64,000 bases of DNA, taken from Vibrio sp. B1FLJ16 (lineage in GTDB: Bacteria; Pseudomonadota; Gammaproteobacteria; Enterobacterales; Vibrionaceae). Position 1 is the first letter of the stretch; every line of letters begins with the position of its first letter. Shown piece after piece: positions 1-64,000 of the stretch. The position numbers and the translations under genes were made by a program. The DNA lies in the NCBI RefSeq assembly GCF_905175385.1, contig NZ_HG992750.1, positions 1,302,001 through 1,366,000 on the forward strand, written 5' to 3'. Below the pieces are notes generated by a model. It was not told the DNA's origin and ran no database searches. It was given only the letters and a program-made list of their open reading frames with translations.

Positions 1-2
1 AG

Positions 3-83
3 CCACCTCTGGTTAAGCTATTCATTGAAACAGTACAAAATACGATTGGTAACCCACCTATCTGGGAAAGCTATATGACGTAA
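3..83 (+). CDS. 3' end of a gene cut by the window edge, possibly a LysR-type regulator
   Basis: An open frame enters from the left edge and stops at TAA 81-83, giving 26 residues that end in WESYMT. The segment PPLVKLFIETV followed by a Pro-Pro-Ile-Trp stretch resembles the C-terminal tail of LysR-family effector domains. That assignment is pattern recognition on a very short piece and is weak. About 150 bases without a gene follow before the convergent DUF3316-like gene. Confidence 0.4.
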   Translation, partial: PPLVKLFIETVQNTIGNPPIWESYMT

Positions 84-233
84 ATTAAAGGACAACACTT
101 ATATACAAATAATACTAAATTTACGTCTATATCATGGAAATTTCTAATTTGTAATATTGGGGACAAGGAGCACGTCCCCAATTTATTCTTGGTAGTCATT
201 AAGGCATGTATTTTCTTTTAAAAAACACATACT

Positions 234-575
234 TTAGTCATGCAGTCTCATTGCGTTAAAGTGGTAGTCGACATTTAAAACTGCTTGATATTGAACATTA
301 TCACGAGCATAAGCCACTTCGTTAATTACCACATTACTACCATCAATACTGATATTTTTAACATTAGTATACATTGATAATCCAAGTTTATTTCTTAGGT
401 CTGATTCTGATAAGCCTTTTAGCGAATCTGACAAATCAAACCCTGCATTTAATGCTTGATCTTTGCTTTGATAGGTACCTACTTCCATATTTAATTCTTC
501 ATTAACTGTAATATTTGAAGCGAATACTGAAGAAGCCATAAGAATACCAGTTGTTAGTAGAAGTAACTTTTTCAT
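234..575 (-). CDS. Exported small protein, DUF3316-like
   Basis: A 113-residue protein with a clear Sec signal peptide (MKKLLLL... cut after VFA, about residue 19), so it should be periplasmic. The mature part has the pattern of small Vibrio proteins grouped as DUF3316: a short N-terminal segment, a region with YQSKDQALNAGFDLSDSLK, and a C-terminal strand rich in V and Y (YQAVLNVDYHF). No enzymatic motif is visible and the function is unknown. It stands alone, convergent with the fragment at the window start, with no operon partner. Confidence 0.6.
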   Translation of the reverse strand: MKKLLLLTTGILMASSVFASNITVNEELNMEVGTYQSKDQALNAGFDLSDSLKGLSESDLRNKLGLSMYTNVKNISIDGSNVVINEVAYARDNVQYQAVLNVDYHFNAMRLHD

Positions 576-749
576 TTTAAAACCCTTTTATTGTGTTAAG
601 TAGTATAGATAAATATCTATCGCGTTTTGTTGGGTTTATTATTAATCTCTGATGCAGGAAGATAAAGATAGGTTTCAGAATTTCACTATGGGCAAAATGG
701 CACGAATAGACTCAACAGACTTGTAACCGTAGCAAGTGATATACAAAAA

Positions 750-780
750 AGCGCTCAACCAATCAGTTAGGTTGAGCGCT
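750..780 (-). terminator. Rho-independent terminator of the DUF1254 gene
   Basis: A perfect 11-bp inverted repeat (AGCGCTCAACC with GGTTGAGCGCT, 9-nt loop) lies 15 bases past the stop of the minus-strand gene. On the minus strand it is followed by a run of six T, the classic intrinsic terminator form. Confidence 0.85.
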
Positions 781-794
781 CACCAAAAAAGGAG

Positions 795-2126
795 TTACTT
801 CACTTTTACGATTTCAGGCATTTGGTACTTTCCGCTCTGAATCTCTTCACCCGGTCCGTACAAACGCAGAATCGTGTAAAACGGTTTGTTCGGGATTGGC
901 AGGAAGTTAGCGTCGCCTTCTTTGCCCTTAGTATCCGCACTCATAGTTATGGTGTAGTAACCGTCAGCATCAGGCGTTAATGTGCGGTCACCACGGCTGT
1001 GGCGATTCATTTCGTTATGAGCCATCAGACGGTCATCACTGCCATAAATAGTTACTGACCAGAACTCAGAGACGTTTGGCGCTTTAAAACGCATCACGTA
1101 ATCGCCTTTGCTACCATCTAATTTTACGCCTTGTGCATCGAAGTCAGTTTTACGGTAAGCCGCTTCTACTGGTGGAAGCCCCCACTGACCAAGGTAAGTA
1201 CCCTCAGCAAACAGATCTCGCGCACCATCACTTAACGTATCACGGGTACCAAGTAGTACACGTGCATCTGTCATTTCAGGCGCGAGCTCCTGCAAGTGCT
1301 CCATCGCCGCTTTTTCACCCATTTTTGCCAGTTCTAGCTGCTTATCAGTGAAGTCATATTTGCAAGCTTCAATACCGATTGACTTATATTGTTCAACCCA
1401 CATTTTGTCTGCTTCAGCCATACTGCCATCACAAAGAGCAAAGTTTACACGCTCAAGCCATGATGTATGTTCAATATCCGGGTAGCTGCGCTCAACAGGT
1501 TTAGGTCCGTTTTCACCTAAATATTCAGATAACGTGCGAAGCGTCCATTGATCCATGTAGTTCAGTGCGACTTTTTCGTCTTGTTTACCAACGGCCATAA
1601 TACGACCCATCAATTTGACCAGGTTACTATCTACGCGGATAACTTCATCCACAGATTCTGGTACCTCCCCCTGCCAAGACTGAGAAGCAAACATGAACTG
1701 GCCACCTTCGGTACCGCGAGTACGCGAACCGAACATAGCGTTAGTATAGTGCCCCAGGTCCATGGTATGTAGGATCCAGTAACGACCTTCATCCATATCA
1801 GGAACGCTTACAATTACCGGCTCTGCCGCAACATCCAGCCAACCCATTACGTGCAGGGTATCGTTGTTAATCGTTACGTGATCTGTATACGTATCATCCG
1901 CGATATGGCGAATGTTCTGGAAACGGTTTAACGGGTAGTCTTTTTCTACAACCGTGCGATGAAAGAATTTATACGCCTCATCAATTGAGTAAGCATAAAT
2001 GTAGGCATTCTTTGCCAGCTCTTGTTCACTCTGTGTAAGAGCTGCGGTGCTGGTACCCGCAAAAGCACTTGCACTCAGTAAACTAACACCTAATGCAGCG
2101 GTAAGGGTTTTAATAGACGTTTTCAT
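795..2126 (-). CDS. Exported DUF1254/DUF1214 domain protein
   Basis: About 443 residues from the ATG at 2126, which I prefer because it starts a good signal peptide (MKTSIKTLTAALGVSLLSAS, cut after AFA). The upstream in-frame ATG at 2162 would put 12 polar residues in front of it. The N-terminal half matches DUF1254 (AYIYAYSIDEAYKFF, then NNDTLHVMGWLDVAAEPV). The C-terminal half matches DUF1214 (KGDYVMRFKAPNVSEFWSVT, then NPFYTILRLYGP-like ending). Family members are secreted proteins of unknown biochemical role. The gene diverges from a LysR regulator and shares a palindrome-bearing promoter region with it, so control by that regulator is likely. Confidence 0.85.
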   Translation of the reverse strand: MKTSIKTLTAALGVSLLSASAFAGTSTAALTQSEQELAKNAYIYAYSIDEAYKFFHRTVVEKDYPLNRFQNIRHIADDTYTDHVTINNDTLHVMGWLDVAAEPVIVSVPDMDEGRYWILHTMDLGHYTNAMFGSRTRGTEGGQFMFASQSWQGEVPESVDEVIRVDSNLVKLMGRIMAVGKQDEKVALNYMDQWTLRTLSEYLGENGPKPVERSYPDIEHTSWLERVNFALCDGSMAEADKMWVEQYKSIGIEACKYDFTDKQLELAKMGEKAAMEHLQELAPEMTDARVLLGTRDTLSDGARDLFAEGTYLGQWGLPPVEAAYRKTDFDAQGVKLDGSKGDYVMRFKAPNVSEFWSVTIYGSDDRLMAHNEMNRHSRGDRTLTPDADGYYTITMSADTKGKEGDANFLPIPNKPFYTILRLYGPGEEIQSGKYQMPEIVKVK

Positions 2127-2211
2127 ACAGAACCTGCTTGATATTGAATTCGTTGAAAACAATATACTGAGGCTGTAGCCATATTAAAAATAACCTAACA
2201 ACATTCAAATC

Positions 2212-2227
2212 ATATCAAATTTGATAT
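2212..2227. promoter_or_regulatory. 16-bp perfect palindrome, likely LysR operator
   Basis: ATATCAAATTTGATAT lies in the 133-bp gap between the divergent DUF1254 gene and the LysR gene, 33 bases before the regulator start. LysR proteins usually bind T-N11-A dyads in such divergent gaps, which fits; binding itself is inference. Confidence 0.5.
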
Positions 2228-2259
2228 ACTAAATTTATTTCAGACCAGTCTTGTAACTT

Positions 2260-3180
2260 ATGATTAATTTTGATTACAACTTATTGAAAATACTTGCAGT
2301 ATTACTTGAAACACAAAGCACCACAGTAACTGCAGATAAACTGGCCACCAGCCAGCCTGCAATAAGCCGCTCGCTCAAAAAACTCAGAGAGTTATTAGCT
2401 GACGATATACTCGTGCGTAACGGTGGGCAGATGACACTGACTCCTAAAGCGGAGCGCATTAAAAGCCAGCTACCAGAGATTATTGACTCAATCAGCGCAC
2501 TGGTCGAGACCACTGTAGATTTCGATCCAGCTAGCTTCAGACAAGATGTCAACATAGCGATGAACAGCTCTATTGGCCAGTGGTTTGCGGCACCTCTGGC
2601 TCAAATGTTGTCGGAGAAAGCACCGCTATTGAATCTGACGATTGAAGACTGGACGGAGACAACGGCAAGCAAGATAGACAGCGGCGATATACAGTTTGGG
2701 ATCAACTACTTCCCGATGGATCTGCCTAAGCACTTTGTACAGAGAAAAGGCGGGAAAGATCATTTTGGTATCGTCTGCCGTGCAAACCACCCTCTCGCAA
2801 ACAAGACAATGAAACTTGATGATTTCACTCAGTATCCTTTTGCAGTGCACATCATCAAAGACTGGAATGAAAGAGAGCAACACATTTCAAGACTACTTAA
2901 GCCCTTTGATATCATGCCGCGAATACAACTGCGCACGACTCACCTTAGTGTGATTCTAGACGCAATAGAAAAACGAGATCTACTGTTCCCCTGCTCAAAA
3001 CACTTGATTGAACAACTCGGTAACCGCTACGCAAACATTAATATGGATAACGATATGCCAACATTGGAAGGTCATTTTGGCTACGTCTATGGTGTGAAGT
3101 GGAGAAATGCTCCATTGACAAAGTGGCTGGAAGACACAATCAATCAGCTGATGCTGTCACTTGGAATTCAACTTCGGTAA
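2260..3180 (+). CDS. LysR-family transcriptional regulator
   Basis: A 306-residue protein of normal LysR length. The N-terminal winged helix-turn-helix is clear: NLLKILAVLLETQSTTVTAD, then TSQPAISRSLKKLRELL and DDILVRNGGQMTLT. The substrate-binding domain follows from about residue 90. It diverges from the DUF1254 gene with a 16-bp palindrome between the two starts. Inference: it controls its neighbour and itself. The effector cannot be deduced. Confidence 0.9.
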   Translation: MINFDYNLLKILAVLLETQSTTVTADKLATSQPAISRSLKKLRELLADDILVRNGGQMTLTPKAERIKSQLPEIIDSISALVETTVDFDPASFRQDVNIAMNSSIGQWFAAPLAQMLSEKAPLLNLTIEDWTETTASKIDSGDIQFGINYFPMDLPKHFVQRKGGKDHFGIVCRANHPLANKTMKLDDFTQYPFAVHIIKDWNEREQHISRLLKPFDIMPRIQLRTTHLSVILDAIEKRDLLFPCSKHLIEQLGNRYANINMDNDMPTLEGHFGYVYGVKWRNAPLTKWLEDTINQLMLSLGIQLR

Positions 3181-3390
3181 TTAACCTTCTTACTCATAAG
3201 CATTGTGTTGTGTCCGCACACAGCACTCAGCATTTGATTTTTCAGGAATTAAGCCTAACTCTTATTTATAATCGAATTAATAACATTGAAGATTTAATTC
3301 ACGTTTATCACTTTTCAGAACGTCACTACCTGCTGGATAAATAAAGTAAGCGTAAGGCACGCTTTAAAACAAATGTTAGACAGGGTACCT

Positions 3391-5025
3391 ATGAAACCAA
3401 GGAAGAAGCTTTTATCCATCTCTCCGGAAATTAAATATACTGCGCTAGCAGTGTTCATCGCGCTATTCTTTATCGCTGTGAATATCTGGTTCCGGCCAAT
3501 CTTACCCATTGATGAAACCCGCTATGTATCAGTGGCTTGGGAGATGTGGTTCAACAATAGCTGGTTGGTACCCCATATAAACGGATTGCCGTACGAACAC
3601 AAACCGCCGTTTATGTTCTGGCTGTTCAGTGCAGTGTGGTCATTGTTTGGTACTTCCGATACAGTAACACGGCTCATCGTACCTGGCTTTTGTCTGCTTA
3701 ATCTCTATCTGGTAGGAAAACTGGCTGAAAAAATTTACCCTGAATCACCACAAGCGAAGTGGTTATCTCCCCTCGTTCTGATCAGTTTTCTGGGTTGGTT
3801 CCTGTACTCAGGCATGATCATGTTTGATCTAATACTTGCAGTATTTGTTCAGCTTGCGATGCTGAGTTTTTGGCGATATACCGAAACAAACCAGATGATA
3901 TGGTCTTATCTCAGTGGGGTCTTTCTCGGACTGGGTATTCTCACTAAAGGGCCGGTGGTATTTGTCTATTTTATTCCATTTTTGTTGTTAGCCCGACTTT
4001 GGCACCCATCCCCCGCTTCTATCAACAAAGCATTTTTAATAGCGGCTCTCAAAACAATAGGAATCTCTATTGGGATTATTCTTCTCTGGGCCGTCCCAGC
4101 GGCAATATCCGGAGGAGAGGAATATGCTAAGGCCATTTTCTGGGGGCAATCTGCAGGTAGGATGCAGGACTCTTTCGCGCACGCGCGGCCTTTTTACTGG
4201 TATATCATGCTGTTGCCGGCATTACTGTTTCCCTGGTTATTCCTTATCAGTTTCTGGCGTGGTCGTCCCTGGGTTTGGGTAGGTCGAAGAGATACCTTCT
4301 GCTTTTCCCTGTTTGTATTTGTAGTTGGGATATTCAGCTGTTTCAGCGGGAAGCAAATTCACTATTTGTTGCCAGCCTTTCCTTTCGCCGCGGTTTGGGT
4401 AGCCAAAAGACTGAATACCGAAGAACTTAAATCAGAACCTGTCGTAATTGCATTATTGGTTCTGATAACCATCGCGATTTTTTCATCGCCAGTCTGGATA
4501 GAAAAAGCATTTCGCAGTGCTGAAATTACACGGGGCAACCTCCTTTGGGGGCTGTTACCCGCGTTGCTGCTTTTTCTTCTTATGTGGAAGAAAGCACCCG
4601 CGGTTGACCGCCTTGCGCTTAACATCGGTGCACTGATGCTCAGCTTCTCGGCTTTAATGGCAAGTTTGTCTCCCATATTACATAACGTCTATGATGTAAC
4701 AGAGATAGGTCGTCAGATTCATCAGTTGCAAGCGCAAGGGCACACTGTTTCGTACATCGGTAAATATCACAATACCTTTGGTTTTGCAGGCAAACTCGAA
4801 AAGCCGCTGAACTTAGTTCCGGCGTCCAGGCAAGAGCGCAATGCCTTTCTGAACACAGAACCTGGCTATACGATCTGGATTCTACGTAACAAGACACAAG
4901 CACTAGCAACCAACGCTATCTACATGACACCTTATCGTGGCCGATGGCTATTCATCATAGATAACCAAGTGCTGGCTAAAGTGCTTCAGGATAGCGAGGA
5001 GACCAAAGTCTCAGAATCGTCATAG
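3391..5025 (+). CDS. ArnT-like / PMT-family membrane glycosyltransferase
   Basis: About 544 residues with some 12 hydrophobic segments. I start at the ATG at 3391 (MKPRKKLLS), which has AGGG five bases upstream; an in-frame ATG at 3373 has no ribosome site. After the first membrane helix comes the acidic luminal motif PIDETRYVSVAWEMW, typical of GT-C enzymes such as ArnT, and then YEHKPPFMFWLF. A C-terminal soluble domain of about 100 residues follows the last helix. Relatives move a sugar from undecaprenyl phosphate onto lipid A or protein. The actual sugar and acceptor are unknown, because no aminoarabinose genes lie beside it. It appears to be monocistronic. Confidence 0.8.
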   Translation: MKPRKKLLSISPEIKYTALAVFIALFFIAVNIWFRPILPIDETRYVSVAWEMWFNNSWLVPHINGLPYEHKPPFMFWLFSAVWSLFGTSDTVTRLIVPGFCLLNLYLVGKLAEKIYPESPQAKWLSPLVLISFLGWFLYSGMIMFDLILAVFVQLAMLSFWRYTETNQMIWSYLSGVFLGLGILTKGPVVFVYFIPFLLLARLWHPSPASINKAFLIAALKTIGISIGIILLWAVPAAISGGEEYAKAIFWGQSAGRMQDSFAHARPFYWYIMLLPALLFPWLFLISFWRGRPWVWVGRRDTFCFSLFVFVVGIFSCFSGKQIHYLLPAFPFAAVWVAKRLNTEELKSEPVVIALLVLITIAIFSSPVWIEKAFRSAEITRGNLLWGLLPALLLFLLMWKKAPAVDRLALNIGALMLSFSALMASLSPILHNVYDVTEIGRQIHQLQAQGHTVSYIGKYHNTFGFAGKLEKPLNLVPASRQERNAFLNTEPGYTIWILRNKTQALATNAIYMTPYRGRWLFIIDNQVLAKVLQDSEETKVSESS

Positions 5026-5072
5026 CAACTTTGCGGTTCAAAAGTACAAAAAAGTTGAAGTGATAGTCGGTA

Positions 5073-5414
5073 TTAGCTGACGTAAACCTCAACTAAACTT
5101 CCCCAAAACAGTACGTGAATCGACCACAAAACAATGCTCCTGAGAGGCAGCATATGTACGGCTAACTGAGGATATGCCTTTAAGTCTTGTACAGAAAAAT
5201 ACATCTGTGGCTGCATGTCCCAGCTTGTAGCCAAACTTATTCCATATTTAACGTGGGGGTGATTGAGCAGGTATTGTGCGTAGGACGAGTAAATGGTCCA
5301 TAGTCCAAGCATACCAAACAGTTCAATCAAACCTATTAACTCTAAACTAAATGGCAATAAGGTAGGGCCACCTAGTAATAAAAGAACAACAAAAATCCAT
5401 TTTTTACTTTTCAT
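5073..5414 (-). CDS. Small membrane protein of unknown function
   Basis: 113 residues from the ATG at 5414 (MKSKKWIFVV). An open frame continues upstream to 5543 but runs through the neighbouring acetyltransferase gene, so the short start is preferred. Two N-terminal hydrophobic segments (residues 5-22 and 27-45) and one at the C-terminus flank a polar middle. No family recognised. The gene lies 17 bases after the GNAT gene on the same strand and is probably cotranscribed. Confidence 0.55.
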   Translation of the reverse strand: MKSKKWIFVVLLLLGGPTLLPFSLELIGLIELFGMLGLWTIYSSYAQYLLNHPHVKYGISLATSWDMQPQMYFSVQDLKAYPQLAVHMLPLRSIVLWSIHVLFWGSLVEVYVS

Positions 5415-5430
5415 ATTCCATTTTTCTAAA

Positions 5431-5946
5431 CTAAATATCTGAGATATAAATGCAAACTTCTCTCTCTGCTCCTTGCATACGATTAGTGCGGTTTTCCAAA
5501 TAGTTAACACCAAGTTTTTGAATAACAGACTTGGATCGTTCATTACCGACCAAATGCATAACTTGCAATTTGATCAATCCAAACTCCTGTTTACTAAAAG
5601 TGATAAGGGCTTGTGACGCTTCCGTGGCATAACCATGCCCCCAATAAGCTACACCCAACCAATAACCTAACGTTCCAGTGCCTTCCTCAAGCTTGGGGAA
5701 ACTCACCGCACCTATCACCTCAAGGCTTTCTTTCAACGTAATAGCGTAGACAATACCTTTACCGCTGGTAAAAAGCTGCTCATGAATTTTAATCCAGGAC
5801 TCCGCATCAGAGAGCGCATAAGGGTGCGGCATGTTTGCCGTCATGTCCGATATGACTTTATCTCCGGCCAGAGCTGAAACTCTTGCAGCATCAGACAACA
5901 CAAATGGTCTGAGCAACAACCTGTCTGTTTCTATGTTCTTTTGCAT
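5431..5946 (-). CDS. GNAT-family N-acetyltransferase (RimJ/RimL type)
   Basis: 171 residues. The start MQKNIETDRLLLRPFVLSDA is the hallmark opening of the RimJ/RimL subgroup, and the acetyl-CoA loop region is seen around LGYWLGVAYWGHGYATEA, with a C-terminal NERSKSVIQKLG segment. Such enzymes acetylate protein N-termini, small amines or antibiotics; the target here is unknown. It is part of a minus-strand run of four small genes (membrane protein, Nudix, GNAT, membrane protein) from 6646 to 5073. Confidence 0.85.
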   Translation of the reverse strand: MQKNIETDRLLLRPFVLSDAARVSALAGDKVISDMTANMPHPYALSDAESWIKIHEQLFTSGKGIVYAITLKESLEVIGAVSFPKLEEGTGTLGYWLGVAYWGHGYATEASQALITFSKQEFGLIKLQVMHLVGNERSKSVIQKLGVNYLENRTNRMQGAEREVCIYISDI

Positions 5947-5969
5947 ATTTCCCTCTATGACGTCGCGAT

Positions 5970-6431
5970 TTAAATGCAGTAATGATTCACGGAAGTCGGC
6001 GCTACCAACATACTTTCGATTTTCTTGATGGCATCAGAGAATAATTTATAGCAGTCACGCTCCATAGGGTTGCCAAGCTTGTGCCAGAAAAAACTGAAGG
6101 TTAGCCCACCATCGTCTTGTGTGAAGAAATCCCACCGCTCAGGCAACACTTCAATAACGTCACAGCGTACAAAGTGCCACAGTTGATCTTGGTAACCACT
6201 TTCCCAGCAACACATATATTCAGTACCTGATACTTGTGAAATGCCAGACTCCTCTTTTAGTTCTCGCAATACCGCGCTCTCTACAGATTCGTCGTCTTCT
6301 TCAAGAGTCCCCTTTACAATTTGCACGCCAGCTAAAGGATGCTGAAACAACAGTAGTTCTATCTCGTCACTTTGGTTACGCAAGACCACGGGACAAACTT
6401 TCACTTCCCTGTTTATTACCCTTGCATCCAT
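5970..6431 (-). CDS. Nudix hydrolase
   Basis: 153 residues from the ATG at 6431, which overlaps the TGA of the upstream small gene (TGATG), so translational coupling is likely. The Nudix box is present as G-x6-E-x7-REL-x-EE-x-GI (RELKEESGI), with one extra residue compared with the usual G-x5-E spacing. Nudix enzymes hydrolyse nucleoside diphosphates linked to another group, using Mg2+ bound by the Glu residues. The substrate is not evident. Confidence 0.85.
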   Translation of the reverse strand: MDARVINREVKVCPVVLRNQSDEIELLLFQHPLAGVQIVKGTLEEDDESVESAVLRELKEESGISQVSGTEYMCCWESGYQDQLWHFVRCDVIEVLPERWDFFTQDDGGLTFSFFWHKLGNPMERDCYKLFSDAIKKIESMLVAPTSVNHYCI

Positions 6432-6646
6432 CACTGATTCGAAGGTTTCTGTACGTGATCACTTTTTGCGGTCAGAAAGGCTAAATAGATAAGACCTAAT
6501 GGTGGAATTAATGCTAATAGAAATCCAATTAGCGTAGAGATAATTGGGGTGCTGGTTTTTCTCCTACCCAAGTAGTAACTCAAAATTATGCTTGCAACTA
6601 AATAGACTGATAATATTTGTAAAACGAATGTAGCGTTTAGATTCAT
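6431..6646 (-). CDS. Small two-helix membrane protein
   Basis: 71 residues starting at 6646, chosen because a near-perfect Shine-Dalgarno (AAAGGAGGT) sits just upstream. Two hydrophobic helices (about residues 5-25 and 33-58) are separated by YYLGRRKTSTP, and the tail is polar. No family recognised. Its stop overlaps the start of the Nudix gene, so it heads that small operon. Confidence 0.6.
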   Translation of the reverse strand: MNLNATFVLQILSVYLVASIILSYYLGRRKTSTPIISTLIGFLLALIPPLGLIYLAFLTAKSDHVQKPSNQ

Positions 6647-7009
6647 AGCAACCTCCTTTTGCATAGAACACTTTTCAAGTAACGATAAGTACTTGTAATG
6701 GAAGATAATGCAGCTTCTAAATCCAATATGCAACTAAGAACAACTCACAACCCGTTCCCTCGCCATATTCGACAGATTTATACTTTTACCCACTTGAGTT
6801 ACCTTCCACTCTATAACCTTTCGGAATACCCTTTCACGATATTGGAATTGGCAGAAAACTTAATAATCTCTGTATATTGTATTTAACAACTTATCAACAC
6901 TGATAATTATGTTTAAACACCAAAAAACGCAGTGAACCTTATCAATCTGAGATGGAACTTACTGGTTGATAATCAAACTTGTCATATAACGATGAAACGG
7001 AGATCAGGG
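6647..7009. other. Intergenic region between divergent genes
   Basis: A 363-base AT-rich gap between the small membrane gene (leftward) and the binding-protein gene (rightward). It should hold both promoters, but I see no convincing operator or conserved RNA. Open frames within it lack ribosome sites and protein-like composition. Confidence 0.5.
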
Positions 7010-7783
7010 ATGAAAAAGCTAATTTTTGCTTTAACGGCAGTAGCAGCTTTAAATACAGGGAGCGTATCCGCAAAACAGTGGGAAAACGTACGTATTGGCG
7101 TTGAAGGTGCCTACCCTCCTTACAGCTGGGTTACTCCTGAAGGAAAGCTGACTGGATTTGATATCGATATTGCCAACGCGCTATGTGAAGAGATGCAGGT
7201 TAAGTGCACCTTAGTTGCTCAAGATTGGGATGGTATGATCCCTGCTCTAATGACGCGTAAATTTGATGCTATTGTGGCGTCTATGTCGATCACCGAAGAG
7301 CGTAAACAAAAAGTCGATTTTACCGACAAATATTACCAGGTAGCGTCACGATTTGTTGCAAAGAAAGGCGATGATTTCCAGTTCAGTCCTAAAGGGCTAG
7401 ACGGCAAAAAGATCGGCGTACAACGTGCGAGCACCCATGATAAATACGTCACTGCTAACTACTCGGGTGTCGACATCAAACGCTACGGCTCGCAAGACGA
7501 AGCCTTTATGGATCTTAAATCGGGTCGTGTGGATTTAGTAATCAACAATATTCCGGCAGTGAAGAAAGGACTTCTCGAAAAAGAAGGCGGAGAAAACTAC
7601 ACGTTTGTTGGTCCTCAAATCACAGATCGAGAGTGGTTTGGAGAAGGTGTTGGAATTGCGATACGCAAGAACTCTCCTGAACTACGTCAGAAGTTCAATC
7701 AGGCTATTCAAACTATACGCGAGAATGGTAAATACGAAGAGATTCAAAACAAGTATTTCGATTTCGACATTTATGGTGGTTAA
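7010..7783 (+). CDS. Periplasmic amino-acid/opine-binding protein (ABC SBP family 3)
   Basis: About 257 residues from the ATG at 7010, which begins a signal peptide (MKKLIFALTAVAALNTGSVS, cut after AKA-like SAK) and has AGGG just upstream. The mature protein has the type-3 solute-binding signatures GAYPPYSWVTPEGKLTGFDI, DWDGMIPALMTRKFDAI and SMSITEERKQKVDFTDKYY, as in the lysine/arginine/ornithine, histidine and octopine binders. No permease or ATPase gene is adjacent, so it must use a transporter encoded elsewhere or act as a scout protein. It lies just before an amine-oxidase operon, and the shared subject suggests a basic amino acid or an opine as ligand. Confidence 0.85.
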   Translation: MKKLIFALTAVAALNTGSVSAKQWENVRIGVEGAYPPYSWVTPEGKLTGFDIDIANALCEEMQVKCTLVAQDWDGMIPALMTRKFDAIVASMSITEERKQKVDFTDKYYQVASRFVAKKGDDFQFSPKGLDGKKIGVQRASTHDKYVTANYSGVDIKRYGSQDEAFMDLKSGRVDLVINNIPAVKKGLLEKEGGENYTFVGPQITDREWFGEGVGIAIRKNSPELRQKFNQAIQTIRENGKYEEIQNKYFDFDIYGG

Positions 7784-7808
7784 CCACCCACTAAGGCTGT
7801 TCAACAAT

Positions 7809-7835
7809 AGCTGCAAGAGCAACTAGCTTGCAGCT
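7809..7835 (+). terminator. Rho-independent terminator after the binding-protein gene
   Basis: A perfect 9-bp stem (AGCTGCAAG with CTTGCAGCT, 9-nt loop) is followed by a T run. It separates the binding protein from the oxidase genes, which start 107 bases later, so it either ends transcription or attenuates it to favour the binding protein. Confidence 0.8.
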
Positions 7836-7941
7836 TTTTAGACAAGTCATCCATCCCTCATCCTCTTTATCACGACGGTGTTTTTATGTTTTACCTTCAA
7901 CGTGCTCTGCTCACAAACAATACTCCTAGAGAACATCAATC

Positions 7942-9045
7942 ATGAAAGAGTGTGAGGTTGCGATTGTTGGCGGTGGTATGGTTGGCTCAGCTCTGGGTTA
8001 CGGGCTGGCAAAGCTTGGCGTTGATACTGTCATACTCGATCAGGGAGACAATGCGCTAAGAGCAGCCCGCGGTAACTTTGGGTTGTTGTGGGTGCAGGGT
8101 AAAGGCGCTGATTTTAAGCCCTATTCCGATTGGACATTATTATCTGCGTATCTATGGCCAAGTTTTGCAAAAGAGATAACTTCACTCACTGGCATTGATA
8201 TTCAGTTTGAGCAAAAAGGCGGTATTCATTTTTGTCTTGATGAGGATGAGCTGAACGAGTACGCGATTGAATTGGAGCAACAAGCTGCAATAAGTGATGG
8301 CAAGTTCAAATACCAGATGCTCAATGCTGAAGAACTCAAAAAGTTAGAGCCCAATATTGGTTCTACGATACCCGGCGGTTGTTACTCCCCCAATGACGGC
8401 CATGTAAATCCATTACTCCTGTTACGAGCAATGCATGCCGGATTTATCGCTTATGGGGGAAGTTACCGCCCCAACCATAGTGTTCAGAGTATCTCAAAAA
8501 CCTCTGATGGATTTTTCCTGCAAACGGAGCAAGGTGAGTTACGTGCCAGAAAAGTGGTTTTAGCCGCTGGGTTAGACAACAAACGTTTAGCGCCGATGTT
8601 AAAACTAAACCAGCCACTCCATCCACAGCGTGGCCAAATACTCATTACTGAGCGTCTGCCGCAACTACTGAATTACCCTTCGATCTACCTTCGTCAAACT
8701 CATGAGGGCACGATTCAGATCGGCGACTCTTGTGAAGATGCAGACTTGGATGACAGCAATACCGCTATGGTGATGGCTCAGTTATCTAAACGGGCAATAC
8801 GGGTTCTTCCTGCATTACAACATCGCCGTATAGTGAGAGGTTGGGGAGCGCTTCGAGTACTTAGCCCAGACGGATATCCTATTTATGAACAATCAAACGA
8901 GTGCGGTTCACACGCTTTTGCATTCAGTTGCCATAGCGGCGTGACTTTAGCTGCCGCACACGCCCTTAAACTGGCTCCCATGATTGTCAGCGGTAAATTA
9001 GATGACTCTGTCTCTCCTTTTTCACCACTACGTTTTAAGGGTTAA
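7942..9045 (+). CDS. FAD-dependent amine oxidase, DAO/OoxB/HcnC-type beta subunit
   Basis: 367 residues. The N-terminal dinucleotide-binding fold is clear (EVAIVGGGMVGSALGYGLAK, then VILDQGD), and the rest has the D-amino-acid oxidase (DAO) pattern, including HPQRGQILITE and a C-terminal AFSCHSGVTLAAAHA. In opine oxidase, D-hydroxyproline dehydrogenase and HcnABC, such a subunit oxidises the amine substrate. It is followed after three bases by a [2Fe-2S] subunit and then by the alpha subunit. Which of these substrates applies is not decidable from the sequence. Confidence 0.85.
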   Translation: MKECEVAIVGGGMVGSALGYGLAKLGVDTVILDQGDNALRAARGNFGLLWVQGKGADFKPYSDWTLLSAYLWPSFAKEITSLTGIDIQFEQKGGIHFCLDEDELNEYAIELEQQAAISDGKFKYQMLNAEELKKLEPNIGSTIPGGCYSPNDGHVNPLLLLRAMHAGFIAYGGSYRPNHSVQSISKTSDGFFLQTEQGELRARKVVLAAGLDNKRLAPMLKLNQPLHPQRGQILITERLPQLLNYPSIYLRQTHEGTIQIGDSCEDADLDDSNTAMVMAQLSKRAIRVLPALQHRRIVRGWGALRVLSPDGYPIYEQSNECGSHAFAFSCHSGVTLAAAHALKLAPMIVSGKLDDSVSPFSPLRFKG

Positions 9046-9048
9046 CTC

Positions 9049-9384
9049 ATGTTTAAAGACGTCAGTCAGCAAGACAACCACAAGATGGTGAGTATCTCGG
9101 TTAATGACACAGTACTCCAAGTCCCTGACAGCTATTCAGTCGCAGCCGCTCTTTTAGCCAATGGCTATCGCGCGAATCGACGTTCTGGTGTGTCAGGAGA
9201 GCGACGGGGTTCCTACTGCCTAATGGGTGTTTGCTTCGAATGTTTAGTGGAAATAAACGGCCAACCTAACCAGCAAGGCTGCATGACACAAGTCGTAGAT
9301 GGAATGTCGATTCGCTTTCAACCTCAATATGGTGAAGTGCCACTCACTCAATCGGTGGAACAGGAACAATCTCGATGCAAGTAG
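9049..9384 (+). CDS. Small [2Fe-2S] subunit of the oxidase complex
   Basis: 111 residues, ferredoxin-like. The cysteine pattern GSYCLMGVCFECLVEING and a later GCMTQ form the [2Fe-2S] site seen in HcnA and the gamma subunit of D-hydroxyproline dehydrogenase. It would carry electrons between the two flavin subunits. It starts three bases after the beta-subunit gene and overlaps the next gene by ten bases, so the three are one translationally coupled operon. Confidence 0.85.
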   Translation: MFKDVSQQDNHKMVSISVNDTVLQVPDSYSVAAALLANGYRANRRSGVSGERRGSYCLMGVCFECLVEINGQPNQQGCMTQVVDGMSIRFQPQYGEVPLTQSVEQEQSRCK

Positions 9385-10781
9385 ATTTAGCTATTATTGG
9401 AGCTGGCCCGGCAGGAATGGCGGCGGCTATCGAAGCACAAACCCTTGGGCTTAAAACCGTTCTGTTAGATGAACAAACAATGGTTGGAGGTCAGATCTAC
9501 CGAAACATCGAACGTCCTCAATTACAGAACCAAGCAATTCTGGGAACTGATTATTATCAAGGATCCGAGCTCGCTAAAAGATTCAAAGCAGCAGACTGCC
9601 TGCATATCTCCGGAGCTATGGTTTGGCAGATAGAGCCTGACGGAGCAATATTTTATTCCTGCAATGGTGTGTCGAAAACGCTGCGAGCTCGCCACATTTT
9701 AATCGCCAATGGCGCGCAGGAGCGCCCGGTACCTATCCCTGGTTGGACGCTACCAGGAGTGATGACGGCAGGCTCTGCTCAAGTACTACTGAAAACATCA
9801 GGCATGGCAGCCGAGAATGCGGTATTTGCCGGTAGCGGGCCGTTGCTCTACCTAATCACATGGCAATATCTACAAGCCGGAATTAAGGTTAAAGCACTGC
9901 TCGATACCACGCCAAGAACCAACTACATCAAAGCCCTTAAGAAGATTGGACATGCACTGCAAGGTACTCATTACGTACTCAAAGGGCTTAAGATGATCCA
10001 CGAGATCAAGGCTGCTGGTATTCCTGTAATAAAAAACGTCAAAGACATCGAGGCACTTGGCTGTAAGACCAACGGCTTGGAAGAAGTCCGGTATCGTTCC
10101 AACGGCAACCAAAGCACTATCAAGGCAGATCATTTGTTTTTGCATCAGGGGGTGATTCCCAACATCAATTTAGCGATGGCAAGTCAATGTAAACACGAAT
10201 GGAACTCGCAGCAGCTTTGCTGGCAGCCGAAGGTAGATCGCTGGGGACAAAGCTCCCAGGCTATTATCAGTATCGCCGGTGACAATAACAATATAGGTGG
10301 AGCAACAGCCGCGCAGCTCAGAGGCAGTATTGCAGCCCAACACATCGCTCACTTACTGGATAAACAGAGCGAAGCCCAAAGAGATCAGAATACGTTTCAA
10401 TACAGACATCAATTAAAGCGTGAGCTCGCCTTTCGGCCATTTATAGATATCCTTTATCAGCCCGCAGAACAATTCCGTACGCCCCAGCGTGATGACGTCA
10501 CTGTTTGCCGCTGTGAGGAAGTCAAACTTGGAGATATTCGTAAAGCCGCAGAGCAAGGCTGTATGGGACCAAACCAACTTAAAAGCTTTACTCGCTGCGG
10601 TATGGGGGCATGTCAAGGACGTCAGTGTGGTATCACGGTCTCTGAAGTGATGTCCAAGCTAACCAATCAACCAATTGACACCACGGGTTATTATCGTGTC
10701 CGAGCTCCGATTAAACCCCTGAGTTTAGGTGAGTTGGCCACACTGGCTCCTGATGAAAGTCGCCAAGCCAATAAGCATTAA
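9375..10781 (+). CDS. FAD/NAD(P)-binding alpha subunit (OoxA/HcnB type)
   Basis: 468 residues. An N-terminal FAD motif (LAIIGAGPAGMAAAIEA) is followed by VGGQIYRN, a second nucleotide-binding fold (AVFAGSGPLLYLITWQYLQA), and a C-terminal BFD-like [2Fe-2S] domain with VCRCEEV and TRCGMGACQGRQCG. This is the domain order of the alpha subunit of opine oxidases, cyanide synthase HcnB and D-hydroxyproline dehydrogenase. It should pass electrons from substrate oxidation to the respiratory chain. It is the last gene of the operon; a convergent LysR gene follows after 70 bases. Confidence 0.85.
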   Translation: MQVDLAIIGAGPAGMAAAIEAQTLGLKTVLLDEQTMVGGQIYRNIERPQLQNQAILGTDYYQGSELAKRFKAADCLHISGAMVWQIEPDGAIFYSCNGVSKTLRARHILIANGAQERPVPIPGWTLPGVMTAGSAQVLLKTSGMAAENAVFAGSGPLLYLITWQYLQAGIKVKALLDTTPRTNYIKALKKIGHALQGTHYVLKGLKMIHEIKAAGIPVIKNVKDIEALGCKTNGLEEVRYRSNGNQSTIKADHLFLHQGVIPNINLAMASQCKHEWNSQQLCWQPKVDRWGQSSQAIISIAGDNNNIGGATAAQLRGSIAAQHIAHLLDKQSEAQRDQNTFQYRHQLKRELAFRPFIDILYQPAEQFRTPQRDDVTVCRCEEVKLGDIRKAAEQGCMGPNQLKSFTRCGMGACQGRQCGITVSEVMSKLTNQPIDTTGYYRVRAPIKPLSLGELATLAPDESRQANKH

Positions 10782-10851
10782 TCGGTGTATGTACTGATAA
10801 CCCATCAAGCAGCAAACGTTAGGCGTAGTTGCTCATAGACAAATAGCGGTG

Positions 10852-11781
10852 TCACTCACTTTGACCGGAAGAGATATCGCTGCGCTCCAAAATAATCCCC
10901 TCTTCACTCGCCATAGCAAAAAATGAATCAACAAACAGCTTCACGGAATGAGGAACTGGTCTTAACGACGGAAACAATATACTAAATTGAAAAGGGATCG
11001 TGGGCTTAAAGGGTTTAATACACACATCATGATTCATCTTACGTGCTTGGTTAGCAGTAAAAGGATCCACAATAGCAGCACCTACGCCTTCCGAGACCAA
11101 AGCAGCGGTTGAGCTGGCAAATGATACCTCCAGTAAATCGTTCCGTTTCACGTTGGCTTTTAAAAACGCGGAATCAACCAGTTGTTGGGTACTGTCGGTT
11201 TCGCTGCGGATAAAAGGCACAGAGATAAGGTCTTTTGGCTCTAAATGAGATTTACTACAAAGTGGACTTTCAGGAGGTAAAATACACAGACATGCACACT
11301 TCACTTGAATATGACTGACGCCAGAACTGATCTCATCCACCGCAGCAAAGCCCACATCACAAGATTGAATCTCTGTGCGACGCAAAACCTCTTCAGAGCG
11401 ATATGCTTTTAACGATCCCTTCAACTCCGGGACGTTTTTAATGTATTGGCCCAATAGTTTTGGTAAATAGCTATGCGCCAGCAGCGGAAAGGCAGCAATA
11501 TGAAGGCTTCCCCAATGTCGAGTGCGGATATCACGAGCGCTATCTTCCAATGTATCAAGTGCATTAAATGCTTTTGATACTTCAAAATAGAACGCGCTTC
11601 CCTGAGCAGTAGGAATTAACCGACCTTTGATCCTTTCAAAAAGCTTGAATCCAATTCTATGCTCCAAAGCTGCGATTAATTTGCTTACAGCGGGTTGTGT
11701 CAGATGCAAGCTATTAGATGCGGCAGTCACGGTTCCCAACTCGTAAACGGCTTTGAAAGCGTGGAGTTGCTGAAATTTCAT
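10852..11781 (-). CDS. LysR-family regulator beside the oxidase operon
   Basis: 309 residues, normal LysR length. The DNA-binding region is typical (MKFQQLHAFKAVYELGTVTA, then LTQPAVSKLIAALEHRIGF). The effector domain carries LLEVSFASSTAALVSEGVGA and IVDPF, as in regulators of amino-acid or opine use (OccR, ArgP-like group). It converges on the oxidase operon rather than diverging from it. Inference: it controls the binding protein and the oxidase genes. Confidence 0.85.
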   Translation of the reverse strand: MKFQQLHAFKAVYELGTVTAASNSLHLTQPAVSKLIAALEHRIGFKLFERIKGRLIPTAQGSAFYFEVSKAFNALDTLEDSARDIRTRHWGSLHIAAFPLLAHSYLPKLLGQYIKNVPELKGSLKAYRSEEVLRRTEIQSCDVGFAAVDEISSGVSHIQVKCACLCILPPESPLCSKSHLEPKDLISVPFIRSETDSTQQLVDSAFLKANVKRNDLLEVSFASSTAALVSEGVGAAIVDPFTANQARKMNHDVCIKPFKPTIPFQFSILFPSLRPVPHSVKLFVDSFFAMASEEGIILERSDISSGQSE

Positions 11782-11993
11782 TCAAGTTATCCTTTACGGC
11801 CTATCTACAGATTTTTCCTTATCGAGTAGCGATACAGCATATCGACTATAAGTTTTTAATCAATATGAAGTAATTAGAAACGAGGAACGGGAAGGTTACG
11901 ACGGTTTTCTTTAGTTCAAATTGCTTGAAAAAGGTCGAACAAATTGGAGAAATCAGTTCCATACTTATAAAAAATAGATTCTTCGGAGAGAAC

Positions 11994-12818
11994 ATGTCGC
12001 TGCCTGCTCACATTGACTCATTGTCGATCTACCTCGTTCTTCTGATCATATTCGTACTGATCTGTGCAATTTTTGAATTCGGTTACCGGGCCGCAAGGCA
12101 ACTCTCCGATGAGACTTTTCACCAGTCGATTGGCCCCATGGCGACTGGCTTAGCGAGTCTGCTCGCTTTTATATTAGCGATCACGTTCAGCATGGCGGCG
12201 GTAAAATCCGCTGACCGCAAACAGATAGTCTTAACCGAATCCAATATTATTGGTACCACCGTGCTGAGAACATCGCTACTCCCTGAACCTTACCGAAGCA
12301 AAAGCCGTGAATTATTGCGTGAGTACGTATCACTGCGCATCGTTAAAAACACTTCAGACAACCAGGACTATATATACCAAGCCATCAAACGCAGCGAACA
12401 AATACAAGTTGCTCTGTGGCAGCAAGCGGTAGCGGCACATGAAACCACGCCACCAGCACTAATACTGCTCTACATCAACTCACTCAATGATCTAATTGAT
12501 ATTCACTCAGAGCGTGTCAACAAAGGTATGCGCGGCCGAATACCCGCGAGTATATGGATTACTTTAGGGATACTGACATTCCTAACTATTTCATTAAATG
12601 GCGTTCAGGTGGGAGCACAGCATCAAGGCAGAGCGATGATAGCCGCAATTCCGTTCGCTCTGGCCTTTTCTTTGGTGCTGACATTAATTGTGGAACTAGA
12701 CAGACCTAACCGCAGTATCATCATGATTAGCCAACAACCGCTGATCGATCTGGAAAACAGTCTTGGTAGCCTTATTCAGCCGATGGAAGTAGATACACTG
12801 CCAGCCAAGAAAGAATAG
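11994..12818 (+). CDS. Membrane protein, DUF4239/bestrophin-like
   Basis: 274 residues from the ATG at 11994, chosen because GGAGAG sits seven bases upstream; an in-frame ATG at 11925 adds 23 residues with no ribosome site. Four hydrophobic segments occur, at about residues 10-33, 50-70, 182-202 and 212-232. The conserved-looking GPMATGLASLLAFILAITFS and an ESNIIGTTVLRTSLLP segment match the DUF4239 group of putative bestrophin-like channels. Function unknown. It stands alone. Confidence 0.65.
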   Translation: MSLPAHIDSLSIYLVLLIIFVLICAIFEFGYRAARQLSDETFHQSIGPMATGLASLLAFILAITFSMAAVKSADRKQIVLTESNIIGTTVLRTSLLPEPYRSKSRELLREYVSLRIVKNTSDNQDYIYQAIKRSEQIQVALWQQAVAAHETTPPALILLYINSLNDLIDIHSERVNKGMRGRIPASIWITLGILTFLTISLNGVQVGAQHQGRAMIAAIPFALAFSLVLTLIVELDRPNRSIIMISQQPLIDLENSLGSLIQPMEVDTLPAKKE

Positions 12819-12849
12819 TGCTGGCAATAGTATTGATAGATAAGAAAAT

Positions 12850-12884
12850 GGCTGGAATAATATCGTTAAAGATAATATCCAGCC
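12850..12884. terminator. Bidirectional terminator-like hairpin between convergent genes
   Basis: GGCTGG at 12850 pairs with CCAGCC at 12879, with an AT-rich, mostly paired interior. It sits between the convergent DUF4239-like gene and the ABC permease gene. T-rich flanks on both strands make termination in both directions plausible. Confidence 0.55.
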
Positions 12885-12907
12885 TTCAAAAACAGTTAAG
12901 CGAGCCG

Positions 12908-14644
12908 CTAGTCATCAAACATTAAGTTCACCGCGATTGAAACTAATACCAAACCAAGAATAGGCAGTAGCACCCCCTGAGGTGCGCGCTCTATATAAGG
13001 CAGGTTTTCTGCAATTAGTAAGCCCCACTCTGGTTCTGGCGGTTTCACGCCAAGGCCAATAAAACTTAGTGAAGTTAAACTTAAAGTGATCACAGGCAAT
13101 CGAAGTAGCGCGTGCCTTATTAACGGCGGAAGCACATAAGGTAGCAAGTAATAACGTAATACCCGCCACTGTTTGGTGCCCCAGGTCGGCGCTAAATGTG
13201 TGTATGGCTGTGCTTTGGCTTCCATCAGCAAGCTTGAACAGTGGGCCGCTAAAGGAGCCCAAGAAACTAATACGATAGCAATCAGCGCACTGTCCGGATG
13301 CATCCCTGTCAAACCCGCGACGAGCAAGCCAGCAACAATGTATGGTATGCCTTTTGTTATCTCGATAAGCCCTTGGCTAAAGCGAGTAGCAAACCCGAGC
13401 TGCAATCCAATCACAAAGCAGAGAAATGTCGCCAATAAACCCATCTTCAGGGTCGACAACATTCCTCCTCCGACTCTCGCTAATAAATCACGACCTACCG
13501 CATCAGCACCAAATGGTGCAGCAAAGCTTGGTGGTGCTAAACGGCTAAACTGGATCAGGTATGGGTCACGTAGCAAAGCCCAGCCAACACAGCCCGCTAA
13601 TAAAACAAAAATCGCACCGCTCACCGCACGCTTGATTTTATTCTGCGTAAAACGAAACGTACTGTGGCTGCTGATAAGCTTACCGCTGGAAACGCTATGA
13701 CCGAGTAACCAGCGTTGGAGCAAAATACTTGCGCTGCTGATCAGGATAGAAAAGACCAGGAGTACTAATAACCCAGCCTGTAACACAGGTAAATCTTGTG
13801 ACTTAGCCGCACCTAAGATCAAACGGCCAATGCCTGGGATCGAGAAGACTTGTTCGACAGCAACAGCGCCGCCAGTCAAGCCAATCACAATCATCGCGAT
13901 TTGCGGAATAAGATTACTCAGCGCTCGCCACAGAGCAAAACGCAAAATTTGGAGTTTACTCACATTGGCAGAAAGCCAGGTGATGACCCAAGGTTCATTC
14001 AATACCCGTTTTAAGCTGTCACTGAGTAGACGACTAAACAACCCACTTGCAGGCAGAGCCAGAGCCAAACTCGGTAACCAGAGATTTTGTAACCCTTGCC
14101 AACCAAAAGGTGGAAACCAACCTAACCAGATCGAAAACACCAAGATCAGCAGCGCGGCGACTACGTATTCCGGTAAAGAAACCAGTACCGAACTCAAGCT
14201 ATTGTGGTTATTGTCGAGGCGATTTTTCTGCCAACGATTGACGGTATAGAACACACTAACGGTGCATAACACAAAGGTCATACCGAGCGCGCTCATCATC
14301 AACAGTAATGAGGTCTTAGCGGTGTGCTGAATACTTTGCATAACGGGCGAACCATCCACCCAAGAGATGCCAAAATCTCCCTGCAACGCTAATCTAAGCC
14401 AGTCCCACAAACGTTCATAGACACTGCGATCCAGTTGCAAATCATCACGAATGGATTGCAGTGCTTCCGCAGTCAATAGCTGATTTGCACCAGCACGGGC
14501 GCGTAAAATCGCCTGAGCAGGATCGATGCCAGCAATATCCGGCATCAGTCCAACCAAAATGACCACCACACTAAGTGCTATGATACGTGATAACCAAGGC
14601 ATACATGCGTTCAAACTCGAACGCATGTAAACAGGAAGTACCAT
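12908..14644 (-). CDS. Fused DppB-DppC-type ABC importer permease
   Basis: 578 residues, about twice the normal permease length. The first half (residues 1-310) follows the DppB/NikB plan, with LQGDFGISWVDGSPV, VSLPEYVVAALLILVFSIWL and QVFSIPGIGRLILGAAKSQD. The second half (about 330-578) follows the DppC/NikC plan, with APFGADAVGRDLLARVGGG, the EAA-like loop near AAHCSSLLMEAKAQ, and SLSFIGLGVKPPEPEWG. So both membrane subunits of a peptide/opine/nickel-type importer are made as one chain. It is the last gene of the operon, four bases after the binding-protein gene. The C-terminus (NLMFDD) is short compared with DppC. Confidence 0.85.
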   Translation of the reverse strand: MVLPVYMRSSLNACMPWLSRIIALSVVVILVGLMPDIAGIDPAQAILRARAGANQLLTAEALQSIRDDLQLDRSVYERLWDWLRLALQGDFGISWVDGSPVMQSIQHTAKTSLLLMMSALGMTFVLCTVSVFYTVNRWQKNRLDNNHNSLSSVLVSLPEYVVAALLILVFSIWLGWFPPFGWQGLQNLWLPSLALALPASGLFSRLLSDSLKRVLNEPWVITWLSANVSKLQILRFALWRALSNLIPQIAMIVIGLTGGAVAVEQVFSIPGIGRLILGAAKSQDLPVLQAGLLVLLVFSILISSASILLQRWLLGHSVSSGKLISSHSTFRFTQNKIKRAVSGAIFVLLAGCVGWALLRDPYLIQFSRLAPPSFAAPFGADAVGRDLLARVGGGMLSTLKMGLLATFLCFVIGLQLGFATRFSQGLIEITKGIPYIVAGLLVAGLTGMHPDSALIAIVLVSWAPLAAHCSSLLMEAKAQPYTHLAPTWGTKQWRVLRYYLLPYVLPPLIRHALLRLPVITLSLTSLSFIGLGVKPPEPEWGLLIAENLPYIERAPQGVLLPILGLVLVSIAVNLMFDD

Positions 14645-14648
14645 CTGA

Positions 14649-16163
14649 TTAGTCTACTTGAGTAAACTGGTCAACTAGGCGACGCTCTCGCGGATCGCGA
14701 TGCGCACCTTTCACTTTCGCACTCTCGCCTTGAATCACACGTTCATGCAGAAGCGGAATCGCAGCAAATTGCTCAAGAATTTTGTTCTCTACATCAATGA
14801 TCGCTTTCTGACGTAATTCACCTAGCGGTTGGCGATCAGCATGTTTTAACGCCGCATCCACTTCTTCAGAACAGAAAAGACCAAGGTTGAATGAGCCTTT
14901 ACAACCATAATCACTTTGCATATACGCTACTGGGTCACCAGAGTCCAGAACGGTTGCACGCGATAGCAAGAATGCGTCAAACTTGCCTGATAGTGCATCG
15001 TTTTCAATTTGCGCATATTCACGGATATCCAAATTAACCACGAACCCTGCTGCTTCTAACTGCTGCTTAAGCAGTACCGCAACTTCTGGAAGTTCAGCAC
15101 GATCAGTGAATGTACCGATAGTGATCTTTTCTCCATTGGCTTTAAAATCACCAACCAATTCAGCACGAGGGTATTCTTGACGAACAGGCTCAGCCCACGC
15201 CAGCGCTGGACCTAATAAGCCTTTGGCTAAATCGGCATGATTCTCATACACCGTTTTCACAATTTGCTCACGGTCAACCGCTTGTGTTGCTGCTTTGCGC
15301 AATTCAATCTTACTAAATACGTCTGACTTATTGTTCAGGTAAAGCGTATTGGTACGAGGCATCGCCACTTCGTGTAGTTGAGACTGATCCATGGTTGCAA
15401 TTTGCGATACAGGCACAGCTTCCACTACGTCAGCTTCGCCAGTACGAAGTGCTGCAGCGCGGGCAAAACCATCTGGCACGTATTGCGCAAAGATGCGGTC
15501 AATTTTCGCTTTTTCGCCCCAGTAGCCATCAAAACGTTCTAGCTTAGCGCTGCTTGTACCGTTGATCTCAGTCAGCGCAAACGGACCTGTTCCCGCATTG
15601 GTTGGTATTACTCGACCGTTTTCTTGGTATGCTGCACCCGACAAAATCGCTAGCTGCGGGCTAGATAAACGACTTGGCAGCAGTGGATCATTAAATGTGG
15701 TTTTGATTTCCACGGTGAAATCATCCAATGCACTCACTTGCCATTCAATACCGTCCAAGATGCGTGGCTTAGGTGCTGCTTTCAACGCTTTTTGTAATGA
15801 ATTAACCACAGCTTTGGCATCTAAAGCAGAACCATCATGGAACTTAACGCCTTGACGAATTTTGAACTGCCAAAGGTTATCTTCAACTTGGTTCCACTCT
15901 GTTGCCAGCATTGGCTCGGCAACCGACTTATCACTGAGGTTCACTAGTGTTTCTGCAGTACTCCAGCGAGAAAGCTTAAACGCATCATCTGATAACGGTG
16001 ACAGTCCGCTTCTCGGCGGTTGTAACATCGCAATTCTGATTTCAGACGCTTGCTTTGCTGCTGCGTTTTCTACTTTTGATTGAGTTTCGCCAGAATCAAA
16101 ACAACCTGTCAGTAAAGAGCCTAAAACTAGCGTCAATGCCAATTTAGGAGTATTAAGATGCAT
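14649..16163 (-). CDS. ABC importer substrate-binding lipoprotein (SBP family 5)
   Basis: 504 residues from the ATG at 16163, which has GGAG nine bases upstream. The N-terminus is a lipoprotein signal with lipobox LLTGC, so the mature protein is anchored by Cys. The body shows the family 5 pattern used for oligopeptides, opines or nickel: WNQVEDNLWQFKIRQGVKFH, DGSALDAKAVVNSLQKAL and NAGTGPFALTEI. It follows the two ATPase genes and overlaps the second by 11 bases. The ligand is unknown. The gene set (two ATPases, SBP, fused permease) is a complete importer. Confidence 0.85.
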   Translation of the reverse strand: MHLNTPKLALTLVLGSLLTGCFDSGETQSKVENAAAKQASEIRIAMLQPPRSGLSPLSDDAFKLSRWSTAETLVNLSDKSVAEPMLATEWNQVEDNLWQFKIRQGVKFHDGSALDAKAVVNSLQKALKAAPKPRILDGIEWQVSALDDFTVEIKTTFNDPLLPSRLSSPQLAILSGAAYQENGRVIPTNAGTGPFALTEINGTSSAKLERFDGYWGEKAKIDRIFAQYVPDGFARAAALRTGEADVVEAVPVSQIATMDQSQLHEVAMPRTNTLYLNNKSDVFSKIELRKAATQAVDREQIVKTVYENHADLAKGLLGPALAWAEPVRQEYPRAELVGDFKANGEKITIGTFTDRAELPEVAVLLKQQLEAAGFVVNLDIREYAQIENDALSGKFDAFLLSRATVLDSGDPVAYMQSDYGCKGSFNLGLFCSEEVDAALKHADRQPLGELRQKAIIDVENKILEQFAAIPLLHERVIQGESAKVKGAHRDPRERRLVDQFTQVD

Positions 16164-17070
16164 AGGATACTTCTCCGATAGTACTATTAAATTTATTGCT
16201 GCGGTGCTGAGCACTGAGCAGCGCTTTAGTTACAAAATGTGTTGGATTACTTACCAAGCTTTGCGATTCGCTGTGTTCAACCACACGGCCTTTATCTAAA
16301 ACAAGAATGTCATCGCACAATGCCTGCGCTGCGCCTAAGTCATGAGTGACCAGAATAAGACGCATGTGGCGGGATTTTTGAAGCTCAGTAAACAAGTCAA
16401 TAATTTGCTGGCGGCTAACTGGGTCAAGGCTACTTGTCGGCTCATCGGCGACAAGAATACATGGCTCGACAATCAGCGCTCTCGCTATCGCCACACGCTG
16501 CGCTTGACCGACAGACAACTGCTGTGGATTGCGATCCAAAAGCGATAGGTCTAAACCGACATCTTGCAGCACTTTTTCTACTTTTTCGTTCTGCCCCTGA
16601 CAGCCATCGATATTGTTCAATGCCTCAGTGAGGATCTGCCGAACCGTGTAATAAGGATTTAAGCTCGATTGCGGCTCTTGCGGGATCAATTGAATGTGTT
16701 TACACAATTCATGACGCTGTTTCGCTGAGCTTTTTGAAAGCGGATAACCACAAACGTACACCTCACCTACACTCGGCTGTCTGAGTCCAAATAGCAGCTC
16801 AATCAAGGTTGATTTGCCCGCCCCTGATGGACCAACGATGGCAATGTTGTTGGTTTCAATTACCAAATCTAATTGGTCTAGCGCTTTAAACGGTTTACCA
16901 CCCAACCAACGCGGTTTGGAATAATACTGCACCGTCACTTGATCAAAACGCACTTGGGCAGACGTAGGTTGATGTTGCTTATTCAAAATAGGCTCCAAAG
17001 ACCGGATTAAGGAAGTAACTTCGCCAATTGTTGGCAGAAAAGATGTTGGCTTTGGGAAATGGCATGCCAT
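16153..17070 (-). CDS. ABC importer ATPase (DppF/OppF type)
   Basis: Up to 305 residues from the ATG at 17070, although the first 40 residues overlap the upstream ATPase gene by 64 bases and may not be used; a rare start nearer 16990 is possible. The ATPase core is clear: Walker A GPSGAGKST, Q-loop, signature LSVGQAQRVAIARAL (SVGQ instead of SGGQ), Walker B CILVADEPTSSLD and the switch HDLGAA. It pairs with the next ATPase to drive the fused permease. Confidence 0.85.
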   Translation of the reverse strand: MACHFPKPTSFLPTIGEVTSLIRSLEPILNKQHQPTSAQVRFDQVTVQYYSKPRWLGGKPFKALDQLDLVIETNNIAIVGPSGAGKSTLIELLFGLRQPSVGEVYVCGYPLSKSSAKQRHELCKHIQLIPQEPQSSLNPYYTVRQILTEALNNIDGCQGQNEKVEKVLQDVGLDLSLLDRNPQQLSVGQAQRVAIARALIVEPCILVADEPTSSLDPVSRQQIIDLFTELQKSRHMRLILVTHDLGAAQALCDDILVLDKGRVVEHSESQSLVSNPTHFVTKALLSAQHRSNKFNSTIGEVSYAS

Positions 17071-17765
17071 GGTTCGCCATAAGCGACCACGCTGTTGTCA
17101 GCAATCACCAGAATTTTATCGCACGCCAGAGCGGCAGAGAGATCATGTGTGATCAGCAGACCGCTGATGTCACGTTGTTTGACGCTAGTATGGAACAGCT
17201 CAAGAATTTCAGCTTCGGTGATTGGGTCGAGTGCACTGGTTGGCTCATCAGCGATGATGAGATTCGCACTACCAAGTAAAGCAATAGCGATACAAATTCT
17301 CTGACGCTGGCCACCAGATAACTGACTCGGATACAATTTAAGTATCGAAACGGGTTCAGCAAACCCTAACTGAGCGAGTAGAGACAATACAGTCTCTCGA
17401 TTTGCTGAACTTAAACGAGTTTTGTTGCCAGTTAGAGCTAAGCATAACTGTTGCCCTACCGATGCCAAAGGATTCAACGCTTTTAACGCATCTTGAAAAA
17501 TAACGGCTGGACGTTGTAATGCCGAGCGTTGCAGCATAGAAAGCTCACTAACTTCAACTGTGTTTAGATCGATGTTACCTTCAGCAGAAATGTCGGATGG
17601 CAGAAACCCAGCGACCGCTTTCGACAGCATCGACTTACCAATGCCCGACGGCCCCATAATTGCAATAACTTCGCCTTGGCAGAGATCGAAAGAGATATCA
17701 CTGAAAAACGTACGCTTAGAATCAGCGAGACTAAGTTTATTGACTGAAAGAATTGGTTGAGGCAT
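17007..17765 (-). CDS. ABC importer ATPase (DppD/OppD type)
   Basis: 252 residues with Walker A GPSGIGKS, signature LSGGQRQRICIAIALLG, Walker B LIIADEPTSALD and switch histidine THDLSAA. It lacks the long C-terminal oligopeptide-transporter extension and Cys cluster often found in DppD. It is the first gene of the four-gene importer operon; the MATE gene follows 75 bases away on the same strand but appears separate. Confidence 0.85.
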   Translation of the reverse strand: MPQPILSVNKLSLADSKRTFFSDISFDLCQGEVIAIMGPSGIGKSMLSKAVAGFLPSDISAEGNIDLNTVEVSELSMLQRSALQRPAVIFQDALKALNPLASVGQQLCLALTGNKTRLSSANRETVLSLLAQLGFAEPVSILKLYPSQLSGGQRQRICIAIALLGSANLIIADEPTSALDPITEAEILELFHTSVKQRDISGLLITHDLSAALACDKILVIADNSVVAYGEPWHAISQSQHLFCQQLAKLLP

Positions 17766-17840
17766 CTCGATAACAACGTTTTAATGTAATAATATAACAT
17801 AACAATGCTATCACGAGAGTCTAACGAAGGGAACCTCACC

Positions 17841-19145
17841 TCATAAGCATTTTTGTTTAACTTGGCCAATATATGGCACCAAGAAGGCAAAACGCCCAAT
17901 ATAGAAAAGTGCAAAGGCTAGCCATAGCCCATGATTACCCCACATTTGCACAGAGATAAACTGAACGACCAAGAAGATCACCAAGGTGAGAATACTTGAG
18001 TTGCGTACTGGTCGTGTCGTCCCCGTTCCGGTAAAGATCCCATAGAATGTCAGACCGTATCCTGCCACTAACGGGAAAACCAATAGCCAAGGACTCATTT
18101 CTAAGTAGAGTTCAATCAGCTCAGGTAGCGTAGTAAACAGCATCACTATCTGCTGTTTAAACAACAGTGTGATCAACGTTAGTACGATCACGAACGCCGT
18201 CGTCCACTGAGTATTTAGCTTGATAACACTGTCGAGCAGAGTTGGATTCTTTTGCCCTACCGCTTTACCAGCAAAAACACTCGATGCATTCGCCACACCG
18301 TCAAACATGTAACTGACGATAAAGGTCACTTGCATCAAGATCGCATTAGTTGCTAACACATCTGAGCCAAGTTGGGAGCCAACGCGTGCCATCATGTTGA
18401 AGAACACCAGAATACAAATGGTACGCAGTAACAAATCCATATTTGAAGAGACAATTACTTTAAGATCTTTACGTGACATTTTTGCCGTACGGACATGGTC
18501 AAATAGCGAGAATTGGCAGGTTTTAACAACCAAAACAGCCCCAATTACGAAGGTGGTAATTTGCGCGATCAGAGTGGCAATTGCGACACCCGTAATCCCC
18601 ATATCGAAATAGACAACAAACAGAACATCAAGCACGATATTGAGCACATTACCGAACACCTGAGTGAAAAAGGTCGCTTTGGCTTTCGCTTGCCCCATTA
18701 GCCAGCCGATGATGGTGTAGTTAAGCAGAACAAATGGCGCACCAAAGATCATAATGTCAAAGTAGGCCTTGGCGTTTTGTCCAACGATGGCATCTGGCTC
18801 AATGATCCACTCCGCCCCTCGCCAGATCAGTGACTGAAAAACAACAAAGACTAAGCCTACACAAAGTGCAAGAACAAACGGACGAAACAAACTACTCGCC
18901 TGCTCTGCATGATCATTCTTACCCAAAGCAATGGCACTCTGCCCCGTTGTACTGACGCGGAAAAAGCCAAACAGCCAGTACAAGGTATTCATAATTACCG
19001 TGCCGATCGCTACGCCACCAATAAGCTCTGCGACGCCTAACTGACCAATAACCGCTGTGTCTACCGCGCCCAATAATGGCTGCGTTACGGTTGATACAAT
19101 GAAAGGAAAAGCAATCTTAAAGTAATCTTTGTGCGTCAGGTTCAT
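17841..19145 (-). CDS. MATE-family efflux pump, DinF subgroup
   Basis: 434 residues with about 12 membrane helices in two related halves. The start HKDYFKIAFPFIVSTVTQPL and the following GAVDTAVIGQLG are typical of the DinF branch. These pumps export cationic drugs or metabolites using Na+ or H+. It reads leftwards into the ABC operon promoter region. No regulator is adjacent, and the substrate is unknown. Confidence 0.85.
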   Translation of the reverse strand: MNLTHKDYFKIAFPFIVSTVTQPLLGAVDTAVIGQLGVAELIGGVAIGTVIMNTLYWLFGFFRVSTTGQSAIALGKNDHAEQASSLFRPFVLALCVGLVFVVFQSLIWRGAEWIIEPDAIVGQNAKAYFDIMIFGAPFVLLNYTIIGWLMGQAKAKATFFTQVFGNVLNIVLDVLFVVYFDMGITGVAIATLIAQITTFVIGAVLVVKTCQFSLFDHVRTAKMSRKDLKVIVSSNMDLLLRTICILVFFNMMARVGSQLGSDVLATNAILMQVTFIVSYMFDGVANASSVFAGKAVGQKNPTLLDSVIKLNTQWTTAFVIVLTLITLLFKQQIVMLFTTLPELIELYLEMSPWLLVFPLVAGYGLTFYGIFTGTGTTRPVRNSSILTLVIFLVVQFISVQMWGNHGLWLAFALFYIGRFAFLVPYIGQVKQKCL

Positions 19146-19474
19146 TTGTTATTCTTAAAGCGCGCTGAATTTTGAGCCCGCTATAATAATCAAATGGCGT
19201 GACAGTGCAAGTTAAATGAAGATAAGAATCATTAACATCTTTGTAAGAAGTTTGTGAACTGAATAGCCACTTAGGGAAGAACACCGTTTAATGATTTTGA
19301 GATTTATCCTTTACGATTCATTCCCGTTCACCACGAGGCTCACTCTTTTAACAGAATCAGAACAACAGACTCGTAGGAGGCTGGCTGTAAGCAACGAACC
19401 TCATACTAGACATGGGTATCGCGCTATATATTCCAATACATCATCGCTACCGTCCTGAGCTAATTAATAGAGCC
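19146..19474. other. Intergenic region without a recognised gene
   Basis: A 329-base gap upstream of the MATE gene. It holds that gene's promoter region (AT-rich, 19146-19250). I see no ORF with a ribosome site, no clear operator and no repeat shared with elsewhere in the window. Confidence 0.5.
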
Positions 19475-19675
19475 TTACACATTAGGGAAAATAAAGAAAT
19501 AGAAACCACCATAAAAGAATATAAACATTAAAAATGTAGTTAAACCTGCAAAGAAGTTTGCCTTACTATCGTAATAACTAATCCAACCTCCGGCAAAAAA
19601 TATCTCTTTCGTAGCGAATGCATAAATTACGTTTAGCAACGAAACTAGAAAAGCAATAAAAAACAATATTTCCAT
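19475..19675 (-). CDS. Small membrane protein
   Basis: 66 residues with two hydrophobic helices (residues 3-22 and 40-63) joined by a polar loop containing FFAGGWISYYDSKANF. The hydrophobic pattern and the ATG (19675) after an A-rich leader suggest a real gene, but no family is recognised and it has no operon partner. Confidence 0.45.
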   Translation of the reverse strand: MEILFFIAFLVSLLNVIYAFATKEIFFAGGWISYYDSKANFFAGLTTFLMFIFFYGGFYFFIFPNV

Positions 19676-19829
19676 ATTTGGCCCCTATCGAACTAATTTT
19701 TTATTTATACCGATGCGTATTAAAAGTACGAGATAAAAAATCGGTCGAACCTCAAAACTACGGCCAAGTATTCAATTCAGAATCCAGAAAATAACAATTT
19801 TATCATTGAATAAATCGCAGCCAGAGGGA

Positions 19830-20405
19830 TTACTTTATATGACTAGCTAGTCTTTCGACCTTATCAAGCCAGTGTTTTCTTTTTTGGATAGATGAACCTA
19901 ATATCGGTCCCAAGTATGTTGAAGAACGGTTCTTAATGCCCGAAAAGTCTAATATGGACACTTTTAGCTGCTTATAAATAGCATTCCCTTGTAAGTACTT
20001 ATACATGAATGGTGGGGTGTCTAATGTAATAATAAGTTCTGAACTACGCCCGGATAATAACTTCTCCGGAAAAGCTTTACCTTCAGAGTATTTAAAAGCG
20101 AAGCCAGGTAGAAACACTCTATCAATCAGGCCTTTAAATTTTGCCGGTAAGGTTCCCCACCAGACAGGAGAGATTATTACTATATGTTCTGACCAGAGAA
20201 CTAACTCTTGGAATAGCACTAAATCTGGCTCTAATTCAGCAACGCTGTCATACCCCTGCTCTAAACTAATTTCGAAGTTCATCTGACCAATATTGACTTG
20301 TTTAACTTCATGCTCTGAAGACGCAGAAATAGCATAGCTGTCCGCCAGAGATTTACAGAAACTTGTACTTTTCGGGTTTGCGTTTATAACCAGTACTTTT
20401 TTCAT
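19830..20405 (-). CDS. NAD(P)H oxidoreductase, flavodoxin-like fold (KefF/MdaB type)
   Basis: 191 residues. The start KKVLVINANPKSTSFCKSLA is the FMN-binding loop of this family, and IVIISPVWWGTLPAKFKGLI with DRVFLPGFAF is its second conserved block. Family members reduce quinones or protect against electrophiles with NAD(P)H and a flavin. The MerR gene lies 45 bases upstream on the same strand, so the pair probably forms a stress-responsive operon. Confidence 0.85.
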   Translation of the reverse strand: MKKVLVINANPKSTSFCKSLADSYAISASSEHEVKQVNIGQMNFEISLEQGYDSVAELEPDLVLFQELVLWSEHIVIISPVWWGTLPAKFKGLIDRVFLPGFAFKYSEGKAFPEKLLSGRSSELIITLDTPPFMYKYLQGNAIYKQLKVSILDFSGIKNRSSTYLGPILGSSIQKRKHWLDKVERLASHIK

Positions 20406-20450
20406 TTGAGAGATATCCGTGATGAAGAAAAATACAGTTTAAGGTCTCAC

Positions 20451-20822
20451 CTATAGGTCAGAGTCAAGTCCTCGGATACACAGATCTATAGATTCTCGGT
20501 ACTGCTGAATTCGCTCTTTTTGTCTTTCTAACTGTTTGATCTGAAGTTCAACGTCTCTCTGTTTTTCAATCAAAATGTCCATGACTGTCTGCCAGTCAAA
20601 ATCCTCCTGACCACTTTTTAAGCCCGCAATCTCAGAAAGCTGGATTCCCAGCGTCTGAGCCTCTTTAATCATCTTAATCAATCTAATGTGCGCTTCAGTA
20701 TACACACGATACTTTCCTGATCGGGTAACGCTAAACAACCCTAAAGATTCGTATAATCTGATAGCTCTTTGCGTTGCTCCGGATAGTTCAGATGCCTCTT
20801 TTATAAACACTCCAATCTCCAA
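20451..20822 (-). CDS. MerR-family transcriptional regulator
   Basis: 123 residues. The DNA-binding part shows the MerR pattern (IGVFIKEASELSGATQRAIR, then YESLGLFSVTRSGKYRVYTE), and a coiled-coil dimer helix follows (residues 85-115, IEKQRDVELQIKQLERQKER). Only one Cys (near residue 115) is present, so a metal site of the MerR/CueR kind is not evident. It lies upstream of the oxidoreductase gene and likely activates it. Confidence 0.85.
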   Translation of the reverse strand: MEIGVFIKEASELSGATQRAIRLYESLGLFSVTRSGKYRVYTEAHIRLIKMIKEAQTLGIQLSEIAGLKSGQEDFDWQTVMDILIEKQRDVELQIKQLERQKERIQQYRESIDLCIRGLDSDL

Positions 20823-20993
20823 CCATTGATGGTGTAATACGAGATGAAAATTATGTCCCCACCTGGCCCTATAGTCTTTTCAGCACTTTATCAGGATGCT
20901 GTTTCGTTAACCTTAAGGCTTTATCGCTTTCCTCTAAACAAATACAGACGTTGATCGGTAACCTTACGTACATTCTTCCTTATCATAAACAAA

Positions 20994-21021
20994 AAAAGAA
21001 GCGACCAAGGTCGCTTCTTTT
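20994..21021 (-). terminator. Rho-independent terminator of the TRAP-OsmC-GYD operon
   Basis: A 13-bp perfect inverted repeat (AAAAGAAGCGACC with its complement) with a two-base centre sits 28 bases past the GYD stop. On the minus strand the stem runs into a T tract, so it ends the leftward operon; it may also work in the other direction. Confidence 0.8.
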
Positions 21022-21048
21022 CATTTCGATTGCTTACGTGCGATCAAC

Positions 21049-21393
21049 TTAACCGGAACAATCTTCCTGAGGCGCTTGGTAAGCTAGCGAGCCCGCCAGT
21101 TTCATTGCTTCGACGCCTTTTTCAAATGACATCATTGGTGTGATATGAAAATGACGTAATCCGCCACCAGCCATTGCTGCCATCGAGAAGGCTTTAATAT
21201 GGACTTGGTCTGGCATTTCGATCACCGCGATTGAATCGTATTCGCCAAACGAGATCCAACTGCCGATGAACTTACCGCCCATCTTTTCTACGATTGGGAT
21301 CATGCTGCTTAAACGATTCTCTGGATTTTTTACCAACCCCGCCATCGCTTCTGCGGTAAAAGCGACCTGAACTAAATATGTTTCTAGTGCCAT
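21049..21393 (-). CDS. GYD-domain protein
   Basis: 114 residues. The opening LETYLVQVAFTAEAMAGLVK and the central GEYDSIAVIEMPD match the GYD domain, a small ferredoxin-like fold of unknown function. It is the last gene of the TRAP operon, 11 bases after the OsmC gene. The presence of a GYD and an OsmC gene behind a TRAP transporter suggests handling of a reactive or thiol compound, but this is only context. Confidence 0.75.
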   Translation of the reverse strand: MALETYLVQVAFTAEAMAGLVKNPENRLSSMIPIVEKMGGKFIGSWISFGEYDSIAVIEMPDQVHIKAFSMAAMAGGGLRHFHITPMMSFEKGVEAMKLAGSLAYQAPQEDCSG

Positions 21394-21404
21394 GGCTTAT
21401 CTCT

Positions 21405-21800
21405 CTATTTCAGGTTTAGTTCGAAAGTACCTGACATGCTGTTACTTATGGTACAAATGGATTTCGCATCTTTCAGCAGCTTTTGTGCGACTTCTAAGTC
21501 CGGATGAACATCACGGCTAAGCGAAATTTCGTAGCGAGCAAAATGCGCAGGAAGCTCAGTACCTTTATGGCCCGTCACTTCAAACTGAAATGGCTGGATG
21601 TCAATCTTTTTACGCTTAGCGACCATCTGTAGTGACAACACCATACATGACGCAATCGAGTAGAGTAATGTCATGGCCGGGCTATCCAACGATGGAGTAG
21701 CGGTAAACTCACTATCCGTAGAAGCAAAGACCAAAGTGCCTTCATCATCTGCTTTGGCGAATACAGGGCCGTAGCTGGCTGGTTTGACTTTGATTGTCAT
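21405..21800 (-). CDS. OsmC-family protein
   Basis: 131 residues. OsmC/Ohr-like fold with conserved-position cysteines in LLYSIASCMVLSLQMVAKRK and AKSICTISNSMSG. OsmC proteins reduce organic hydroperoxides, though many related members act on other thiol chemistry. It begins nine bases after the TRAP large-permease gene and is part of that operon. Confidence 0.75.
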   Translation of the reverse strand: MTIKVKPASYGPVFAKADDEGTLVFASTDSEFTATPSLDSPAMTLLYSIASCMVLSLQMVAKRKKIDIQPFQFEVTGHKGTELPAHFARYEISLSRDVHPDLEVAQKLLKDAKSICTISNSMSGTFELNLK

Positions 21801-21809
21801 ACAAATCCT

Positions 21810-23099
21810 CTAAAAAATGGCATTAGGTAAAATAAGAACCACACTCGGTACTAAGGTAATGATGCCGATAGCCAATAACAAAATGCCCCAGTAAGGGATA
21901 GTTGCTATCGCGGTTCGCCCCAAGCTGATTTCACCTTTGGTAATCGCAGTTAATACAGAAAGGTTGAGACCAACGGGCGGTGTAACCTGCCCTATTTCGA
22001 TCAGGATAGTGATCATCACACCAACCCAGATAGGGTCGAATCCCAGCCCGGTCAGCAACGGGAAAACGATAGGCAGCGTCATCACCATCAAAGACAAGCC
22101 GTCAAAAACGCAACCGAACAGTACGTAAATCAAAACGATCAGTAGGAAGATACCGTACTTACCCAGACCGCTGTCAATAGCGGCTTCAAGAATCGCCTGC
22201 GGCACGCCTAGAATACTGACCGATTGCGATAAAATGGCTGCACCAAGGACAATAAAGCCGATCGAAGCGAACATAAGCGCACTGCGGTACACAGATTCCA
22301 TCAGCCCTTTTGCCGTTAGATCGCCCCAGATAAAGGAGATCACAATCGCAACCGCGACTCCAACACCAGCGGCTTCTGTCGGTGTCGCTATACCAAACAT
22401 GATGCTGCCCATAATAGCAAGTATTAGCAACAGAATCGGCCACACACGAAGCATGCCATGTAAAATAAAGCCTAAGCTATAAGCCGTATTGTCTCGCGGA
22501 GCAATCGACGGGTTCTTCATGCTGCGCAACAAGATATACAGCATAAACAAAGCACTCACCATCACACCAGGAACAATGCCTGCGGCGAAAAGTCGTCCGA
22601 TAGAGGTTTCCGTCAGCGCGCCGAAAATCAGCAATGACAGGCTTGGAGGAATCAATAACCCCAAAGTTCCGGCTCCCGCCAAACTACCAACAATGGCTTC
22701 TTTGTTATAACCACGCTTGCTTAATTCAGGATACGCGACAGATCCGATTGCAGCCGCGGTAGACAAACTTGAGCCACTTACCGCGCCAAACAAAGTACAA
22801 ACAGCAACGTTCGAATGCAGTAAGCCGCCGGGTACCCGGGCAAAAATCGGAGTAAACGCCGCATAAGCACGCTCACTGATACCGCTTCTTAATAAAATCT
22901 CACCAAGCAAGATAAACATTGGCACCGCACTGAGCGTAAAAGAATTGAAGATACCCCAAATGGTATCCACAGCCAGATACGCCGAACCGTAGTTAAAGAA
23001 ATGAAGCAGAATGAGACCGGTAAAACCAAGCGCTGCACCCAGTGCAATACCACTGCTTGCGCTGGCCACTAATACAGAGACGAGGGTCGTCCAAAACAT
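21810..23099 (-). CDS. TRAP transporter large permease (DctM)
   Basis: 429 residues with about 12 membrane segments. DctM signatures are visible: AVPMFILLGEILLRSGI, VSGSSLSTAAAIGSVAYPEL, GTLGLLIPPSLSLLIFGALT and the C-terminal QVTPPVGLNLSVL. It forms the Na+-driven channel of a TRAP uptake system with the DctQ and DctP genes upstream. Its ATG is one base after the restored DctQ stop, which indicates translational coupling. Confidence 0.9.
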   Translation of the reverse strand: MFWTTLVSVLVASASSGIALGAALGFTGLILLHFFNYGSAYLAVDTIWGIFNSFTLSAVPMFILLGEILLRSGISERAYAAFTPIFARVPGGLLHSNVAVCTLFGAVSGSSLSTAAAIGSVAYPELSKRGYNKEAIVGSLAGAGTLGLLIPPSLSLLIFGALTETSIGRLFAAGIVPGVMVSALFMLYILLRSMKNPSIAPRDNTAYSLGFILHGMLRVWPILLLILAIMGSIMFGIATPTEAAGVGVAVAIVISFIWGDLTAKGLMESVYRSALMFASIGFIVLGAAILSQSVSILGVPQAILEAAIDSGLGKYGIFLLIVLIYVLFGCVFDGLSLMVMTLPIVFPLLTGLGFDPIWVGVMITILIEIGQVTPPVGLNLSVLTAITKGEISLGRTAIATIPYWGILLLAIGIITLVPSVVLILPNAIF

Positions 23100-23100
23100 C

Positions 23101-23606
23101 TTAACGTTCCTCTAATTTTATCAAGCCGAGTAGTTTTGCGAAATAGATGCAGCAGCAGAGCCCCATCGACACGGGAACAACTGACATTAACGGGTACAAC
23201 AGAATTCGCGCGTTTCAGATTTAAGTTCACGTTTAATCGCAAACTCCATCCAGGGAATGGCTTCCCAAAAAATCCAGCCACAGAAACCCAAGCCTACCAG
23301 AAGACCGAGCACAGAGATTGCTTTAGCCAGAAACGGAGTTCGGGATTTTAGGGAATCCAGCAGCAACGTCACGCGAATATGCTGTCCAGTAAGCGTAGCC
23401 ATCGGCAATGCCAAAAACAGACTCGCGCTCATCAGCAAGCCGACCAATTCTTCCGCGAAAAACAATGGCGCATCAAAGAACTTACGCAATACCACACTCA
23501 TAACAATAACTGCGAGAATCGCGACCAACGAGAGTGCAGACAAAACGGCAAGAAAAAGGGCTAAACGTCTAAGCCCTTTATCAATTAATAAAGACACTAA
23601 ATTCAT
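23101..23606 (-). pseudogene. TRAP transporter small permease (DctQ), frameshifted as sequenced
   Basis: The annotated frame runs from 23606 to a stop at 23187 after the helices WAVL... and ends abnormally in ETREFCCTR. In the next frame the protein continues as YPLMSVVPVSMGLCCCIYFA and ends at TAA 23101-23103, one base before the dctM start. A single missing base near 23206-23213 (likely a C in CC, minus strand) restores a normal DctQ of about 168 residues with four membrane helices. The gene is essential for TRAP activity, so an error in the sequence is more likely than loss of function. Confidence 0.85.
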
Positions 23607-23620
23607 ACTGATATTAGCAA

Positions 23621-24631
23621 CTATCGACCCAGTGCTTTCAGCACACGCTCACGATATTCTGGCGCTTTCCCACCTGCTTCTTCAGCAAGTTCGCCCCATA
23701 CTTCTGTGATCGCAGCAGTAAATTCCTGACGGTCTTTATCAGAGAAATCGTCCAGCCAGGTCACTCCGCCTTCAGTCAGTTTTGCGCGTGCATCAAGTTC
23801 TTTCTGGTGATCGTCTTCGTATGAATTAGTACGCTGCCAGACTGCATCACCCGCTTCGGTAAGTGCTTGCTTATGATCTTTGGACAGTGAATCCCACTTT
23901 CTTTGCGACATCCCAAGAATATATGGGCCTGATGACATCGGATATAAGTACGCTGCGTATTTTGATACTTCCTGAAGGGAAACGGTGTGTGCATAAAGTG
24001 CAGGATATACCGCGCAATCCACTACACCAGTTTTCATCGCAACATACATCTCTTCCTGAGGAATGATTTGCGCTGAAATGCCAAGACGACCAAAGGTATC
24101 TACCTGATCTTTAGCCCATACACGTAACTTCTTACCACGCAGGTCATCAAGCGAATTGATAGGGTCTTCACGGCAGAAAATCGATGCTTCAAGCATAGGT
24201 AACGCAACATAGCCTGTGATCGCAACGTCCCAGTCTGAGAACTCTTCTGCGTAAATTTTCTTTACTTCTGGTAGCGCAGCATTCAGTTCTTCAACAGAAC
24301 CAATCGTGCCCTGCACCATTACAGTACTCAAGCTTTCCGCATCACGGCCTAAATAGTTAGCCCATGCCAAACTCATATCCACAGCGCCACGCGGCAGAAA
24401 ACGCAGCACATCGGTATTTTTCAAACCTAAAGAACCACCGCTGAATACTTTTATATCAATTTCACCATTGGTTTTGGCTTTCACATCAGCAGCAAACTGC
24501 TCCAGTTCTTTCGTCTCCGGGCGTGTTTCAGGCAGGAAATTATTGAAGCGCCACTGTTGCGCATGAGCAGCAGACATTGACAGCAAGCTAGCGCTTACTC
24601 CGCCGAGAATAAGTTTGGTTAGAGATTTCAC
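23621..24631 (-). CDS. TRAP transporter periplasmic binding protein (DctP)
   Basis: 336 residues with a signal peptide (MKSLTKLILGGVSASLLSMS, cut after AHA). The mature part matches DctP: FNNFLPETRPETKELEQFAA, an RVWAKDQVDTFGRLG segment with the conserved Arg that usually binds a substrate carboxylate, and VDCAVYPALY. It should deliver an organic acid to the DctQM pair downstream. It is the first gene of the operon dctP-dctQ-dctM-osmC-GYD. Confidence 0.9.
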   Translation of the reverse strand: MKSLTKLILGGVSASLLSMSAAHAQQWRFNNFLPETRPETKELEQFAADVKAKTNGEIDIKVFSGGSLGLKNTDVLRFLPRGAVDMSLAWANYLGRDAESLSTVMVQGTIGSVEELNAALPEVKKIYAEEFSDWDVAITGYVALPMLEASIFCREDPINSLDDLRGKKLRVWAKDQVDTFGRLGISAQIIPQEEMYVAMKTGVVDCAVYPALYAHTVSLQEVSKYAAYLYPMSSGPYILGMSQRKWDSLSKDHKQALTEAGDAVWQRTNSYEDDHQKELDARAKLTEGGVTWLDDFSDKDRQEFTAAITEVWGELAEEAGGKAPEYRERVLKALGR

Positions 24632-24769
24632 TTAGAAGAATTCCGTGTTGTTATTTTTTGAAATTCGATTATAAAGCATTCTATCAATTACAAAAACTGC
24701 AATTGGTTATATTCTATAACTGCTGTAAATCACAAAGTTTGATCGCGGTGATCAGTTCCACTCCCAAAG

Positions 24770-26035
24770 TTAGTCATCAATAGTCAAAGCTAACCCGTCC
24801 AGTACTTTCAAAAGCCTCTGACGGATTGCTCTTTCTTTGTCCGTACCCACTGTAGAAGTGTGTTGATCAACACAAATCAATTGCTGTTCTCGTTCAAGAT
24901 GAGTTCGACCAAACACACAGAAAATCTGGCTAAGTAACAGCATGGATCTTGCCATCAGCGCTTCACTTTCCTCGTTCGAGATTATTGTTTTAACATTAAA
25001 ACCCAGAGAACTCAGGATGTCATTAAAGTGTCTGCTGTAACCTGAGTCAGTGACATCAAATGTGATCGGAAGACAATCATTTTCATCACTTCGCCAAATA
25101 TATGGAGGATGCTTCAGCGTCCCGAAACCCAAAACGACAGTGCACTCGGAGTAATGTAACTCTAGCCGTCTGTCCCAGATATCACTGGCTTTGCCTGCAT
25201 CAATTGATAACTCACATTTACCATCAGTCGTAACAATTTTCCCGCTAGCAAATATATGAGTTTCCGCTCCGGTTGAGCGCTGCAAATCGAGGGTATTCAC
25301 ACATTCCGCTCTGACTTCCGTGAGTTCGATTTGGCTGCTAAGCAAATCCATTTTTTGCAGATATCTGATTAGCCCGGCTATCGCATGAATACCCATATCA
25401 AACCCGAATCCTCCCCCGCCACTTACATCTAAGTTCAGCAGCCTTCTTTCATTGAGGTAGTCGATTCGATTTTCAAAACGATATTCATCAAGATCCTGAT
25501 GAATCGTCATGGGATTATCGGTAGAGATAGCGACGATCTTATCAGGCAGTCCTAGCGATTTATATCTTTCTGTTGAGAAAAAGTAGTCAAAGACGGGAGA
25601 AACAATAACTGTATCGATGAAGTAAAACTTTGCTCCTTTGCGCTTTAATTGGGGAACAAGATCATTAAAACCTGCATCGATTTCGTTAAGTGAAAATGAC
25701 GGCTTTTCAATAACAAAAAGGGCATGGCACTGCTTGATAGCGCAATGAAAATCTTCAAGGATGGATAGGTGAGTTCCCACGGGAGTCAGTATCATCACAC
25801 ATACTACGGAATGATTTTTCGACTGGGACAAGTAATCACTAAAAGAGGCGTATTGCTTTGAGTACGGAAAATTGTAATAAGAACTGGATTCTGCGGTAGA
25901 TACAGCAACACGTGGGTCAATCGCGACGATAGCAAACTGCTCTTTCAACTGCTTGAGTAACCCTTCATACAAGCGTGCAACCGAGGAGGCAGGGTTCCCT
26001 AACCCACCAAATACCAACACATCTTGTTGATTCAT
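24770..26035 (-). CDS. Gfo/Idh/MocA-like oxidoreductase
   Basis: 421 residues from the ATG at 26035, which has a strong GGGAG ribosome site and starts the Rossmann fold (NQQDVLVFGGLGNPASSVAR). An open frame extends 47 residues upstream but lacks support. The second domain has GFGFDMGIHAIAGLIRYL, similar to the D-x-G-x-H motif of Gfo/Idh enzymes, which oxidise sugars or related compounds with NAD(P). The substrate and pathway are unknown. It stands alone between the TRAP operon and the bactofilin gene. Confidence 0.6.
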   Translation of the reverse strand: MNQQDVLVFGGLGNPASSVARLYEGLLKQLKEQFAIVAIDPRVAVSTAESSSYYNFPYSKQYASFSDYLSQSKNHSVVCVMILTPVGTHLSILEDFHCAIKQCHALFVIEKPSFSLNEIDAGFNDLVPQLKRKGAKFYFIDTVIVSPVFDYFFSTERYKSLGLPDKIVAISTDNPMTIHQDLDEYRFENRIDYLNERRLLNLDVSGGGGFGFDMGIHAIAGLIRYLQKMDLLSSQIELTEVRAECVNTLDLQRSTGAETHIFASGKIVTTDGKCELSIDAGKASDIWDRRLELHYSECTVVLGFGTLKHPPYIWRSDENDCLPITFDVTDSGYSRHFNDILSSLGFNVKTIISNEESEALMARSMLLLSQIFCVFGRTHLEREQQLICVDQHTSTVGTDKERAIRQRLLKVLDGLALTIDD

Positions 26036-26257
26036 CCCCCACTCCCAATAGGCGACTGCTATACTCCTCATTAATTTAGACGGGAGGAGAGTAACGTTCA
26101 ACTGTTCTGAAGCTGCTCCATCTATTCTAAACAAGTTAGAGCGATGGTGCAGAACCCTGAGCTTACACAACGGCAACCAAGGGCTACTGCTTGTTTACAT
26201 CGCTTCTTTTACATCCATTTACACTGACACTCATAGGCAAAGTCACTTAGTGAGTCT

Positions 26258-26698
26258 TTACGCCGTTTTTAATACACGTTCTTCTTTTTTCTTCACAGCA
26301 GGTTCAGCGTCTTTACTTTTCGGGTTGATTGCAACTATCTCTTCCTTCGGGAGCTCTGCCGTTTCACCAAAGAATTTACCACCGGGTTCGATACTCAGGT
26401 TCTGACTGAATATTTTGCCTTTGACTTGACCCTTCGACAATATCTGGATGTGTTCCGCGTGGCAGACTCCTTCAATAGTACCATTCACGATCAGTTTCTT
26501 AGCAAATGTCTCCCCCTTAACATAACCAGATTCGGATATTACTAAAGCCCCTTCAACATTAAGCTGCCCATCGACTTTCCCATCAACTTGAATGTCGTTT
26601 TCTAATTTGAGTTTTCCGCTAACAGCGCAGCCTTTGGCGATGAGAGTTGCAGCTGCTGAGCGACTCTTTGTTCCACGGTTTCGACTAAAGATTCCCAT
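26258..26698 (-). CDS. Bactofilin (polymer-forming cytoskeletal protein)
   Basis: 146 residues. The start MGIFSRNRGTKSRSAAATLI and the following repeats of beta-strands (VDGQLNVEGALVISESGYVK, GVCHAEHIQILSKGQVKGKI) are typical of bactofilins, which assemble into filaments without nucleotide. An acidic/basic tail (residues 115-146) follows. The gene start overlaps the end of the M23 peptidase gene by 97 bases, and the pair is cotranscribed. In Helicobacter and Caulobacter, bactofilins position peptidoglycan hydrolases of this kind to shape the cell. Confidence 0.9.
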   Translation of the reverse strand: MGIFSRNRGTKSRSAAATLIAKGCAVSGKLKLENDIQVDGKVDGQLNVEGALVISESGYVKGETFAKKLIVNGTIEGVCHAEHIQILSKGQVKGKIFSQNLSIEPGGKFFGETAELPKEEIVAINPKSKDAEPAVKKKEERVLKTA

Positions 26699-27555
26699 CG
26701 TATTCCTCGTTCTTTCTTAAATATTTCTTCAAATTCATTCACTCCCCAATCAACAAACGGCTGGGGATCTAGTGCTCGTCCGACAAAGCGAATTTCATAA
26801 TGCAAGTGCGGACCAGACGACAAACCACTGTTTCCAGAAACTGCAATCAAGTCACCTTTACGAACAAACTGCCCGCTGCGAACTTCAAATTTTTTCAAGT
26901 GTGAGTAAGAGCTGGAAAACCCAAATGAGTGTTGCAGTCTTAAAAAGTTGCCGGAGCCCTGGTTACTTTTCCGGGTTACCTCTACAACACCGTCTGCTGG
27001 TGCATATACTTTCGTCCCTGTATTCACGGCAAAATCAAGCCCACGGTGCATCTTATAAGATTTAGTCACCGGATGTTTACGCTTTCCAAATCCCGATGAT
27101 CTACGCGCTTTACCAACCGGAGAACCACTAGGAATTTGGGTCAGCATCGTCGCACGGACACTGGAGTGAATAGCTGCCGTATCAAGCCTGGAATCTAGAT
27201 CTTCGCTGGTGCCTAACTCAGCAACTCCTAGCACTTTCTCAAGATCAGCCAACCGGTCTGAGACCGTTGATATACGATCCTCGCGTTCAGAGAGATCTTG
27301 TTCGAGGTTTTGTTTCAGCTCTCGCAAACTCGATAACTGACCAACTAAAGATTTTGATTCCGTCGCTAACTCTGCTTGTTTTTCTTTCTCGTAATCCACC
27401 ACTTTGTAGAGGTAGTTTATTTCCACGATTGTTCCCAATATCACAACCGCGGTGATTAATAATAAGCTTCTCAGACTACGCCTCATCAACTTGCTCACCT
27501 GCCAGTGTGATGAGCCGTTAATAGTCGAAATGGATATAGTGAGTTGGTCTTTCAT
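26602..27555 (-). CDS. M23-family membrane-anchored peptidoglycan endopeptidase
   Basis: 317 residues. One membrane helix (residues 28-48) is followed by a coiled coil (50-105) and a C-terminal M23 LytM domain with HRGLDFAVNTGTKVYAPADG and GPHLHYEIRF. The Zn ligands H-x3-D and H-x-H are present, so the domain looks catalytically intact. The last 32 codons overlap the bactofilin gene in another frame. It probably cuts peptidoglycan cross-bridges under control of the bactofilin scaffold. Confidence 0.9.
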   Translation of the reverse strand: MKDQLTISISTINGSSHWQVSKLMRRSLRSLLLITAVVILGTIVEINYLYKVVDYEKEKQAELATESKSLVGQLSSLRELKQNLEQDLSEREDRISTVSDRLADLEKVLGVAELGTSEDLDSRLDTAAIHSSVRATMLTQIPSGSPVGKARRSSGFGKRKHPVTKSYKMHRGLDFAVNTGTKVYAPADGVVEVTRKSNQGSGNFLRLQHSFGFSSSYSHLKKFEVRSGQFVRKGDLIAVSGNSGLSSGPHLHYEIRFVGRALDPQPFVDWGVNEFEEIFKKERGIRWESLVETVEQRVAQQLQLSSPKAALLAENSN

Positions 27556-27631
27556 AATTCCTGTGCCTATTCCAATATTTTGGAGCTTGTGTCATGGCAT
27601 CGTTAATAGGAGAACAATTTACGAAATACGA

Positions 27632-27760
27632 ATGTTAGATACCAGTGAGAAAAAACAACTACGTGATGTGGTGTCAAAAAATCGCGAAGAAACTGTGCAT
27701 CGTAACGAATACATAAAAACTCGAATAAAAGAGTGTTCGATAAAATTAACAAAGGGATAA
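27632..27760 (+). CDS. Possible small hydrophilic protein
   Basis: A 42-residue frame beginning MLDTSEKKQLRDVVSKNREE, rich in Lys, Arg and Glu, and plausible as a small helical protein. The nearest purine-rich ribosome-like site (AGGAGA at 27608) is too far upstream. It diverges from the M23 gene. It may be a small gene, a remnant or chance. Confidence 0.25.
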   Translation: MLDTSEKKQLRDVVSKNREETVHRNEYIKTRIKECSIKLTKG

Positions 27761-27839
27761 AGATTAACGGTTGGCTAGTGGTTACGTAACGAACACTTCG
27801 CTGACCTTCATCGCTATCAATACCCTTATTTTTGTCTCG

Positions 27840-27995
27840 CTCTCTATGAGTAAACTAGCGTCCATTCATAGAGAGGCTCTTAATCGCTAAACGGCTTAGT
27901 TAGAGATAAAAATAAAATAGCTTTATTTGAGATCTGATGTTAATCGTAAAACAATACATCAAGGCACAAATAAAGCTAATGACGATTATCTCTCT
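27840..27995. repeat. Two nested inverted repeats in an intergenic gap
   Basis: First, CTCTCTATGA (27840-27849) pairs perfectly with TCATAGAGAG (27866-27875). Second, TAGCTTTATTTG (27918-27929) pairs perfectly with CAAATAAAGCTA (27967-27978), with further pairs outside (AGAGATAA with TTATCTCT) and inside (TGATGT with ACATCA). The second could be a 90-base imperfect hairpin or a degraded mobile-element end. No coding capacity is visible. It lies downstream of the M66-like gene and may simply end its transcript. Confidence 0.5.
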
Positions 27996-28028
27996 AGCAA
28001 AGTAAATGCTTAAGGTTAAGTCTATCAA

Positions 28029-29737
28029 CTATTCATAACTACAAACCACCAGTTTCCCGGCATCTATATATTCAACCACTTCTGGACGATAAGTTGTGGG
28101 TACGTTTACAGCAACCGGTTCTAAAGTGTCAGGGTCGATACCAACTTGACTACCGTATTTTAAATAAAGGCTTTGAAAGTCCATTTGTGCTTCTGATTGA
28201 TAGGTTTCTAGCATTCCTAAAGTTAACCCTTTATCTGAACAATATTCAGCCGCCTCTGTTGGCGTGAAAGTATGATAGCCTAACTCTAATTGCAGATCAG
28301 TGTCGTGACTATATATTCCAGTAGGTGAGAAATACACCAAACGATTACTGTCTGCTTTTAAACCATATTCAGGCGTAATTTGAACTAACTTGTTTGCCTG
28401 ACGCGACCAAGGTGCTTGTTGTCCTGATGCCAAAAAGGCCATGTCTCCCGCATAATCAGGTCTTTCTATGCGAATGATTAGTTGATCTTTGTCTTCAGAT
28501 TTTTGTTCACTGAATGGTAAGATTTTAATTGATATATCTTGATCAAAATATAGAGCTTGTCCATCAGCAAAGGTCGAGTTAGCGGTTAAATCTTTAACAA
28601 TACCAGATTGCTTGACTTGAATATGGCTTATGTTGATGGAATCAGGGAGTACAAGTAAAAATTGATCAATATATTCATCTTCATTTAAAGATTCTGAATC
28701 GTTGGTATAAAAACTAAAGTGTAAATCTAAATAATCAATATCTACGTCAATAACATCTAAAGCAACCGTTGCGCTTGTCATAGAATTAATCAACGCCTGA
28801 TCGTTATAAAAATTTTCTAAAAAACCTTCTTTAGTATACTCAGTTAACAGCTCCGGCAGACCATAAGTCATCCCAGCATAGTGACCGAAACCATGGTTAT
28901 GCATTTTTTCATGAAATAGGCACTCCCGGGATATTGATCACCTTCTTCATACAAAGCGTAGTCTTGTAACGCTACCCAGCCATCTCCCACTGTTGCGAGC
29001 CCAGTTGAGCTTGCATTACTAGTTAACATACGGTGTTTTGAGGTAGGTTTATGTGTCAACATCGACAAGAATTTTGTATTAAGTGGGCTATTATCATCAC
29101 CGCTTCTAGTATGATCATGTAAAGTACAGTTAACTTCATCATGTGCATATTCAACTAATGAACGAGTTGTACCATAGTTAGTAATAAACTCAGCGAAGCG
29201 AACATTAAAACCAAGATCGTTAATGGCATTTTTTAATCCGCGCATCTCTTGTTCGTATCTTTGAGCTTGCGCTTCTGTTGGCATGGAGTAATTTTCATTG
29301 GTGCCGTTAGAGTACGAGTTAACGTAGTATTTAAAAAATGGTTGTTGCTCAATATATTGGATACTATCAATTTCAAGTTCTGAACCGGATAGGCTAAATG
29401 TATATTCTTGAAAAGGTTCAACTAAAATATCTAAAGAATAAAATTCGTCATTAATTGATAGTGTCGGGTTGTTTAAATATCGTGGAGTATGATTAATTAC
29501 TTGGATTGAATTAGAATCTTCTAAGTAGTTAGCTGTTATATTATCAAGATCAAACGCGTCACTATATTGGCGTTCGATATCTGATGTTTTTGTAAGCCTG
29601 TTAGATGAAAAGATGTAAGAACTTATATCTGTGTTATCTATTAATTCATCATTTTTATCTACGGATGCATTGCTTGAGCTATCATCGTTACATCCAGATA
29701 AAATCAATACTGGCAATAATATGTGGTTTGCTTTCAT
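28029..29737 (-). pseudogene. M66-like (TagA/StcE-type) metalloprotease lipoprotein, frameshifted as sequenced
   Basis: The first frame (29737 to 28868) encodes a lipoprotein signal with lipobox LILSGC and about 260 residues, ending abnormally after SAYFMKKCI. The second frame (28904 to 28029) continues with MHNHGFGHYAG. Restoring one C at about 28912 reads SAYFHEKMHNHGFGHYAG, which contains HExxHxxGxxH, the zinc site of metzincin-like proteases including the M66 TagA/StcE group. The repaired protein has about 570 residues. TagA of V. cholerae is a ToxR-regulated mucin-cleaving lipoprotein, so a mucinase role is plausible by analogy. As sequenced, the catalytic site is lost. Confidence 0.75.
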
Positions 29738-29935
29738 TATGTTGAGTCTTATGTTTATAATTTAAATAAAATTATAATATCGATTAATATGTCCAAATAA
29801 CCTCACGCCTTGAAGTTCTTTGGGTATATTTTTGTTATTTAATTTTATATCAGTGTCAGTTGTTATAAAACAATCCATCTGTAGGAAAAGTCTCTAAAAC
29901 CTAGAGATAAATCAAAAGAATCCGCATAATGTGGC

Positions 29936-30345
29936 TTATACCCAAGTGACCTTAAGAAGCTCGGTTCAGTGAGAATGGTTTGGAAAGATTATGCTATTCC
30001 GTTGGTCATCGGTCTTGAACTTGTACTAGGCTCTGTTGACTTTTTACGGTTAAATTTTGTTCGGGTGGGGACGACTATACCCAAATAACTTCTAGATGCT
30101 AGGTTCAGCGAGAATGACTTGGTTCACAGACGCGGCAACGATTTGAAGATCTAGTGGTTCTAAATCAAAAATCTTTAACAAAGAGTAAAGGCTTTTAGCA
30201 AGGAGGCCTAACTCACCCCCTTCGGGCAGTGTTTGTGGCTCCCTTCTATGTGTTATCAGCCTATCACCTAAAGTAACTACATTTCAAAGCCTCTACCTTA
30301 TATAAAGAATTCACAAACTGCTGCAAAAATCAGCTCGAAAGGCCA
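29936..30345. repeat. Nested degraded copies of two Vibrio repeat elements
   Basis: From about 30027 (TAGGCTCTGTTGAC) to 30342 (CAGCTCGAAAG) runs a diverged copy, in reverse orientation, of the 269-bp element found whole at 32600-32868. It is interrupted at about 30074-30173 by a truncated copy of the 267-bp element found whole at 42035-42301 (TATACCCAAATAACTTC to CTAAATCAAAAATC). A second short piece of that element lies at 29936-29985. No coding function is visible. Confidence 0.7.
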
Positions 30346-30393
30346 ATCGGCCTTAGCAAGTCATCTTAAAATGCTTGTGAAGACTCGAACCGA

Positions 30394-30672
30394 TCATGTC
30401 CTGTAAAGCACCTTCACCACATGCCAGCCAAATTTGGTTTTTACCAGATGTGGAGTCAGTACTTCACCGGAAAAACAAACTTTATCGAATTGCGGCACCA
30501 TCTGACCTCTGCGGAATTCACCCAAATCTCCACCTTTCTTACCAGACGGGCACGTTGAGTATTTTTTTGCGAGCGTCTGGAATTTAGCCCCTTTTTTAAG
30601 TTGCTTGATAATGTCTTCTGCCTGCTCTTTGTGTTTCACAAGAATGTGCAATGCGGCTGCTGTATTGGCCAT
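30394..30672 (-). CDS. ppiC: Parvulin-type peptidyl-prolyl isomerase PpiC
   Basis: 92 residues from the ATG at 30672 ([13 protein letters not shown]), as in E. coli PpiC, which has about the same length. The family signatures [20 protein letters not shown] and [10 protein letters not shown] are present. It is a cytoplasmic single-domain parvulin that speeds cis-trans isomerisation of prolyl bonds. An upstream in-frame ATG at 30687 would add five residues. The gene is monocistronic. Confidence 0.92.
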
Positions 30673-30952
30673 GTGTCTGTCTCTCACTGTAGTGGTCGCG
30701 CAATTTTAACGAATACACTCACACACGCCAAACATTTATCTCGTCGCTGCTCCTTTAGGAAGATAAGTGCATAGGAGACTTCACCAGCGTTTAGACTGTT
30801 GTGGATTGTATAATGCTTAACCATCACTACCTGCTTAACTCGTTAAATACCCTAAGATTGTCTAAAAATTTCACTTTTGTGCATGGGGTAGTTGAAGCTT
30901 AGGGTTTATACGATTAGATTAGACACCAAAGTGTTACTCATAAGGTTATTTC

Positions 30953-31867
30953 ATGGCAAAAGTGGTTAGTAAAGCGAATCAATCTCAGGGCATGTTGGTA
31001 TTCAAGCTCACCCTGCAACAACACTTCGCAATAGGTACGCTTAAAGTCCGTGAAATTGTGCCTTACATGCCAACGACCAAGATCCCTTACTCGCATCACC
31101 ACGTTATTGGCACCGTGACAATCCGTGATTTAACCGTTCCTGTGATTGATATGTCTGCAGCGGTAGGATTCCGCCCAATTGCACCTGAAGAATATCAAAG
31201 CTGTTACCTGATCGTGACTGACTGTTTGCGAACAGTGGTAGCGTTCATGGTGCGCAGTATTGAAAAGATCATCGACTGTGACTGGAAATCCATAGAATCG
31301 CCTCCTGCCAGCTCCGGTAAAAATGTCTTTGTAACAGGTATTACCCGCTATGAAGATAAGATGGTACAGCTGCTGGATGTAGAGTTATTGCTGTCTAAAA
31401 TTTACCCGCAGTATGAGAACTCAAAAATTCCAATGCTGACCGATCTCGATCGTGAGCGCTTAAAAGCCCTGAGTATTCTGCTTGTCGACGATTCATCCAT
31501 AGCACGTAAACAGCTCAGTGACGCGTTAGACAGCATTAATATTCCTTACCAGATTTGTAACAATGGTTCTGATGCGTTGCAATTGATGAAAAAGAACGCA
31601 GAAGAGCTGCGCCCTATTGATCTTTTGGTTAGTGATATTGAAATGCCGGGATTAGATGGTTACGAGTTAGCCTTTGAAGTACAAAACGACCCGGCGCTAA
31701 ACCACTCATACCGAATTTTGCATACTTCCCTGTCTAGTGAGATCTGCGTTGATCGCGCGCATCAGGTAGGCGCACACGAGGCTTTGGAAAAATTCAACGC
31801 CGGAGAATTAATTGAGGCTATGTTACGTGGTGCAAAAGAGATCGAAGCAAAAGCAATGGCCTCCTAA
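30953..31867 (+). CDS. cheV: Chemotaxis coupling protein CheV
   Basis: 304 residues. Residues 10-155 form a CheW-like domain (KLTLQQHFAIGTLKVREIVP, then IGTVTIRDLTVPVIDMSAA). Residues 175-300 form a response-regulator receiver with the acidic pair in SILLVDDSS, the phospho-acceptor Asp in LLVSDIEMPGLDGYEL and the late Lys in ALEKFNAGE. CheV couples chemoreceptors to CheA and is adjusted by phosphorylation. A hairpin terminator follows 56 bases later. Vibrio genomes carry several CheV paralogues. Confidence 0.92.
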   Translation: MAKVVSKANQSQGMLVFKLTLQQHFAIGTLKVREIVPYMPTTKIPYSHHHVIGTVTIRDLTVPVIDMSAAVGFRPIAPEEYQSCYLIVTDCLRTVVAFMVRSIEKIIDCDWKSIESPPASSGKNVFVTGITRYEDKMVQLLDVELLLSKIYPQYENSKIPMLTDLDRERLKALSILLVDDSSIARKQLSDALDSINIPYQICNNGSDALQLMKKNAEELRPIDLLVSDIEMPGLDGYELAFEVQNDPALNHSYRILHTSLSSEICVDRAHQVGAHEALEKFNAGELIEAMLRGAKEIEAKAMAS

Positions 31868-31922
31868 CAGCGACTAATCCTGGCGCAGCATTCTCTGTGC
31901 GCGTCTAGTATGATAAGAAAAA

Positions 31923-31948
31923 AGGGAGTCAGCCTGACTGAACTCCCT
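31923..31948. terminator. Bidirectional terminator between cheV and hutZ
   Basis: AGGGAGT (31923-31929) pairs with ACTCCCT (31942-31948). The plus-strand side is followed by AATTTAA and the minus-strand side by TTTCTTATC, so it probably serves both convergent genes. Confidence 0.7.
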
Positions 31949-31973
31949 AATTTAATACCGTGAACCCACTTAA

Positions 31974-32504
31974 TTAAGCGTTTTCAATTTTTTTGTGACC
32001 TTCCTGAAGGTGAACAAAATCAACAAGGTCATCACCAGATACCTGGAACGCCTGACCAAAGCCTTTAACGAACAGACCTTGTTCTGCTTTCAGATTAAAC
32101 AACACGAAGTCTTCCAGTTTGCTTAATCCATCGATGATCTCACCGAAACGCTCTTTCATCTGATCAACAACCTGAAGCCATAACTCAGAGTCACGCTCAA
32201 CTACCGTTGCAACCGCATCAAATGTCAGACGCTTGCGTGCAAATAACTGTTTAGATGTATCTTCATCTTCAATCATCATCAGCGATACATTTGGGTTGTC
32301 CAAAAGATTACGTGCGTGACGTGCGATCTGCGAAATCAGGACAAAGTAACCTTCCTGGTTTTGCACAAATGGAGCGTAACTTACGTTAGGACGACCCTCT
32401 GCATCGACAGTCGCAAGTTGAAGCGTTCGACGCTCCTGACGAAACTCTTTGATTTCTGGTCCTAAACGGCCTTGTAGACGCTCTTGTTTAACTTGTTGAT
32501 CCAT
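31974..32504 (-). CDS. hutZ: Haem utilisation protein HutZ
   Basis: 176 residues of the pyridoxamine-phosphate-oxidase-like split-barrel fold (RRTLQLATVDAEGRPNVSYA, then FVLISQIARHARNLLDNPNV). HutZ binds haem and in V. cholerae degrades it to release iron, working with HutX. It is the third gene of hutWXZ on this strand, but a 269-bp repeat element separates it from hutX, leaving 361 bases between them. It may therefore need its own promoter or read-through across the repeat. Confidence 0.92.
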   Translation of the reverse strand: MDQQVKQERLQGRLGPEIKEFRQERRTLQLATVDAEGRPNVSYAPFVQNQEGYFVLISQIARHARNLLDNPNVSLMMIEDEDTSKQLFARKRLTFDAVATVVERDSELWLQVVDQMKERFGEIIDGLSKLEDFVLFNLKAEQGLFVKGFGQAFQVSGDDLVDFVHLQEGHKKIENA

Positions 32505-32599
32505 TTTAATTCCTGACTTTACTTATCTTATTATCGGTTATGTTTCATTCACCGTCGCTGCTTTTCAAAGAACTATCTTAAAAAACAGCGACGATATTT

Positions 32600-32868
32600 T
32601 AGGGTCTGTTGAACTTTCGAGCTGATTTTTGCAGCAGTTTGTGGGTTCTTTATACAAGGCAGAGGCTTTGAAATGTAGTTGCCCTACCTGATAAGCCGAT
32701 AACGCAGTAGAAAGGAACCACAAACGCTGCCCGAAGGGTTCAGCTAAAAGCGTTTTACTCTTTGTTGAGAGGTGTTTTGCTTAGAATGACTAGGCTACAA
32801 ACCTCTCGCCGCGATTAAAACGCTTTTATCTCGAACAAAATTTAACCGCGAAAGGTCAACAGACCCTA
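32600..32868. mobile_element. 269-bp MITE-like element with 20-bp terminal inverted repeats
   Basis: The ends TAGGGTCTGTTGAACTTTCG and CGAAAGGTCAACAGACCCTA are inverted copies with one mismatch. The element has no ORF and no transposase. Terminal TA bases fit a TA target. A diverged copy occurs at 30027-30342. It lies between hutX and hutZ, and its right end (CTA at 32866-32868) provides the TAG stop codon of hutX. Confidence 0.85.
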
Positions 32869-33369
32869 GTTGTTCAACTCTGCCTGCATCGCTCTGAATG
32901 CGGTGACTTGTTCTTCAATAAGCTCTCGTTGCTTGTTGCGCCCCAGGTACACCTTGAAGATGTTACTACCGCACTCAGAAAAGAAGCCGAAGTAGTGGCT
33001 TTCACGCCCCATAAATGGCTTACTTACCAGAGCCACATGTTTGATAGTTTCTAATTTTAAGTGACCGTGTAACTCACCTTCTTTACCCATCAGATTGTAG
33101 TATCCGCGAGCAAGTTTGCCTTTTGGAAACGGAGCCTTTACTTCAAAGATAGACCCGAATGACTGAACAATGCTTGTCACCGGACCAAAACCAACCAGGC
33201 CTTCCAGTATAGATTGCGCCTGCTCACCAGGGGCGATGGCCACCATGTCTTGCGGAAGAGCGGCGATAACATCAAACTCAGAAACGTCTAATCTTTCCGC
33301 CATCGCTGCCGGCAATAATTGAGGTTCCTGCTCTAACAATGATTCGACCTGTTTCTTAATGGATTCCAT
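32866..33369 (-). CDS. hutX: Haem utilisation protein HutX
   Basis: 167 residues, normal for HutX/ChuX-type cytoplasmic haem carriers. Key regions are MAERLDVSEFDVIAALPQDM (N-terminal), SIFEVKAPFPKGKLARGYYN and GRESHYFGFFSECGSNIFKV. HutX hands haem to HutZ. It starts 19 bases after hutW on the same strand. Its stop TAG coincides with the end of the MITE-like element, so the C-terminal residues AELNN may not be the ancestral ones. Confidence 0.9.
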   Translation of the reverse strand: MESIKKQVESLLEQEPQLLPAAMAERLDVSEFDVIAALPQDMVAIAPGEQAQSILEGLVGFGPVTSIVQSFGSIFEVKAPFPKGKLARGYYNLMGKEGELHGHLKLETIKHVALVSKPFMGRESHYFGFFSECGSNIFKVYLGRNKQRELIEEQVTAFRAMQAELNN

Positions 33370-33388
33370 TATTTTTCCTTTCTATTTT

Positions 33389-34759
33389 CTAATTGTTGGA
33401 TACTTTTGGCATTGCTTGCTTCATTTCCGAAGTCAATACCTGAATACATGCCTGAGCCAATGAGACAGCCCAGAAACTGCCCGCCAGAGTGAGTACAAGG
33501 CTGCGTTCTTTAAGCTCAATTAAGCCTTTGTCCTGCCATACTTTAAACAGCGGTGTTAAGTAATCGAATGTGTTCTCACCCATAAATGTAGGTAATTTGC
33601 TGGATTGGACAATACCACGGTCAAAACCAGACTTAAGCGCTGCAAAGAGAGGCTCTAGTTGGCTCTGCTTCATCATCATAGCGACGGTACTTTGTCCTTC
33701 ATTTACGGCTTTGATATAAGTATCTAATGTACGGTGTTGCATCATTCCGTAGCCACCAATGTTGCCTCCGGCACCACATCCAACAGGTAAAACCTCAGCG
33801 TATGTTTTCGCTAAGCTGTTGTACAAGCTGCGTTCACGGTTATCGATTGCCCAGTGATTGACACTCAGCTGCTTCATGTGATGCTCTGCCATGAAATTCA
33901 CGCCTAGCTCATACATGCCCGCTTTTTCTGGCGTGGTTGCCGGCGGTGGTATTTTCCCTTTTTCTACCAGGTTCAGCATTGGCGCACTGCCCCCAACGAC
34001 CAGCTGGTATAGGTCCAGACCATGAGCACCTGTCGACATGAAATCTTTTAAATCTTGTTCCAGTATTTCTGTTGTCTGATAAGGCAGGCCATAAAGTAGA
34101 TCGATGATGACGGGAATTTTGTCTTCTTTCGCCAGTTCTGAAATACGTTTGAGGACGTCCTCTCTGTCATCCAGACGCTTCGCACTACGACGAACCTGAG
34201 TATTAAAGCTCTGTACTCCAAATGAAAAACGGTTAAAGCCGCCATCTAATGCACCTTGGTACAGTTCATCAGAAAATCGGTTAATACGCCCTTCAAGGGT
34301 AATTTCACAATCTGCCGCTAATGGGAAATGGTCATGGATTGCCTGCCCCAAGGTGCGGACTTGCGCCGGTGACAGATCGGTTGGCGTCCCGCCACCAATG
34401 TACACTGCATGAAAAATACCACTTTGAGTCCAGGGAAGAGCCGCTTTTTCACGTAGTTCTGTCATCAGGGCATCGAAGTATTCATCAACCAGTTTACGAC
34501 TTGCCGCGTTTTGAAAGAAATTACAAAAGGTACAACGAACACGGCAAAACGGTACGTGAATGTACAAGCAACGCTTTCCACCTTCTCTTCCGGTATCAGA
34601 AGTTATATTGGAGAGAATCGCTCCCTGTTGGGGAGGAGGCACCGGAACACTCATACCTCCAGCGTGTGCTGATTGCTTTTTCGCAAAAGCAAACCGTAAA
34701 GGATCAGGGTTATTACCCCCCAAAACCAATTCATCATAACTATGAATATTAACGCTCAT
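33389..34759 (-). CDS. hutW: Haem utilisation radical SAM protein HutW
   Basis: 456 residues from the ATG at 34759 (MSVNIHSYDELVLGG); an open frame reaches 34825 but lacks support. The radical SAM cluster motif C-x3-C-x2-C is visible in HVPFCRVRCTFCNFFQ, and YIGGGTPTDLSPAQ is the family's second motif. HutW is related to HemN and to ChuW, the anaerobic haem-opening methyltransferase, so it likely breaks the haem ring when oxygen is absent. It begins the leftward hutWXZ operon and diverges from tonB across two Fur-like sites. Confidence 0.92.
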   Translation of the reverse strand: MSVNIHSYDELVLGGNNPDPLRFAFAKKQSAHAGGMSVPVPPPQQGAILSNITSDTGREGGKRCLYIHVPFCRVRCTFCNFFQNAASRKLVDEYFDALMTELREKAALPWTQSGIFHAVYIGGGTPTDLSPAQVRTLGQAIHDHFPLAADCEITLEGRINRFSDELYQGALDGGFNRFSFGVQSFNTQVRRSAKRLDDREDVLKRISELAKEDKIPVIIDLLYGLPYQTTEILEQDLKDFMSTGAHGLDLYQLVVGGSAPMLNLVEKGKIPPPATTPEKAGMYELGVNFMAEHHMKQLSVNHWAIDNRERSLYNSLAKTYAEVLPVGCGAGGNIGGYGMMQHRTLDTYIKAVNEGQSTVAMMMKQSQLEPLFAALKSGFDRGIVQSSKLPTFMGENTFDYLTPLFKVWQDKGLIELKERSLVLTLAGSFWAVSLAQACIQVLTSEMKQAMPKVSNN

Positions 34760-34836
34760 ATAAACTCGCTTAATCCCCGAGCCCCAAGGGACAGAGGTAA
34801 ATTTCAAAAGTACTGACAGGATCATAATTTGACGTT

Positions 34837-34855
34837 AATGATAATGCAATTGATA
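34837..34855. promoter_or_regulatory. Candidate Fur box, hutW side
   Basis: AATGATAATGCAATTGATA is a partial match to the iron-regulator Fur box built from GATAAT units. It lies in the divergent hutW-tonB gap about 80 bases before hutW. The match is weaker than the second site. Confidence 0.5.
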
Positions 34856-34896
34856 ATTGATCTTATTAGCAATATAAGTGATAATAAATCCAGTTT

Positions 34897-34915
34897 GATA
34901 ATGATTACCAATTGC
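34897..34915. promoter_or_regulatory. Fur box, tonB side
   Basis: GATAATGATTACCAATTGC matches the 19-base Fur consensus (GATAATGATTATCATTATC) at about 15 of 19 positions. It lies 11 bases before the tonB start, where Fur with iron would block transcription of tonB-exbBD-hutBCD. Confidence 0.75.
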
Positions 34916-34926
34916 GAGATTGAACC

Positions 34927-35680
34927 GTGAACTTACAAAGATATGTCATTGCCGGAGGTGCTTCTTTAGCGTTACATGCCGCGCTTTTGTTTGTCTCTAA
35001 TGAGACAAAAGTCTTTGCTATGCCAGCGGGGAATCCTGCCAGCTCGGTTAGTCTGAATCTGGTTGCAGCTCCGAAACTTGCTCAGCCTGTTGCTAAAGAA
35101 GAAGTCGCAGAGCTAAAAGAGCCTGAAACTCAAAAAAAAACCTGAGCCCAAACAAGTACCTCAGCCCGTTAAAAAACCGGTCGAGAAACCGGTAGTCAAA
35201 AAAGAAGCGGTTAAGAAAAAGTCTGTAGAAAAGAAGCCTGAACCGGTTCAAAAACTGAAAAAAACTAAGCCTCCTGAGACTGTCGCCAAGAAAGAGCCAA
35301 AACCGGAAAAACAGGACGAAAAGAAAGTCGCTAAAGAGCCCGTACCTGAGCAGGCAACTAAACAACCTTCACAATCTAAAGGCGTATCGTCTCAGCCTGT
35401 ACTGGTAAACGAGCCAACTTTTGTCTCTCAACCGGTCTCACCGCGCTATCCGCGTTCTGCACGTAAAAGAGGTATTGAAGGTGTGGCGCTATACGAAATT
35501 TGGCTCGATGAAAATGGTAATCAAATCAAGCAGGTACTTATTGAATCTTCTGGTGCTGAAATGCTTGACAGTTCAGCACTGCGTGCCATCAAACAGTGGC
35601 AGTTTTCACCACATATTACTGGCGGGCAACAAGTTGCTCACCGAGTTCAAATCCCAGTTCGTTTTAAGTTGGATGGATAA
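34927..35680 (+). pseudogene. tonB: TonB, frameshifted at a run of nine A
   Basis: The first frame (34927-35145) gives the N-terminal signal anchor (VIAGGASLALHAALLFVSN) and the start of the proline-rich spacer. It stops after an A9 run at 35132-35140. With A8 the frame continues through the Lys-Pro repeats (KKPVEKPVVKKEAVKKK-like) and the conserved C-terminal TonB domain (VSPRYPRSARKRGIEGVALY, then WQFSPHITGG) to TAA 35678-35680. The whole protein would have about 250 residues. It powers outer-membrane haem receptors with ExbB-ExbD, whose gene starts on the last base of the tonB stop. An extra A is a likely sequencing error, though slippage in this run is also possible. Confidence 0.9.
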
Positions 35681-36378
35681 TGGAACAGCTACAACAATTA
35701 CAAACACAATTCGGTCTGATGACATGGCCTTTGATCATTTGCTCTGCACTTACGGCAATGATCATCGCTGAAAGACTATTCCAGGTATTCATTAGTATCG
35801 GTGTCGGAAAACGTGCCATTCGCCAGAAATTGACCGGCGTCGATCCAACGCAAAGCAAAGATATAGAAGCTCTGGCAGAAGAGCTGTCTGGTAAGCGCCC
35901 ACTATTATATCGCGGTGTCGCGATGTTACTGGCTCATCACTCTTTCTCTAAGTCTTTGCGCGAAGATGCTGCAGGTATCTGGTTACAGGATAAACGTCAT
36001 CAGCTGCATTCTGGTCTGCGTCTGCTTACTTTAATTGGTGTGATAAGCCCTCTAATTGGCCTTTTAGGCACAGTATTGGGTCTCATCGAGATGTTTAAAG
36101 GCATCGCGGTATCTAGCGGCAATATCACCCCGAATGATTTGGCTGATGGCCTCGGTTTAGCAATGCGCACAACGGCCGCGGGTTTGATCATCGCACTACC
36201 AGCGATTTCAGGTGCTCAGCTTATTGGTTTGTGGGCAGATCGGGTTATTGCAAAACTTGAACACACACTGAACTACGTAAACCTGTGGCTGGAAGGGATC
36301 TCCCTGCAACACGTTTCTCCGGAAAGCAAGAAAGTTAAACCTTCAGCTTCTCGTGCAGCTGAGGCGGCCGCTCCATGA
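35680..36378 (+). CDS. exbB: ExbB, energy-transducing motor subunit
   Basis: 232 residues with three membrane helices (about residues 14-32, 107-130 and 165-188). The MotA/TolQ/ExbB domain is seen in LTLIGVISPLIGLLGTVLGL and GLGLAMRTTAAGLIIALPAI. With ExbD it couples the proton gradient to TonB. Its ATG overlaps the tonB stop (TAATG) and its stop overlaps the exbD start by four bases, so translation is coupled. Confidence 0.93.
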   Translation: MEQLQQLQTQFGLMTWPLIICSALTAMIIAERLFQVFISIGVGKRAIRQKLTGVDPTQSKDIEALAEELSGKRPLLYRGVAMLLAHHSFSKSLREDAAGIWLQDKRHQLHSGLRLLTLIGVISPLIGLLGTVLGLIEMFKGIAVSSGNITPNDLADGLGLAMRTTAAGLIIALPAISGAQLIGLWADRVIAKLEHTLNYVNLWLEGISLQHVSPESKKVKPSASRAAEAAAP

Positions 36379-36788
36379 TTAAGACTCCACAAAACAATAG
36401 TCGCCACGGCCTAACACCAGACCTGACGCCATTGTTAGATATCATTTTCATCGTGATGGTATTTCTGATGCTGACAACCGCGGTCAAGCTCGACTCTCTG
36501 GACGTCAACTTACCCAGCTCAGATTCTCAAGCAGTCGCTAGTGTCGAGAAAAAATCCATAACGGTGAATATCCTCAAAGAAGAGCCGCACTGGGCTATTA
36601 ACGGTAAAGCTTATATCGACTGGGAAAACTTCAAAATTGCCTTACTCGAAGAGAGTAAATCAACAGACAAACCGATTGTGATTGGCGCTGAGAAAATGGC
36701 GAACATTCAATCACTGGTTCAGCTTCTTGGCTTTTTACAAGAAAACGGAATTCAGGCCACTCAACTTCTCACTGAAGAGTCGCAATAA
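36375..36788 (+). CDS. exbD: ExbD, energy-transducing subunit
   Basis: 137 residues with one N-terminal membrane helix (residues 18-38) in the typical TPDLTPLLDIIFIVMVFLML, containing the proton-path Asp (LLD). A periplasmic domain follows. It works with ExbB and TonB. It overlaps exbB by four bases and precedes hutB by 27. Confidence 0.93.
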   Translation: MIKTPQNNSRHGLTPDLTPLLDIIFIVMVFLMLTTAVKLDSLDVNLPSSDSQAVASVEKKSITVNILKEEPHWAINGKAYIDWENFKIALLEESKSTDKPIVIGAEKMANIQSLVQLLGFLQENGIQATQLLTEESQ

Positions 36789-36815
36789 CAAGAACATAAT
36801 ATAGAGACCATTTTA

Positions 36816-37685
36816 ATGAAGAAATCACTTTCACCAGCTCGCGCAGTTCTCACTACCGCAGTCACATTGCTGGCAAGCGCGAACCTTTTCGCCAATGAGG
36901 CTCTTTCCTCAGAGCGCGTTGTCAGTGCCGGCGGTGCAGTCACGGAATTACTACTTGCTCTCGATGCTAAAGACAACCTTATCGCTGTAGACGTAACAAG
37001 TGAGCTACCACAAGATTTAGAATTGCCAAAAGTAGGATATCACCGTCGTCTGTCTGCTGAAGGTTTACTGGCTTTAAGCCCGACTAAACTGATTGGCTCG
37101 GATGAAATGGGCCCGAATACTACATTAGATCAACTCAAATCGGCGGGTGTTAAAATTGAAGTCGTAAACACAGAAGCAACGGTTACAGGCCTTCTAGACC
37201 GCATCGAACAGATTGCAAATATTATGGACCGCAAAACACAAGCGGCATCCCTAAAGCAAACTGTAACCGAACAGATCGAATCACTAGAAAGTAACCAGCC
37301 TGCAACTAAAGATAAGAAAAAGGTACTGTTCCTACTTATCCATGAAGGCCGACCAGCGAATGTCGCCGGCTTAGATACAACACCGGATGCAATCATCAAA
37401 CTGGCGGGGGCAGAAAATCCGGCAGCGGACAAGTTATCTTCATACAAACCACTTTCAACAGAAGCGATGGTTGAAATGCAGCCAGACGTAATTTTAGTAA
37501 GTGGTCGCAGTTTTGCTAAGTTAGGCGGTGCAGACGCACTGTTAAAAGCAATGCCACTACTCGCAGCAACACCTGCGGGGATCAATAAAAACTTCGTGAC
37601 TATAGACGGACATGCACTTGTTGGTGGTCTTGGCCTGAAAAGCCTTTCAGAAGCTAAGCGCCTGAACGGCCTGCTTTACCCATAG
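36816..37685 (+). CDS. hutB: HutB, periplasmic haem-binding protein
   Basis: 289 residues with a signal peptide ending near LFANEA (residue 27). The mature protein is a family of FepB/ChuT-type binding protein: SERVVSAGGAVTELLLALDA, VGYHRRLSAEGLLALSPTKL and MVEMQPDVILVSGRSF. In the Vibrio ChuT/HutB group, a Tyr such as the one in VGYHRR is the usual haem ligand. It delivers haem to the HutC-HutD importer. Genes tonB-exbBD-hutBCD form one operon in V. cholerae. Confidence 0.92.
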   Translation: MKKSLSPARAVLTTAVTLLASANLFANEALSSERVVSAGGAVTELLLALDAKDNLIAVDVTSELPQDLELPKVGYHRRLSAEGLLALSPTKLIGSDEMGPNTTLDQLKSAGVKIEVVNTEATVTGLLDRIEQIANIMDRKTQAASLKQTVTEQIESLESNQPATKDKKKVLFLLIHEGRPANVAGLDTTPDAIIKLAGAENPAADKLSSYKPLSTEAMVEMQPDVILVSGRSFAKLGGADALLKAMPLLAATPAGINKNFVTIDGHALVGGLGLKSLSEAKRLNGLLYP

Positions 37686-37694
37686 AGATTTACC

Positions 37695-38732
37695 ATGCTG
37701 TTAAGACGTATCCCTTTATCATCAATTCTGCTGGCTCTTTCCGCCTTTTTAGGGCTTGTTGCAGTCTCTTCGATTACCGTTGGACCGATGAATATAGGCT
37801 TCTCAGATAGTCTGAGAAGCTTGGTCGGAGCGGGCTCCGATCTGGCTCCACACATCCAACTTGTAATCAATGAGATTCGCCTTCCTCGTACCATTCTTTG
37901 TATGTTTATCGGCGCAATACTGGCAATCTGTGGGGTTGTAATGCAGGGGTTATTCCGTAACCCTCTTGCTGAACCGGGCATTATCGGTGTATCGGCTGGT
38001 GCCGCTCTCGGCGGTGCTTTTGCCATTGTGATGTTTGCGGATTTCAGCCAAAACTACCCGCAGCTAATGAACCTTGCAGCGCTGCCGCTGTTTGCTTTTT
38101 TGGGCGGCTCTCTCACGACTATTTTGGTTTATAAATTAGGCACTAATAAATTTGGTACCTCTGTCACCATTATGCTGCTGGCTGGCGTAGCAATCAGTGC
38201 TCTATCCGGTGCGGCTATCGGTTACATGAACTTTGTCGCAGATGACCAAATGCTCAGAGATCTATCACTCTGGTCTATGGGCTCACTTGCTGGCGCGAAA
38301 TGGTCTGGCATTGGACTTGCCGCGGTTACCTTAGTTGCACTTTTATTCTGGTTCCAGAAAAAAGCCATGGCATTGAATGCTTTTCTGTTAGGCGAATCAG
38401 AAGCTCGACATCTGGGGATTCCGGTACAAAGACTAAAGCGTCAGCTTATTATCCTTTCCGCTGTCGGCGTTGGTGTTACTGTCAGTATTTGTGGTGCGAT
38501 TGGTTTTATCGGTCTAGTCATTCCACATTTGGGTCGTATGCTTGCCGGCCCTGATCATCGAACGCTACTGCCTATTTCCGCTCTGTTAGGCGCTTTACTG
38601 CTTACTGCCGCAGATATGTTTGCTCGCGTAGCGGTTGCTCCGGCAGAGTTACCGGTTGGGATCGTAACAGCACTTATCGGTGCGCCATTCTTCATCTACT
38701 TACTGTTCCAACAAAAAGGAAAGATACTGTAA
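37695..38732 (+). CDS. hutC: HutC, haem ABC importer permease
   Basis: 345 residues with about 10 membrane helices of the FecCD/BtuC type: EIRLPRTILCMFIGAILAIC, MQGLFRNPLAEPGIIGVSAG and GFIGLVIPHLGRMLAGPDHR. It starts nine bases after hutB and its stop overlaps the hutD start (TAATG). It forms the inner-membrane haem channel as a dimer. Confidence 0.93.
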   Translation: MLLRRIPLSSILLALSAFLGLVAVSSITVGPMNIGFSDSLRSLVGAGSDLAPHIQLVINEIRLPRTILCMFIGAILAICGVVMQGLFRNPLAEPGIIGVSAGAALGGAFAIVMFADFSQNYPQLMNLAALPLFAFLGGSLTTILVYKLGTNKFGTSVTIMLLAGVAISALSGAAIGYMNFVADDQMLRDLSLWSMGSLAGAKWSGIGLAAVTLVALLFWFQKKAMALNAFLLGESEARHLGIPVQRLKRQLIILSAVGVGVTVSICGAIGFIGLVIPHLGRMLAGPDHRTLLPISALLGALLLTAADMFARVAVAPAELPVGIVTALIGAPFFIYLLFQQKGKIL

Positions 38733-39515
38733 TGAACCCAAACGTTTTGTCAGGCAGGAATATTTCGATGAAGTACGGAAGCCGGGTTGTATTAGATGAC
38801 ATCAGTATCGATATTCGTGCTGGTGAAGTAACCGCACTGCTAGGTCCAAATGGTGCCGGTAAAAGTACCTTGCTGAAACTGCTTTGCGGTGAAATACCTT
38901 CGCATAACGATATCGAATATTTCGGTCAGGCTAAAGATTGCTGGCAGCCAGAAGATATCGCGAAGCACTTAGCAATGTTACCTCAACACAGTACACTAAC
39001 TTTTCCTTTCCTGGCTCGCGAAGTCGTTGAACTAGGCGCAATTCCGCTTGCTGTGTCTAATAAAGAGACCAGTGCGCTTGCGTTACACTACATGGAAAAA
39101 ACCGATGTTTTGCACCTCGCGGACAGGCTATACCCTGCTCTTTCTGGTGGTGAAAAACAACGTTTACATCTGGCACGGGTATTGACGCAGCTGCATCAGT
39201 CCGGAGAAAAAAAAAATATTAATGCTGGATGAGCCTACATCTGCATTAGATCTTGCCCATCAGCACAATACATTAAAGATCGCCCGCGAGGCAGCTAAAG
39301 CTGAAGGAGCTGCGGTTGTGGTCGTACTGCACGACCTGAACTTAGCCGCTCAGTATGCCGACAGATTGGTTTTGCTTCATAACGGAAAACTGGTCTGTGA
39401 TGCCAGCCCCTGGGAAGCCCTCACGCCAGAACGTATTGAGCGAGTCTATGGTTACCAGTCAATCGTAACCAAACACCCGAGTCTGGACTTTCCCCAAGTT
39501 CACTCTGCAGCATAA
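38732..39515 (+). pseudogene. hutD: HutD, haem ABC importer ATPase, frameshifted at a run of ten A
   Basis: The first frame (38732-39232) has Walker A GPNGAGKST and the signature LSGGEKQRLHLARVL, then shifts at an A10 run (39207-39216) and stops. With A9 it reads through to ILMLDEPTSALDLAH (Walker B) and the switch HDLNLAAQYAD, ending at TAA 39513-39515. The restored protein has about 260 residues. It powers HutC. One extra A in a ten-base A run is a common sequencing error; slippage may also yield full-length protein. Confidence 0.9.
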
Positions 39516-39579
39516 AAGAGACTAGGTACATCTCACCTGATTGCCTGTCGCTCCCCCAATAAAAGAAAGCCCTAAGAAA

Positions 39580-39610
39580 GAAAGCCCCGCTTATTGTTAG
39601 CGGGGCTTTC
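39580..39610 (+). terminator. Rho-independent terminator of the tonB-hut operon
   Basis: A perfect 12-bp GC-rich stem (GAAAGCCCCGCT with AGCGGGGCTTTC) has a 7-nt loop, then TGTATATTCTTTC. It can also end the convergent TetR-family gene. Confidence 0.9.
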
Positions 39611-39625
39611 TGTATATTCTTTCGG

Positions 39626-40087
39626 TTACTTACTCATATGAATTAGCGAGCGACCAATTAACCACTCGAGCTCTTTGTCACCACCTTCGCCAAACTGGCT
39701 GTCGACCATCTTATAAAGACGTTCAATACCATTCGAAGCAAATTCCTGAGCATTTTCAGAAGTGACGATATGATGGAACAAAAGCTTCAAAATAGCCTGG
39801 AATTCAGTATCTTCTAAAGCCTTCATCCAGCTGCTGGAAAACGCATCCAAACCTTTGTCAAATTCAAGGTGTTCGACAAAGAGTTTAAACATACGCGCAT
39901 CAAGTGCAGCAGTAAAATCCGTTTTTTTAGGGAAGTGATGACTAATACCGGTACGTGATACACCAGTCTGCTGACTCAACGTCGTGTACGACATTTTATC
40001 GTAACCAAGTCGAAGTAGTTGATCGACCACTGCGTCCATAATCTTCTGAATAGTTATTTCAGTATCTTCTTTACTTCGCTTTGGCAT
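39626..40087 (-). CDS. TetR-family transcriptional regulator
   Basis: 153 residues, somewhat short for TetR. The helix-turn-helix is clear (MSYTTLSQQTGVSRTGISHH, then FPKKTDF). The helical ligand domain ends with EWLIGRSLIHMSK. It converges on the tonB-hut operon and diverges from yfcZ-like 40599; what it controls is not evident. Confidence 0.85.
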   Translation of the reverse strand: MPKRSKEDTEITIQKIMDAVVDQLLRLGYDKMSYTTLSQQTGVSRTGISHHFPKKTDFTAALDARMFKLFVEHLEFDKGLDAFSSSWMKALEDTEFQAILKLLFHHIVTSENAQEFASNGIERLYKMVDSQFGEGGDKELEWLIGRSLIHMSK

Positions 40088-40598
40088 TTTTTAATTTCTT
40101 CCCTTTTAAATCCGTCTGAATCACAACCCAACGTGGCCGAAAAGACGTTATCCTTAGTTATATTCTGTTCTCCGAACCCAAACCCTGCGCTTCAGTCAGT
40201 GCAGTATCGCATTTAGTAATAACCGATTTTTTGGTATTTTTTTTTGCCGCAGCATTCCATGCTAAGCCAGACAAAAACTAACTATCATCAGAAAGTTGTA
40301 ATAACCCATCAATCGAAGCGATAAAAAAAGTTTGGAACGATGATCAAATTAATACATTAGTTCAATTAATACTCTTATAAATTTCTTGACAGTTCAACTA
40401 AGCAAATACGAAACCCGTTGTTAATAAGGGATATTCCTCTTAAATATTGATACATATCACATTAAACACTCATGCCTGTCTCGATTAATCAATAAGATAG
40501 CGTCCACATTCCTCAGGTTTTTATGCAGAATCATTCATTTTGCTAGATAGAGATCAAATACCTGCTAAAATACCCTTAGTTTTTTAAGAGGATTCGTT
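40088..40598. other. Long intergenic region upstream of yfcZ-like and TetR genes
   Basis: 511 bases with low GC. It should hold the TetR promoter on one side and the promoter of the yfcZ-like gene on the other (a TAAAAT-like -10 near 40565 is a weak match). A TTGACA at 40385 lacks a good partner. No ORF with a ribosome site and no repeat of the two short families was seen. Confidence 0.5.
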
Positions 40599-40898
40599 AT
40601 GAGTATCGATTTAGAAGGTAACCAAGTCTGTGAAGCGTGTGGCTGTGCAGGTGAGATGGGCTTTATCATCAAAGAAGGCGATGAAGTGGCGGACGTAACG
40701 GTTTTCGCAGATTCTAAAGCTGCTCTAGAGTCTGAAATAGCGGCATACGTTGAGTTGGCAAAATCAGTCAGCGCTAATGTTGAATATAATGTCTCTGATA
40801 TCTCTGAAGAGTCTAAAGAAGCGTCTGCTCGCTTTAAGTTTGAAGTGAGTGCAGAAAAGCTGATTTTTGAATTAAAAACGCGCACTCTGGCGCGTTAA
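40599..40898 (+). CDS. YfcZ/YiiS-family protein (DUF406)
   Basis: 99 residues with an N-terminal CEACGCAGEMGF cysteine cluster and a C-terminal RFKFEVSAEKLIFELKTRTL, as in E. coli YfcZ and YiiS. The start follows AAGAGGATTCGTT, a good ribosome site. The function of the family is unknown. A terminator shared with the convergent DUF1496 gene follows directly. Confidence 0.85.
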   Translation: MSIDLEGNQVCEACGCAGEMGFIIKEGDEVADVTVFADSKAALESEIAAYVELAKSVSANVEYNVSDISEESKEASARFKFEVSAEKLIFELKTRTLAR

Positions 40899-40912
40899 TT
40901 TGAATTAGATTT

Positions 40913-40937
40913 AAAAGCGAGCAATCAGCTCGCTTTT
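40913..40937. terminator. Bidirectional terminator between yfcZ-like and DUF1496 genes
   Basis: AAAAGCGAGC (40913-40922) pairs with GCTCGCTTTT (40928-40937), 5-nt loop, followed by TTTG. The DUF1496 stop lies within it. Confidence 0.85.
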
Positions 40938-41203
40938 TTGTTTTTCTTTACCGTTACCCATTTAAGTGAGCCGTTCGTCTCAAAGTCGTTTTCATTCGCA
41001 CAAACTATGACCACGTCATCGACTTTGATCACCGCCCCTACGGTATAAGCCTTGTCATCGTAGTAACAAATCCTTTGCCCTAACTTTCCATCAGCCACGA
41101 CCAAAGCTTTACTGTCCGTAGTACCATACGTTTTTGCGAAAAGAGAGCCTGACAGCAAAGTCATAGCAGCGCACGCAATCATCGCAACGCGTTTAGTCTT
41201 CAT
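40925..41203 (-). CDS. Exported DUF1496 protein
   Basis: 92 residues from the ATG at 41203, which has AGGAG eight bases upstream; a TTG start at 41218 lies inside that ribosome site. A signal peptide (MKTKRVAMIACAAMTLLSGS, cut after LFA) precedes the DUF1496 pattern QRICYYDDKAYTVGAVIKVD, then CANENDFETNGSLKWV. Function unknown. Its 3' end overlaps the shared terminator. Confidence 0.85.
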   Translation of the reverse strand: MKTKRVAMIACAAMTLLSGSLFAKTYGTTDSKALVVADGKLGQRICYYDDKAYTVGAVIKVDDVVIVCANENDFETNGSLKWVTVKKNKKAS

Positions 41204-41389
41204 ATATATCTCCTTCAATTTAGTACGATATTAACAAGAGCTCTGAGTAAGATCTTGGCAGAATCTCAAATTATGGCGACCCAACCTGACCCCTTAGCAT
41301 GTGAGTTAATAAGGAAATTGCTAAGGTATAGCCGATACTCAAACTTTAGGATATGCTTTGGAACGCTATCTCTAACAAAGTAATCGGCT

Positions 41390-41989
41390 ATGCGTTTCAT
41401 TTTACTACTTATTTCACTAGTAGCGTTCAGTACTCCCTCGCTCGCTTACGAGCTGAATTACTACTCTAAACTTGGCCATATCGACAACTACGGCAACCTG
41501 GATCTTCGTAACAAGCCTTATACCCGTTTACCATCGGGCTTAGCAGTTAAAGGGAATCTGAACATTTCCCAGACACCAATTACCACATTGCCCAAAGGGC
41601 TGGATGTTGGCGGCAGCTTAGATGCCACAAACAGCGCACTTAAAACCATCAGGCCCGGAATCAAGATAAAAGGATACGCGAATTTATTAGGCAGCCAGAT
41701 CGAAAACTGGCCGAGAGGAGTTACGCTGGGTGGTTATTTAAACCTTACTGATAACCCGCTGAAAGCGTTACCAGCGAGGTTGCGTGTCCGTGGTGACTTA
41801 AGCGTCATACGAACACCATTGACGGCGCTTCCTGAGGGATTAATAGTGGATGGAAATCTTTATATAGGTGGCTCTGCGCTTACAGAATTTCCCGATACCA
41901 TGACAGTGAAAGGAAATATCTTTCTAGGTGGGAACCGGATAACTAAATGGCCGGGTAATCTAACTTTGGGTGGCGCTGTCGCACCTTAG
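41390..41989 (+). CDS. Exported protein with leucine-rich-like LPx repeats
   Basis: 199 residues with a signal peptide (MRFILLLISLVAFSTPSLA). The rest is about seven degenerate repeats of 20-23 residues of the form LPxGLxVxGxLxIxxTxLTxLP (for example LPKGLDVGGSLDATNSALKT). The spacing recalls LPx repeats of secreted leucine-rich proteins, but here the protein has a Sec signal and no effector domain. The ribosome site is weak. A terminator follows seven bases later. Possibly a periplasmic or surface binding protein. Confidence 0.7.
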   Translation: MRFILLLISLVAFSTPSLAYELNYYSKLGHIDNYGNLDLRNKPYTRLPSGLAVKGNLNISQTPITTLPKGLDVGGSLDATNSALKTIRPGIKIKGYANLLGSQIENWPRGVTLGGYLNLTDNPLKALPARLRVRGDLSVIRTPLTALPEGLIVDGNLYIGGSALTEFPDTMTVKGNIFLGGNRITKWPGNLTLGGAVAP

Positions 41990-41995
41990 AAACAA

Positions 41996-42025
41996 AAAAA
42001 CCTCAGGACAGAGCCCGAGGTTTTT
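41996..42025 (+). terminator. Rho-independent terminator of the LPx-repeat gene
   Basis: AAAAACCTC (41996-42004) pairs with GAGGTTTTT (42017-42025), 12-nt loop. It lies right after the gene stop and just before the 267-bp repeat element. Confidence 0.75.
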
Positions 42026-42034
42026 GAATCACTA

Positions 42035-42301
42035 TATACCCAAGTGACTTCAAGATGCAGGATTCAGAGCATTGTCACTGATTCAAGTTCAAGGAAAGCA
42101 ACGCGGCGGAATAGCGAGCTATTTCCAAGTTGTTTGACGAGGAAATTGTGTCAGTGACATGCTCCCAAAGGGCGAGTTGTCTTGGCTTGCATACTTTGTT
42201 ACCGATTTTTGATTTAGAACCACTAGATCATCAAATCGTTGCCTCGTCTGCAACCCAAGTCACTCTCGCTGAACCGAGCATCTCGAAGTTACTTGGGTAT
42301 A
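42035..42301. mobile_element. 267-bp MITE-like element with terminal inverted repeats
   Basis: Ends TATACCCAAGTGACTTCAAG and the reverse complement of TATACCCAAGTAACTTCGAG form a terminal repeat of about 24 bases with two mismatches. It has no ORF. Truncated relatives occur at 29936-29985 and 30074-30173. TA at both ends fits a TA target site. It lies between the LPx-repeat gene and the convergent acyltransferase gene, where it disrupts nothing. Confidence 0.8.
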
Positions 42302-42335
42302 CCTGTTAAAAATAGCAACTAAGCCAGTAAAGACA

Positions 42336-43442
42336 TTACTCTATATTATTTACTGGGTTCGCGTAACTCGCGACAAGGTAAGGGCGAGCACCTTCAGGCA
42401 GTTGCTCAAGCTTCTCAGCCAGTTGGCGTTTCACCTTTTCCTCAATATCAGCTTCATCACGACCTGCTGCGAGTAAGTTCATAGGATACAGGCGATAATT
42501 GTTATGAATTTGGCGGTCGATCTCTCCGGCCAAAGATTCTGGCGTTTCGAATTCTTGCTCAATCACATCACCGAAAGCAACATGGATTCGGCCTTTGTAA
42601 CCGATGATACCTTGAATGATACTTTCAATATCTTCAAATTCGCCTTTCTCGTAACGGCCGCTTTCTGCTTTCGCAAACAGCTCTTTCGCTTTCGCAATAT
42701 CGCAAGGATCGTTTTCATAAGATATTGAAACAGGAACGATTTTTAATGAGTGAGTGTACTCGCCAAAGCTGATCTTTTGCTTACGCCCTTCAACATGAAA
42801 CATCTTCAGAATCGCAGGATCCGTAAAGTCATTGCCATCTTTTGCCCGGCCCTCTTTTTGCGCGATCCAGATAGAGTTGCCTGTATCGAGAGAGTGTTTA
42901 ATGTAGCTAGACAGCTGCCCCAGCGTTTTCATCATCTCACGCGGAGCTTTTGCTGAACGCTTCACGATAAAGCTCTTGTTCAGTCGCATTAGTTCTGTCG
43001 TACACGGCTTCTTAAGAAGATTATCGCCAATGGCAATACGCACCGTACGATGGTGACTTTGGTGTAAACCATAGTTAACCAATGCCGGGTCCATCGCTAT
43101 ATCACGGTGGTTAGAGACAAATAAGTAAGAGGTATTTTTATCCAGCTTATCCAGACCAGAAAACGTAACACCGTCTGTTGTCTTGCTTAGCATATCTTCA
43201 AGGTATTTTTTAACTTCAACCTGAATTGCTTCTACTGAGGTCAGTTTGCTCCACTTCGCTTTAAGGTACATTCGAACGATTGGGCTCATCAGCGTCTTAA
43301 ACCATCCGGCTTTGTTAGCAAAACGGTGATCAAGAATCGCAGTGATAAATTCGTCATCTTTAATCAGACGATCCAGCGCAGCTGGAATTTCTTCGTCATT
43401 ATATGGACGAATTTCAATATAAGGGTCGGTATTGGCAGTCAT
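42336..43442 (-). CDS. PlsC-like acyltransferase
   Basis: 368 residues. The acyltransferase motif I is visible as SNHRDIAMDPALV (NHx4D), with NKSFIVKRSAKAPREMM and IWIAQKEGRAKDG as further blocks. It acts on glycerophospholipid or related acyl transfer at the membrane, probably 1-acyl-glycerol-3-phosphate. Compared with PlsC (about 245 residues) it has N- and C-terminal extensions, so the substrate may differ. Monocistronic. Confidence 0.8.
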   Translation of the reverse strand: MTANTDPYIEIRPYNDEEIPAALDRLIKDDEFITAILDHRFANKAGWFKTLMSPIVRMYLKAKWSKLTSVEAIQVEVKKYLEDMLSKTTDGVTFSGLDKLDKNTSYLFVSNHRDIAMDPALVNYGLHQSHHRTVRIAIGDNLLKKPCTTELMRLNKSFIVKRSAKAPREMMKTLGQLSSYIKHSLDTGNSIWIAQKEGRAKDGNDFTDPAILKMFHVEGRKQKISFGEYTHSLKIVPVSISYENDPCDIAKAKELFAKAESGRYEKGEFEDIESIIQGIIGYKGRIHVAFGDVIEQEFETPESLAGEIDRQIHNNYRLYPMNLLAAGRDEADIEEKVKRQLAEKLEQLPEGARPYLVASYANPVNNIE

Positions 43443-43634
43443 TGTTAATTACACATCTAAAAAAGCTGGCATATTTTACGCATAGTTTTGCTGTGTCGCA
43501 GCATTTCAGCCCATATTTTTAACATGGTCATACCAGCAAAGCTACACTTGAATAAGCTAAAAAATTCATTCAACCGGTTGGAATCCTATAGGTTTAGCGT
43601 TACGCTTAGCGCCTTAAAAACTTTGGTAATCATA

Positions 43635-44243
43635 ATGAACTACGCAATTGAATTTCACGACGCTAATTACCCTTTTCTTGATGTTACTGCGCGAAAAAAA
43701 GCGCTAAAACACAGCCTAATTTCTGTGGTTGAAGGGTTAGTGATCATAAAATTGGGTAAGCATGAGTATGCCATTGAACCTGGACAATATTTCTGGATTC
43801 CTCAGGGATGTTTGAGCTCCCTCACCTTTTTACCCAATTCGCGTGTACATCGATGTGATTTTTCAGTGCGTTTGAGTGATAATTTTCCCCAGCAAGCTGG
43901 TTTTATAAAACCATCAATGCTTCTGAGAGCTTTGGTAGAGAAGCTGCCGACGGCCGAATCGCGTTCGGATATTCAGCTAGACCTGCTGGTTGTTGTAAAG
44001 CACGAAGTAGTGACACTTTCTCCCGCACTTGCTAGTTCAGCATTAAGCAAAAGTATCAACCAATGGAAGCCTGGATGTGAAGCGCGTATTTCTCGGGAGC
44101 TATGCTTAGTATTAACCCTACGAGAAGCTCGTAAGATGAAGCTGTCCGGGAAAAAAGAAGCCGTAATAGTTGACGAACTCTTCGCAGGTAATAATGAAGA
44201 GTACGAACAACTTTGTTTCTTAGTTTTTGGCGAGACTTTGTAA
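43635..44243 (+). CDS. Cupin-type AraC-like sensor protein lacking a clear HTH
   Basis: 202 residues from the ATG at 43635 (MNYAIEFHDANYPFLDVTAR); upstream ATGs in the frame lack support. The N-terminal half is a cupin-like arm (VEGLVIIKLGKHEYAIEPGQ, FWIPQGCLSSL) as in AraC sensors. The C-terminal half has ISRELCLVLTLREARKMKLS instead of a typical pair of helix-turn-helix motifs. Either it is a divergent AraC regulator or a sensor without DNA binding. It diverges from the acyltransferase gene. Confidence 0.6.
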   Translation: MNYAIEFHDANYPFLDVTARKKALKHSLISVVEGLVIIKLGKHEYAIEPGQYFWIPQGCLSSLTFLPNSRVHRCDFSVRLSDNFPQQAGFIKPSMLLRALVEKLPTAESRSDIQLDLLVVVKHEVVTLSPALASSALSKSINQWKPGCEARISRELCLVLTLREARKMKLSGKKEAVIVDELFAGNNEEYEQLCFLVFGETL

Positions 44244-44294
44244 CCAATCCTCTATCAACAGTGGCTGACAGGTATCTTATCTGTCTACTAAAAC

Positions 44295-44335
44295 AAAAAA
44301 GCGTACATATCTAGGGTCTAGAGGTACGCTTTTTT
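44295..44335. terminator. Bidirectional terminator between convergent genes
   Basis: AAAAAAGCGTAC (44295-44306) pairs with GTACGCTTTTTT (44324-44335), with a 17-nt loop that can itself partly pair. T runs flank it on both strands. Confidence 0.85.
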
Positions 44336-44340
44336 GGTTT

Positions 44341-44823
44341 CTAAAACGGCAATTCTATCTGCATCATCCAGTCGGCGTCGTAGTATTCATGCCAACGGTA
44401 GTCCAGACGCATTCTTGGTTCGCCATCACCTTTGTTACCGAATCCAACGCTGAACATCAAACCATGACTCAGAAGCCACTCTTCAGTGTTCATCTTACTT
44501 TCTTCTTCCTCGAGTTCTTCTGGCATCCAAATGCCTAACCCGAAATGATTTTTTTGCAGGTTTCTGGTGAGAAGCGGCATTTCATTCTGCTTAAACGCCC
44601 ACTCTTCCCAATATTTATTTGTAGACCTATCCAGTTTGGTTTTAGAAGTAGCCCAATTCAGTGTGCCGGTAGTAAGCACTCCGACACTGTCAAAAATCTC
44701 TTCACATACAGGCATAGTATTGTCAGCAAAAACGACAGATCGATCAGAAACATAGTTACACGCCGTACTAGCTTGCGATACCACAAGCAATGCGCATGCA
44801 CTAAATACGGCTACTCTGACCAT
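44341..44823 (-). CDS. Exported protein of unknown function
   Basis: 160 residues from the ATG at 44823, which has AGAGG ten bases upstream; an upstream in-frame region to 44928 overlaps the nadD-like gene. A signal peptide (MVRVAVFSACALLVVSQAS, cut near STA) is present. The mature part is acidic, with MPEELEEEESKMNTEE and a strand-like end (MRLDYRWHEYYDADWMMQIE). No family recognised. The gene is downstream of the nadD-like gene and may be cotranscribed. Confidence 0.6.
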   Translation of the reverse strand: MVRVAVFSACALLVVSQASTACNYVSDRSVVFADNTMPVCEEIFDSVGVLTTGTLNWATSKTKLDRSTNKYWEEWAFKQNEMPLLTRNLQKNHFGLGIWMPEELEEEESKMNTEEWLLSHGLMFSVGFGNKGDGEPRMRLDYRWHEYYDADWMMQIELPF

Positions 44824-44836
44824 GGAATTTAACCTC

Positions 44837-45370
44837 TTAATTACCAGATAAAGTTTCTCGATATAAGCCTTCGTTACGCAATAACTCACTAACTGTCGTT
44901 GTTGTAAAAGAGCTGATGTCTTTTCCAACCATCAACGCATTACGAATATCTGTACTTCTAATTTTTATTTTTTCCGGACAAGCCATAACTGTCCAACGTT
45001 CTGTAATTTCCTGCGCTTTATAAAACTTAGCAAACTTGAAGAAATTATCAGGACCAATGACAAAAGTTATATCGGCCGCCGTATGAACTTCTTGAGCTTT
45101 TTTTAGTAACGCATAAGTCGTCACACTCTGCCCAGGTTGGTATAAAGATTGCTCTAAATTCGAACGCTGAACATTAGAAAGCCCCATATCTTTGATGAAC
45201 GCATCCACCAACTTGCACCGGGTCGGGTAATCCAACATTTCCTTGCCCCATGCATGTGCAATGCTGGGTTCAAGAAGCACAAGATCAAAGTGGCTCAGAG
45301 ACTCAATAACACTTTTGTGACCTAAACTCGGTGGATTAAATGCACTACCAAAAATGGCGATTTTTTTCAT
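44837..45370 (-). CDS. NadD-like nicotinamide/nicotinate nucleotide adenylyltransferase
   Basis: 177 residues. The nucleotidyltransferase opening is IAIFGSAFNPPSLGHKSVIE (the usual HxGH first His is replaced by Ser, giving SLGH), with FVIGPDNFFKF and the C-terminal KIRSTDIRNAL, equivalent to the ISSTxIR motif. It would join ATP to nicotinate or nicotinamide mononucleotide. It lies divergent to nadE, which makes an NAD-synthesis role likely. It could be a paralogue of the housekeeping nadD, which is usually near holA. Confidence 0.75.
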   Translation of the reverse strand: MKKIAIFGSAFNPPSLGHKSVIESLSHFDLVLLEPSIAHAWGKEMLDYPTRCKLVDAFIKDMGLSNVQRSNLEQSLYQPGQSVTTYALLKKAQEVHTAADITFVIGPDNFFKFAKFYKAQEITERWTVMACPEKIKIRSTDIRNALMVGKDISSFTTTTVSELLRNEGLYRETLSGN

Positions 45371-45574
45371 ATCCGCTGATTACCTCGGCTAAGAGAGTTT
45401 TCTAATCTGATGATTTCGGTATGATACTACTAATCTTTAAAGCTTTTTGACACTAAAGCGTTGCTTGTGAGCCGCAGTTGAGTAGATTACTACCTTTTGT
45501 CTACGGTGACTGGGGTGCGCTTAACAATTTAACGCTCTTGGTGTCTGATATATATGTAGGAAAAGGAACCCTAA

Positions 45575-46405
45575 ATGGAACAATCCATCCGTGATGAAAT
45601 GCGCGTTCTCCCTTCTATCGATCCGCATTTCGAAATTGAACGCCGTGTGGCTTTTATCAAGCAAAAACTGAAAGAAGCAGGTTGTAAGTCACTTGTGCTG
45701 GGCATCAGTGGCGGTGTTGACTCAACTACGTGCGGCCGCCTTGCTCAACTAGCGGTCGACCAGCTTAATGAAGAAAGCGCTACAAATGACTACCAGTTCA
45801 TCGCAGTACGTCTTCCGTACGGTGAGCAAAAAGATGAAGATGAAGCACAGCTTGCGTTATCTTTTATCAAACCAACACATTCTGTTTCTGTAAACATCAA
45901 ACAAGGTGTAGACGGATTGCATGCGGCTTCTAACTTTGCACTTGAGGGCACTGGCCTTCTTCCGAGTGACGCTGCAAAAGTAGACTTCGTCAAAGGTAAC
46001 GTAAAAGCACGTGCTCGCATGGTCGCTCAATACGAAATCGCAGGTTACGTTGGTGGTTTAGTACTAGGAACGGATCACTCAGCTGAGAACATTACCGGTT
46101 TCTACACTAAGTTTGGTGATGGTGCATGTGACATGGCACCGTTGTTCGGTCTGAGCAAACGTCAGGTACGTGAAGTCGCAGCAACTCTGGGAGCGCCGGA
46201 GCTACTCGTTAAGAAAACACCAACTGCCGATTTGGAAGAACTTGCGCCGCAGAAAGCAGACGAAGATGCATTGAATCTGACTTACGATCAAATTGATGAT
46301 TTCCTGGAAGGCAAACCTGTTTCACAGCAAGCGAGTGATCGCTTAGTTGCGATTTATAAAGCAACACAGCACAAACGCCAGCCAATCCCGACAATTTATG
46401 ATTAA
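45575..46405 (+). CDS. nadE: NAD synthetase NadE, ammonia-dependent
   Basis: 276 residues. The ATP-pyrophosphatase loop [20 protein letters not shown] and the conserved [39 protein letters not shown] and [10 protein letters not shown] segments match short NadE enzymes, which use ammonia because they lack a glutaminase domain. It turns deamido-NAD to NAD with ATP, the last step of synthesis. It follows a good ribosome site (AGGAAAAGGAACCCTAA). Confidence 0.95.
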
Positions 46406-46410
46406 ATAAT

Positions 46411-46448
46411 AAGTTCCTAGGCCCTAGGATTATAGGGCCTAGGAACTT
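46411..46448. terminator. Long perfect hairpin after nadE
   Basis: AAGTTCCTAGGCCC (46411-46424) pairs with GGGCCTAGGAACTT (46435-46448), a 14-bp perfect stem and 10-nt loop. There is no clear T tract, but its position between convergent genes suggests a terminator. Confidence 0.7.
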
Positions 46449-46496
46449 GATGAACATCACCGTTGGCTGGGGTTTACAAACAAGTTTACGATTTGG

Positions 46497-48314
46497 CTAG
46501 TCTGTAATTTCGACGTCGGTTTCCGGGACTGCACAGCACGCTAAAACCGCCCCCATTGCACGCTCCTCTGCACTTAATGCCGGTACGTCAGGATGATCAA
46601 CTTGCCCTGATTTTAATTGAACCTTACAGGCACCACATAATCCTGCACGACAGCTGTTGCTGATTGGCTTCCCTGCATCTTCCAGTTGTTCCAGAAGTGT
46701 TTTCTGATTATTCCCCGTAATTTTTGAACCGTTGAACTCGATTTCGACACTTTTCTCTGGTTTTTCAGTTACAGGAGAGACACCAAATGCTTCTTGGTGG
46801 TAGCTCTCTTCAGGTAGCCCCTTCTTCAGCAACAAGTTCTTCGCTTTTTGCATAAAACCATCCGGACCACAAACAAACACCTGACGATGTTCAGCGTCTT
46901 TAATGGTCTTGATGTGTGAAAGACTTAAACGCCCTTTCAATCCAAACCAGTCTATCGCAGGTTGAGTCAGGCAGAACTTAACTTCCAGTCCCGGATTCTC
47001 TCGCTTTAGTTGCTCCAGTTCTGCTCTGCAAGGAATGTCTTTTTCGATGCGACATTGATGGTAAAACACAACATCATCTAATTGATTGTGATCGGCTAAG
47101 TAACGCACCATCGATAGCATTGGTGTGACACCACTACCTGCGGATAACAATAAAAGACGCTGAGTTTGATGAGGCTTAAGATGGAACTCTCCGTCTGGTT
47201 TTTCCGCTTCTAATACGTCTCCGACTTGAAGATTATCCAGCAGCGTATTAGACACTCGACCACCAGACATTCGTTTTACGGATATCGCGTAACGCCCAAG
47301 TCTAGAAGGACTTGAAGAGAGCGTATAACGTCTGCCAATCTTTTTGCCATCCACTTCAATATCAATCGGCAGGTGTTGTCCCGGTAAATACTCAGGTAGC
47401 TGACCTTTACTTGGCTCCAGCCAAAATGTCACAAAGTCTTGCGCAATTTCTTCGCGTTCGACGCAAGTTAGCGCTAAACACTCTGGAGAATTGTCCGGGT
47501 AGAACTCTGGCTCTTTGTATTCAAGTACTTCGACTTTGTCACCTTGACGAATAATCCCTTCATTAAGCGCAACAAGATTTTGTCCGAAGAAAACGCCACC
47601 TCGCTCATTGGATCGGAACTTTTGCAGTGTTTTTAACGGTTCTTTACTCTCACGGAAGGTACCTCTTTGCGTATTTACCGTGGTAAGAATGCAACGCTCA
47701 CAGGGCTTTAGCGACTCAAACTCCACTTCACCAATGCGAATACGTTTCCATGAGTCTTCTTCAAATGGTTTCGTGCCCGCGACTACCAAGTTGGTACGAA
47801 ACTGATCCATCGAGTGCTGCTCAGAACTTCTCTTGTTCAGTTCATCAAGCGAAGCCTGACTAATCACCAACACCGGATAACCATCAGCAAAACTGACATT
47901 GTGACCGAACTTATCTCGCACGCGGTTTGACTGCTCACCACAAAACAGCAGTTCGACTCGTAGCCCTAATACACTGGTAAACCAGTCATCGGCTTCATCG
48001 GTCGTAGTATAGGCAGAAAATGTGTCATTCCATACGGTTGCAGGTGTTTCCTGCATTTTGAAATCTTGGTAACGAATCTTAAGCGGTTCCATACCTAAGG
48101 CGCTGAATACGACGCCATCCGAAAGCAAGGCTGATTTAACAGTGACCATCTGCGGATATTTACGCGCCGTAACCATAGAACCATCCGCTTTAGCAATCAT
48201 AAAACGACGGTCAAAGCTCAGGCCCTGTTTTTCTACCCAGGCAGACGAGAGTGATACTCCGCCAATAGATTTAACCGGAAACACGTTTATTTGTGATAAG
48301 TTGGGTTGCGACAT
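46497..48314 (-). CDS. MOSC domain fused to a ferredoxin-NAD(P) reductase and [2Fe-2S] ferredoxin
   Basis: 605 residues from the ATG at 48314 (MSQPNLSQINVFPVKSIGG), with AGGAAGAAGG upstream. Residues 1-265 form a MOSC N-terminal barrel plus MOSC domain (FDRRFMIAKADGSMVTARKY, KPCERCILTTVNTQRGTFR), which holds the molybdenum cofactor in YcbX-like enzymes. Residues 280-510 form an FAD/NAD reductase (GRRYTLSSSPSRLGRYAISV, LLLSAGSGVTPMLSMVRYL, VFVCGPDGFMQ). Residues 520-605 are a ferredoxin with CRAGLCGACKVQL and ACCAVPE. It may reduce N-hydroxylated or related compounds using NAD(P)H. Confidence 0.88.
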   Translation of the reverse strand: MSQPNLSQINVFPVKSIGGVSLSSAWVEKQGLSFDRRFMIAKADGSMVTARKYPQMVTVKSALLSDGVVFSALGMEPLKIRYQDFKMQETPATVWNDTFSAYTTTDEADDWFTSVLGLRVELLFCGEQSNRVRDKFGHNVSFADGYPVLVISQASLDELNKRSSEQHSMDQFRTNLVVAGTKPFEEDSWKRIRIGEVEFESLKPCERCILTTVNTQRGTFRESKEPLKTLQKFRSNERGGVFFGQNLVALNEGIIRQGDKVEVLEYKEPEFYPDNSPECLALTCVEREEIAQDFVTFWLEPSKGQLPEYLPGQHLPIDIEVDGKKIGRRYTLSSSPSRLGRYAISVKRMSGGRVSNTLLDNLQVGDVLEAEKPDGEFHLKPHQTQRLLLLSAGSGVTPMLSMVRYLADHNQLDDVVFYHQCRIEKDIPCRAELEQLKRENPGLEVKFCLTQPAIDWFGLKGRLSLSHIKTIKDAEHRQVFVCGPDGFMQKAKNLLLKKGLPEESYHQEAFGVSPVTEKPEKSVEIEFNGSKITGNNQKTLLEQLEDAGKPISNSCRAGLCGACKVQLKSGQVDHPDVPALSAEERAMGAVLACCAVPETDVEITD

Positions 48315-48498
48315 GACCTTCTTCCTACGGAGCATTTTATTTATAACATCATTGTAAGGAGAAGTCTTAACTAATGTAAGGGCCCTCTAGCTAAATCTTC
48401 TACTAGCGATAAAGTCACCCTATTTTCCGGCTCCTGAAGAGAAAAATGAAAAATGGGATGAAATGTGGAGTCAATTCCTCTATCATCCTGTCGCCTAA

Positions 48499-48514
48499 GC
48501 GCAAGCGTTTGCGA
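48499..48514. promoter_or_regulatory. Candidate PurR box upstream of pyrC
   Basis: GCGCAAGCGTTTGCGA matches the PurR palindrome ACGCAAACGTTTGCGT at 13 of 16 positions. It lies 60 bases before pyrC, which is a known PurR target in enterobacteria. Confidence 0.65.
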
Positions 48515-48574
48515 ACTTTGTAAATTCTGCATTTAGGCTCCAATCAGACAACTTTTTAATGGTGGGAGCAATTA

Positions 48575-49603
48575 ATGACAACACTGAGAATCACTCGTCC
48601 TGACGACTGGCACGTTCACTTACGCGATGGCGAAGTTCTAAAAGATACCGTCCGCGATATCAGCCGCTACAATGGCCGAGCGCTGATCATGCCAAATACC
48701 GTCCCACCTGTTACCAATACTGAAATGGCTCTCGCCTACCGTGATAGAATCCTTAAAGAACAACACGGCGAACAATTTGAGCCACTAATGGCGCTATACC
48801 TTACTGACAACACCACACCAGATGAAATCCGTGCCGCGAAAGCAACAGGTAAAATTGTAGCTGCGAAGCTTTACCCAGCAGGTGCAACAACTAACTCTGA
48901 CTCCGGCGTGACCAATGCTAAGAACATCTACCACGTGTTAGAAGCAATGGAAGAAGTCGGCATGTTGCTTTTGGTTCATGGTGAAGTAACGCATCACGAT
49001 GTCGACATATTTGACCGTGAGAAAGAATTCCTGGATACCGTTCTTGCGCCAATTGTTAATGATTTCCCGAACCTGAAAATCGTTCTGGAACACATCACTA
49101 CTGCTGACGCTGCCAACTTTGTTAAAAACGCCTCTGATAACGTTGCAGCAACCATTACTGCTCACCACCTTCTTTTCAACCGTAACCACATGCTGGTAGG
49201 TGGCATTAAGCCACACTTCTACTGTTTGCCAATTCTTAAGCGCAACACCCACCAGCTCGCGCTGATTGAAGCAGCAACTAGCGGTAGTAAAAAGTTCTTC
49301 CTGGGTACAGACTCCGCGCCACACGCTAAAGGGGCAAAAGAATCTGCTTGCGGTTGTGCGGGTTCATATACTGCCCACGCAGCACTTGAGCTGTATGCAG
49401 AAGTATTCGATAAAGAAGGTAAACTGGAAAATCTTGAAGCCTTTGCAAGTTTTAATGGCCCGGACTTCTACGGTATTGCACGCAATACCGACACGGTAAC
49501 ACTGGAAAAGGCATCTTGGGATGTGCCTGAAACAATGCCGTTTGGTAACGACATCGTTGTGCCAATCCGTGCAAACGAACAAATAGAGTGGAAAGTAAAG
49601 TAA
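48575..49603 (+). CDS. pyrC: Dihydroorotase PyrC
   Basis: 342 residues, as in type II dihydroorotases. The metal site motif [12 protein letters not shown], the carbamylated Lys region ([15 protein letters not shown]), [20 protein letters not shown] and [13 protein letters not shown] are present. It closes carbamoyl-aspartate to dihydroorotate in pyrimidine synthesis. A PurR-like site lies upstream and a strong terminator downstream, so it is transcribed alone. Confidence 0.96.
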
Positions 49604-49629
49604 CCTTCTCACTTAAACAGTACCGATAG

Positions 49630-49663
49630 AAAAGGGTCATGCTCACCGAGCTATGACCCTTTT
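49630..49663. terminator. Rho-independent terminator of pyrC
   Basis: AAAAGGGTCAT (49630-49640) pairs with ATGACCCTTTT (49653-49663), 12-nt loop, followed by GTTTTTAC. It can also serve the convergent DUF808 gene. Confidence 0.9.
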
Positions 49664-49681
49664 GTTTTTACTATGATGAAA

Positions 49682-50587
49682 TTACTTTCCGCGAATTTTT
49701 TCAATCACAGTCCACACGCCGACTACGATTAAACCCGCAACAAAACCAATAAGACCGTTAAGAACCACTGGCAACACCGCCGATACGATAGAGTAACCAC
49801 TAAAGTCCATGATAATAGGCTCTACGATATGGTGTATGGCCGGAATATTGTGAACAATGATCCCACCCCCAACCAAAAACATCGCCAAGGTGCCCACAAT
49901 CGTTAATAGCCTCATTAGTTTTGGCGCAAAGGTAACCAGCGCACTCCCTACTTTCGCCATGAAACCTTTACCTTGAGAACGAGCCTCAAGATACAGCCCC
50001 AAATCATCCAATTTAACGATGCCCGCCACTAGGCCATAAACACCAAGAGTAATTACAAACGCAATCAGGCTGACAACAGCAATTTGAGTGACAATATTAG
50101 CGCCGGATACCGTGCCTAAAGCAATCACAATAATTTCGGCAGAGAGAATAAAATCAGTGCGAATTGCGCCGTTAATTTTCCGCTTTTCGAACTCTTCAAC
50201 TGACTCTCCGGCATTCAGCACCTCTTCTTTATCTTCGTGTGCGTGAGCGTGTGGAAAGAGCTTTTCTAACACTTTCTCTGCACCTTCAAAGCAGAGGAAA
50301 AGTCCACCAATAAGAAGCATCGGCATGATCAACCAGGGAGCAAAAGCACTGATCAGAAGTGCAGCAGGCACCAAAATCAGTTTATTCTTAAACGACCCCT
50401 TAGTGACGGCCCACACAACAGGTATCTCACGTTCCGAGGCAATGCCTTGCACTTGCTGTGCATTCAGCGCCAAATCATCGCCCAACACACCTGCGGTCTT
50501 TTTCGCCGCCACTTTGGACATTACAGCGATGTCATCTAATACCGTAGCGATGTCATCCAGCAATGTGAGTAAACTTGCTCCAGCCAT
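49682..50587 (-). CDS. DUF808-family inner-membrane protein (YedI-like)
   Basis: 301 residues with about six membrane helices. The start MAGASLLTLLDDIATVLDDI and the region KKTAGVLGDDLALNAQQVQG match YedI. The central KRKINGAIRTDFILSAEIIV and the late hydrophobic helices follow the family. Function unknown. It lies convergent with pyrC and diverges from the M14 peptidase gene. Confidence 0.85.
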   Translation of the reverse strand: MAGASLLTLLDDIATVLDDIAVMSKVAAKKTAGVLGDDLALNAQQVQGIASEREIPVVWAVTKGSFKNKLILVPAALLISAFAPWLIMPMLLIGGLFLCFEGAEKVLEKLFPHAHAHEDKEEVLNAGESVEEFEKRKINGAIRTDFILSAEIIVIALGTVSGANIVTQIAVVSLIAFVITLGVYGLVAGIVKLDDLGLYLEARSQGKGFMAKVGSALVTFAPKLMRLLTIVGTLAMFLVGGGIIVHNIPAIHHIVEPIIMDFSGYSIVSAVLPVVLNGLIGFVAGLIVVGVWTVIEKIRGK

Positions 50588-50771
50588 TATTTATCTCTTC
50601 ATGCAAACGAGTTGCTTAACTCTTATTAAAATTAAACTGTAGACCATAAAACCACACCGCAACGTCATGATCTGGCATAGATTATGGTGTCGGACGGGAT
50701 TTAGTATTGCTGTTGGTACAAGACAAAGCTAGTCTTGTCTTACATTTAAGGAAGTAATAGAAAAAGTATAG

Positions 50772-51689
50772 ATGAAAAGCGGATACACTTACCCAATCGG
50801 AACCCCAGGCCAGCCTTGGGGCGAAGCAGAACGCAAAGCCTGGTTAGCGAAGCAAGAAATAAAGCGCAGCTATCAAGAAGAGGTTGTCAGTAAAATAGAC
50901 GCACTGCGTAACCGTTTTGATGTTGAGCAACACGGCGCTCTCTCCTACGACGAAAATCGTTTTCCACTGTTTTGCATTAAAACACGCAAATGGGATTCAG
51001 CAAAACCTGTTGTTCTTATCACCGGCGGTGTGCATGGCTACGAAACCAGTGGTGTACATGGTGCATTAAAATTCGTTGATACCGAGGCAGAGCGCTACGC
51101 TGAGCACTTTAATATCGTCGTTGCTCCTTGTGTCAGCCCATGGGGTTATGAAGTCATTAACCGCTGGAATCCAAACGCGATTGACCCAAACCGCTCTTTC
51201 TATGCAGACAGCCCTGCTGAAGAGTCAGCAAACCTCATTAGCCTAGTTGCGACACTCGGTGATGTGTTAATGCACATTGACCTTCATGAAACGACAGATT
51301 CAGACGAAACAGAGTTCCGCCCTGCTCTGGCTGCCCGCGATGGTATTGAATACAGCGAAGGCCTGATCCCAGATGGTTTCTACACAGTAGGTGATTCTGA
51401 GAATCCCCAACCTGAGTTTCAAAAAGCAGTAATTGAGTCTGTAGCGAAAGTGACGCATATCGCTCCTGCGGATGATAACGGCGAAATCATTGGTTCACCC
51501 GTTGTGCAATTTGGCGTTATCAATTATCCGATGGTAAAACTGGGCCTATGTGGCGGGGTAACTAACTGCACGTACGGCACGACAACAGAAGTCTACCCAG
51601 ACAGCCCGAAAGTGACTGATGAAGAGTGTAATGACGCTCAGGTAGCAGCAATTGTCGGCGGCCTCGATTACGTGCTATCACAGTTATAA
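50772..51689 (+). CDS. M14-family metallocarboxypeptidase
   Basis: 305 residues. The zinc site is seen in LITGGVHGYETSGVHGALKF (H-x2-E) and the later MHIDLHETTDSDE. The size and motifs match the M14 group close to succinylglutamate desuccinylase and to small carboxypeptidases. It lacks a signal peptide, so it acts in the cytoplasm. The substrate is not evident. Confidence 0.75.
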   Translation: MKSGYTYPIGTPGQPWGEAERKAWLAKQEIKRSYQEEVVSKIDALRNRFDVEQHGALSYDENRFPLFCIKTRKWDSAKPVVLITGGVHGYETSGVHGALKFVDTEAERYAEHFNIVVAPCVSPWGYEVINRWNPNAIDPNRSFYADSPAEESANLISLVATLGDVLMHIDLHETTDSDETEFRPALAARDGIEYSEGLIPDGFYTVGDSENPQPEFQKAVIESVAKVTHIAPADDNGEIIGSPVVQFGVINYPMVKLGLCGGVTNCTYGTTTEVYPDSPKVTDEECNDAQVAAIVGGLDYVLSQL

Positions 51690-51721
51690 CCAAATAACCT
51701 CTAGCCACTCACATCGCGATG

Positions 51722-51750
51722 AAAATAGGCCGGATAAACCGGCCTATTTT
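51722..51750. terminator. Strong Rho-independent terminator
   Basis: A 12-bp perfect stem AAAATAGGCCGG / CCGGCCTATTTT with a 5-nt loop, 32 bases after the M14 gene. Confidence 0.92.
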
Positions 51751-51835
51751 CATATCGGCTCTCCCCGTTCATAACCGATATAGCTATTTACCAGAACCCA
51801 CCACTTCTCACTTCTATTACTTTTACATCATAAAA

Positions 51836-51856
51836 ATAATGTTAATTATCATTAGC
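51836..51856. promoter_or_regulatory. Possible Fur-like site upstream of the MCP gene
   Basis: AATTATCATTA within 51836-51856 resembles tandem Fur half-sites, about 110 bases before the MCP start. AT-rich DNA gives such matches by chance, so this is weak. Confidence 0.25.
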
Positions 51857-51964
51857 ATACTTACAATAATGTAACAATTATCACAGTCCCATTACTTAGT
51901 TTGTTTTTATATTCTTACATTCTGTTATTTTAATCTGCGTAAATATTGGTCAGGGAACGATGTT

Positions 51965-53620
51965 ATGTCGATAAAAATGAGATTGTACTGTTTATCAGTT
52001 ATCCCTCTGCTTCTGATGGCGAGTGGCATGCTCAGTATGGGATATTGGGGGGGCAATAAAATCACCCAAAGTGAAGGTGAAATTGCGAAAGAAGCGCTTA
52101 TCGAGCAAAAAAAGGCAGAGCTTAAGAATAATGTTGATCTTGCTCGCTCTATTGTTGATGCAGCAATAAGGCAAAGCGGCTCTATTAAGGAAGCTCTACC
52201 AATATTAAAAAGCCTTGAGTTTGGGCAATCTGGTTACATTTTTATTTATGACGGGCAAGGTGTAAGGATTGCTAACGGTCAGCGTACTGATGGTGTCGGG
52301 GAAAACTTTTGGAACCTTCAAGACAAGAAAGGGAATTTCCTTATCCAAGACCTTATTCGTAATGGTAAAAAAGGCGAATACACGACTTATTACTTTCCAA
52401 AACCCGGAGAAACGGAAGCTTTACCTAAGCTCAGTTATTCTACGTTTATTCCTGAAGCAAATTTGATGTTGGGTACGGGTTTTTATATCGATGATATAGA
52501 CCTAATCATCAGTAATATGGAAGAAGCGGGACATCAACTATCCCAAGAAGCGTTGATGGATTCTTCCATAGTTTCCTTAGCCTTGATTGTTTTCTCTTTA
52601 ATTCTAGTTACGTTGTCAGCCCGAACGGTTTTAAATCCTTTGGGTATGTTGAATGGTTCAATGAAAACCTTTGCTGATGGTGAGGGGGATTTATCGCAGC
52701 GAATGCAAAGTTTTAACGCACCTGAATTAACGGCTGTCAGTAAGAGCTTTAATGCGTTTATTGTTTTCCTGCAAGATATTGTTGGACGAGTTAAGAATTC
52801 AAGTGACAGTGTAGATAAAGTGTCTAACGACATTGCAACCCTATCCCATCAATTAACCTCCATTGCTTCTGAACAACGTTCTGGAGCAGAGCAAGTCGCA
52901 ACGGCTATCGTTGAGATGACCACAACTGCTACGGAAATATCAAAGAATGCTTCTCAAGCTTCAGAGGCAGCTCAGTTGGCAAATAACAGTGCTGTAGGTG
53001 CTACAGACACAGTGAATTCAGCTGTAAAGTCAGTGGAGTCATTAGTGGGTGAAGTTTTATATGCCAATGACGTCATTCAGAAGCTAGGAGGTAATGTAGA
53101 GCGTATCTCTTCTGCTCTAAATGTGATTCAGGAAATAGCAGAACAAACGAATCTATTAGCGTTGAATGCAGCCATCGAAGCGGCAAGGGCTGGAGAGCAA
53201 GGCCGTGGTTTTGCGGTTGTTGCAGATGAAGTCCGTAAGCTAGCAAGTCGCACCCAAAGCAGCACTGCCGAGATTAACACGATGATTGAAGAATTAAAGT
53301 CATCGTCTAGTGACGCACTTGCTGCTATGAGTTCTAGCCAACAGTTAAGTTCTAGTGCTGTTGATGAAACGCAGGCGATAATTCATGCCCTTTCCGAAAT
53401 ACAAACTAATGTTGCACAAATTCTAGATGCAAGTACGTTAATTGCAGCAGCAACTGAAGAGCAAAGTATCGTAGGGCAAGATATTTCTGAGCAAATATTG
53501 TCGGTATCAAACTCAACCGCAGAAGCTGAATCAGTGGTTAATGATGTGTACGCTAAAACGAAAGACTTAAGCGGTAGGTCTGATGAGCTGAAAGGTGTTG
53601 TTGGGTTGTTTAAGGTTTAG
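51965..53620 (+). CDS. Methyl-accepting chemotaxis protein with a Cache sensor
   Basis: 551 residues. An N-terminal helix (residues 8-28), a periplasmic single-Cache domain ([40 protein letters not shown]), a second helix (196-216), HAMP, and a C-terminal signalling domain with the hairpin [24 protein letters not shown] region. It senses a small molecule outside the cell and controls CheA. It is monocistronic with a terminator on each side. The ligand is unknown. Confidence 0.92.
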
Positions 53621-53737
53621 TTAATCCTGAGAAGTTACCATAATTGCTGAACAGATACCCTGCTTTACTTCTTCTAGGTTAACCAATCCTGGTTCATCGT
53701 TCCAACCTGACAAGTTTGCCAGCTTCGCTGGGAAAAC

Positions 53738-53771
53738 AAAAATACCGACCTTGTAAGAAGTCGGTATTTTT
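53738..53771. terminator. Rho-independent terminator between MCP and ohr
   Basis: AAAAATACCGAC (53738-53749) pairs with GTCGGTATTTTT (53760-53771), 10-nt loop, T runs on both sides. Confidence 0.9.
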
Positions 53772-53803
53772 TTAAGTGCAAGAAATACGTATTCCGAGTT
53801 GTA

Positions 53804-54226
53804 TTAGATTGCTTCACCATTGACAGCCAGTTGTACGTCGATGTTGCCACGAACTGCGTTTGAGTAAGGGCATACCTGATGTGCCACCCGAACTAACTCA
53901 AGCGCTTGCTCTTGTGGCAACTCTAGTGAAACAGAAATACTTACCGTTAAAGCAAAACCACCTTGTTCATTTGGAACAATACCCACTTCCGCCGTAACAG
54001 GCGCTTGTTTAATGGCGACCTTAGCTTCGCGCGCGACATGGAATATTGCATTTGAAAAACAAGCAGAGTATCCAGCAGCAAACAGTTGCTCAGGGTTTGT
54101 TGCAGTACCTGAGCCTCCCATCTCTTTCGGGTAAGAAAGATCAAGATCTAACAGGCCGTCATTGGTTTTTACTTGACCATTGCGGCCAGCTGATGCGGTA
54201 GCTTGAGTTTTGTATAACGTAGTCAT
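53804..54226 (-). CDS. ohr: Organic hydroperoxide resistance protein Ohr
   Basis: 140 residues. The two redox cysteines lie in LFAAGYSACFSNAIFHVARE and VAHQVCPYSNAVRGN, and LYKTQATASAGRNGQVKTND opens the protein, all as in Ohr. It reduces organic and fatty-acid hydroperoxides using a lipoylated partner. It diverges from ohrR, and two palindromes lie between the genes. Confidence 0.95.
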   Translation of the reverse strand: MTTLYKTQATASAGRNGQVKTNDGLLDLDLSYPKEMGGSGTATNPEQLFAAGYSACFSNAIFHVAREAKVAIKQAPVTAEVGIVPNEQGGFALTVSISVSLELPQEQALELVRVAHQVCPYSNAVRGNIDVQLAVNGEAI

Positions 54227-54254
54227 TGGTTACTCCACCATTTTAAGTTGTGTG

Positions 54255-54317
54255 CAATTTAATTGTTTACAATGTTAAATCGAAATAAAGGTAGAATACA
54301 AGTATATTGTGCACAAT
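54255..54317. promoter_or_regulatory. OhrR operator region with two dyads
   Basis: CAATTTAATTG (54255-54265) and the perfect palindrome ATTGTGCACAAT (54306-54317) lie in the 112-base ohr-ohrR gap. Known OhrR operators have the form TACAATTAAATTGTA, which resembles the first dyad. Confidence 0.6.
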
Positions 54318-54338
54318 TTATTTTTTGAGGGTAATACG

Positions 54339-54800
54339 ATGAGTAATTGTAAAGAGGACACACCACTATCGGCTGATGAGAGTCTATTGCTCGATAATCA
54401 GGTCTGTTTTCCACTTTACAGCGCTTCAAACGCGATCATCCGTACTTATCGTCCCTTGCTTGATAAGCTCGATCTTACTTACTCACAGTACTTAGTCATG
54501 ATGGTGCTTTGGGAAAGTGATGGTATCAGCGTGAAAGACATCGGCGCGAGGCTGCACCTCGACTCTGGTACGCTGACCCCTTTATTAAAAAGGTTGGAAT
54601 TGAAAGGCTATATCGTTCGTGCCCGAAGTGAAAGCGATGAGCGAGTAAGAGTATTAAAGCTGAGCAACGAAGGCGTGCTCTTGAAACAAAAAGCGCTCTC
54701 AGTACCTACTCAAATGAAATGCAAGATTCCCCTTGAGCTCAATGAACTGATCCTATTAAAACAGTTATGTGAAAAGGTAATTCACACACTCGATGACTAA
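54339..54800 (+). CDS. ohrR: MarR-family peroxide sensor OhrR
   Basis: 153 residues from the ATG at 54339 (MSNCKEDTPLSAD), which has GAGGG five bases upstream; an earlier ATG at 54309 lies in the operator. The peroxide-sensing Cys is in LLLDNQVCFPLYSASNAI, and the winged helix is at VKDIGARLHLDSGTLTPLLK. OhrR represses ohr until its Cys is oxidised by an organic hydroperoxide. Confidence 0.93.
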   Translation: MSNCKEDTPLSADESLLLDNQVCFPLYSASNAIIRTYRPLLDKLDLTYSQYLVMMVLWESDGISVKDIGARLHLDSGTLTPLLKRLELKGYIVRARSESDERVRVLKLSNEGVLLKQKALSVPTQMKCKIPLELNELILLKQLCEKVIHTLDD

Positions 54801-55399
54801 CGTGGTTCACCTAAACTGACGGTAAGAAACTTTTTAGTTCGAGCACCAACTCATAGACACTTTATCCAGACACCCCAAACGTGCATCTTGGGTTTTCTGT
54901 TGATGGACGGTTCCGGTGTTTACCCGAATATGGTGTCACGCTTCTCAACCTAACGCACTCGTTCCCAGTTAGAAGCGCCCCTCAAACAGAATGATCATAC
55001 AAGAAAAGCGATGTTTGTCATTACTGATGTCTTTACTGATGTCTTTACTGATGGAACTCGTTTCTGGACAAAAATGTGTCAGTGATTTTTCTAATTTAGA
55101 AAATTATGAATTATCTCAGGTATGGCAAAAAGAGCTCAATAAGCACTGGAAAGTGATTTAGAAGTTGGTGTTAAAAAGTTGAATGAAGTTTTCCACTCAT
55201 AATCGATTGATCCCCAATTCAAACCTTGAAGGTACGAGTCACCGTAGACAAGTACCAGAAATTCATCTGACTTCGAGTCGATTGAAAGAAGTTAGTGCGA
55301 ATATAGCTGAGTTATCACTTGAGATGAGATAGTAGATGTATTAGAACCAGTTAGTAAATGTCTGACTGGTTCAATTCGTAAATCTAAAGTTGGATTCTA
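54801..55399. other. Intergenic region at the edge of an accessory island
   Basis: 599 bases. A small tandem repeat (ACTGATGTCTTT at 55023 and 55035, then a partial unit) opens a 44-residue frame at 55027-55161 (MSLLMSLLMELVSGQKCVSD). With one base changed near 55145 the frame could run to KKLNEVFHS at about 55201. It may be a broken small gene. The rest shows nothing recognisable. Confidence 0.4.
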
Positions 55400-56770
55400 T
55401 CAGGTCAGAAAATTAATAAGTTGTTCTTGGAATTTAGAAACCCCTTCTGGATTTGTTTTTTGAAGGAGAGCGTAAATATCTGGCTCTGACATCAAAGGGG
55501 ATGAACTATGCTTAAATTTAGTTAGCTGACTATATAAATTTTTTGCTCTGTCGGTTTCTTTTTTATTTTTTATCTCCCTTAAGCCATCAATGACAATTTT
55601 TCCTTCCATATATTGATTATAAACTTCCATTTCAATATTGGTAAAGGGCAAAAAAACTATATTTTCCATCTCTTTTAGATAGCCTTTACCCTTTTGATCA
55701 CCATCTAATACTGCTATTATGTTTTCTTCAGTTGAGAAAAATTTAGATTCAGAATTTCTTTTTATTAAGTCTACTACTTGAGTGGCTCCGCCTATGTATA
55801 TAATCTCATACTTAAAATAAGTGTTAATCCCTGAATTCCTTATCAAATATTGCATATAATTCTTGAGGCACTCATCTTCGGTTAATATGTATTTATCGAA
55901 TCCAGCAAATCCATACATTACACTTTTTATGTAATTATATGATTTGGGGTGAATGATTATTTCATGACCATCTGTTGAAATCTCCATATAGAATATTTCA
56001 TCTTTTTTTAACGTTTTCATTAATGCCAATGAATGCGTAGTAAAAATGATATTTGTATTGTGTTCTCTACATAGTTTTCTCAAGGAATTAACGAGATTAA
56101 CTTGTGCCATTGCATCTAATGAAATATCTATTTCATCGATAACAATGAGCTTTTTCCCTTGCTTGATCTGTTTATAGAGATTGACAACAAAGTATTCACC
56201 AGAACTAAAATAGTCTTCTCTAATGTAAAACCGCTCGTCGTCATCTCTTAGTATGACATAGTATGTAGACTTATTTAGGTTTATTTCTTTTAAAGATCGA
56301 AACCGATCTTCTCCATAAATATCATTAAGCAACCTAATGAGTTCATAGGGAGTGCTGTAGTTAGTATTTGCAATATGAGCCCTAATCTCTTCATCCTTAT
56401 CAGATAAACTTTTAAAATGCTTAAATCTCTCTCCATGAGGTATAGGCAACTCAACATTGATTATTCCTTTTATATCCTCTGGTATAGATTGCCTAGTATC
56501 AATTGCTTTTATAAAGCGATTGTAATTAAAAACTATCTCTTCCATACCCTCTATAACATAAGATATTGAGCTACTTTGACTAAAAATATAAGGAGCAGCA
56601 GTCTCTTGAAATGTACTATTTATAGGTAAATTTCTGATTGCTCGGATTAAGGTTGTTTTTCCCACCCCGTTTTTACCAGCAATACAAGTAATTCCATTCT
56701 TAGATAAATCAAACGTCACTTCTTGCTTTTTTATATGTTGAACATTTTTAACTGTGATTTTGATTTTCAA
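55400..56770 (-). CDS. OLD-like AAA ATPase with TOPRIM nuclease domain, RT partner
   Basis: 456 residues. Walker A CIAGKNGVGKTTLIRAIRNL, a signature-like SSGEYFVVNLYKQIKQ, Walker B KKLIVIDEIDISLDAMAQVN and the H-loop FTTHSLALM give an SMC/AAA15-21-type ATPase split by about 120 residues of helical insert. The C-terminal part has TEDECLKNYMQYL and IIAVLDGDQKGKG, the acidic motifs of a TOPRIM nuclease fold (OLD/DUF4435 type). It starts two bases after the reverse-transcriptase gene. Together they resemble the effector arrangement of some retrons (Retron-Eco8 has an OLD-type effector), in which the ATPase-nuclease acts against phage. Confidence 0.8.
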   Translation of the reverse strand: MKIKITVKNVQHIKKQEVTFDLSKNGITCIAGKNGVGKTTLIRAIRNLPINSTFQETAAPYIFSQSSSISYVIEGMEEIVFNYNRFIKAIDTRQSIPEDIKGIINVELPIPHGERFKHFKSLSDKDEEIRAHIANTNYSTPYELIRLLNDIYGEDRFRSLKEINLNKSTYYVILRDDDERFYIREDYFSSGEYFVVNLYKQIKQGKKLIVIDEIDISLDAMAQVNLVNSLRKLCREHNTNIIFTTHSLALMKTLKKDEIFYMEISTDGHEIIIHPKSYNYIKSVMYGFAGFDKYILTEDECLKNYMQYLIRNSGINTYFKYEIIYIGGATQVVDLIKRNSESKFFSTEENIIAVLDGDQKGKGYLKEMENIVFLPFTNIEMEVYNQYMEGKIVIDGLREIKNKKETDRAKNLYSQLTKFKHSSSPLMSEPDIYALLQKTNPEGVSKFQEQLINFLT

Positions 56771-56772
56771 TT

Positions 56773-57789
56773 TTACTTAACCGCTTTTCTAATAAACATA
56801 TCAATTATGGTGTTACCATATTTTTTTCTTAGCTTCGAAATATAATCTTTATCCATAGCATTAAAAGAAATCAACTTCCCAGATAATGATGATATAGCTA
56901 ATTCTCGTATAGGCTTTCCTTCAGAATTCTCTATCTTATTATTTGATGATATATTCTTGAATAGGTCTTCAAACTTTTCATTATCGGTTAAATAGAAATA
57001 AATTAGAGATTCAACTTCCTTTTTATCCGAACTTGGTATCGTAACAATCCCATTTGGCAGAATTGAAAAACCAAGTAGTTTAAAGCTATGTCCTTTCTTA
57101 TGAAACTTTGTTTTTGCACGATTTATTTTTATTTTTTCATTAACAAAATGATTTAGGTAATTAGATACTACATTTTCGATTTCGACTTCAAATCCATCAT
57201 CAGAACCAGATATTATTATATCATCTGAGTATCTCGTATAAATCAAGAAGTTATCTTTACAGTATTTCAAAAGAGCGTTATCAAAATCAAACAAGCAAAT
57301 ATTACTGAGCAAAGGAGATGTCCCAAAACCTGTCGGTAATTGATCATCAACAACAACAAGATTAACGATATTATCGATATAATTTTCAATATCTAAAACA
57401 GGGGTATTATTTAGCTGACATCTTAGAGATTTATAGATATTTTCCAATCTGACATTATTGTAGAAATTTGAAATATCAGTTTGAAAGAAGTAGTTGCTAG
57501 CAGAGTGCTTCTCAATAGCATCTCGTGTGCTAACACCTTTTCGGTATGAATAAACAACGTCACGGTTATAATCTGCATACTCAAAAATAGTTTTATTGAT
57601 AAAACGGTGGATTGCTTTCAGTTTTGATGAAGGTGCATACACTTCCCGCTTATTCAGTTGGATACGCTTGAATTCATCGCTAACATTAAGTGTCAGAAAC
57701 TCATTAAACGACATTTTATCGTGAAACGTCGATATAAAAATGTCATTCAATGGTCGTTTTTGATTAGCTTCCAATTGATTTGCGCTCAC
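56773..57789 (-). CDS. Reverse transcriptase (retron-like or unassigned defence group)
   Basis: 338 residues from a GTG at 57789 (MSANQLEANQKRP), preceded by no clear ribosome site. The palm motifs are intact: YFFQTDISNFYNNVRL (first Asp), LPTGFGTSPLLSNICLFDFD, YTRYSDDIIISG (YxDD) and INRAKTKFHKKGHSF with LLGFS. Upstream of the first Asp, RDAIEKHSAS aligns with the retron NAxxH motif but differs, and no VTG is seen near the C-terminus (GFSILPNGIVT in its place). So it is a bacterial RT of retron size but may belong to an uncommon clade. It is the first gene of the two-gene operon. Confidence 0.85.
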   Translation of the reverse strand: MSANQLEANQKRPLNDIFISTFHDKMSFNEFLTLNVSDEFKRIQLNKREVYAPSSKLKAIHRFINKTIFEYADYNRDVVYSYRKGVSTRDAIEKHSASNYFFQTDISNFYNNVRLENIYKSLRCQLNNTPVLDIENYIDNIVNLVVVDDQLPTGFGTSPLLSNICLFDFDNALLKYCKDNFLIYTRYSDDIIISGSDDGFEVEIENVVSNYLNHFVNEKIKINRAKTKFHKKGHSFKLLGFSILPNGIVTIPSSDKKEVESLIYFYLTDNEKFEDLFKNISSNNKIENSEGKPIRELAISSLSGKLISFNAMDKDYISKLRKKYGNTIIDMFIRKAVK

Positions 57790-57809
57790 GTAATGAAAAT
57801 TATTTCAAT

Positions 57810-58100
57810 AGTTTACCGAGATAAATCCGATTTCGCTAGCGATTAGTAATTATAGGGAGGTAATGTATAACACACTATGGTTGTGAAAAGACTTTCCCAA
57901 AACAGAAGTAGTGGAGCGTACGTTGATCGTAGGTACGCAGGTTAGATAGAGGTTAGAGGTTACATTCTTACGTCATTCACTAGCTAAACAATGACAGTAA
58001 ATGACGTAAGGGCAACATTAATTATAGCCTGTAGGGACCTAGCATAATGACTGGAGATACTCCTAGTCACTAGGTATGTCTATAAGATACACATAAATCG
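57810..58100 (-). ncRNA. Candidate structured RNA (msr-msd-like) upstream of the RT
   Basis: Minus-strand transcripts of this non-coding stretch would fold strongly. A 15-bp stem with one G-U pair and a 14-nt loop joins 57967-57981 to 57996-58010. A compound stem (ACCTAG/CTAGGT, TGACT/AGTCA, GGAG/CTCC) spans 58037-58075. GCGTAC pairs with GTACGC at 57916-57938. A 7-base pairing of CCGATTT (58094-58100) with AAATCGG (57828-57834) could close the ends as retron a1/a2, but seven bases is weak. Position and hairpins fit a retron RNA template; no sequence homologue is recognised. Confidence 0.35.
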
Positions 58101-58297
58101 GCGGCATTTCAACTAGATCCCCCATGTCCAAATCCTAAACCCTAGGAGGTCATATTAGACTGCTCTAGCTATCACCTATCAGACCTGACGTCCCCAACAT
58201 AGCTTTCCCGTCTGGGCGTCCCCCGTTCTCTGAGCTGATTTTAGTGCTTCCTGATGATGCTGAAGGCATTTGCTCTGATAGTGATTGAGAGATCAAT

Positions 58298-58486
58298 ATG
58301 ATATTAGAAAATGTAAGTCAAGAGATTGAGCTGAGAGACAACTATTTAGTGGGTTTAACTAACCTTGGGGCACTTTTGAGTTACCAAGTGCCAACTGTGA
58401 AGATTCTGTACGGAAACCTGTTTGAAGATGGCCTAGTGAATGTCAGAAAATGGCATAGAATTACCGACTTTAGCAGGCGGTGTTGA
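58298..58486 (+). CDS. Short ORF before the IS-interrupted gene
   Basis: A 62-residue frame (MILENVSQEIELRDNYLVGL, then TNLGALLSYQV), of which the last residues come from the IS end. Before the insertion it would have ended DFSN. The first 47 residues look protein-like, with a weak resemblance to the start of GAF-domain proteins. It overlaps the next gene start at 58440. It may be a truncated or broken gene. Confidence 0.25.
   Translation: MILENVSQEIELRDNYLVGLTNLGALLSYQVPTVKILYGNLFEDGLVNVRKWHRITDFSRRC
58467..58475. repeat. Left 9-bp target duplication of the IS
   Basis: ACTTTAGCA, identical to the copy at 59518-59526, directly abuts the left inverted repeat of the IS element. A 9-bp duplication is typical of the IS903 group. 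Confidence 0.95.
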
Positions 58487-59517
58487 TCAAATCAGGTGAA
58501 GGATAGATCTTGCCTACGCTCTATCACCATTAGTTTCGAACGGGCATACCTAGCCCTATGACTTTGTTCATGGCTTTGACATTAGCAAGCGCTTCACCTA
58601 CTTGAGCATTGTAGTTTCTTAAGCTCAACTGACCACTGGTTAGCCCTTTGTATCGTGACATTGCCGTTTCAGATAAAGACCGATCGTGATAACCAGAGTT
58701 AATTTTCCATTGAGCTAACGTATCACTTTTTAAGGCTTTCACTGCTTCGTTTCTTGGGTGTCCATCAACCCAGAAGCCAGCATTTTTACGCGGTGGTATT
58801 AACGGAATAATGCCTTTCCGTTGCAACACTTTATGACATTCCTTCGTATCGTATGCACCATCGCCAGAGACTGAACCAATTTTTCTTCGTAATGGATTAA
58901 GCAGCGTCGGAAGCACTTCACTATCACCGACATTAACCAAGCTCACTTCAGCACTGATGACTTCATGTGTATCAACATCGACAGCAAGATGTAGTTTGCG
59001 CCATGTTCTGCGCTTTTCATTGCCATGCTTTTTAACTTTCCATTCTCCCTCTCCAAATACTTTAAGACCTTTAGAGTCAATGGCGATATGACGGATGCTG
59101 CCTTTAGATTTATTACGATACCGTACTTGCACCGTCTTTGCCCGTTTACTAATACAAGTGTAATCAGGTGAAATTAACGGCACGTTCATCAGCTTAAAAA
59201 TGGAGTCGATGAAGCCTTGAAGCGCACGAAGCGGAAGAGAGAAAATACCTTTATCATAAGGGCAGTCTCGATTGCCGTATCTGAGTATTGAAAACCTCTG
59301 CCTCGCTTCCCGTGATGCTTCGTACATTTCCACGCTTTAACGGCTGAGTCATCAATCCAAAAAGTCACGCTGCCACGTTGACATAATGCACGGTTGTACT
59401 CGCTCCAGTTTGTGATTTTAGCTTTTGACTTACCCATTTCTTTGCTCGTTCAATCATAGATATGAGATCAGATCGCGACGAGCTCAAAAGGTTCAATTCG
59501 ATTTAGGCAACAACGCC
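58476..59517 (-). mobile_element. IS5-family (IS903-like) insertion sequence, complete
   Basis: 1042 bases. Terminal inverted repeats GGCGGTGTTGATCAAATC (58476-58493) and the complement of GATTTAGGCAACAACGCC (59500-59517) match at 14 of 18 positions. Both resemble the ends of IS903. A perfect 9-bp target duplication flanks it. It carries one transposase gene, frameshifted as sequenced. Confidence 0.93.
58530..59437 (-). pseudogene. IS5-family transposase, frameshifted at an A run
   Basis: The first frame from 59437 (MGKSKAKITNWSEYNRALCQ, RGSVTFWIDDSAVKAW) reads to about TALMIK and then leaves the family sequence. The second frame continues GIFSLPLRALQGFIDSIFKL to the end. Restoring one A near 59250 (A3 to A4) joins them into a transposase of about 302 residues. 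The DDE motif is visible in HIAIDSKGLK, SVSGDGAYDT and RSLSETAMSRYKG. Programmed frameshifting is known in some IS5 groups, but I see no canonical slippery site here, so a sequencing error or mutation is more likely. Confidence 0.9.
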
Positions 59518-59526
59518 ACTTTAGCA
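59518..59526. repeat. Right 9-bp target duplication of the IS
   Basis: ACTTTAGCA, identical to 58467-58475, next to the right inverted repeat. Confidence 0.95.
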
Positions 59527-60020
59527 ACTAAATTTCTACTACGCTCTGCACCTGATAGTGATAGAATCTCCGCATCAAAATTATCGAGCAACTCTATGTT
59601 TATCCATCATGTTAACGGCATCGACTGGCTGGTGATTACAGCTTTTGAAGAACTGAAACCTATATTCATCGAAGACGCTGGTGCGATCCCCTCTTGCTTC
59701 TCTATCGCCAGCGAATTGAACCTGATTGTTCAAGCCAAGCGTGTTTATGGATATTTACCTACACTCAGCGGCGTGATCACAGATACCGGCACGTTTCAAA
59801 GCCAAGATAACGAGGAAGATTTGAATCCACAGCTAGCATGCCTAGTCGAGGGGCGTGGTCGCGTGTTTATCTATCACGGCGGTTTTGTAGCTTTTGTGGA
59901 TGATGATCAAACCTTTATTACCCGAATGGACTGAAACTTATTCAATACGTTGAAATCGACGAATTGGAATACCTAGCCGTTTATCCGCAGCGTTTCATTT
60001 ATTAACAGGATGCGAATTGA

Positions 60021-60158
60021 ATGAAGTCTGCTCCTACCTTCAATAAGAAAGGCAATGTTGCGATTAACATGCGAGGTGCATCACTAGCAAATGGGGCACA
60101 AAATTTTAAAGTGCTCACACCGGCTATGTGGTCACCAAGCGATTTGCTAGCTGACTGA
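60021..60158 (+). CDS. Possible small protein of unknown function
   Basis: 45 residues (MKSAPTFNKKGNVAINMRGA, then VLTPAMWSPSDLLAD), with AGGA 12 bases upstream. It starts 15 bases after the repaired stop of the interrupted gene, so the two could have formed an operon. No family recognised. The 155 bases after it, before the AraC gene, show nothing. Confidence 0.3.
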   Translation: MKSAPTFNKKGNVAINMRGASLANGAQNFKVLTPAMWSPSDLLAD

Positions 60159-60312
60159 ACCATGGACACTGGACATTTTACAGCACCTAAAGCTAACCTT
60201 AATTCTGTTATTTAGTGTCGCTAAAACATAGCAGGAGAACAACCCTATCCGCCTGCTTATTCATAAACTTCGCACTACCTATTCGGTAGGGTCTTATCTG
60301 TTAATAGTAAAA

Positions 60313-61121
60313 CTATGACAAGCGATTCTTGTACTGCTCCGGTGTCATACCGGAATATTTCTTAAACATTGAAATAAAAGGACTTGCCTGATTGTAACCT
60401 AACGTCAGTGCGACTTCTTTTACCGTTTGTCCCTTACGAAGCAGCTCCATAGAATAAAGATACCTCACCCGTAATCTCCATTCGGTAAAACTCATCCCTA
60501 ACTCACTCTGACAGTGACGCGCTAATGTTCGCTCCGTGGTATGCACCTTTGTCGCCCACTCTGCCAGACTGATTTCATCAGTCGGCGATTTTCCACCGCC
60601 TTAAGAATCGGTTCCAGATATTTATTGTCTGTCGTCGGCAGGAAATGATGTTCCACTTCTTGTTTTGCCAGCTGGTCAAGAAGCACCTGAACTAAACGCT
60701 TGTCCTCGTCACTTTGTGCGACATTAATATCACGCTGACGAAAGTCTTCAATAATCGCAGCAATAATCGGGGTGACCTTAATTAAGCTGGTTTTGGTCGG
60801 GAAATGCGCCGTTAACTCTGGAGAGATATTCAAAGAACAGTATTCAATAGGCTTGCGGTTATAGCTGGTATGTCGAATACCGGCTGGCACCCAGATTGCC
60901 AAATGTGGCGGCGCCAGGAAGCGAGTATCTTCTGCATCCATTTCCAAAATACCGCCGCTAATCAGCTGCACCTGCCCCCAAGGATGACTGTGAATTCGGG
61001 TCTCCGTGTTTGAAAGGAAAGCTTCGAAATTCATAAATACATCGGATGGTGCGCGGTCAATAGATAATGACGGATGCAGGTTGCGCGAACTCTTTTTCAA
61101 ACTGGTCTTCCTATCGCTCAA
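60313..61121 (-). pseudogene. AraC-family regulator, frameshifted as sequenced
   Basis: The first frame from a TTG at 61121 (SDRKTSLKKSSRN) carries the cupin arm (HSHPWGQVQLISGGILEMDA, then HLAIWVPAGIRHTSY) and shifts near 60584. The second frame gives the C-terminal helix-turn-helix pair (HTTERTLARHCQSELGMSFT, VALTLGYNQASPFISMFKKY). Adding one C near 60584 joins them with the bridge RPTDEISLAEWATKV, a normal AraC pattern, for a protein of about 269 residues. The start may be the TTG, while the duplicated copy at 62156-62261 has ATG in that place. Confidence 0.85.
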
Positions 61122-61190
61122 TACGTCTTTTCAGAGATATTTTTCATTATAAAGACCAGCCAGACTTCCGTCATCCATTATTACGTTATA
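61085..61190. repeat. Copy 1 of a duplicated AraC start/promoter segment
   Basis: This segment covers the first codons and upstream region of the AraC gene. It aligns without gaps to 62156-62261 at about 80 percent identity (my hand count). Confidence 0.85.
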
Positions 61191-61268
61191 CACTGTTTGG
61201 CCTTGAAGTCATTTGGGGATAGCGATGAGTTTTGTTAAAGTAATGAAAACTCAAATGATTAATTAAAT

Positions 61269-62150
61269 ATGTCTATTAGTTGGATAGCGTTTACTCTTCT
61301 CGCTGCATTTAGTCAGTCTTGGCGAAACGCATTTACCAGTAAGCTAAGTAATACAATGAGTGTGGCAGGTGTCACCCTTTCTCGTTTTATTCTGGCTGGA
61401 CCTATCGCATTACTTTACCTCTTCGCCCTTTATCAATGGCAACCGCAGCCTATACCAAACTTCTCTACTCACTTTATTTTTTACACGATAGCGGCTGCAA
61501 TAGCGCAAATACTTGCAACAGGTCTATTGGTTCTTTTATTTAGGCTAAAAAACTATGCCATTGGTGCTGGACTTGCAAAGTGTGAGGCGCCTGTTTCTGC
61601 AATTATTGGCGTGCTATTTTTTGGTACTATATTGTCTACTACCGGTTGGCTTGGTGTAGTGATTGGTACTTTGGGTATACTCTTAATGAGCAGTTCTTCG
61701 AGTTGGCGAAACTTCTCATTTGAGACATTATTCTTAGGTATTGCTTGCAGTATCGCTTTCGCTTTGGCCTCTCTTTGGGTACGCGAAGCAAGTCTGAGTA
61801 TCGGACTCCCTTTCCCTCATAGTGCTGCTTGGGTGTTATTTCTAATCATTACACTTCAAACTTTGGTTATTGGTACTTATCTTCTATTGCGCGAGCCTCA
61901 AACTTTTCTTAAGATGGTAAAAAACGCCAAACTCGTTGCGATGACGAGCCTATCAAGTGTGATCGGCTCAATTGGTTGGTTTAGCGCAATGTCACTCCAA
62001 GCTGTGCCATACGTAAAGACACTAGGGCAGATTGAGATCGTATTCATGGTTTTAATATCTTATTTTTGGTTTGGGCAGAGAATTGCTCTCAAAGACATTA
62101 CCGCGCTGATCCTGATCTCAATCGCAAGTGCCTTAGTTATGTGGCAATAG
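61269..62150 (+). CDS. DMT-superfamily (EamA) exporter
   Basis: 293 residues with ten membrane segments in two halves, for example SISWIAFTLLAAFSQSWRNA and LSRFILAGPIALLYLFALYQ at the N-terminus and VFMVLISYFWFGQRIALKDI near the end. It diverges from the AraC gene and starts about 150 bases from it. A duplicated AraC-start segment lies just after its stop, which suggests insertion of this gene between AraC and the next DMT gene. Substrate unknown. Confidence 0.85.
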   Translation: MSISWIAFTLLAAFSQSWRNAFTSKLSNTMSVAGVTLSRFILAGPIALLYLFALYQWQPQPIPNFSTHFIFYTIAAAIAQILATGLLVLLFRLKNYAIGAGLAKCEAPVSAIIGVLFFGTILSTTGWLGVVIGTLGILLMSSSSSWRNFSFETLFLGIACSIAFALASLWVREASLSIGLPFPHSAAWVLFLIITLQTLVIGTYLLLREPQTFLKMVKNAKLVAMTSLSSVIGSIGWFSAMSLQAVPYVKTLGQIEIVFMVLISYFWFGQRIALKDITALILISIASALVMWQ

Positions 62151-62155
62151 ATTTC

Positions 62156-62261
62156 GCAAACTCTTTTTCAAAATTGTCTTCCTATCGCTCATCATGTCGC
62201 TTGGGAGATACTTTCCTTTATAAAGACCTGCCAGACTATCGTCATCCATTATTGTGCGATA
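62156..62261. repeat. Copy 2 of the duplicated AraC start/promoter segment
   Basis: Read on the minus strand it still encodes MMSDRKTILKKSLRN from an ATG, a relic of an AraC N-terminus with no gene behind it. It now serves as upstream DNA for the second DMT gene. Confidence 0.85.
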
Positions 62262-62269
62262 GGGTTCTC

Positions 62270-63175
62270 ATGATTTACTTACTTCCGTTCTTCACCGTCC
62301 TGATTTGGGGCGGAAATGCTATCGTCAACAAAATGGCTTCTAGTGCCATAGAACCAAGTGCGATGAGTTTCTATCGCTGGTTTGTCGCGATGCTGATCCT
62401 GACACCATTTTGTCTGCCTGCTGTTATTAAGCAACGCCATGTGATTCGTCCTTTTCTGCCAAAACTGGCTTGTCTTGCTCTGCTTGGCATGGTGTTAAAC
62501 CAGTCTCTCGGTTACTACGCAGGTTTAACCACTACCGCTTCTAACATGGCACTGATTACTTCTTTAGTCCCTCTGATTAGCGTGTTCCTGAGTGTTCCGT
62601 TGCTGGGTAAATCCATTTCCAAACTGAGTATCGTAGGCGGTTTGATTTCATTGTTCGGGCTAGCCTTTATGCTGGGGCAAGGAAATATCACCTATTTCTT
62701 GCACCAAGACATGACCCAAGGTGACAGCTTAATGCTGCTCGCAGCGTTAGTGTACGCCGCTTACTGCGTGCTGTTAAAACGTTGGAAGATGCCGTTTAAC
62801 AACCTAATTCTGGTTTACATGCAAAGCTTCTTTTCTGTGACTATGCTGGCACCATTATGGCTGACGAGCGAGCACCTTCTGCCTAGCAAAGAAGCGCTAC
62901 CATTGATCGCTTACGCTGGTATTGCAGCGTCTGTCTTTGCTCCGCTTATGTGGGTTAAGGCGATTGACGCCATCGGTGCCGATTCCAGCGCCATGTTTAT
63001 GAACCTGATGCCCGTTGTTTCTGTCGTATTAGCATCAACCCTGCTAGGCGAAGAGATCCACCTCTACCACATCATCGGTGGCATGTTTGTCGTCTCAGGC
63101 GTTCTTCTCTCCCAAATCAAAGTACGCCGGAAAAAGCTCAAGCCTATTCAAGAGCTGCCTTCCGTATCCGTTTAA
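62270..63175 (+). CDS. DMT-superfamily (EamA) exporter
   Basis: 301 residues from the ATG at 62270 (MIYLLPFFTVLIWGGNAIVN), which has AGGG six bases upstream; an earlier in-frame ATG at 62066 lies inside the previous gene. Ten membrane helices in two halves, with ASSAIEPSAMSFYRWFVAML and MNLMPVVSVVLASTLLGEEI as the typical EamA ends. Exports an amino acid, nucleotide or similar compound; not resolvable here. Confidence 0.9.
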   Translation: MIYLLPFFTVLIWGGNAIVNKMASSAIEPSAMSFYRWFVAMLILTPFCLPAVIKQRHVIRPFLPKLACLALLGMVLNQSLGYYAGLTTTASNMALITSLVPLISVFLSVPLLGKSISKLSIVGGLISLFGLAFMLGQGNITYFLHQDMTQGDSLMLLAALVYAAYCVLLKRWKMPFNNLILVYMQSFFSVTMLAPLWLTSEHLLPSKEALPLIAYAGIAASVFAPLMWVKAIDAIGADSSAMFMNLMPVVSVVLASTLLGEEIHLYHIIGGMFVVSGVLLSQIKVRRKKLKPIQELPSVSV

Positions 63176-63537
63176 TGACTCACAATTGCGGAGTTAACCT
63201 GCTGAGTTTATGAAACTTTTTGATAGATTAACGGTTTCAAAATAGGTGATGGGAATCACAGTTATCAGCATTACCTCGTACTACTTAAGCAATTGGTATT
63301 TAAGGTTTTTAATATGATTCAATCATGTATTGGCCAGAAAAGTGCTATTGGCTGACAAGAACATCCAATATGCATATTTGTGATTATAAAATATGATCTT
63401 TATTCTAAATTTTGGCGAAAATAAGTCTCGGTCGACAAGTTTAGTGGGACCGTGGTTTACATAACCATCCCAGGGAAGAAAGAAGCAGTGAACACTGTCT
63501 TTCAGCTTAGGTTGCTATTTAGAATGGATTTGAACGT
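63176..63537. other. Intergenic region before the coiled-coil gene
   Basis: 362 bases with low GC, no ORF with a ribosome site. It should hold the promoter of the exported coiled-coil gene. I see no repeat or RNA. Confidence 0.5.
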
Positions 63538-64000
63538 ATGACCAAAATTAAAAATATCATACTAATTAATATGTTACTCGGAGCAACGTCGGTAGCGCAT
63601 GCAGCAAACGACAAACTACCCAACGGAAAACCGTTCGTTCTTTTAAGTGAACAAGTCTCAGAAGTGGAAAATACACTTCAAGCGTTAGAAGACAAATATG
63701 ATGCGATTATTGCAGAGATAAACACTTCAATCGAAGGTTTAGAAGGTAAGATTTCTGTAATCAACCTGAAAATCACAGATTTGGAAGAAAAAGATGCTCA
63801 GTTAGAAGAAGAAATCGCGCAAACCATTTCTGATTTAGAAAGCCAAGGCACTGATATAGCAACTCTTGTTGAAGAGTACAAAGCACTGAAAGCTCAGCTT
63901 GAAGCTCTCGAAGCATCGGCTGTAACAAGCTCAGAGTTAGTGGCGCTTGAGGCCGAAATTGAAACCGTTAAAGGTAGTATCACGGCCGTAAGCACTGAAG
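63538..64000 (+). CDS. Exported coiled-coil protein, 5' part, cut by the window end
   Basis: 154 codons are visible from the ATG at 63538, with no stop before the edge. A signal peptide (MTKIKNIILINMLLGATSVA, cut after HAA) is followed by a long heptad region rich in Glu, Leu and Ile (EVENTLQALEDKYDAIIAEI, then LKITDLEEKDAQLEEEIAQT). Such proteins are often surface or periplasmic filaments. The C-terminal domain is beyond the window, so no function is assigned. Confidence 0.7.
   Translation, partial: MTKIKNIILINMLLGATSVAHAANDKLPNGKPFVLLSEQVSEVENTLQALEDKYDAIIAEINTSIEGLEGKISVINLKITDLEEKDAQLEEEIAQTISDLESQGTDIATLVEEYKALKAQLEALEASAVTSSELVALEAEIETVKGSITAVSTE

Follow-up and report, generated by a model that had tools for sequence, protein, structure and literature searches.

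A candidate type I-B1 anti-phage retron of Vibrio sp. B1FLJ16, with an ncRNA in which the a1/a2 helix was not found

The window, a stretch of 64,000 nucleotides of Vibrio sp. B1FLJ16 (contig NZ_HG992750.1, positions 1,302,001 to 1,366,000), holds a unit of a reverse transcriptase (RT), an OLD-type effector and a non-coding RNA (ncRNA). The features are listed below in window positions.

55052 to 58368, no strand: stretch common to the window and Photobacterium alginatilyticum (L004), 88% identity, with unrelated flanks
55400 to 56770, minus strand: OLD-type ATPase-TOPRIM effector, 456 aa (ORF with TTG start; PADLOC; invariant residues)
56773 to 57789, minus strand: reverse transcriptase, 338 aa, YSDD (ORF with GTG start; PADLOC, fold, profile)
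about 57959 to 58077, minus strand: msr-msd-like ncRNA, its 5' end predicted by the spacing to the promoter and its 3' end placed at the base of P3
57959 to 58016, minus strand: P3, long msd-like hairpin with GUUGC/GUAAC base
58032 to 58036, minus strand: linker motif CCCUA (C-N-C-U-A in 59/61 loci)
58037 to 58043, minus strand: P1, 3' arm (GCUAGGU)
58049 to 58068, minus strand: P2 hairpin GACUAGGAG-UAU-CUCCAGUC, 8 pairs, bulged A, 3-nt loop
58069 to 58075, minus strand: P1, 5' arm (ACCUAGU)
58084 to 58112, minus strand: predicted ncRNA promoter, TTGAAA (58112-58107), 17 nt, TATCTT (58089-58084)

A first-pass annotation of this DNA had placed an RT with a YSDD motif at 56773-57789 and a partner gene two bases downstream; the 338-aa minus-strand ORF and the effector ORF, which starts two bases past the RT stop, confirm both. 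The best PADLOC model for the RT was RT_I-B (PDLC02937, 419 bits; next model 157.8), and that for the partner was ATPase-Toprim_I-B (PDLC02914, 583.8 bits; next model 79.2). A profile search of the PDB returned retron RTs as 14 of the best 15 matches (rank 13 was another RT domain), and the best 18 rows of a fold search were all retron entries. A group II intron RT or a DRT RT was rejected, as retron RTs rank above both by profile, fold and PADLOC models. The earlier idea of a retron-like unit with an ATPase-TOPRIM effector is thus supported by the I-B models and by profile and fold kinship. The choice that it left, between an uncommon clade of retrons and some other group of antiviral RTs, falls to a retron type that is already named (I-B1), with no new RT group involved. 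According to a passage of PMC10568477, the OLD-type gene lies downstream of the RT in type I-B1 and upstream in type I-B2 (Retron-Eco8); in the window it lies downstream. By its sequence, then, the unit belongs to an anti-phage kind that is recognised but has been little studied, and its protein pair is already known.

The RT carries RDAIEKH in place of NAxxH and LLG in place of VTG, an oddity remarked on before and now seen to be real and clade-wide. Among 67 related RTs the N of NAxxH is present in none and the H is kept in all, and VTG is likewise found in 0/67 (LLG in 38, ILG in 26, other residues in 3). In the passages concerned, NAXXH and VTG are each reported for 14/16 validated retrons, and for 59% and 47%, respectively, of 102 retron-like RTs (PMC6868368, PMC4244168). 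The four controls, other RTs of retron type, all have NAxxH, with VTG in three and ITG in one. In a quick tree, the I-B1 RTs form one side of a branch with four other retron-type RTs on the other (SH-aLRT 100); partial RTs (L064, L066, L069) and copies (L001, L002) were left out.

In the effector, G37-K38-T39, D212-E213, E298 and D356-G357-D358 are invariant in 29/29 aligned sequences, which bears out the Walker motifs and TOPRIM site claimed for the partner; we take the first to be Walker A, the second Walker B, and E298 with D356-G357-D358 to be the TOPRIM-type site. The gene pair is conserved: in 66/67 genome relatives (L003-L069; the record of L064 stops about 300 bases past the RT) the effector comes after the RT in the same orientation, and in 0/14 more distant RT loci (L070-L083) does it do so. 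The pairing is not due to chance, and it recurs in 12/13 viral contigs. The effector profile matched no PDB chain at E <= 1e-10, so kinship to the OLD protein of Eco8 rests on fold class. VIA-align covered residues 1-288 only, and thus says little on the TOPRIM half; the matches listed were SMC, Rad50, PtuA and AriA heads, and the absence of Eco8's OLD from these listed matches excludes nothing.

The AT-rich island noted in the first-pass annotation is clear, with a GC content of 0.32, 0.30 and 0.33 in the 1-kb bins of 55001-58000 against 0.43 in the bins either side. The insertion sequence (IS) reported with it does adjoin the unit, as a DDE transposase gene at 58530-59333 on the minus strand (PF01609, 2e-32) accompanied by a further ORF that runs in a different frame to 59437, but the IS lies outside the 3.3-kb stretch common with the Photobacterium genome. 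This stretch of the unit thus also occurs in another genus. To look for an empty site, 31 genomes were searched with the left flank (53800-54800) and the right flank (60300-61300), and none was found; where both flanks were listed (e.g., G206, G153 and G297), they were far apart or on different contigs. The RT is rare in the family (3/329 genomes at E <= 1e-60), and the protein database holds close homologues of the RT (98%) and the effector (99%).

The unusual part of the unit is its ncRNA, which had escaped the first-pass annotation. A search with our model R1 scored 63.8 bits at 58009-58078, the window itself being among the 61 sequences behind R1; the fold of 57790-58100 has a z-score of -3.77, and Rfam gave no match over 55000-60500. 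From its 5' end, the RNA is arranged as a helix (P1) around the hairpin P2, then a CTA-containing linker, and then the long, variable hairpin P3. P1 covaries: five Watson-Crick pairs form in 45/60 loci through 13 different helices, against a mean of 6.1 and a maximum of 14 loci in 1000 permutations, which ignore relatedness. This count was made by script, because the MAFFT alignment (A3) puts P1 one column off in part of the clade; the register was chosen alike for data and permutations, L038 was omitted since its linker falls outside the anchor pattern, and column-pair counting from the alignment was used for P2 only. P2 is nearly invariant (8 bp and a 3-nt loop, with a 4-nt loop in four loci), its 100% pairing being partly circular because loci were picked by the P2 motif. 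P3 has a median of 22 bp (range 10-34 bp by RNAfold) and z < -2 in 61/61 loci. P2 and P3 thereby correspond to the textbook picture, in which an msr stem of some 8 bp closes on a short loop and an msd hairpin of 10-50 bp follows.

The ncRNA is conserved with the gene pair, being present in 64/66 genome relatives (L003-L068; 60 by motif and four more by model). The two outcomes that would have told against the first-pass annotation, no conserved RNA upstream and no lasting link between the two genes, have thus both gone in its favour. The two others were counted as misses (L059 with a partial match of 16.5 bits, L067 with no match); L069, L102 and L105 were not counted, as they lack sequence upstream, and L002 was dropped as lying on the same contig as L004. 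The model matched 0/31 loci with other RTs, type I-A loci among them. The P2 DNA motif alone, used as a query, found 11 viral contigs, 11/11 of which carry this RT. One genome (G171) has the ncRNA and no I-B RT. When 369 genomes of the class were scanned for a near-exact motif, with a strict pattern and a sample that is thin near the window, the window's own copy was the only match.

The predicted promoter of the window is no better than chance when taken singly, since promoter-like sites are as many in shuffled sequence. Its spacing to P2, however, is the same in 46/61 loci (the best -10-like hexamer lies elsewhere in 15/61), and by this spacing the RNA is predicted to start immediately ahead of P1. 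In textbook retrons, msr-msd and RT belong to a single transcriptional cassette. Here the two share a strand in the window and 47 other loci, and the ncRNA is on the opposite strand in 13/61, an inversion that maps to one change on the RT tree, in one sub-clade.

Paired RNA ends are described as the primer for the start of reverse transcription in textbook retrons. The pairing is between the 5' end of the msr and the 3' end of the msd, which are complementary (a1/a2; described in a passage of PMC6868368). When a1/a2 was sought in the 61 loci by three versions of the test, only 2, 1 and 4 loci reached p < 0.05, and the median p of 0.59-0.63 was like that of shuffles. In each of the three distinct type I-A controls, a1/a2 is in place (CTCTTTA/TAAAGAG). 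For any one locus the test has little power, as the p values of these very controls (0.006 to 0.098) show, and the three are all of type I-A. The textbook priming guanosine stands beside the first msr stem in an AGC-like context. Directly before P2, AGY occurs in 43/61 loci (TAGT in the window; CAGC or TAGC in 26). No G stands at the priming-like position in 11/61 loci, and the replacement, counted on the author's own list of these 11, took at least six changes on the tree with P1 pairing mostly kept.

These observations are best explained by a type I-B1 anti-phage retron composed of the RT, the OLD-type effector and a self-standing ncRNA gene, in which reverse transcription would proceed without an a1/a2 helix; we place the probability of this reading, as judged from sequence, at roughly 0.7. 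The unit could instead be an ordinary retron, with an a1/a2 helix that is short, mismatched or far from P3 and with the AGY before P2 supplying the usual priming guanosine. The frequency of AGY, and of CAGC or TAGC within it, speaks for this, as do a P2 that fits the Ec86 msr core of 8 bp and 3-nt loop (in a passage of PMC6868368) and the sequence of hairpin, CTCTA and msd, ordered as in type I-A. Since AGY resembles the textbook priming motif, canonical priming may survive in many loci. As a whole, this alternative is unlikely: no excess complementarity appeared in any of the three tests, whereas type I-A loci, scanned in much the same way, do show a1/a2; an RNA begun at the predicted start would have 2-3 nt available for a1; the guanosine is repeatedly replaced while P1 pairing mostly persists; and in the inverted loci the sequences past the P3 base (GTAGA in most) look mutually unrelated by eye.

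A non-retron mechanism would have the RT work without branched msDNA, for instance by starting from a protein or a free 3' end, or by priming on a different template, in the manner of DRT systems, with the RNA mainly a scaffold. The missing a1/a2, the clade-wide lack of NAxxH and VTG and the unfixed priming guanosine would fit, and a passage of PMC6868368 offers a precedent in Retron-Sen1 (Se72), described there with no apparent priming guanosine and no observed 2'-5' link. We consider this quite improbable, as profile, fold and PADLOC all place retron RTs closest to this RT, many retron RTs also do without the two motifs (a passage of PMC4244168), and the RNA has msr-like and msd-like parts in retron order. 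That the unit is a decayed copy, no longer working, as its rarity, the adjoining IS and the orphan ncRNA elsewhere might suggest, is very hard to credit against two intact ORFs with catalytic residues kept, intact RNA parts with P1 fully paired, and close database homologues of both proteins.

Under the type I-B1 reading, transcription would begin 2-3 nt ahead of P1, and the RT would bind the invariant P2 hairpin and copy P3 into single-stranded DNA that stays bound. Setting the priming nucleotide beside the template start, the task of an a1/a2 helix, would on our proposal fall to the RT together with the covarying P1. The resulting RT-RNA-DNA particle would keep the effector in check until a phage protein frees it; in the case of Eco8 the trigger is phage SSB (mechanism given in a passage of PMC12887533). 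The TOPRIM site would then cut DNA, and the infected cell would die before the phage is complete.

A more specific and tentative proposal, to which we give somewhat less than even odds, is that the I-B1 lineage lost a1/a2. The 5' arm would now pair within the msr (as P1), the priming G would be unfixed, and the RT with P1 would set up priming; in the protein, the altered NAxxH and VTG motifs would be the counterpart of this shift in the RNA. The ncRNA would be an independent gene, and could therefore be inverted once and kept so by a whole sub-clade.

The unit is a good test case for how such systems work, as its RNA seems to be without the end-pairing that starts DNA synthesis in textbook retrons. 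If a retron type without terminal pairing is real, its RT can set up priming another way, and the type is a natural system in which to learn how. A free-standing ncRNA gene working from either strand would be easier to re-engineer as a DNA-writing tool, and defence biology would gain a compact 456-aa OLD effector for comparison with the much larger one of Eco8. The literature searched, into which few subscription papers and few bioRxiv preprints outside PMC fell, yielded no account of a type I-B1 ncRNA, of an opposite-strand retron ncRNA or of I-B1 without a1/a2. The RNA may already be described in the founding classification paper (Mestre et al., 2020), in which case the value of the unit is reduced to that of a good illustration of a type already known.

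Among known systems, Retron-Sen1 (Se72) is likened to the unit by description, as a retron without an apparent priming guanosine (a passage of PMC6868368); its cold-shock-like ORF and double-stranded DNA product, compared likewise by description, set it apart from the unit. Retron-Eco8 (type I-B2, 'Class 3A OLD') shares the RT with retron fold, an OLD-type ATPase-TOPRIM effector and an ncRNA, and had been named as a parallel. The likeness holds for the pairing of such an effector with an RT but is otherwise loose, and Eco8's type proper (I-B2) was rejected for this unit. In the relevant passages, Eco8 has its OLD gene upstream (PMC10568477), with catalytic residues up to K693 and an RNA with IRa1/IRa2 and branching G18 (PMC12887533), whereas the window has a downstream OLD gene of 456 aa and no a1/a2 found. 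Furthermore, the Eco8 RT scores below type I-A RTs against the window RT. Type I-A (Ec78 and Ec83, with PtuA/PtuB effectors) has the closest solved RTs and shares the order of msr hairpin, CTCTA (CTCCA in L092) and long msd hairpin; its controls have a1/a2, a second nuclease gene and, where compared, NAxxH and VTG, all of which the window unit is without. In type I-B1 (PADLOC RT_I-B with ATPase-Toprim_I-B; 'Class 3B OLD'), the same proteins stand in the same order and at the same spacing, and no feature was seen that marks the window locus off within the type.

The unit is encoded on the minus strand within an AT-rich stretch, the GC content being 0.30-0.33 across 55001-58000 versus 0.43 in the adjoining bins. 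Its two genes and the three helical parts of its upstream non-coding RNA (ncRNA) are as follows.

56773-57789, minus strand: reverse transcriptase (RT), 338 aa, with YSDD
55400-56770, minus strand: ATPase-TOPRIM effector of OLD type, 456 aa, starting two bases past the RT
58075-58069 paired with 58043-58037, minus strand: P1, the covarying helix around P2
58068-58049, minus strand: P2 hairpin
58016-57959, minus strand: P3, a long msd-like hairpin after a linker

The protein pair belongs to an already known type. The top PADLOC models were RT_I-B for the RT (419 bits; runner-up 157.8) and ATPase-Toprim_I-B for the effector (583.8 bits; runner-up 79.2), and Pfam placed RVT_1 in the RT and AAA_21 and AAA_15 in the effector. 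The NCBIfam retron St85 model matched the RT at 163.6, under its cut-off of 235. According to PMC10568477, retrons with OLD downstream are type I-B1, and those with OLD upstream, including Eco8, are type I-B2. Under the rule as worded there, the window unit is type I-B1 because its OLD-type gene sits downstream. The predicted effector model (pLDDT 89.5) best matched the fold of the OLD nuclease 6p74, followed by GajA and the retron type I-A PtuA; its Walker residues, E298 and D356/D358 are invariant across all 29 aligned homologues.

Retron RTs made up 14 of the 15 best matches listed when the RT profile was compared with the PDB, led by type I-A and ending with Eco8 at ranks 14 and 15; rank 13 went to another RT domain. 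Lower ranks were taken by a Cas6-RT-Cas1 protein as well as by RTs of group II introns. The best 18 rows of a fold search with the predicted RT model (pLDDT 91) were all retron entries, and in a quick tree of 71 RTs a branch with an SH-aLRT of 100 set the I-B1 RTs apart from other retron RTs. At the NAxxH motif, the 67 related RTs invariably lack the N and keep the H, and their VTG position reads LLG in 38, ILG in 26 and some other triplet in 3. Four retron-type RTs from outside this group, used for comparison, keep NAxxH and either VTG or ITG. Among 102 retron-like RTs, PMC4244168 gives VTG for 47% and NAxxH for 59%. These motifs are thus not universal among retrons, and their loss alone is therefore no proof of a new mechanism.

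The effector follows the RT on the same strand in 66 of 67 genome relatives (L003-L069), the sole exception being L064, whose record stops about 300 bases past the RT. It was found next to none of 14 more distant RTs (L070-L083). On viral contigs it accompanies the I-B1 RT in 12 of 13 cases, and the sequence of the remaining one (L100) stops at the RT. I-B1 RTs also occur amid proteobacterial ones in metagenome-assembled genomes labelled Cytophagales (L040) and Streptococcus (L067), labels that reflect either mis-binning or rare transfer.

The ncRNA is similarly tied to this RT. The window and 60 relatives carry the motif GACTAGGAG-NNN-CTCC(A/G)GTC upstream of the RT, and a covariance model (R1) trained on these 61 loci added L003, L019, L034 and L044, giving the ncRNA in 64 of 66 relatives (L003-L068); the match in L059 was weak and partial (16.5 bits), and L067 gave none. 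Outside the training set, R1 matched L088, L089 and viral loci; among 31 loci that carry other RTs, some being near-copies of one another, it matched none (L070-L083, L084-L087, L090-L092, L106-L115). Its one strong match in the window is at 58009-58078 (minus). A P2 motif scan blind to protein returned 11 viral contigs, all carrying an I-B1 RT. Across 329 family genomes R1 matched five, three of which carry the RT. In the fourth (G237), the ncRNA lies about 220 bases from a contig end, within the last 290 bases of C82, and a separate contig (C43) carries a C-terminal fragment of the effector (E 8e-31), which suggests that an assembly gap over the RT has split the system. The fifth (G171), of the window's genus, holds an orphan copy (L146:3899-3965, 46 bits): the surrounding 8.5 kb contains neither an I-B1 RT nor an effector ORF, and RT_I-B matches nothing in that genome.

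P2, nearly invariant, consists of eight pairs with one bulged A, closed by a loop of 3 nt (4 nt in four loci); it is the size of the msr core that Ec86 RT binds, as described in PMC6868368. Around it, P1 forms five Watson-Crick pairs in its best register in 45 of 60 loci, with 13 different helices; 1000 permutations, which ignore relatedness, averaged 6.1 such loci and never exceeded 14. C-N-C-U-A follows 3' of P1 in 59/61 loci (CTCTG counted apart). After a linker comes the hairpin P3, 10-34 bp long (median 22), which varies in sequence between species and in 61/61 loci folds more stably than shuffles (z < -2). Type I-A ncRNAs (L084, L085, L092) have a similar order of hairpins, CTCTA or CTCCA, and long msd hairpin. 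At L050:3838-3906 (minus), CAAGACGCCG can pair with CGGCGTTTTG in place of P1, making a 10-bp helix that reaches across both P2 and the CTCTA linker.

The ends of textbook retron msr-msd RNA (a1/a2) pair and act as a primer, as stated in PMC6868368. Sequence lying 5' of P1 or P2 was matched to sequence lying 3' of P3, and the best duplex that the two could form was compared with shuffles. Using 25 against 40 nt, p < 0.05 was obtained in 2/61 loci (median p 0.63); the counts were 2/61 with the leader and P1 arm on the 5' side (median 0.52), 1/61 with 25 against 120 nt (0.63) and 4/61 when starting within the P3 arm (0.59). Seven consecutive Watson-Crick pairs within 45 nt occurred in L035 only. 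The type I-A controls L084, L085 (L087 near-identical) and L092 showed an 8-10 bp duplex at the right place (p = 0.006, 0.017, 0.021 and 0.064; 0.009, 0.021 and 0.098 in the P3-arm version), so the test has limited power per locus yet would detect a family-wide feature. In agreement, promoter spacing predicts an ncRNA start 2-3 nt before P1, given that, relative to P2, 46/61 loci have their best TAnnnT-type hexamer at -23 to -18, TTG lies near -43 and an A is common at -8. The window has a candidate promoter, TTGAAA-17-TATCTT, although such sites are no commoner in the region than in shuffles. AGY, resembling the textbook priming motif, precedes P2 in 43/61 loci (TAGT in the window). The G is absent in 11/61, the result of six or more changes on the RT tree, and P1 is mostly still paired in these loci; this argues against a fixed priming guanosine across loci; the window itself may retain one.

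The ncRNA is directed away from the RT in 13/61 loci, mostly in Betaproteobacteria, where R1 matches the minus strand only, as it does in viral loci L097 and L100. This inversion is one change on the RT tree (SH-aLRT 90). Since promoter and RNA turned together, the ncRNA probably forms an independent gene, which in inverted loci would be transcribed divergently from the RT. In L031, L035 and L042, the TATA-like hexamer of the ncRNA is also a TATAGT-like hexamer read toward the RT, and might serve both directions.

Window 55052-58368 gives an 88% alignment with Photobacterium alginatilyticum (L004), with unmatched flanks; the shared stretch ends in a 62-aa ORF (58298-58486) and in non-coding 55052-55399. 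The RT (E <= 1e-60) occurs in 3/329 family genomes, and a search with the window flanks found no empty site. Outside the transferred unit, 58530-59437 encodes a DDE transposase whose two frames, of 267 aa and 82 aa, overlap; this IS copy is therefore frameshifted or uses a frameshift.

A literature search, which did not reach the founding classification paper, gave no description of the I-B1 RNA architecture; as far as could be seen, this architecture is thus the new part, the proteins being of known type. For its working, the nearest guide is Eco8, which PMC12887533 describes as a complex of RT, msDNA and OLD in 4:4:4 ratio that cuts double-stranded DNA, requires the RT, OLD and priming G, and protects by abortive infection triggered by phage SSB. 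Parts of these three kinds make up the window unit as well, and our best guess by analogy is that it may follow the Eco8 logic.
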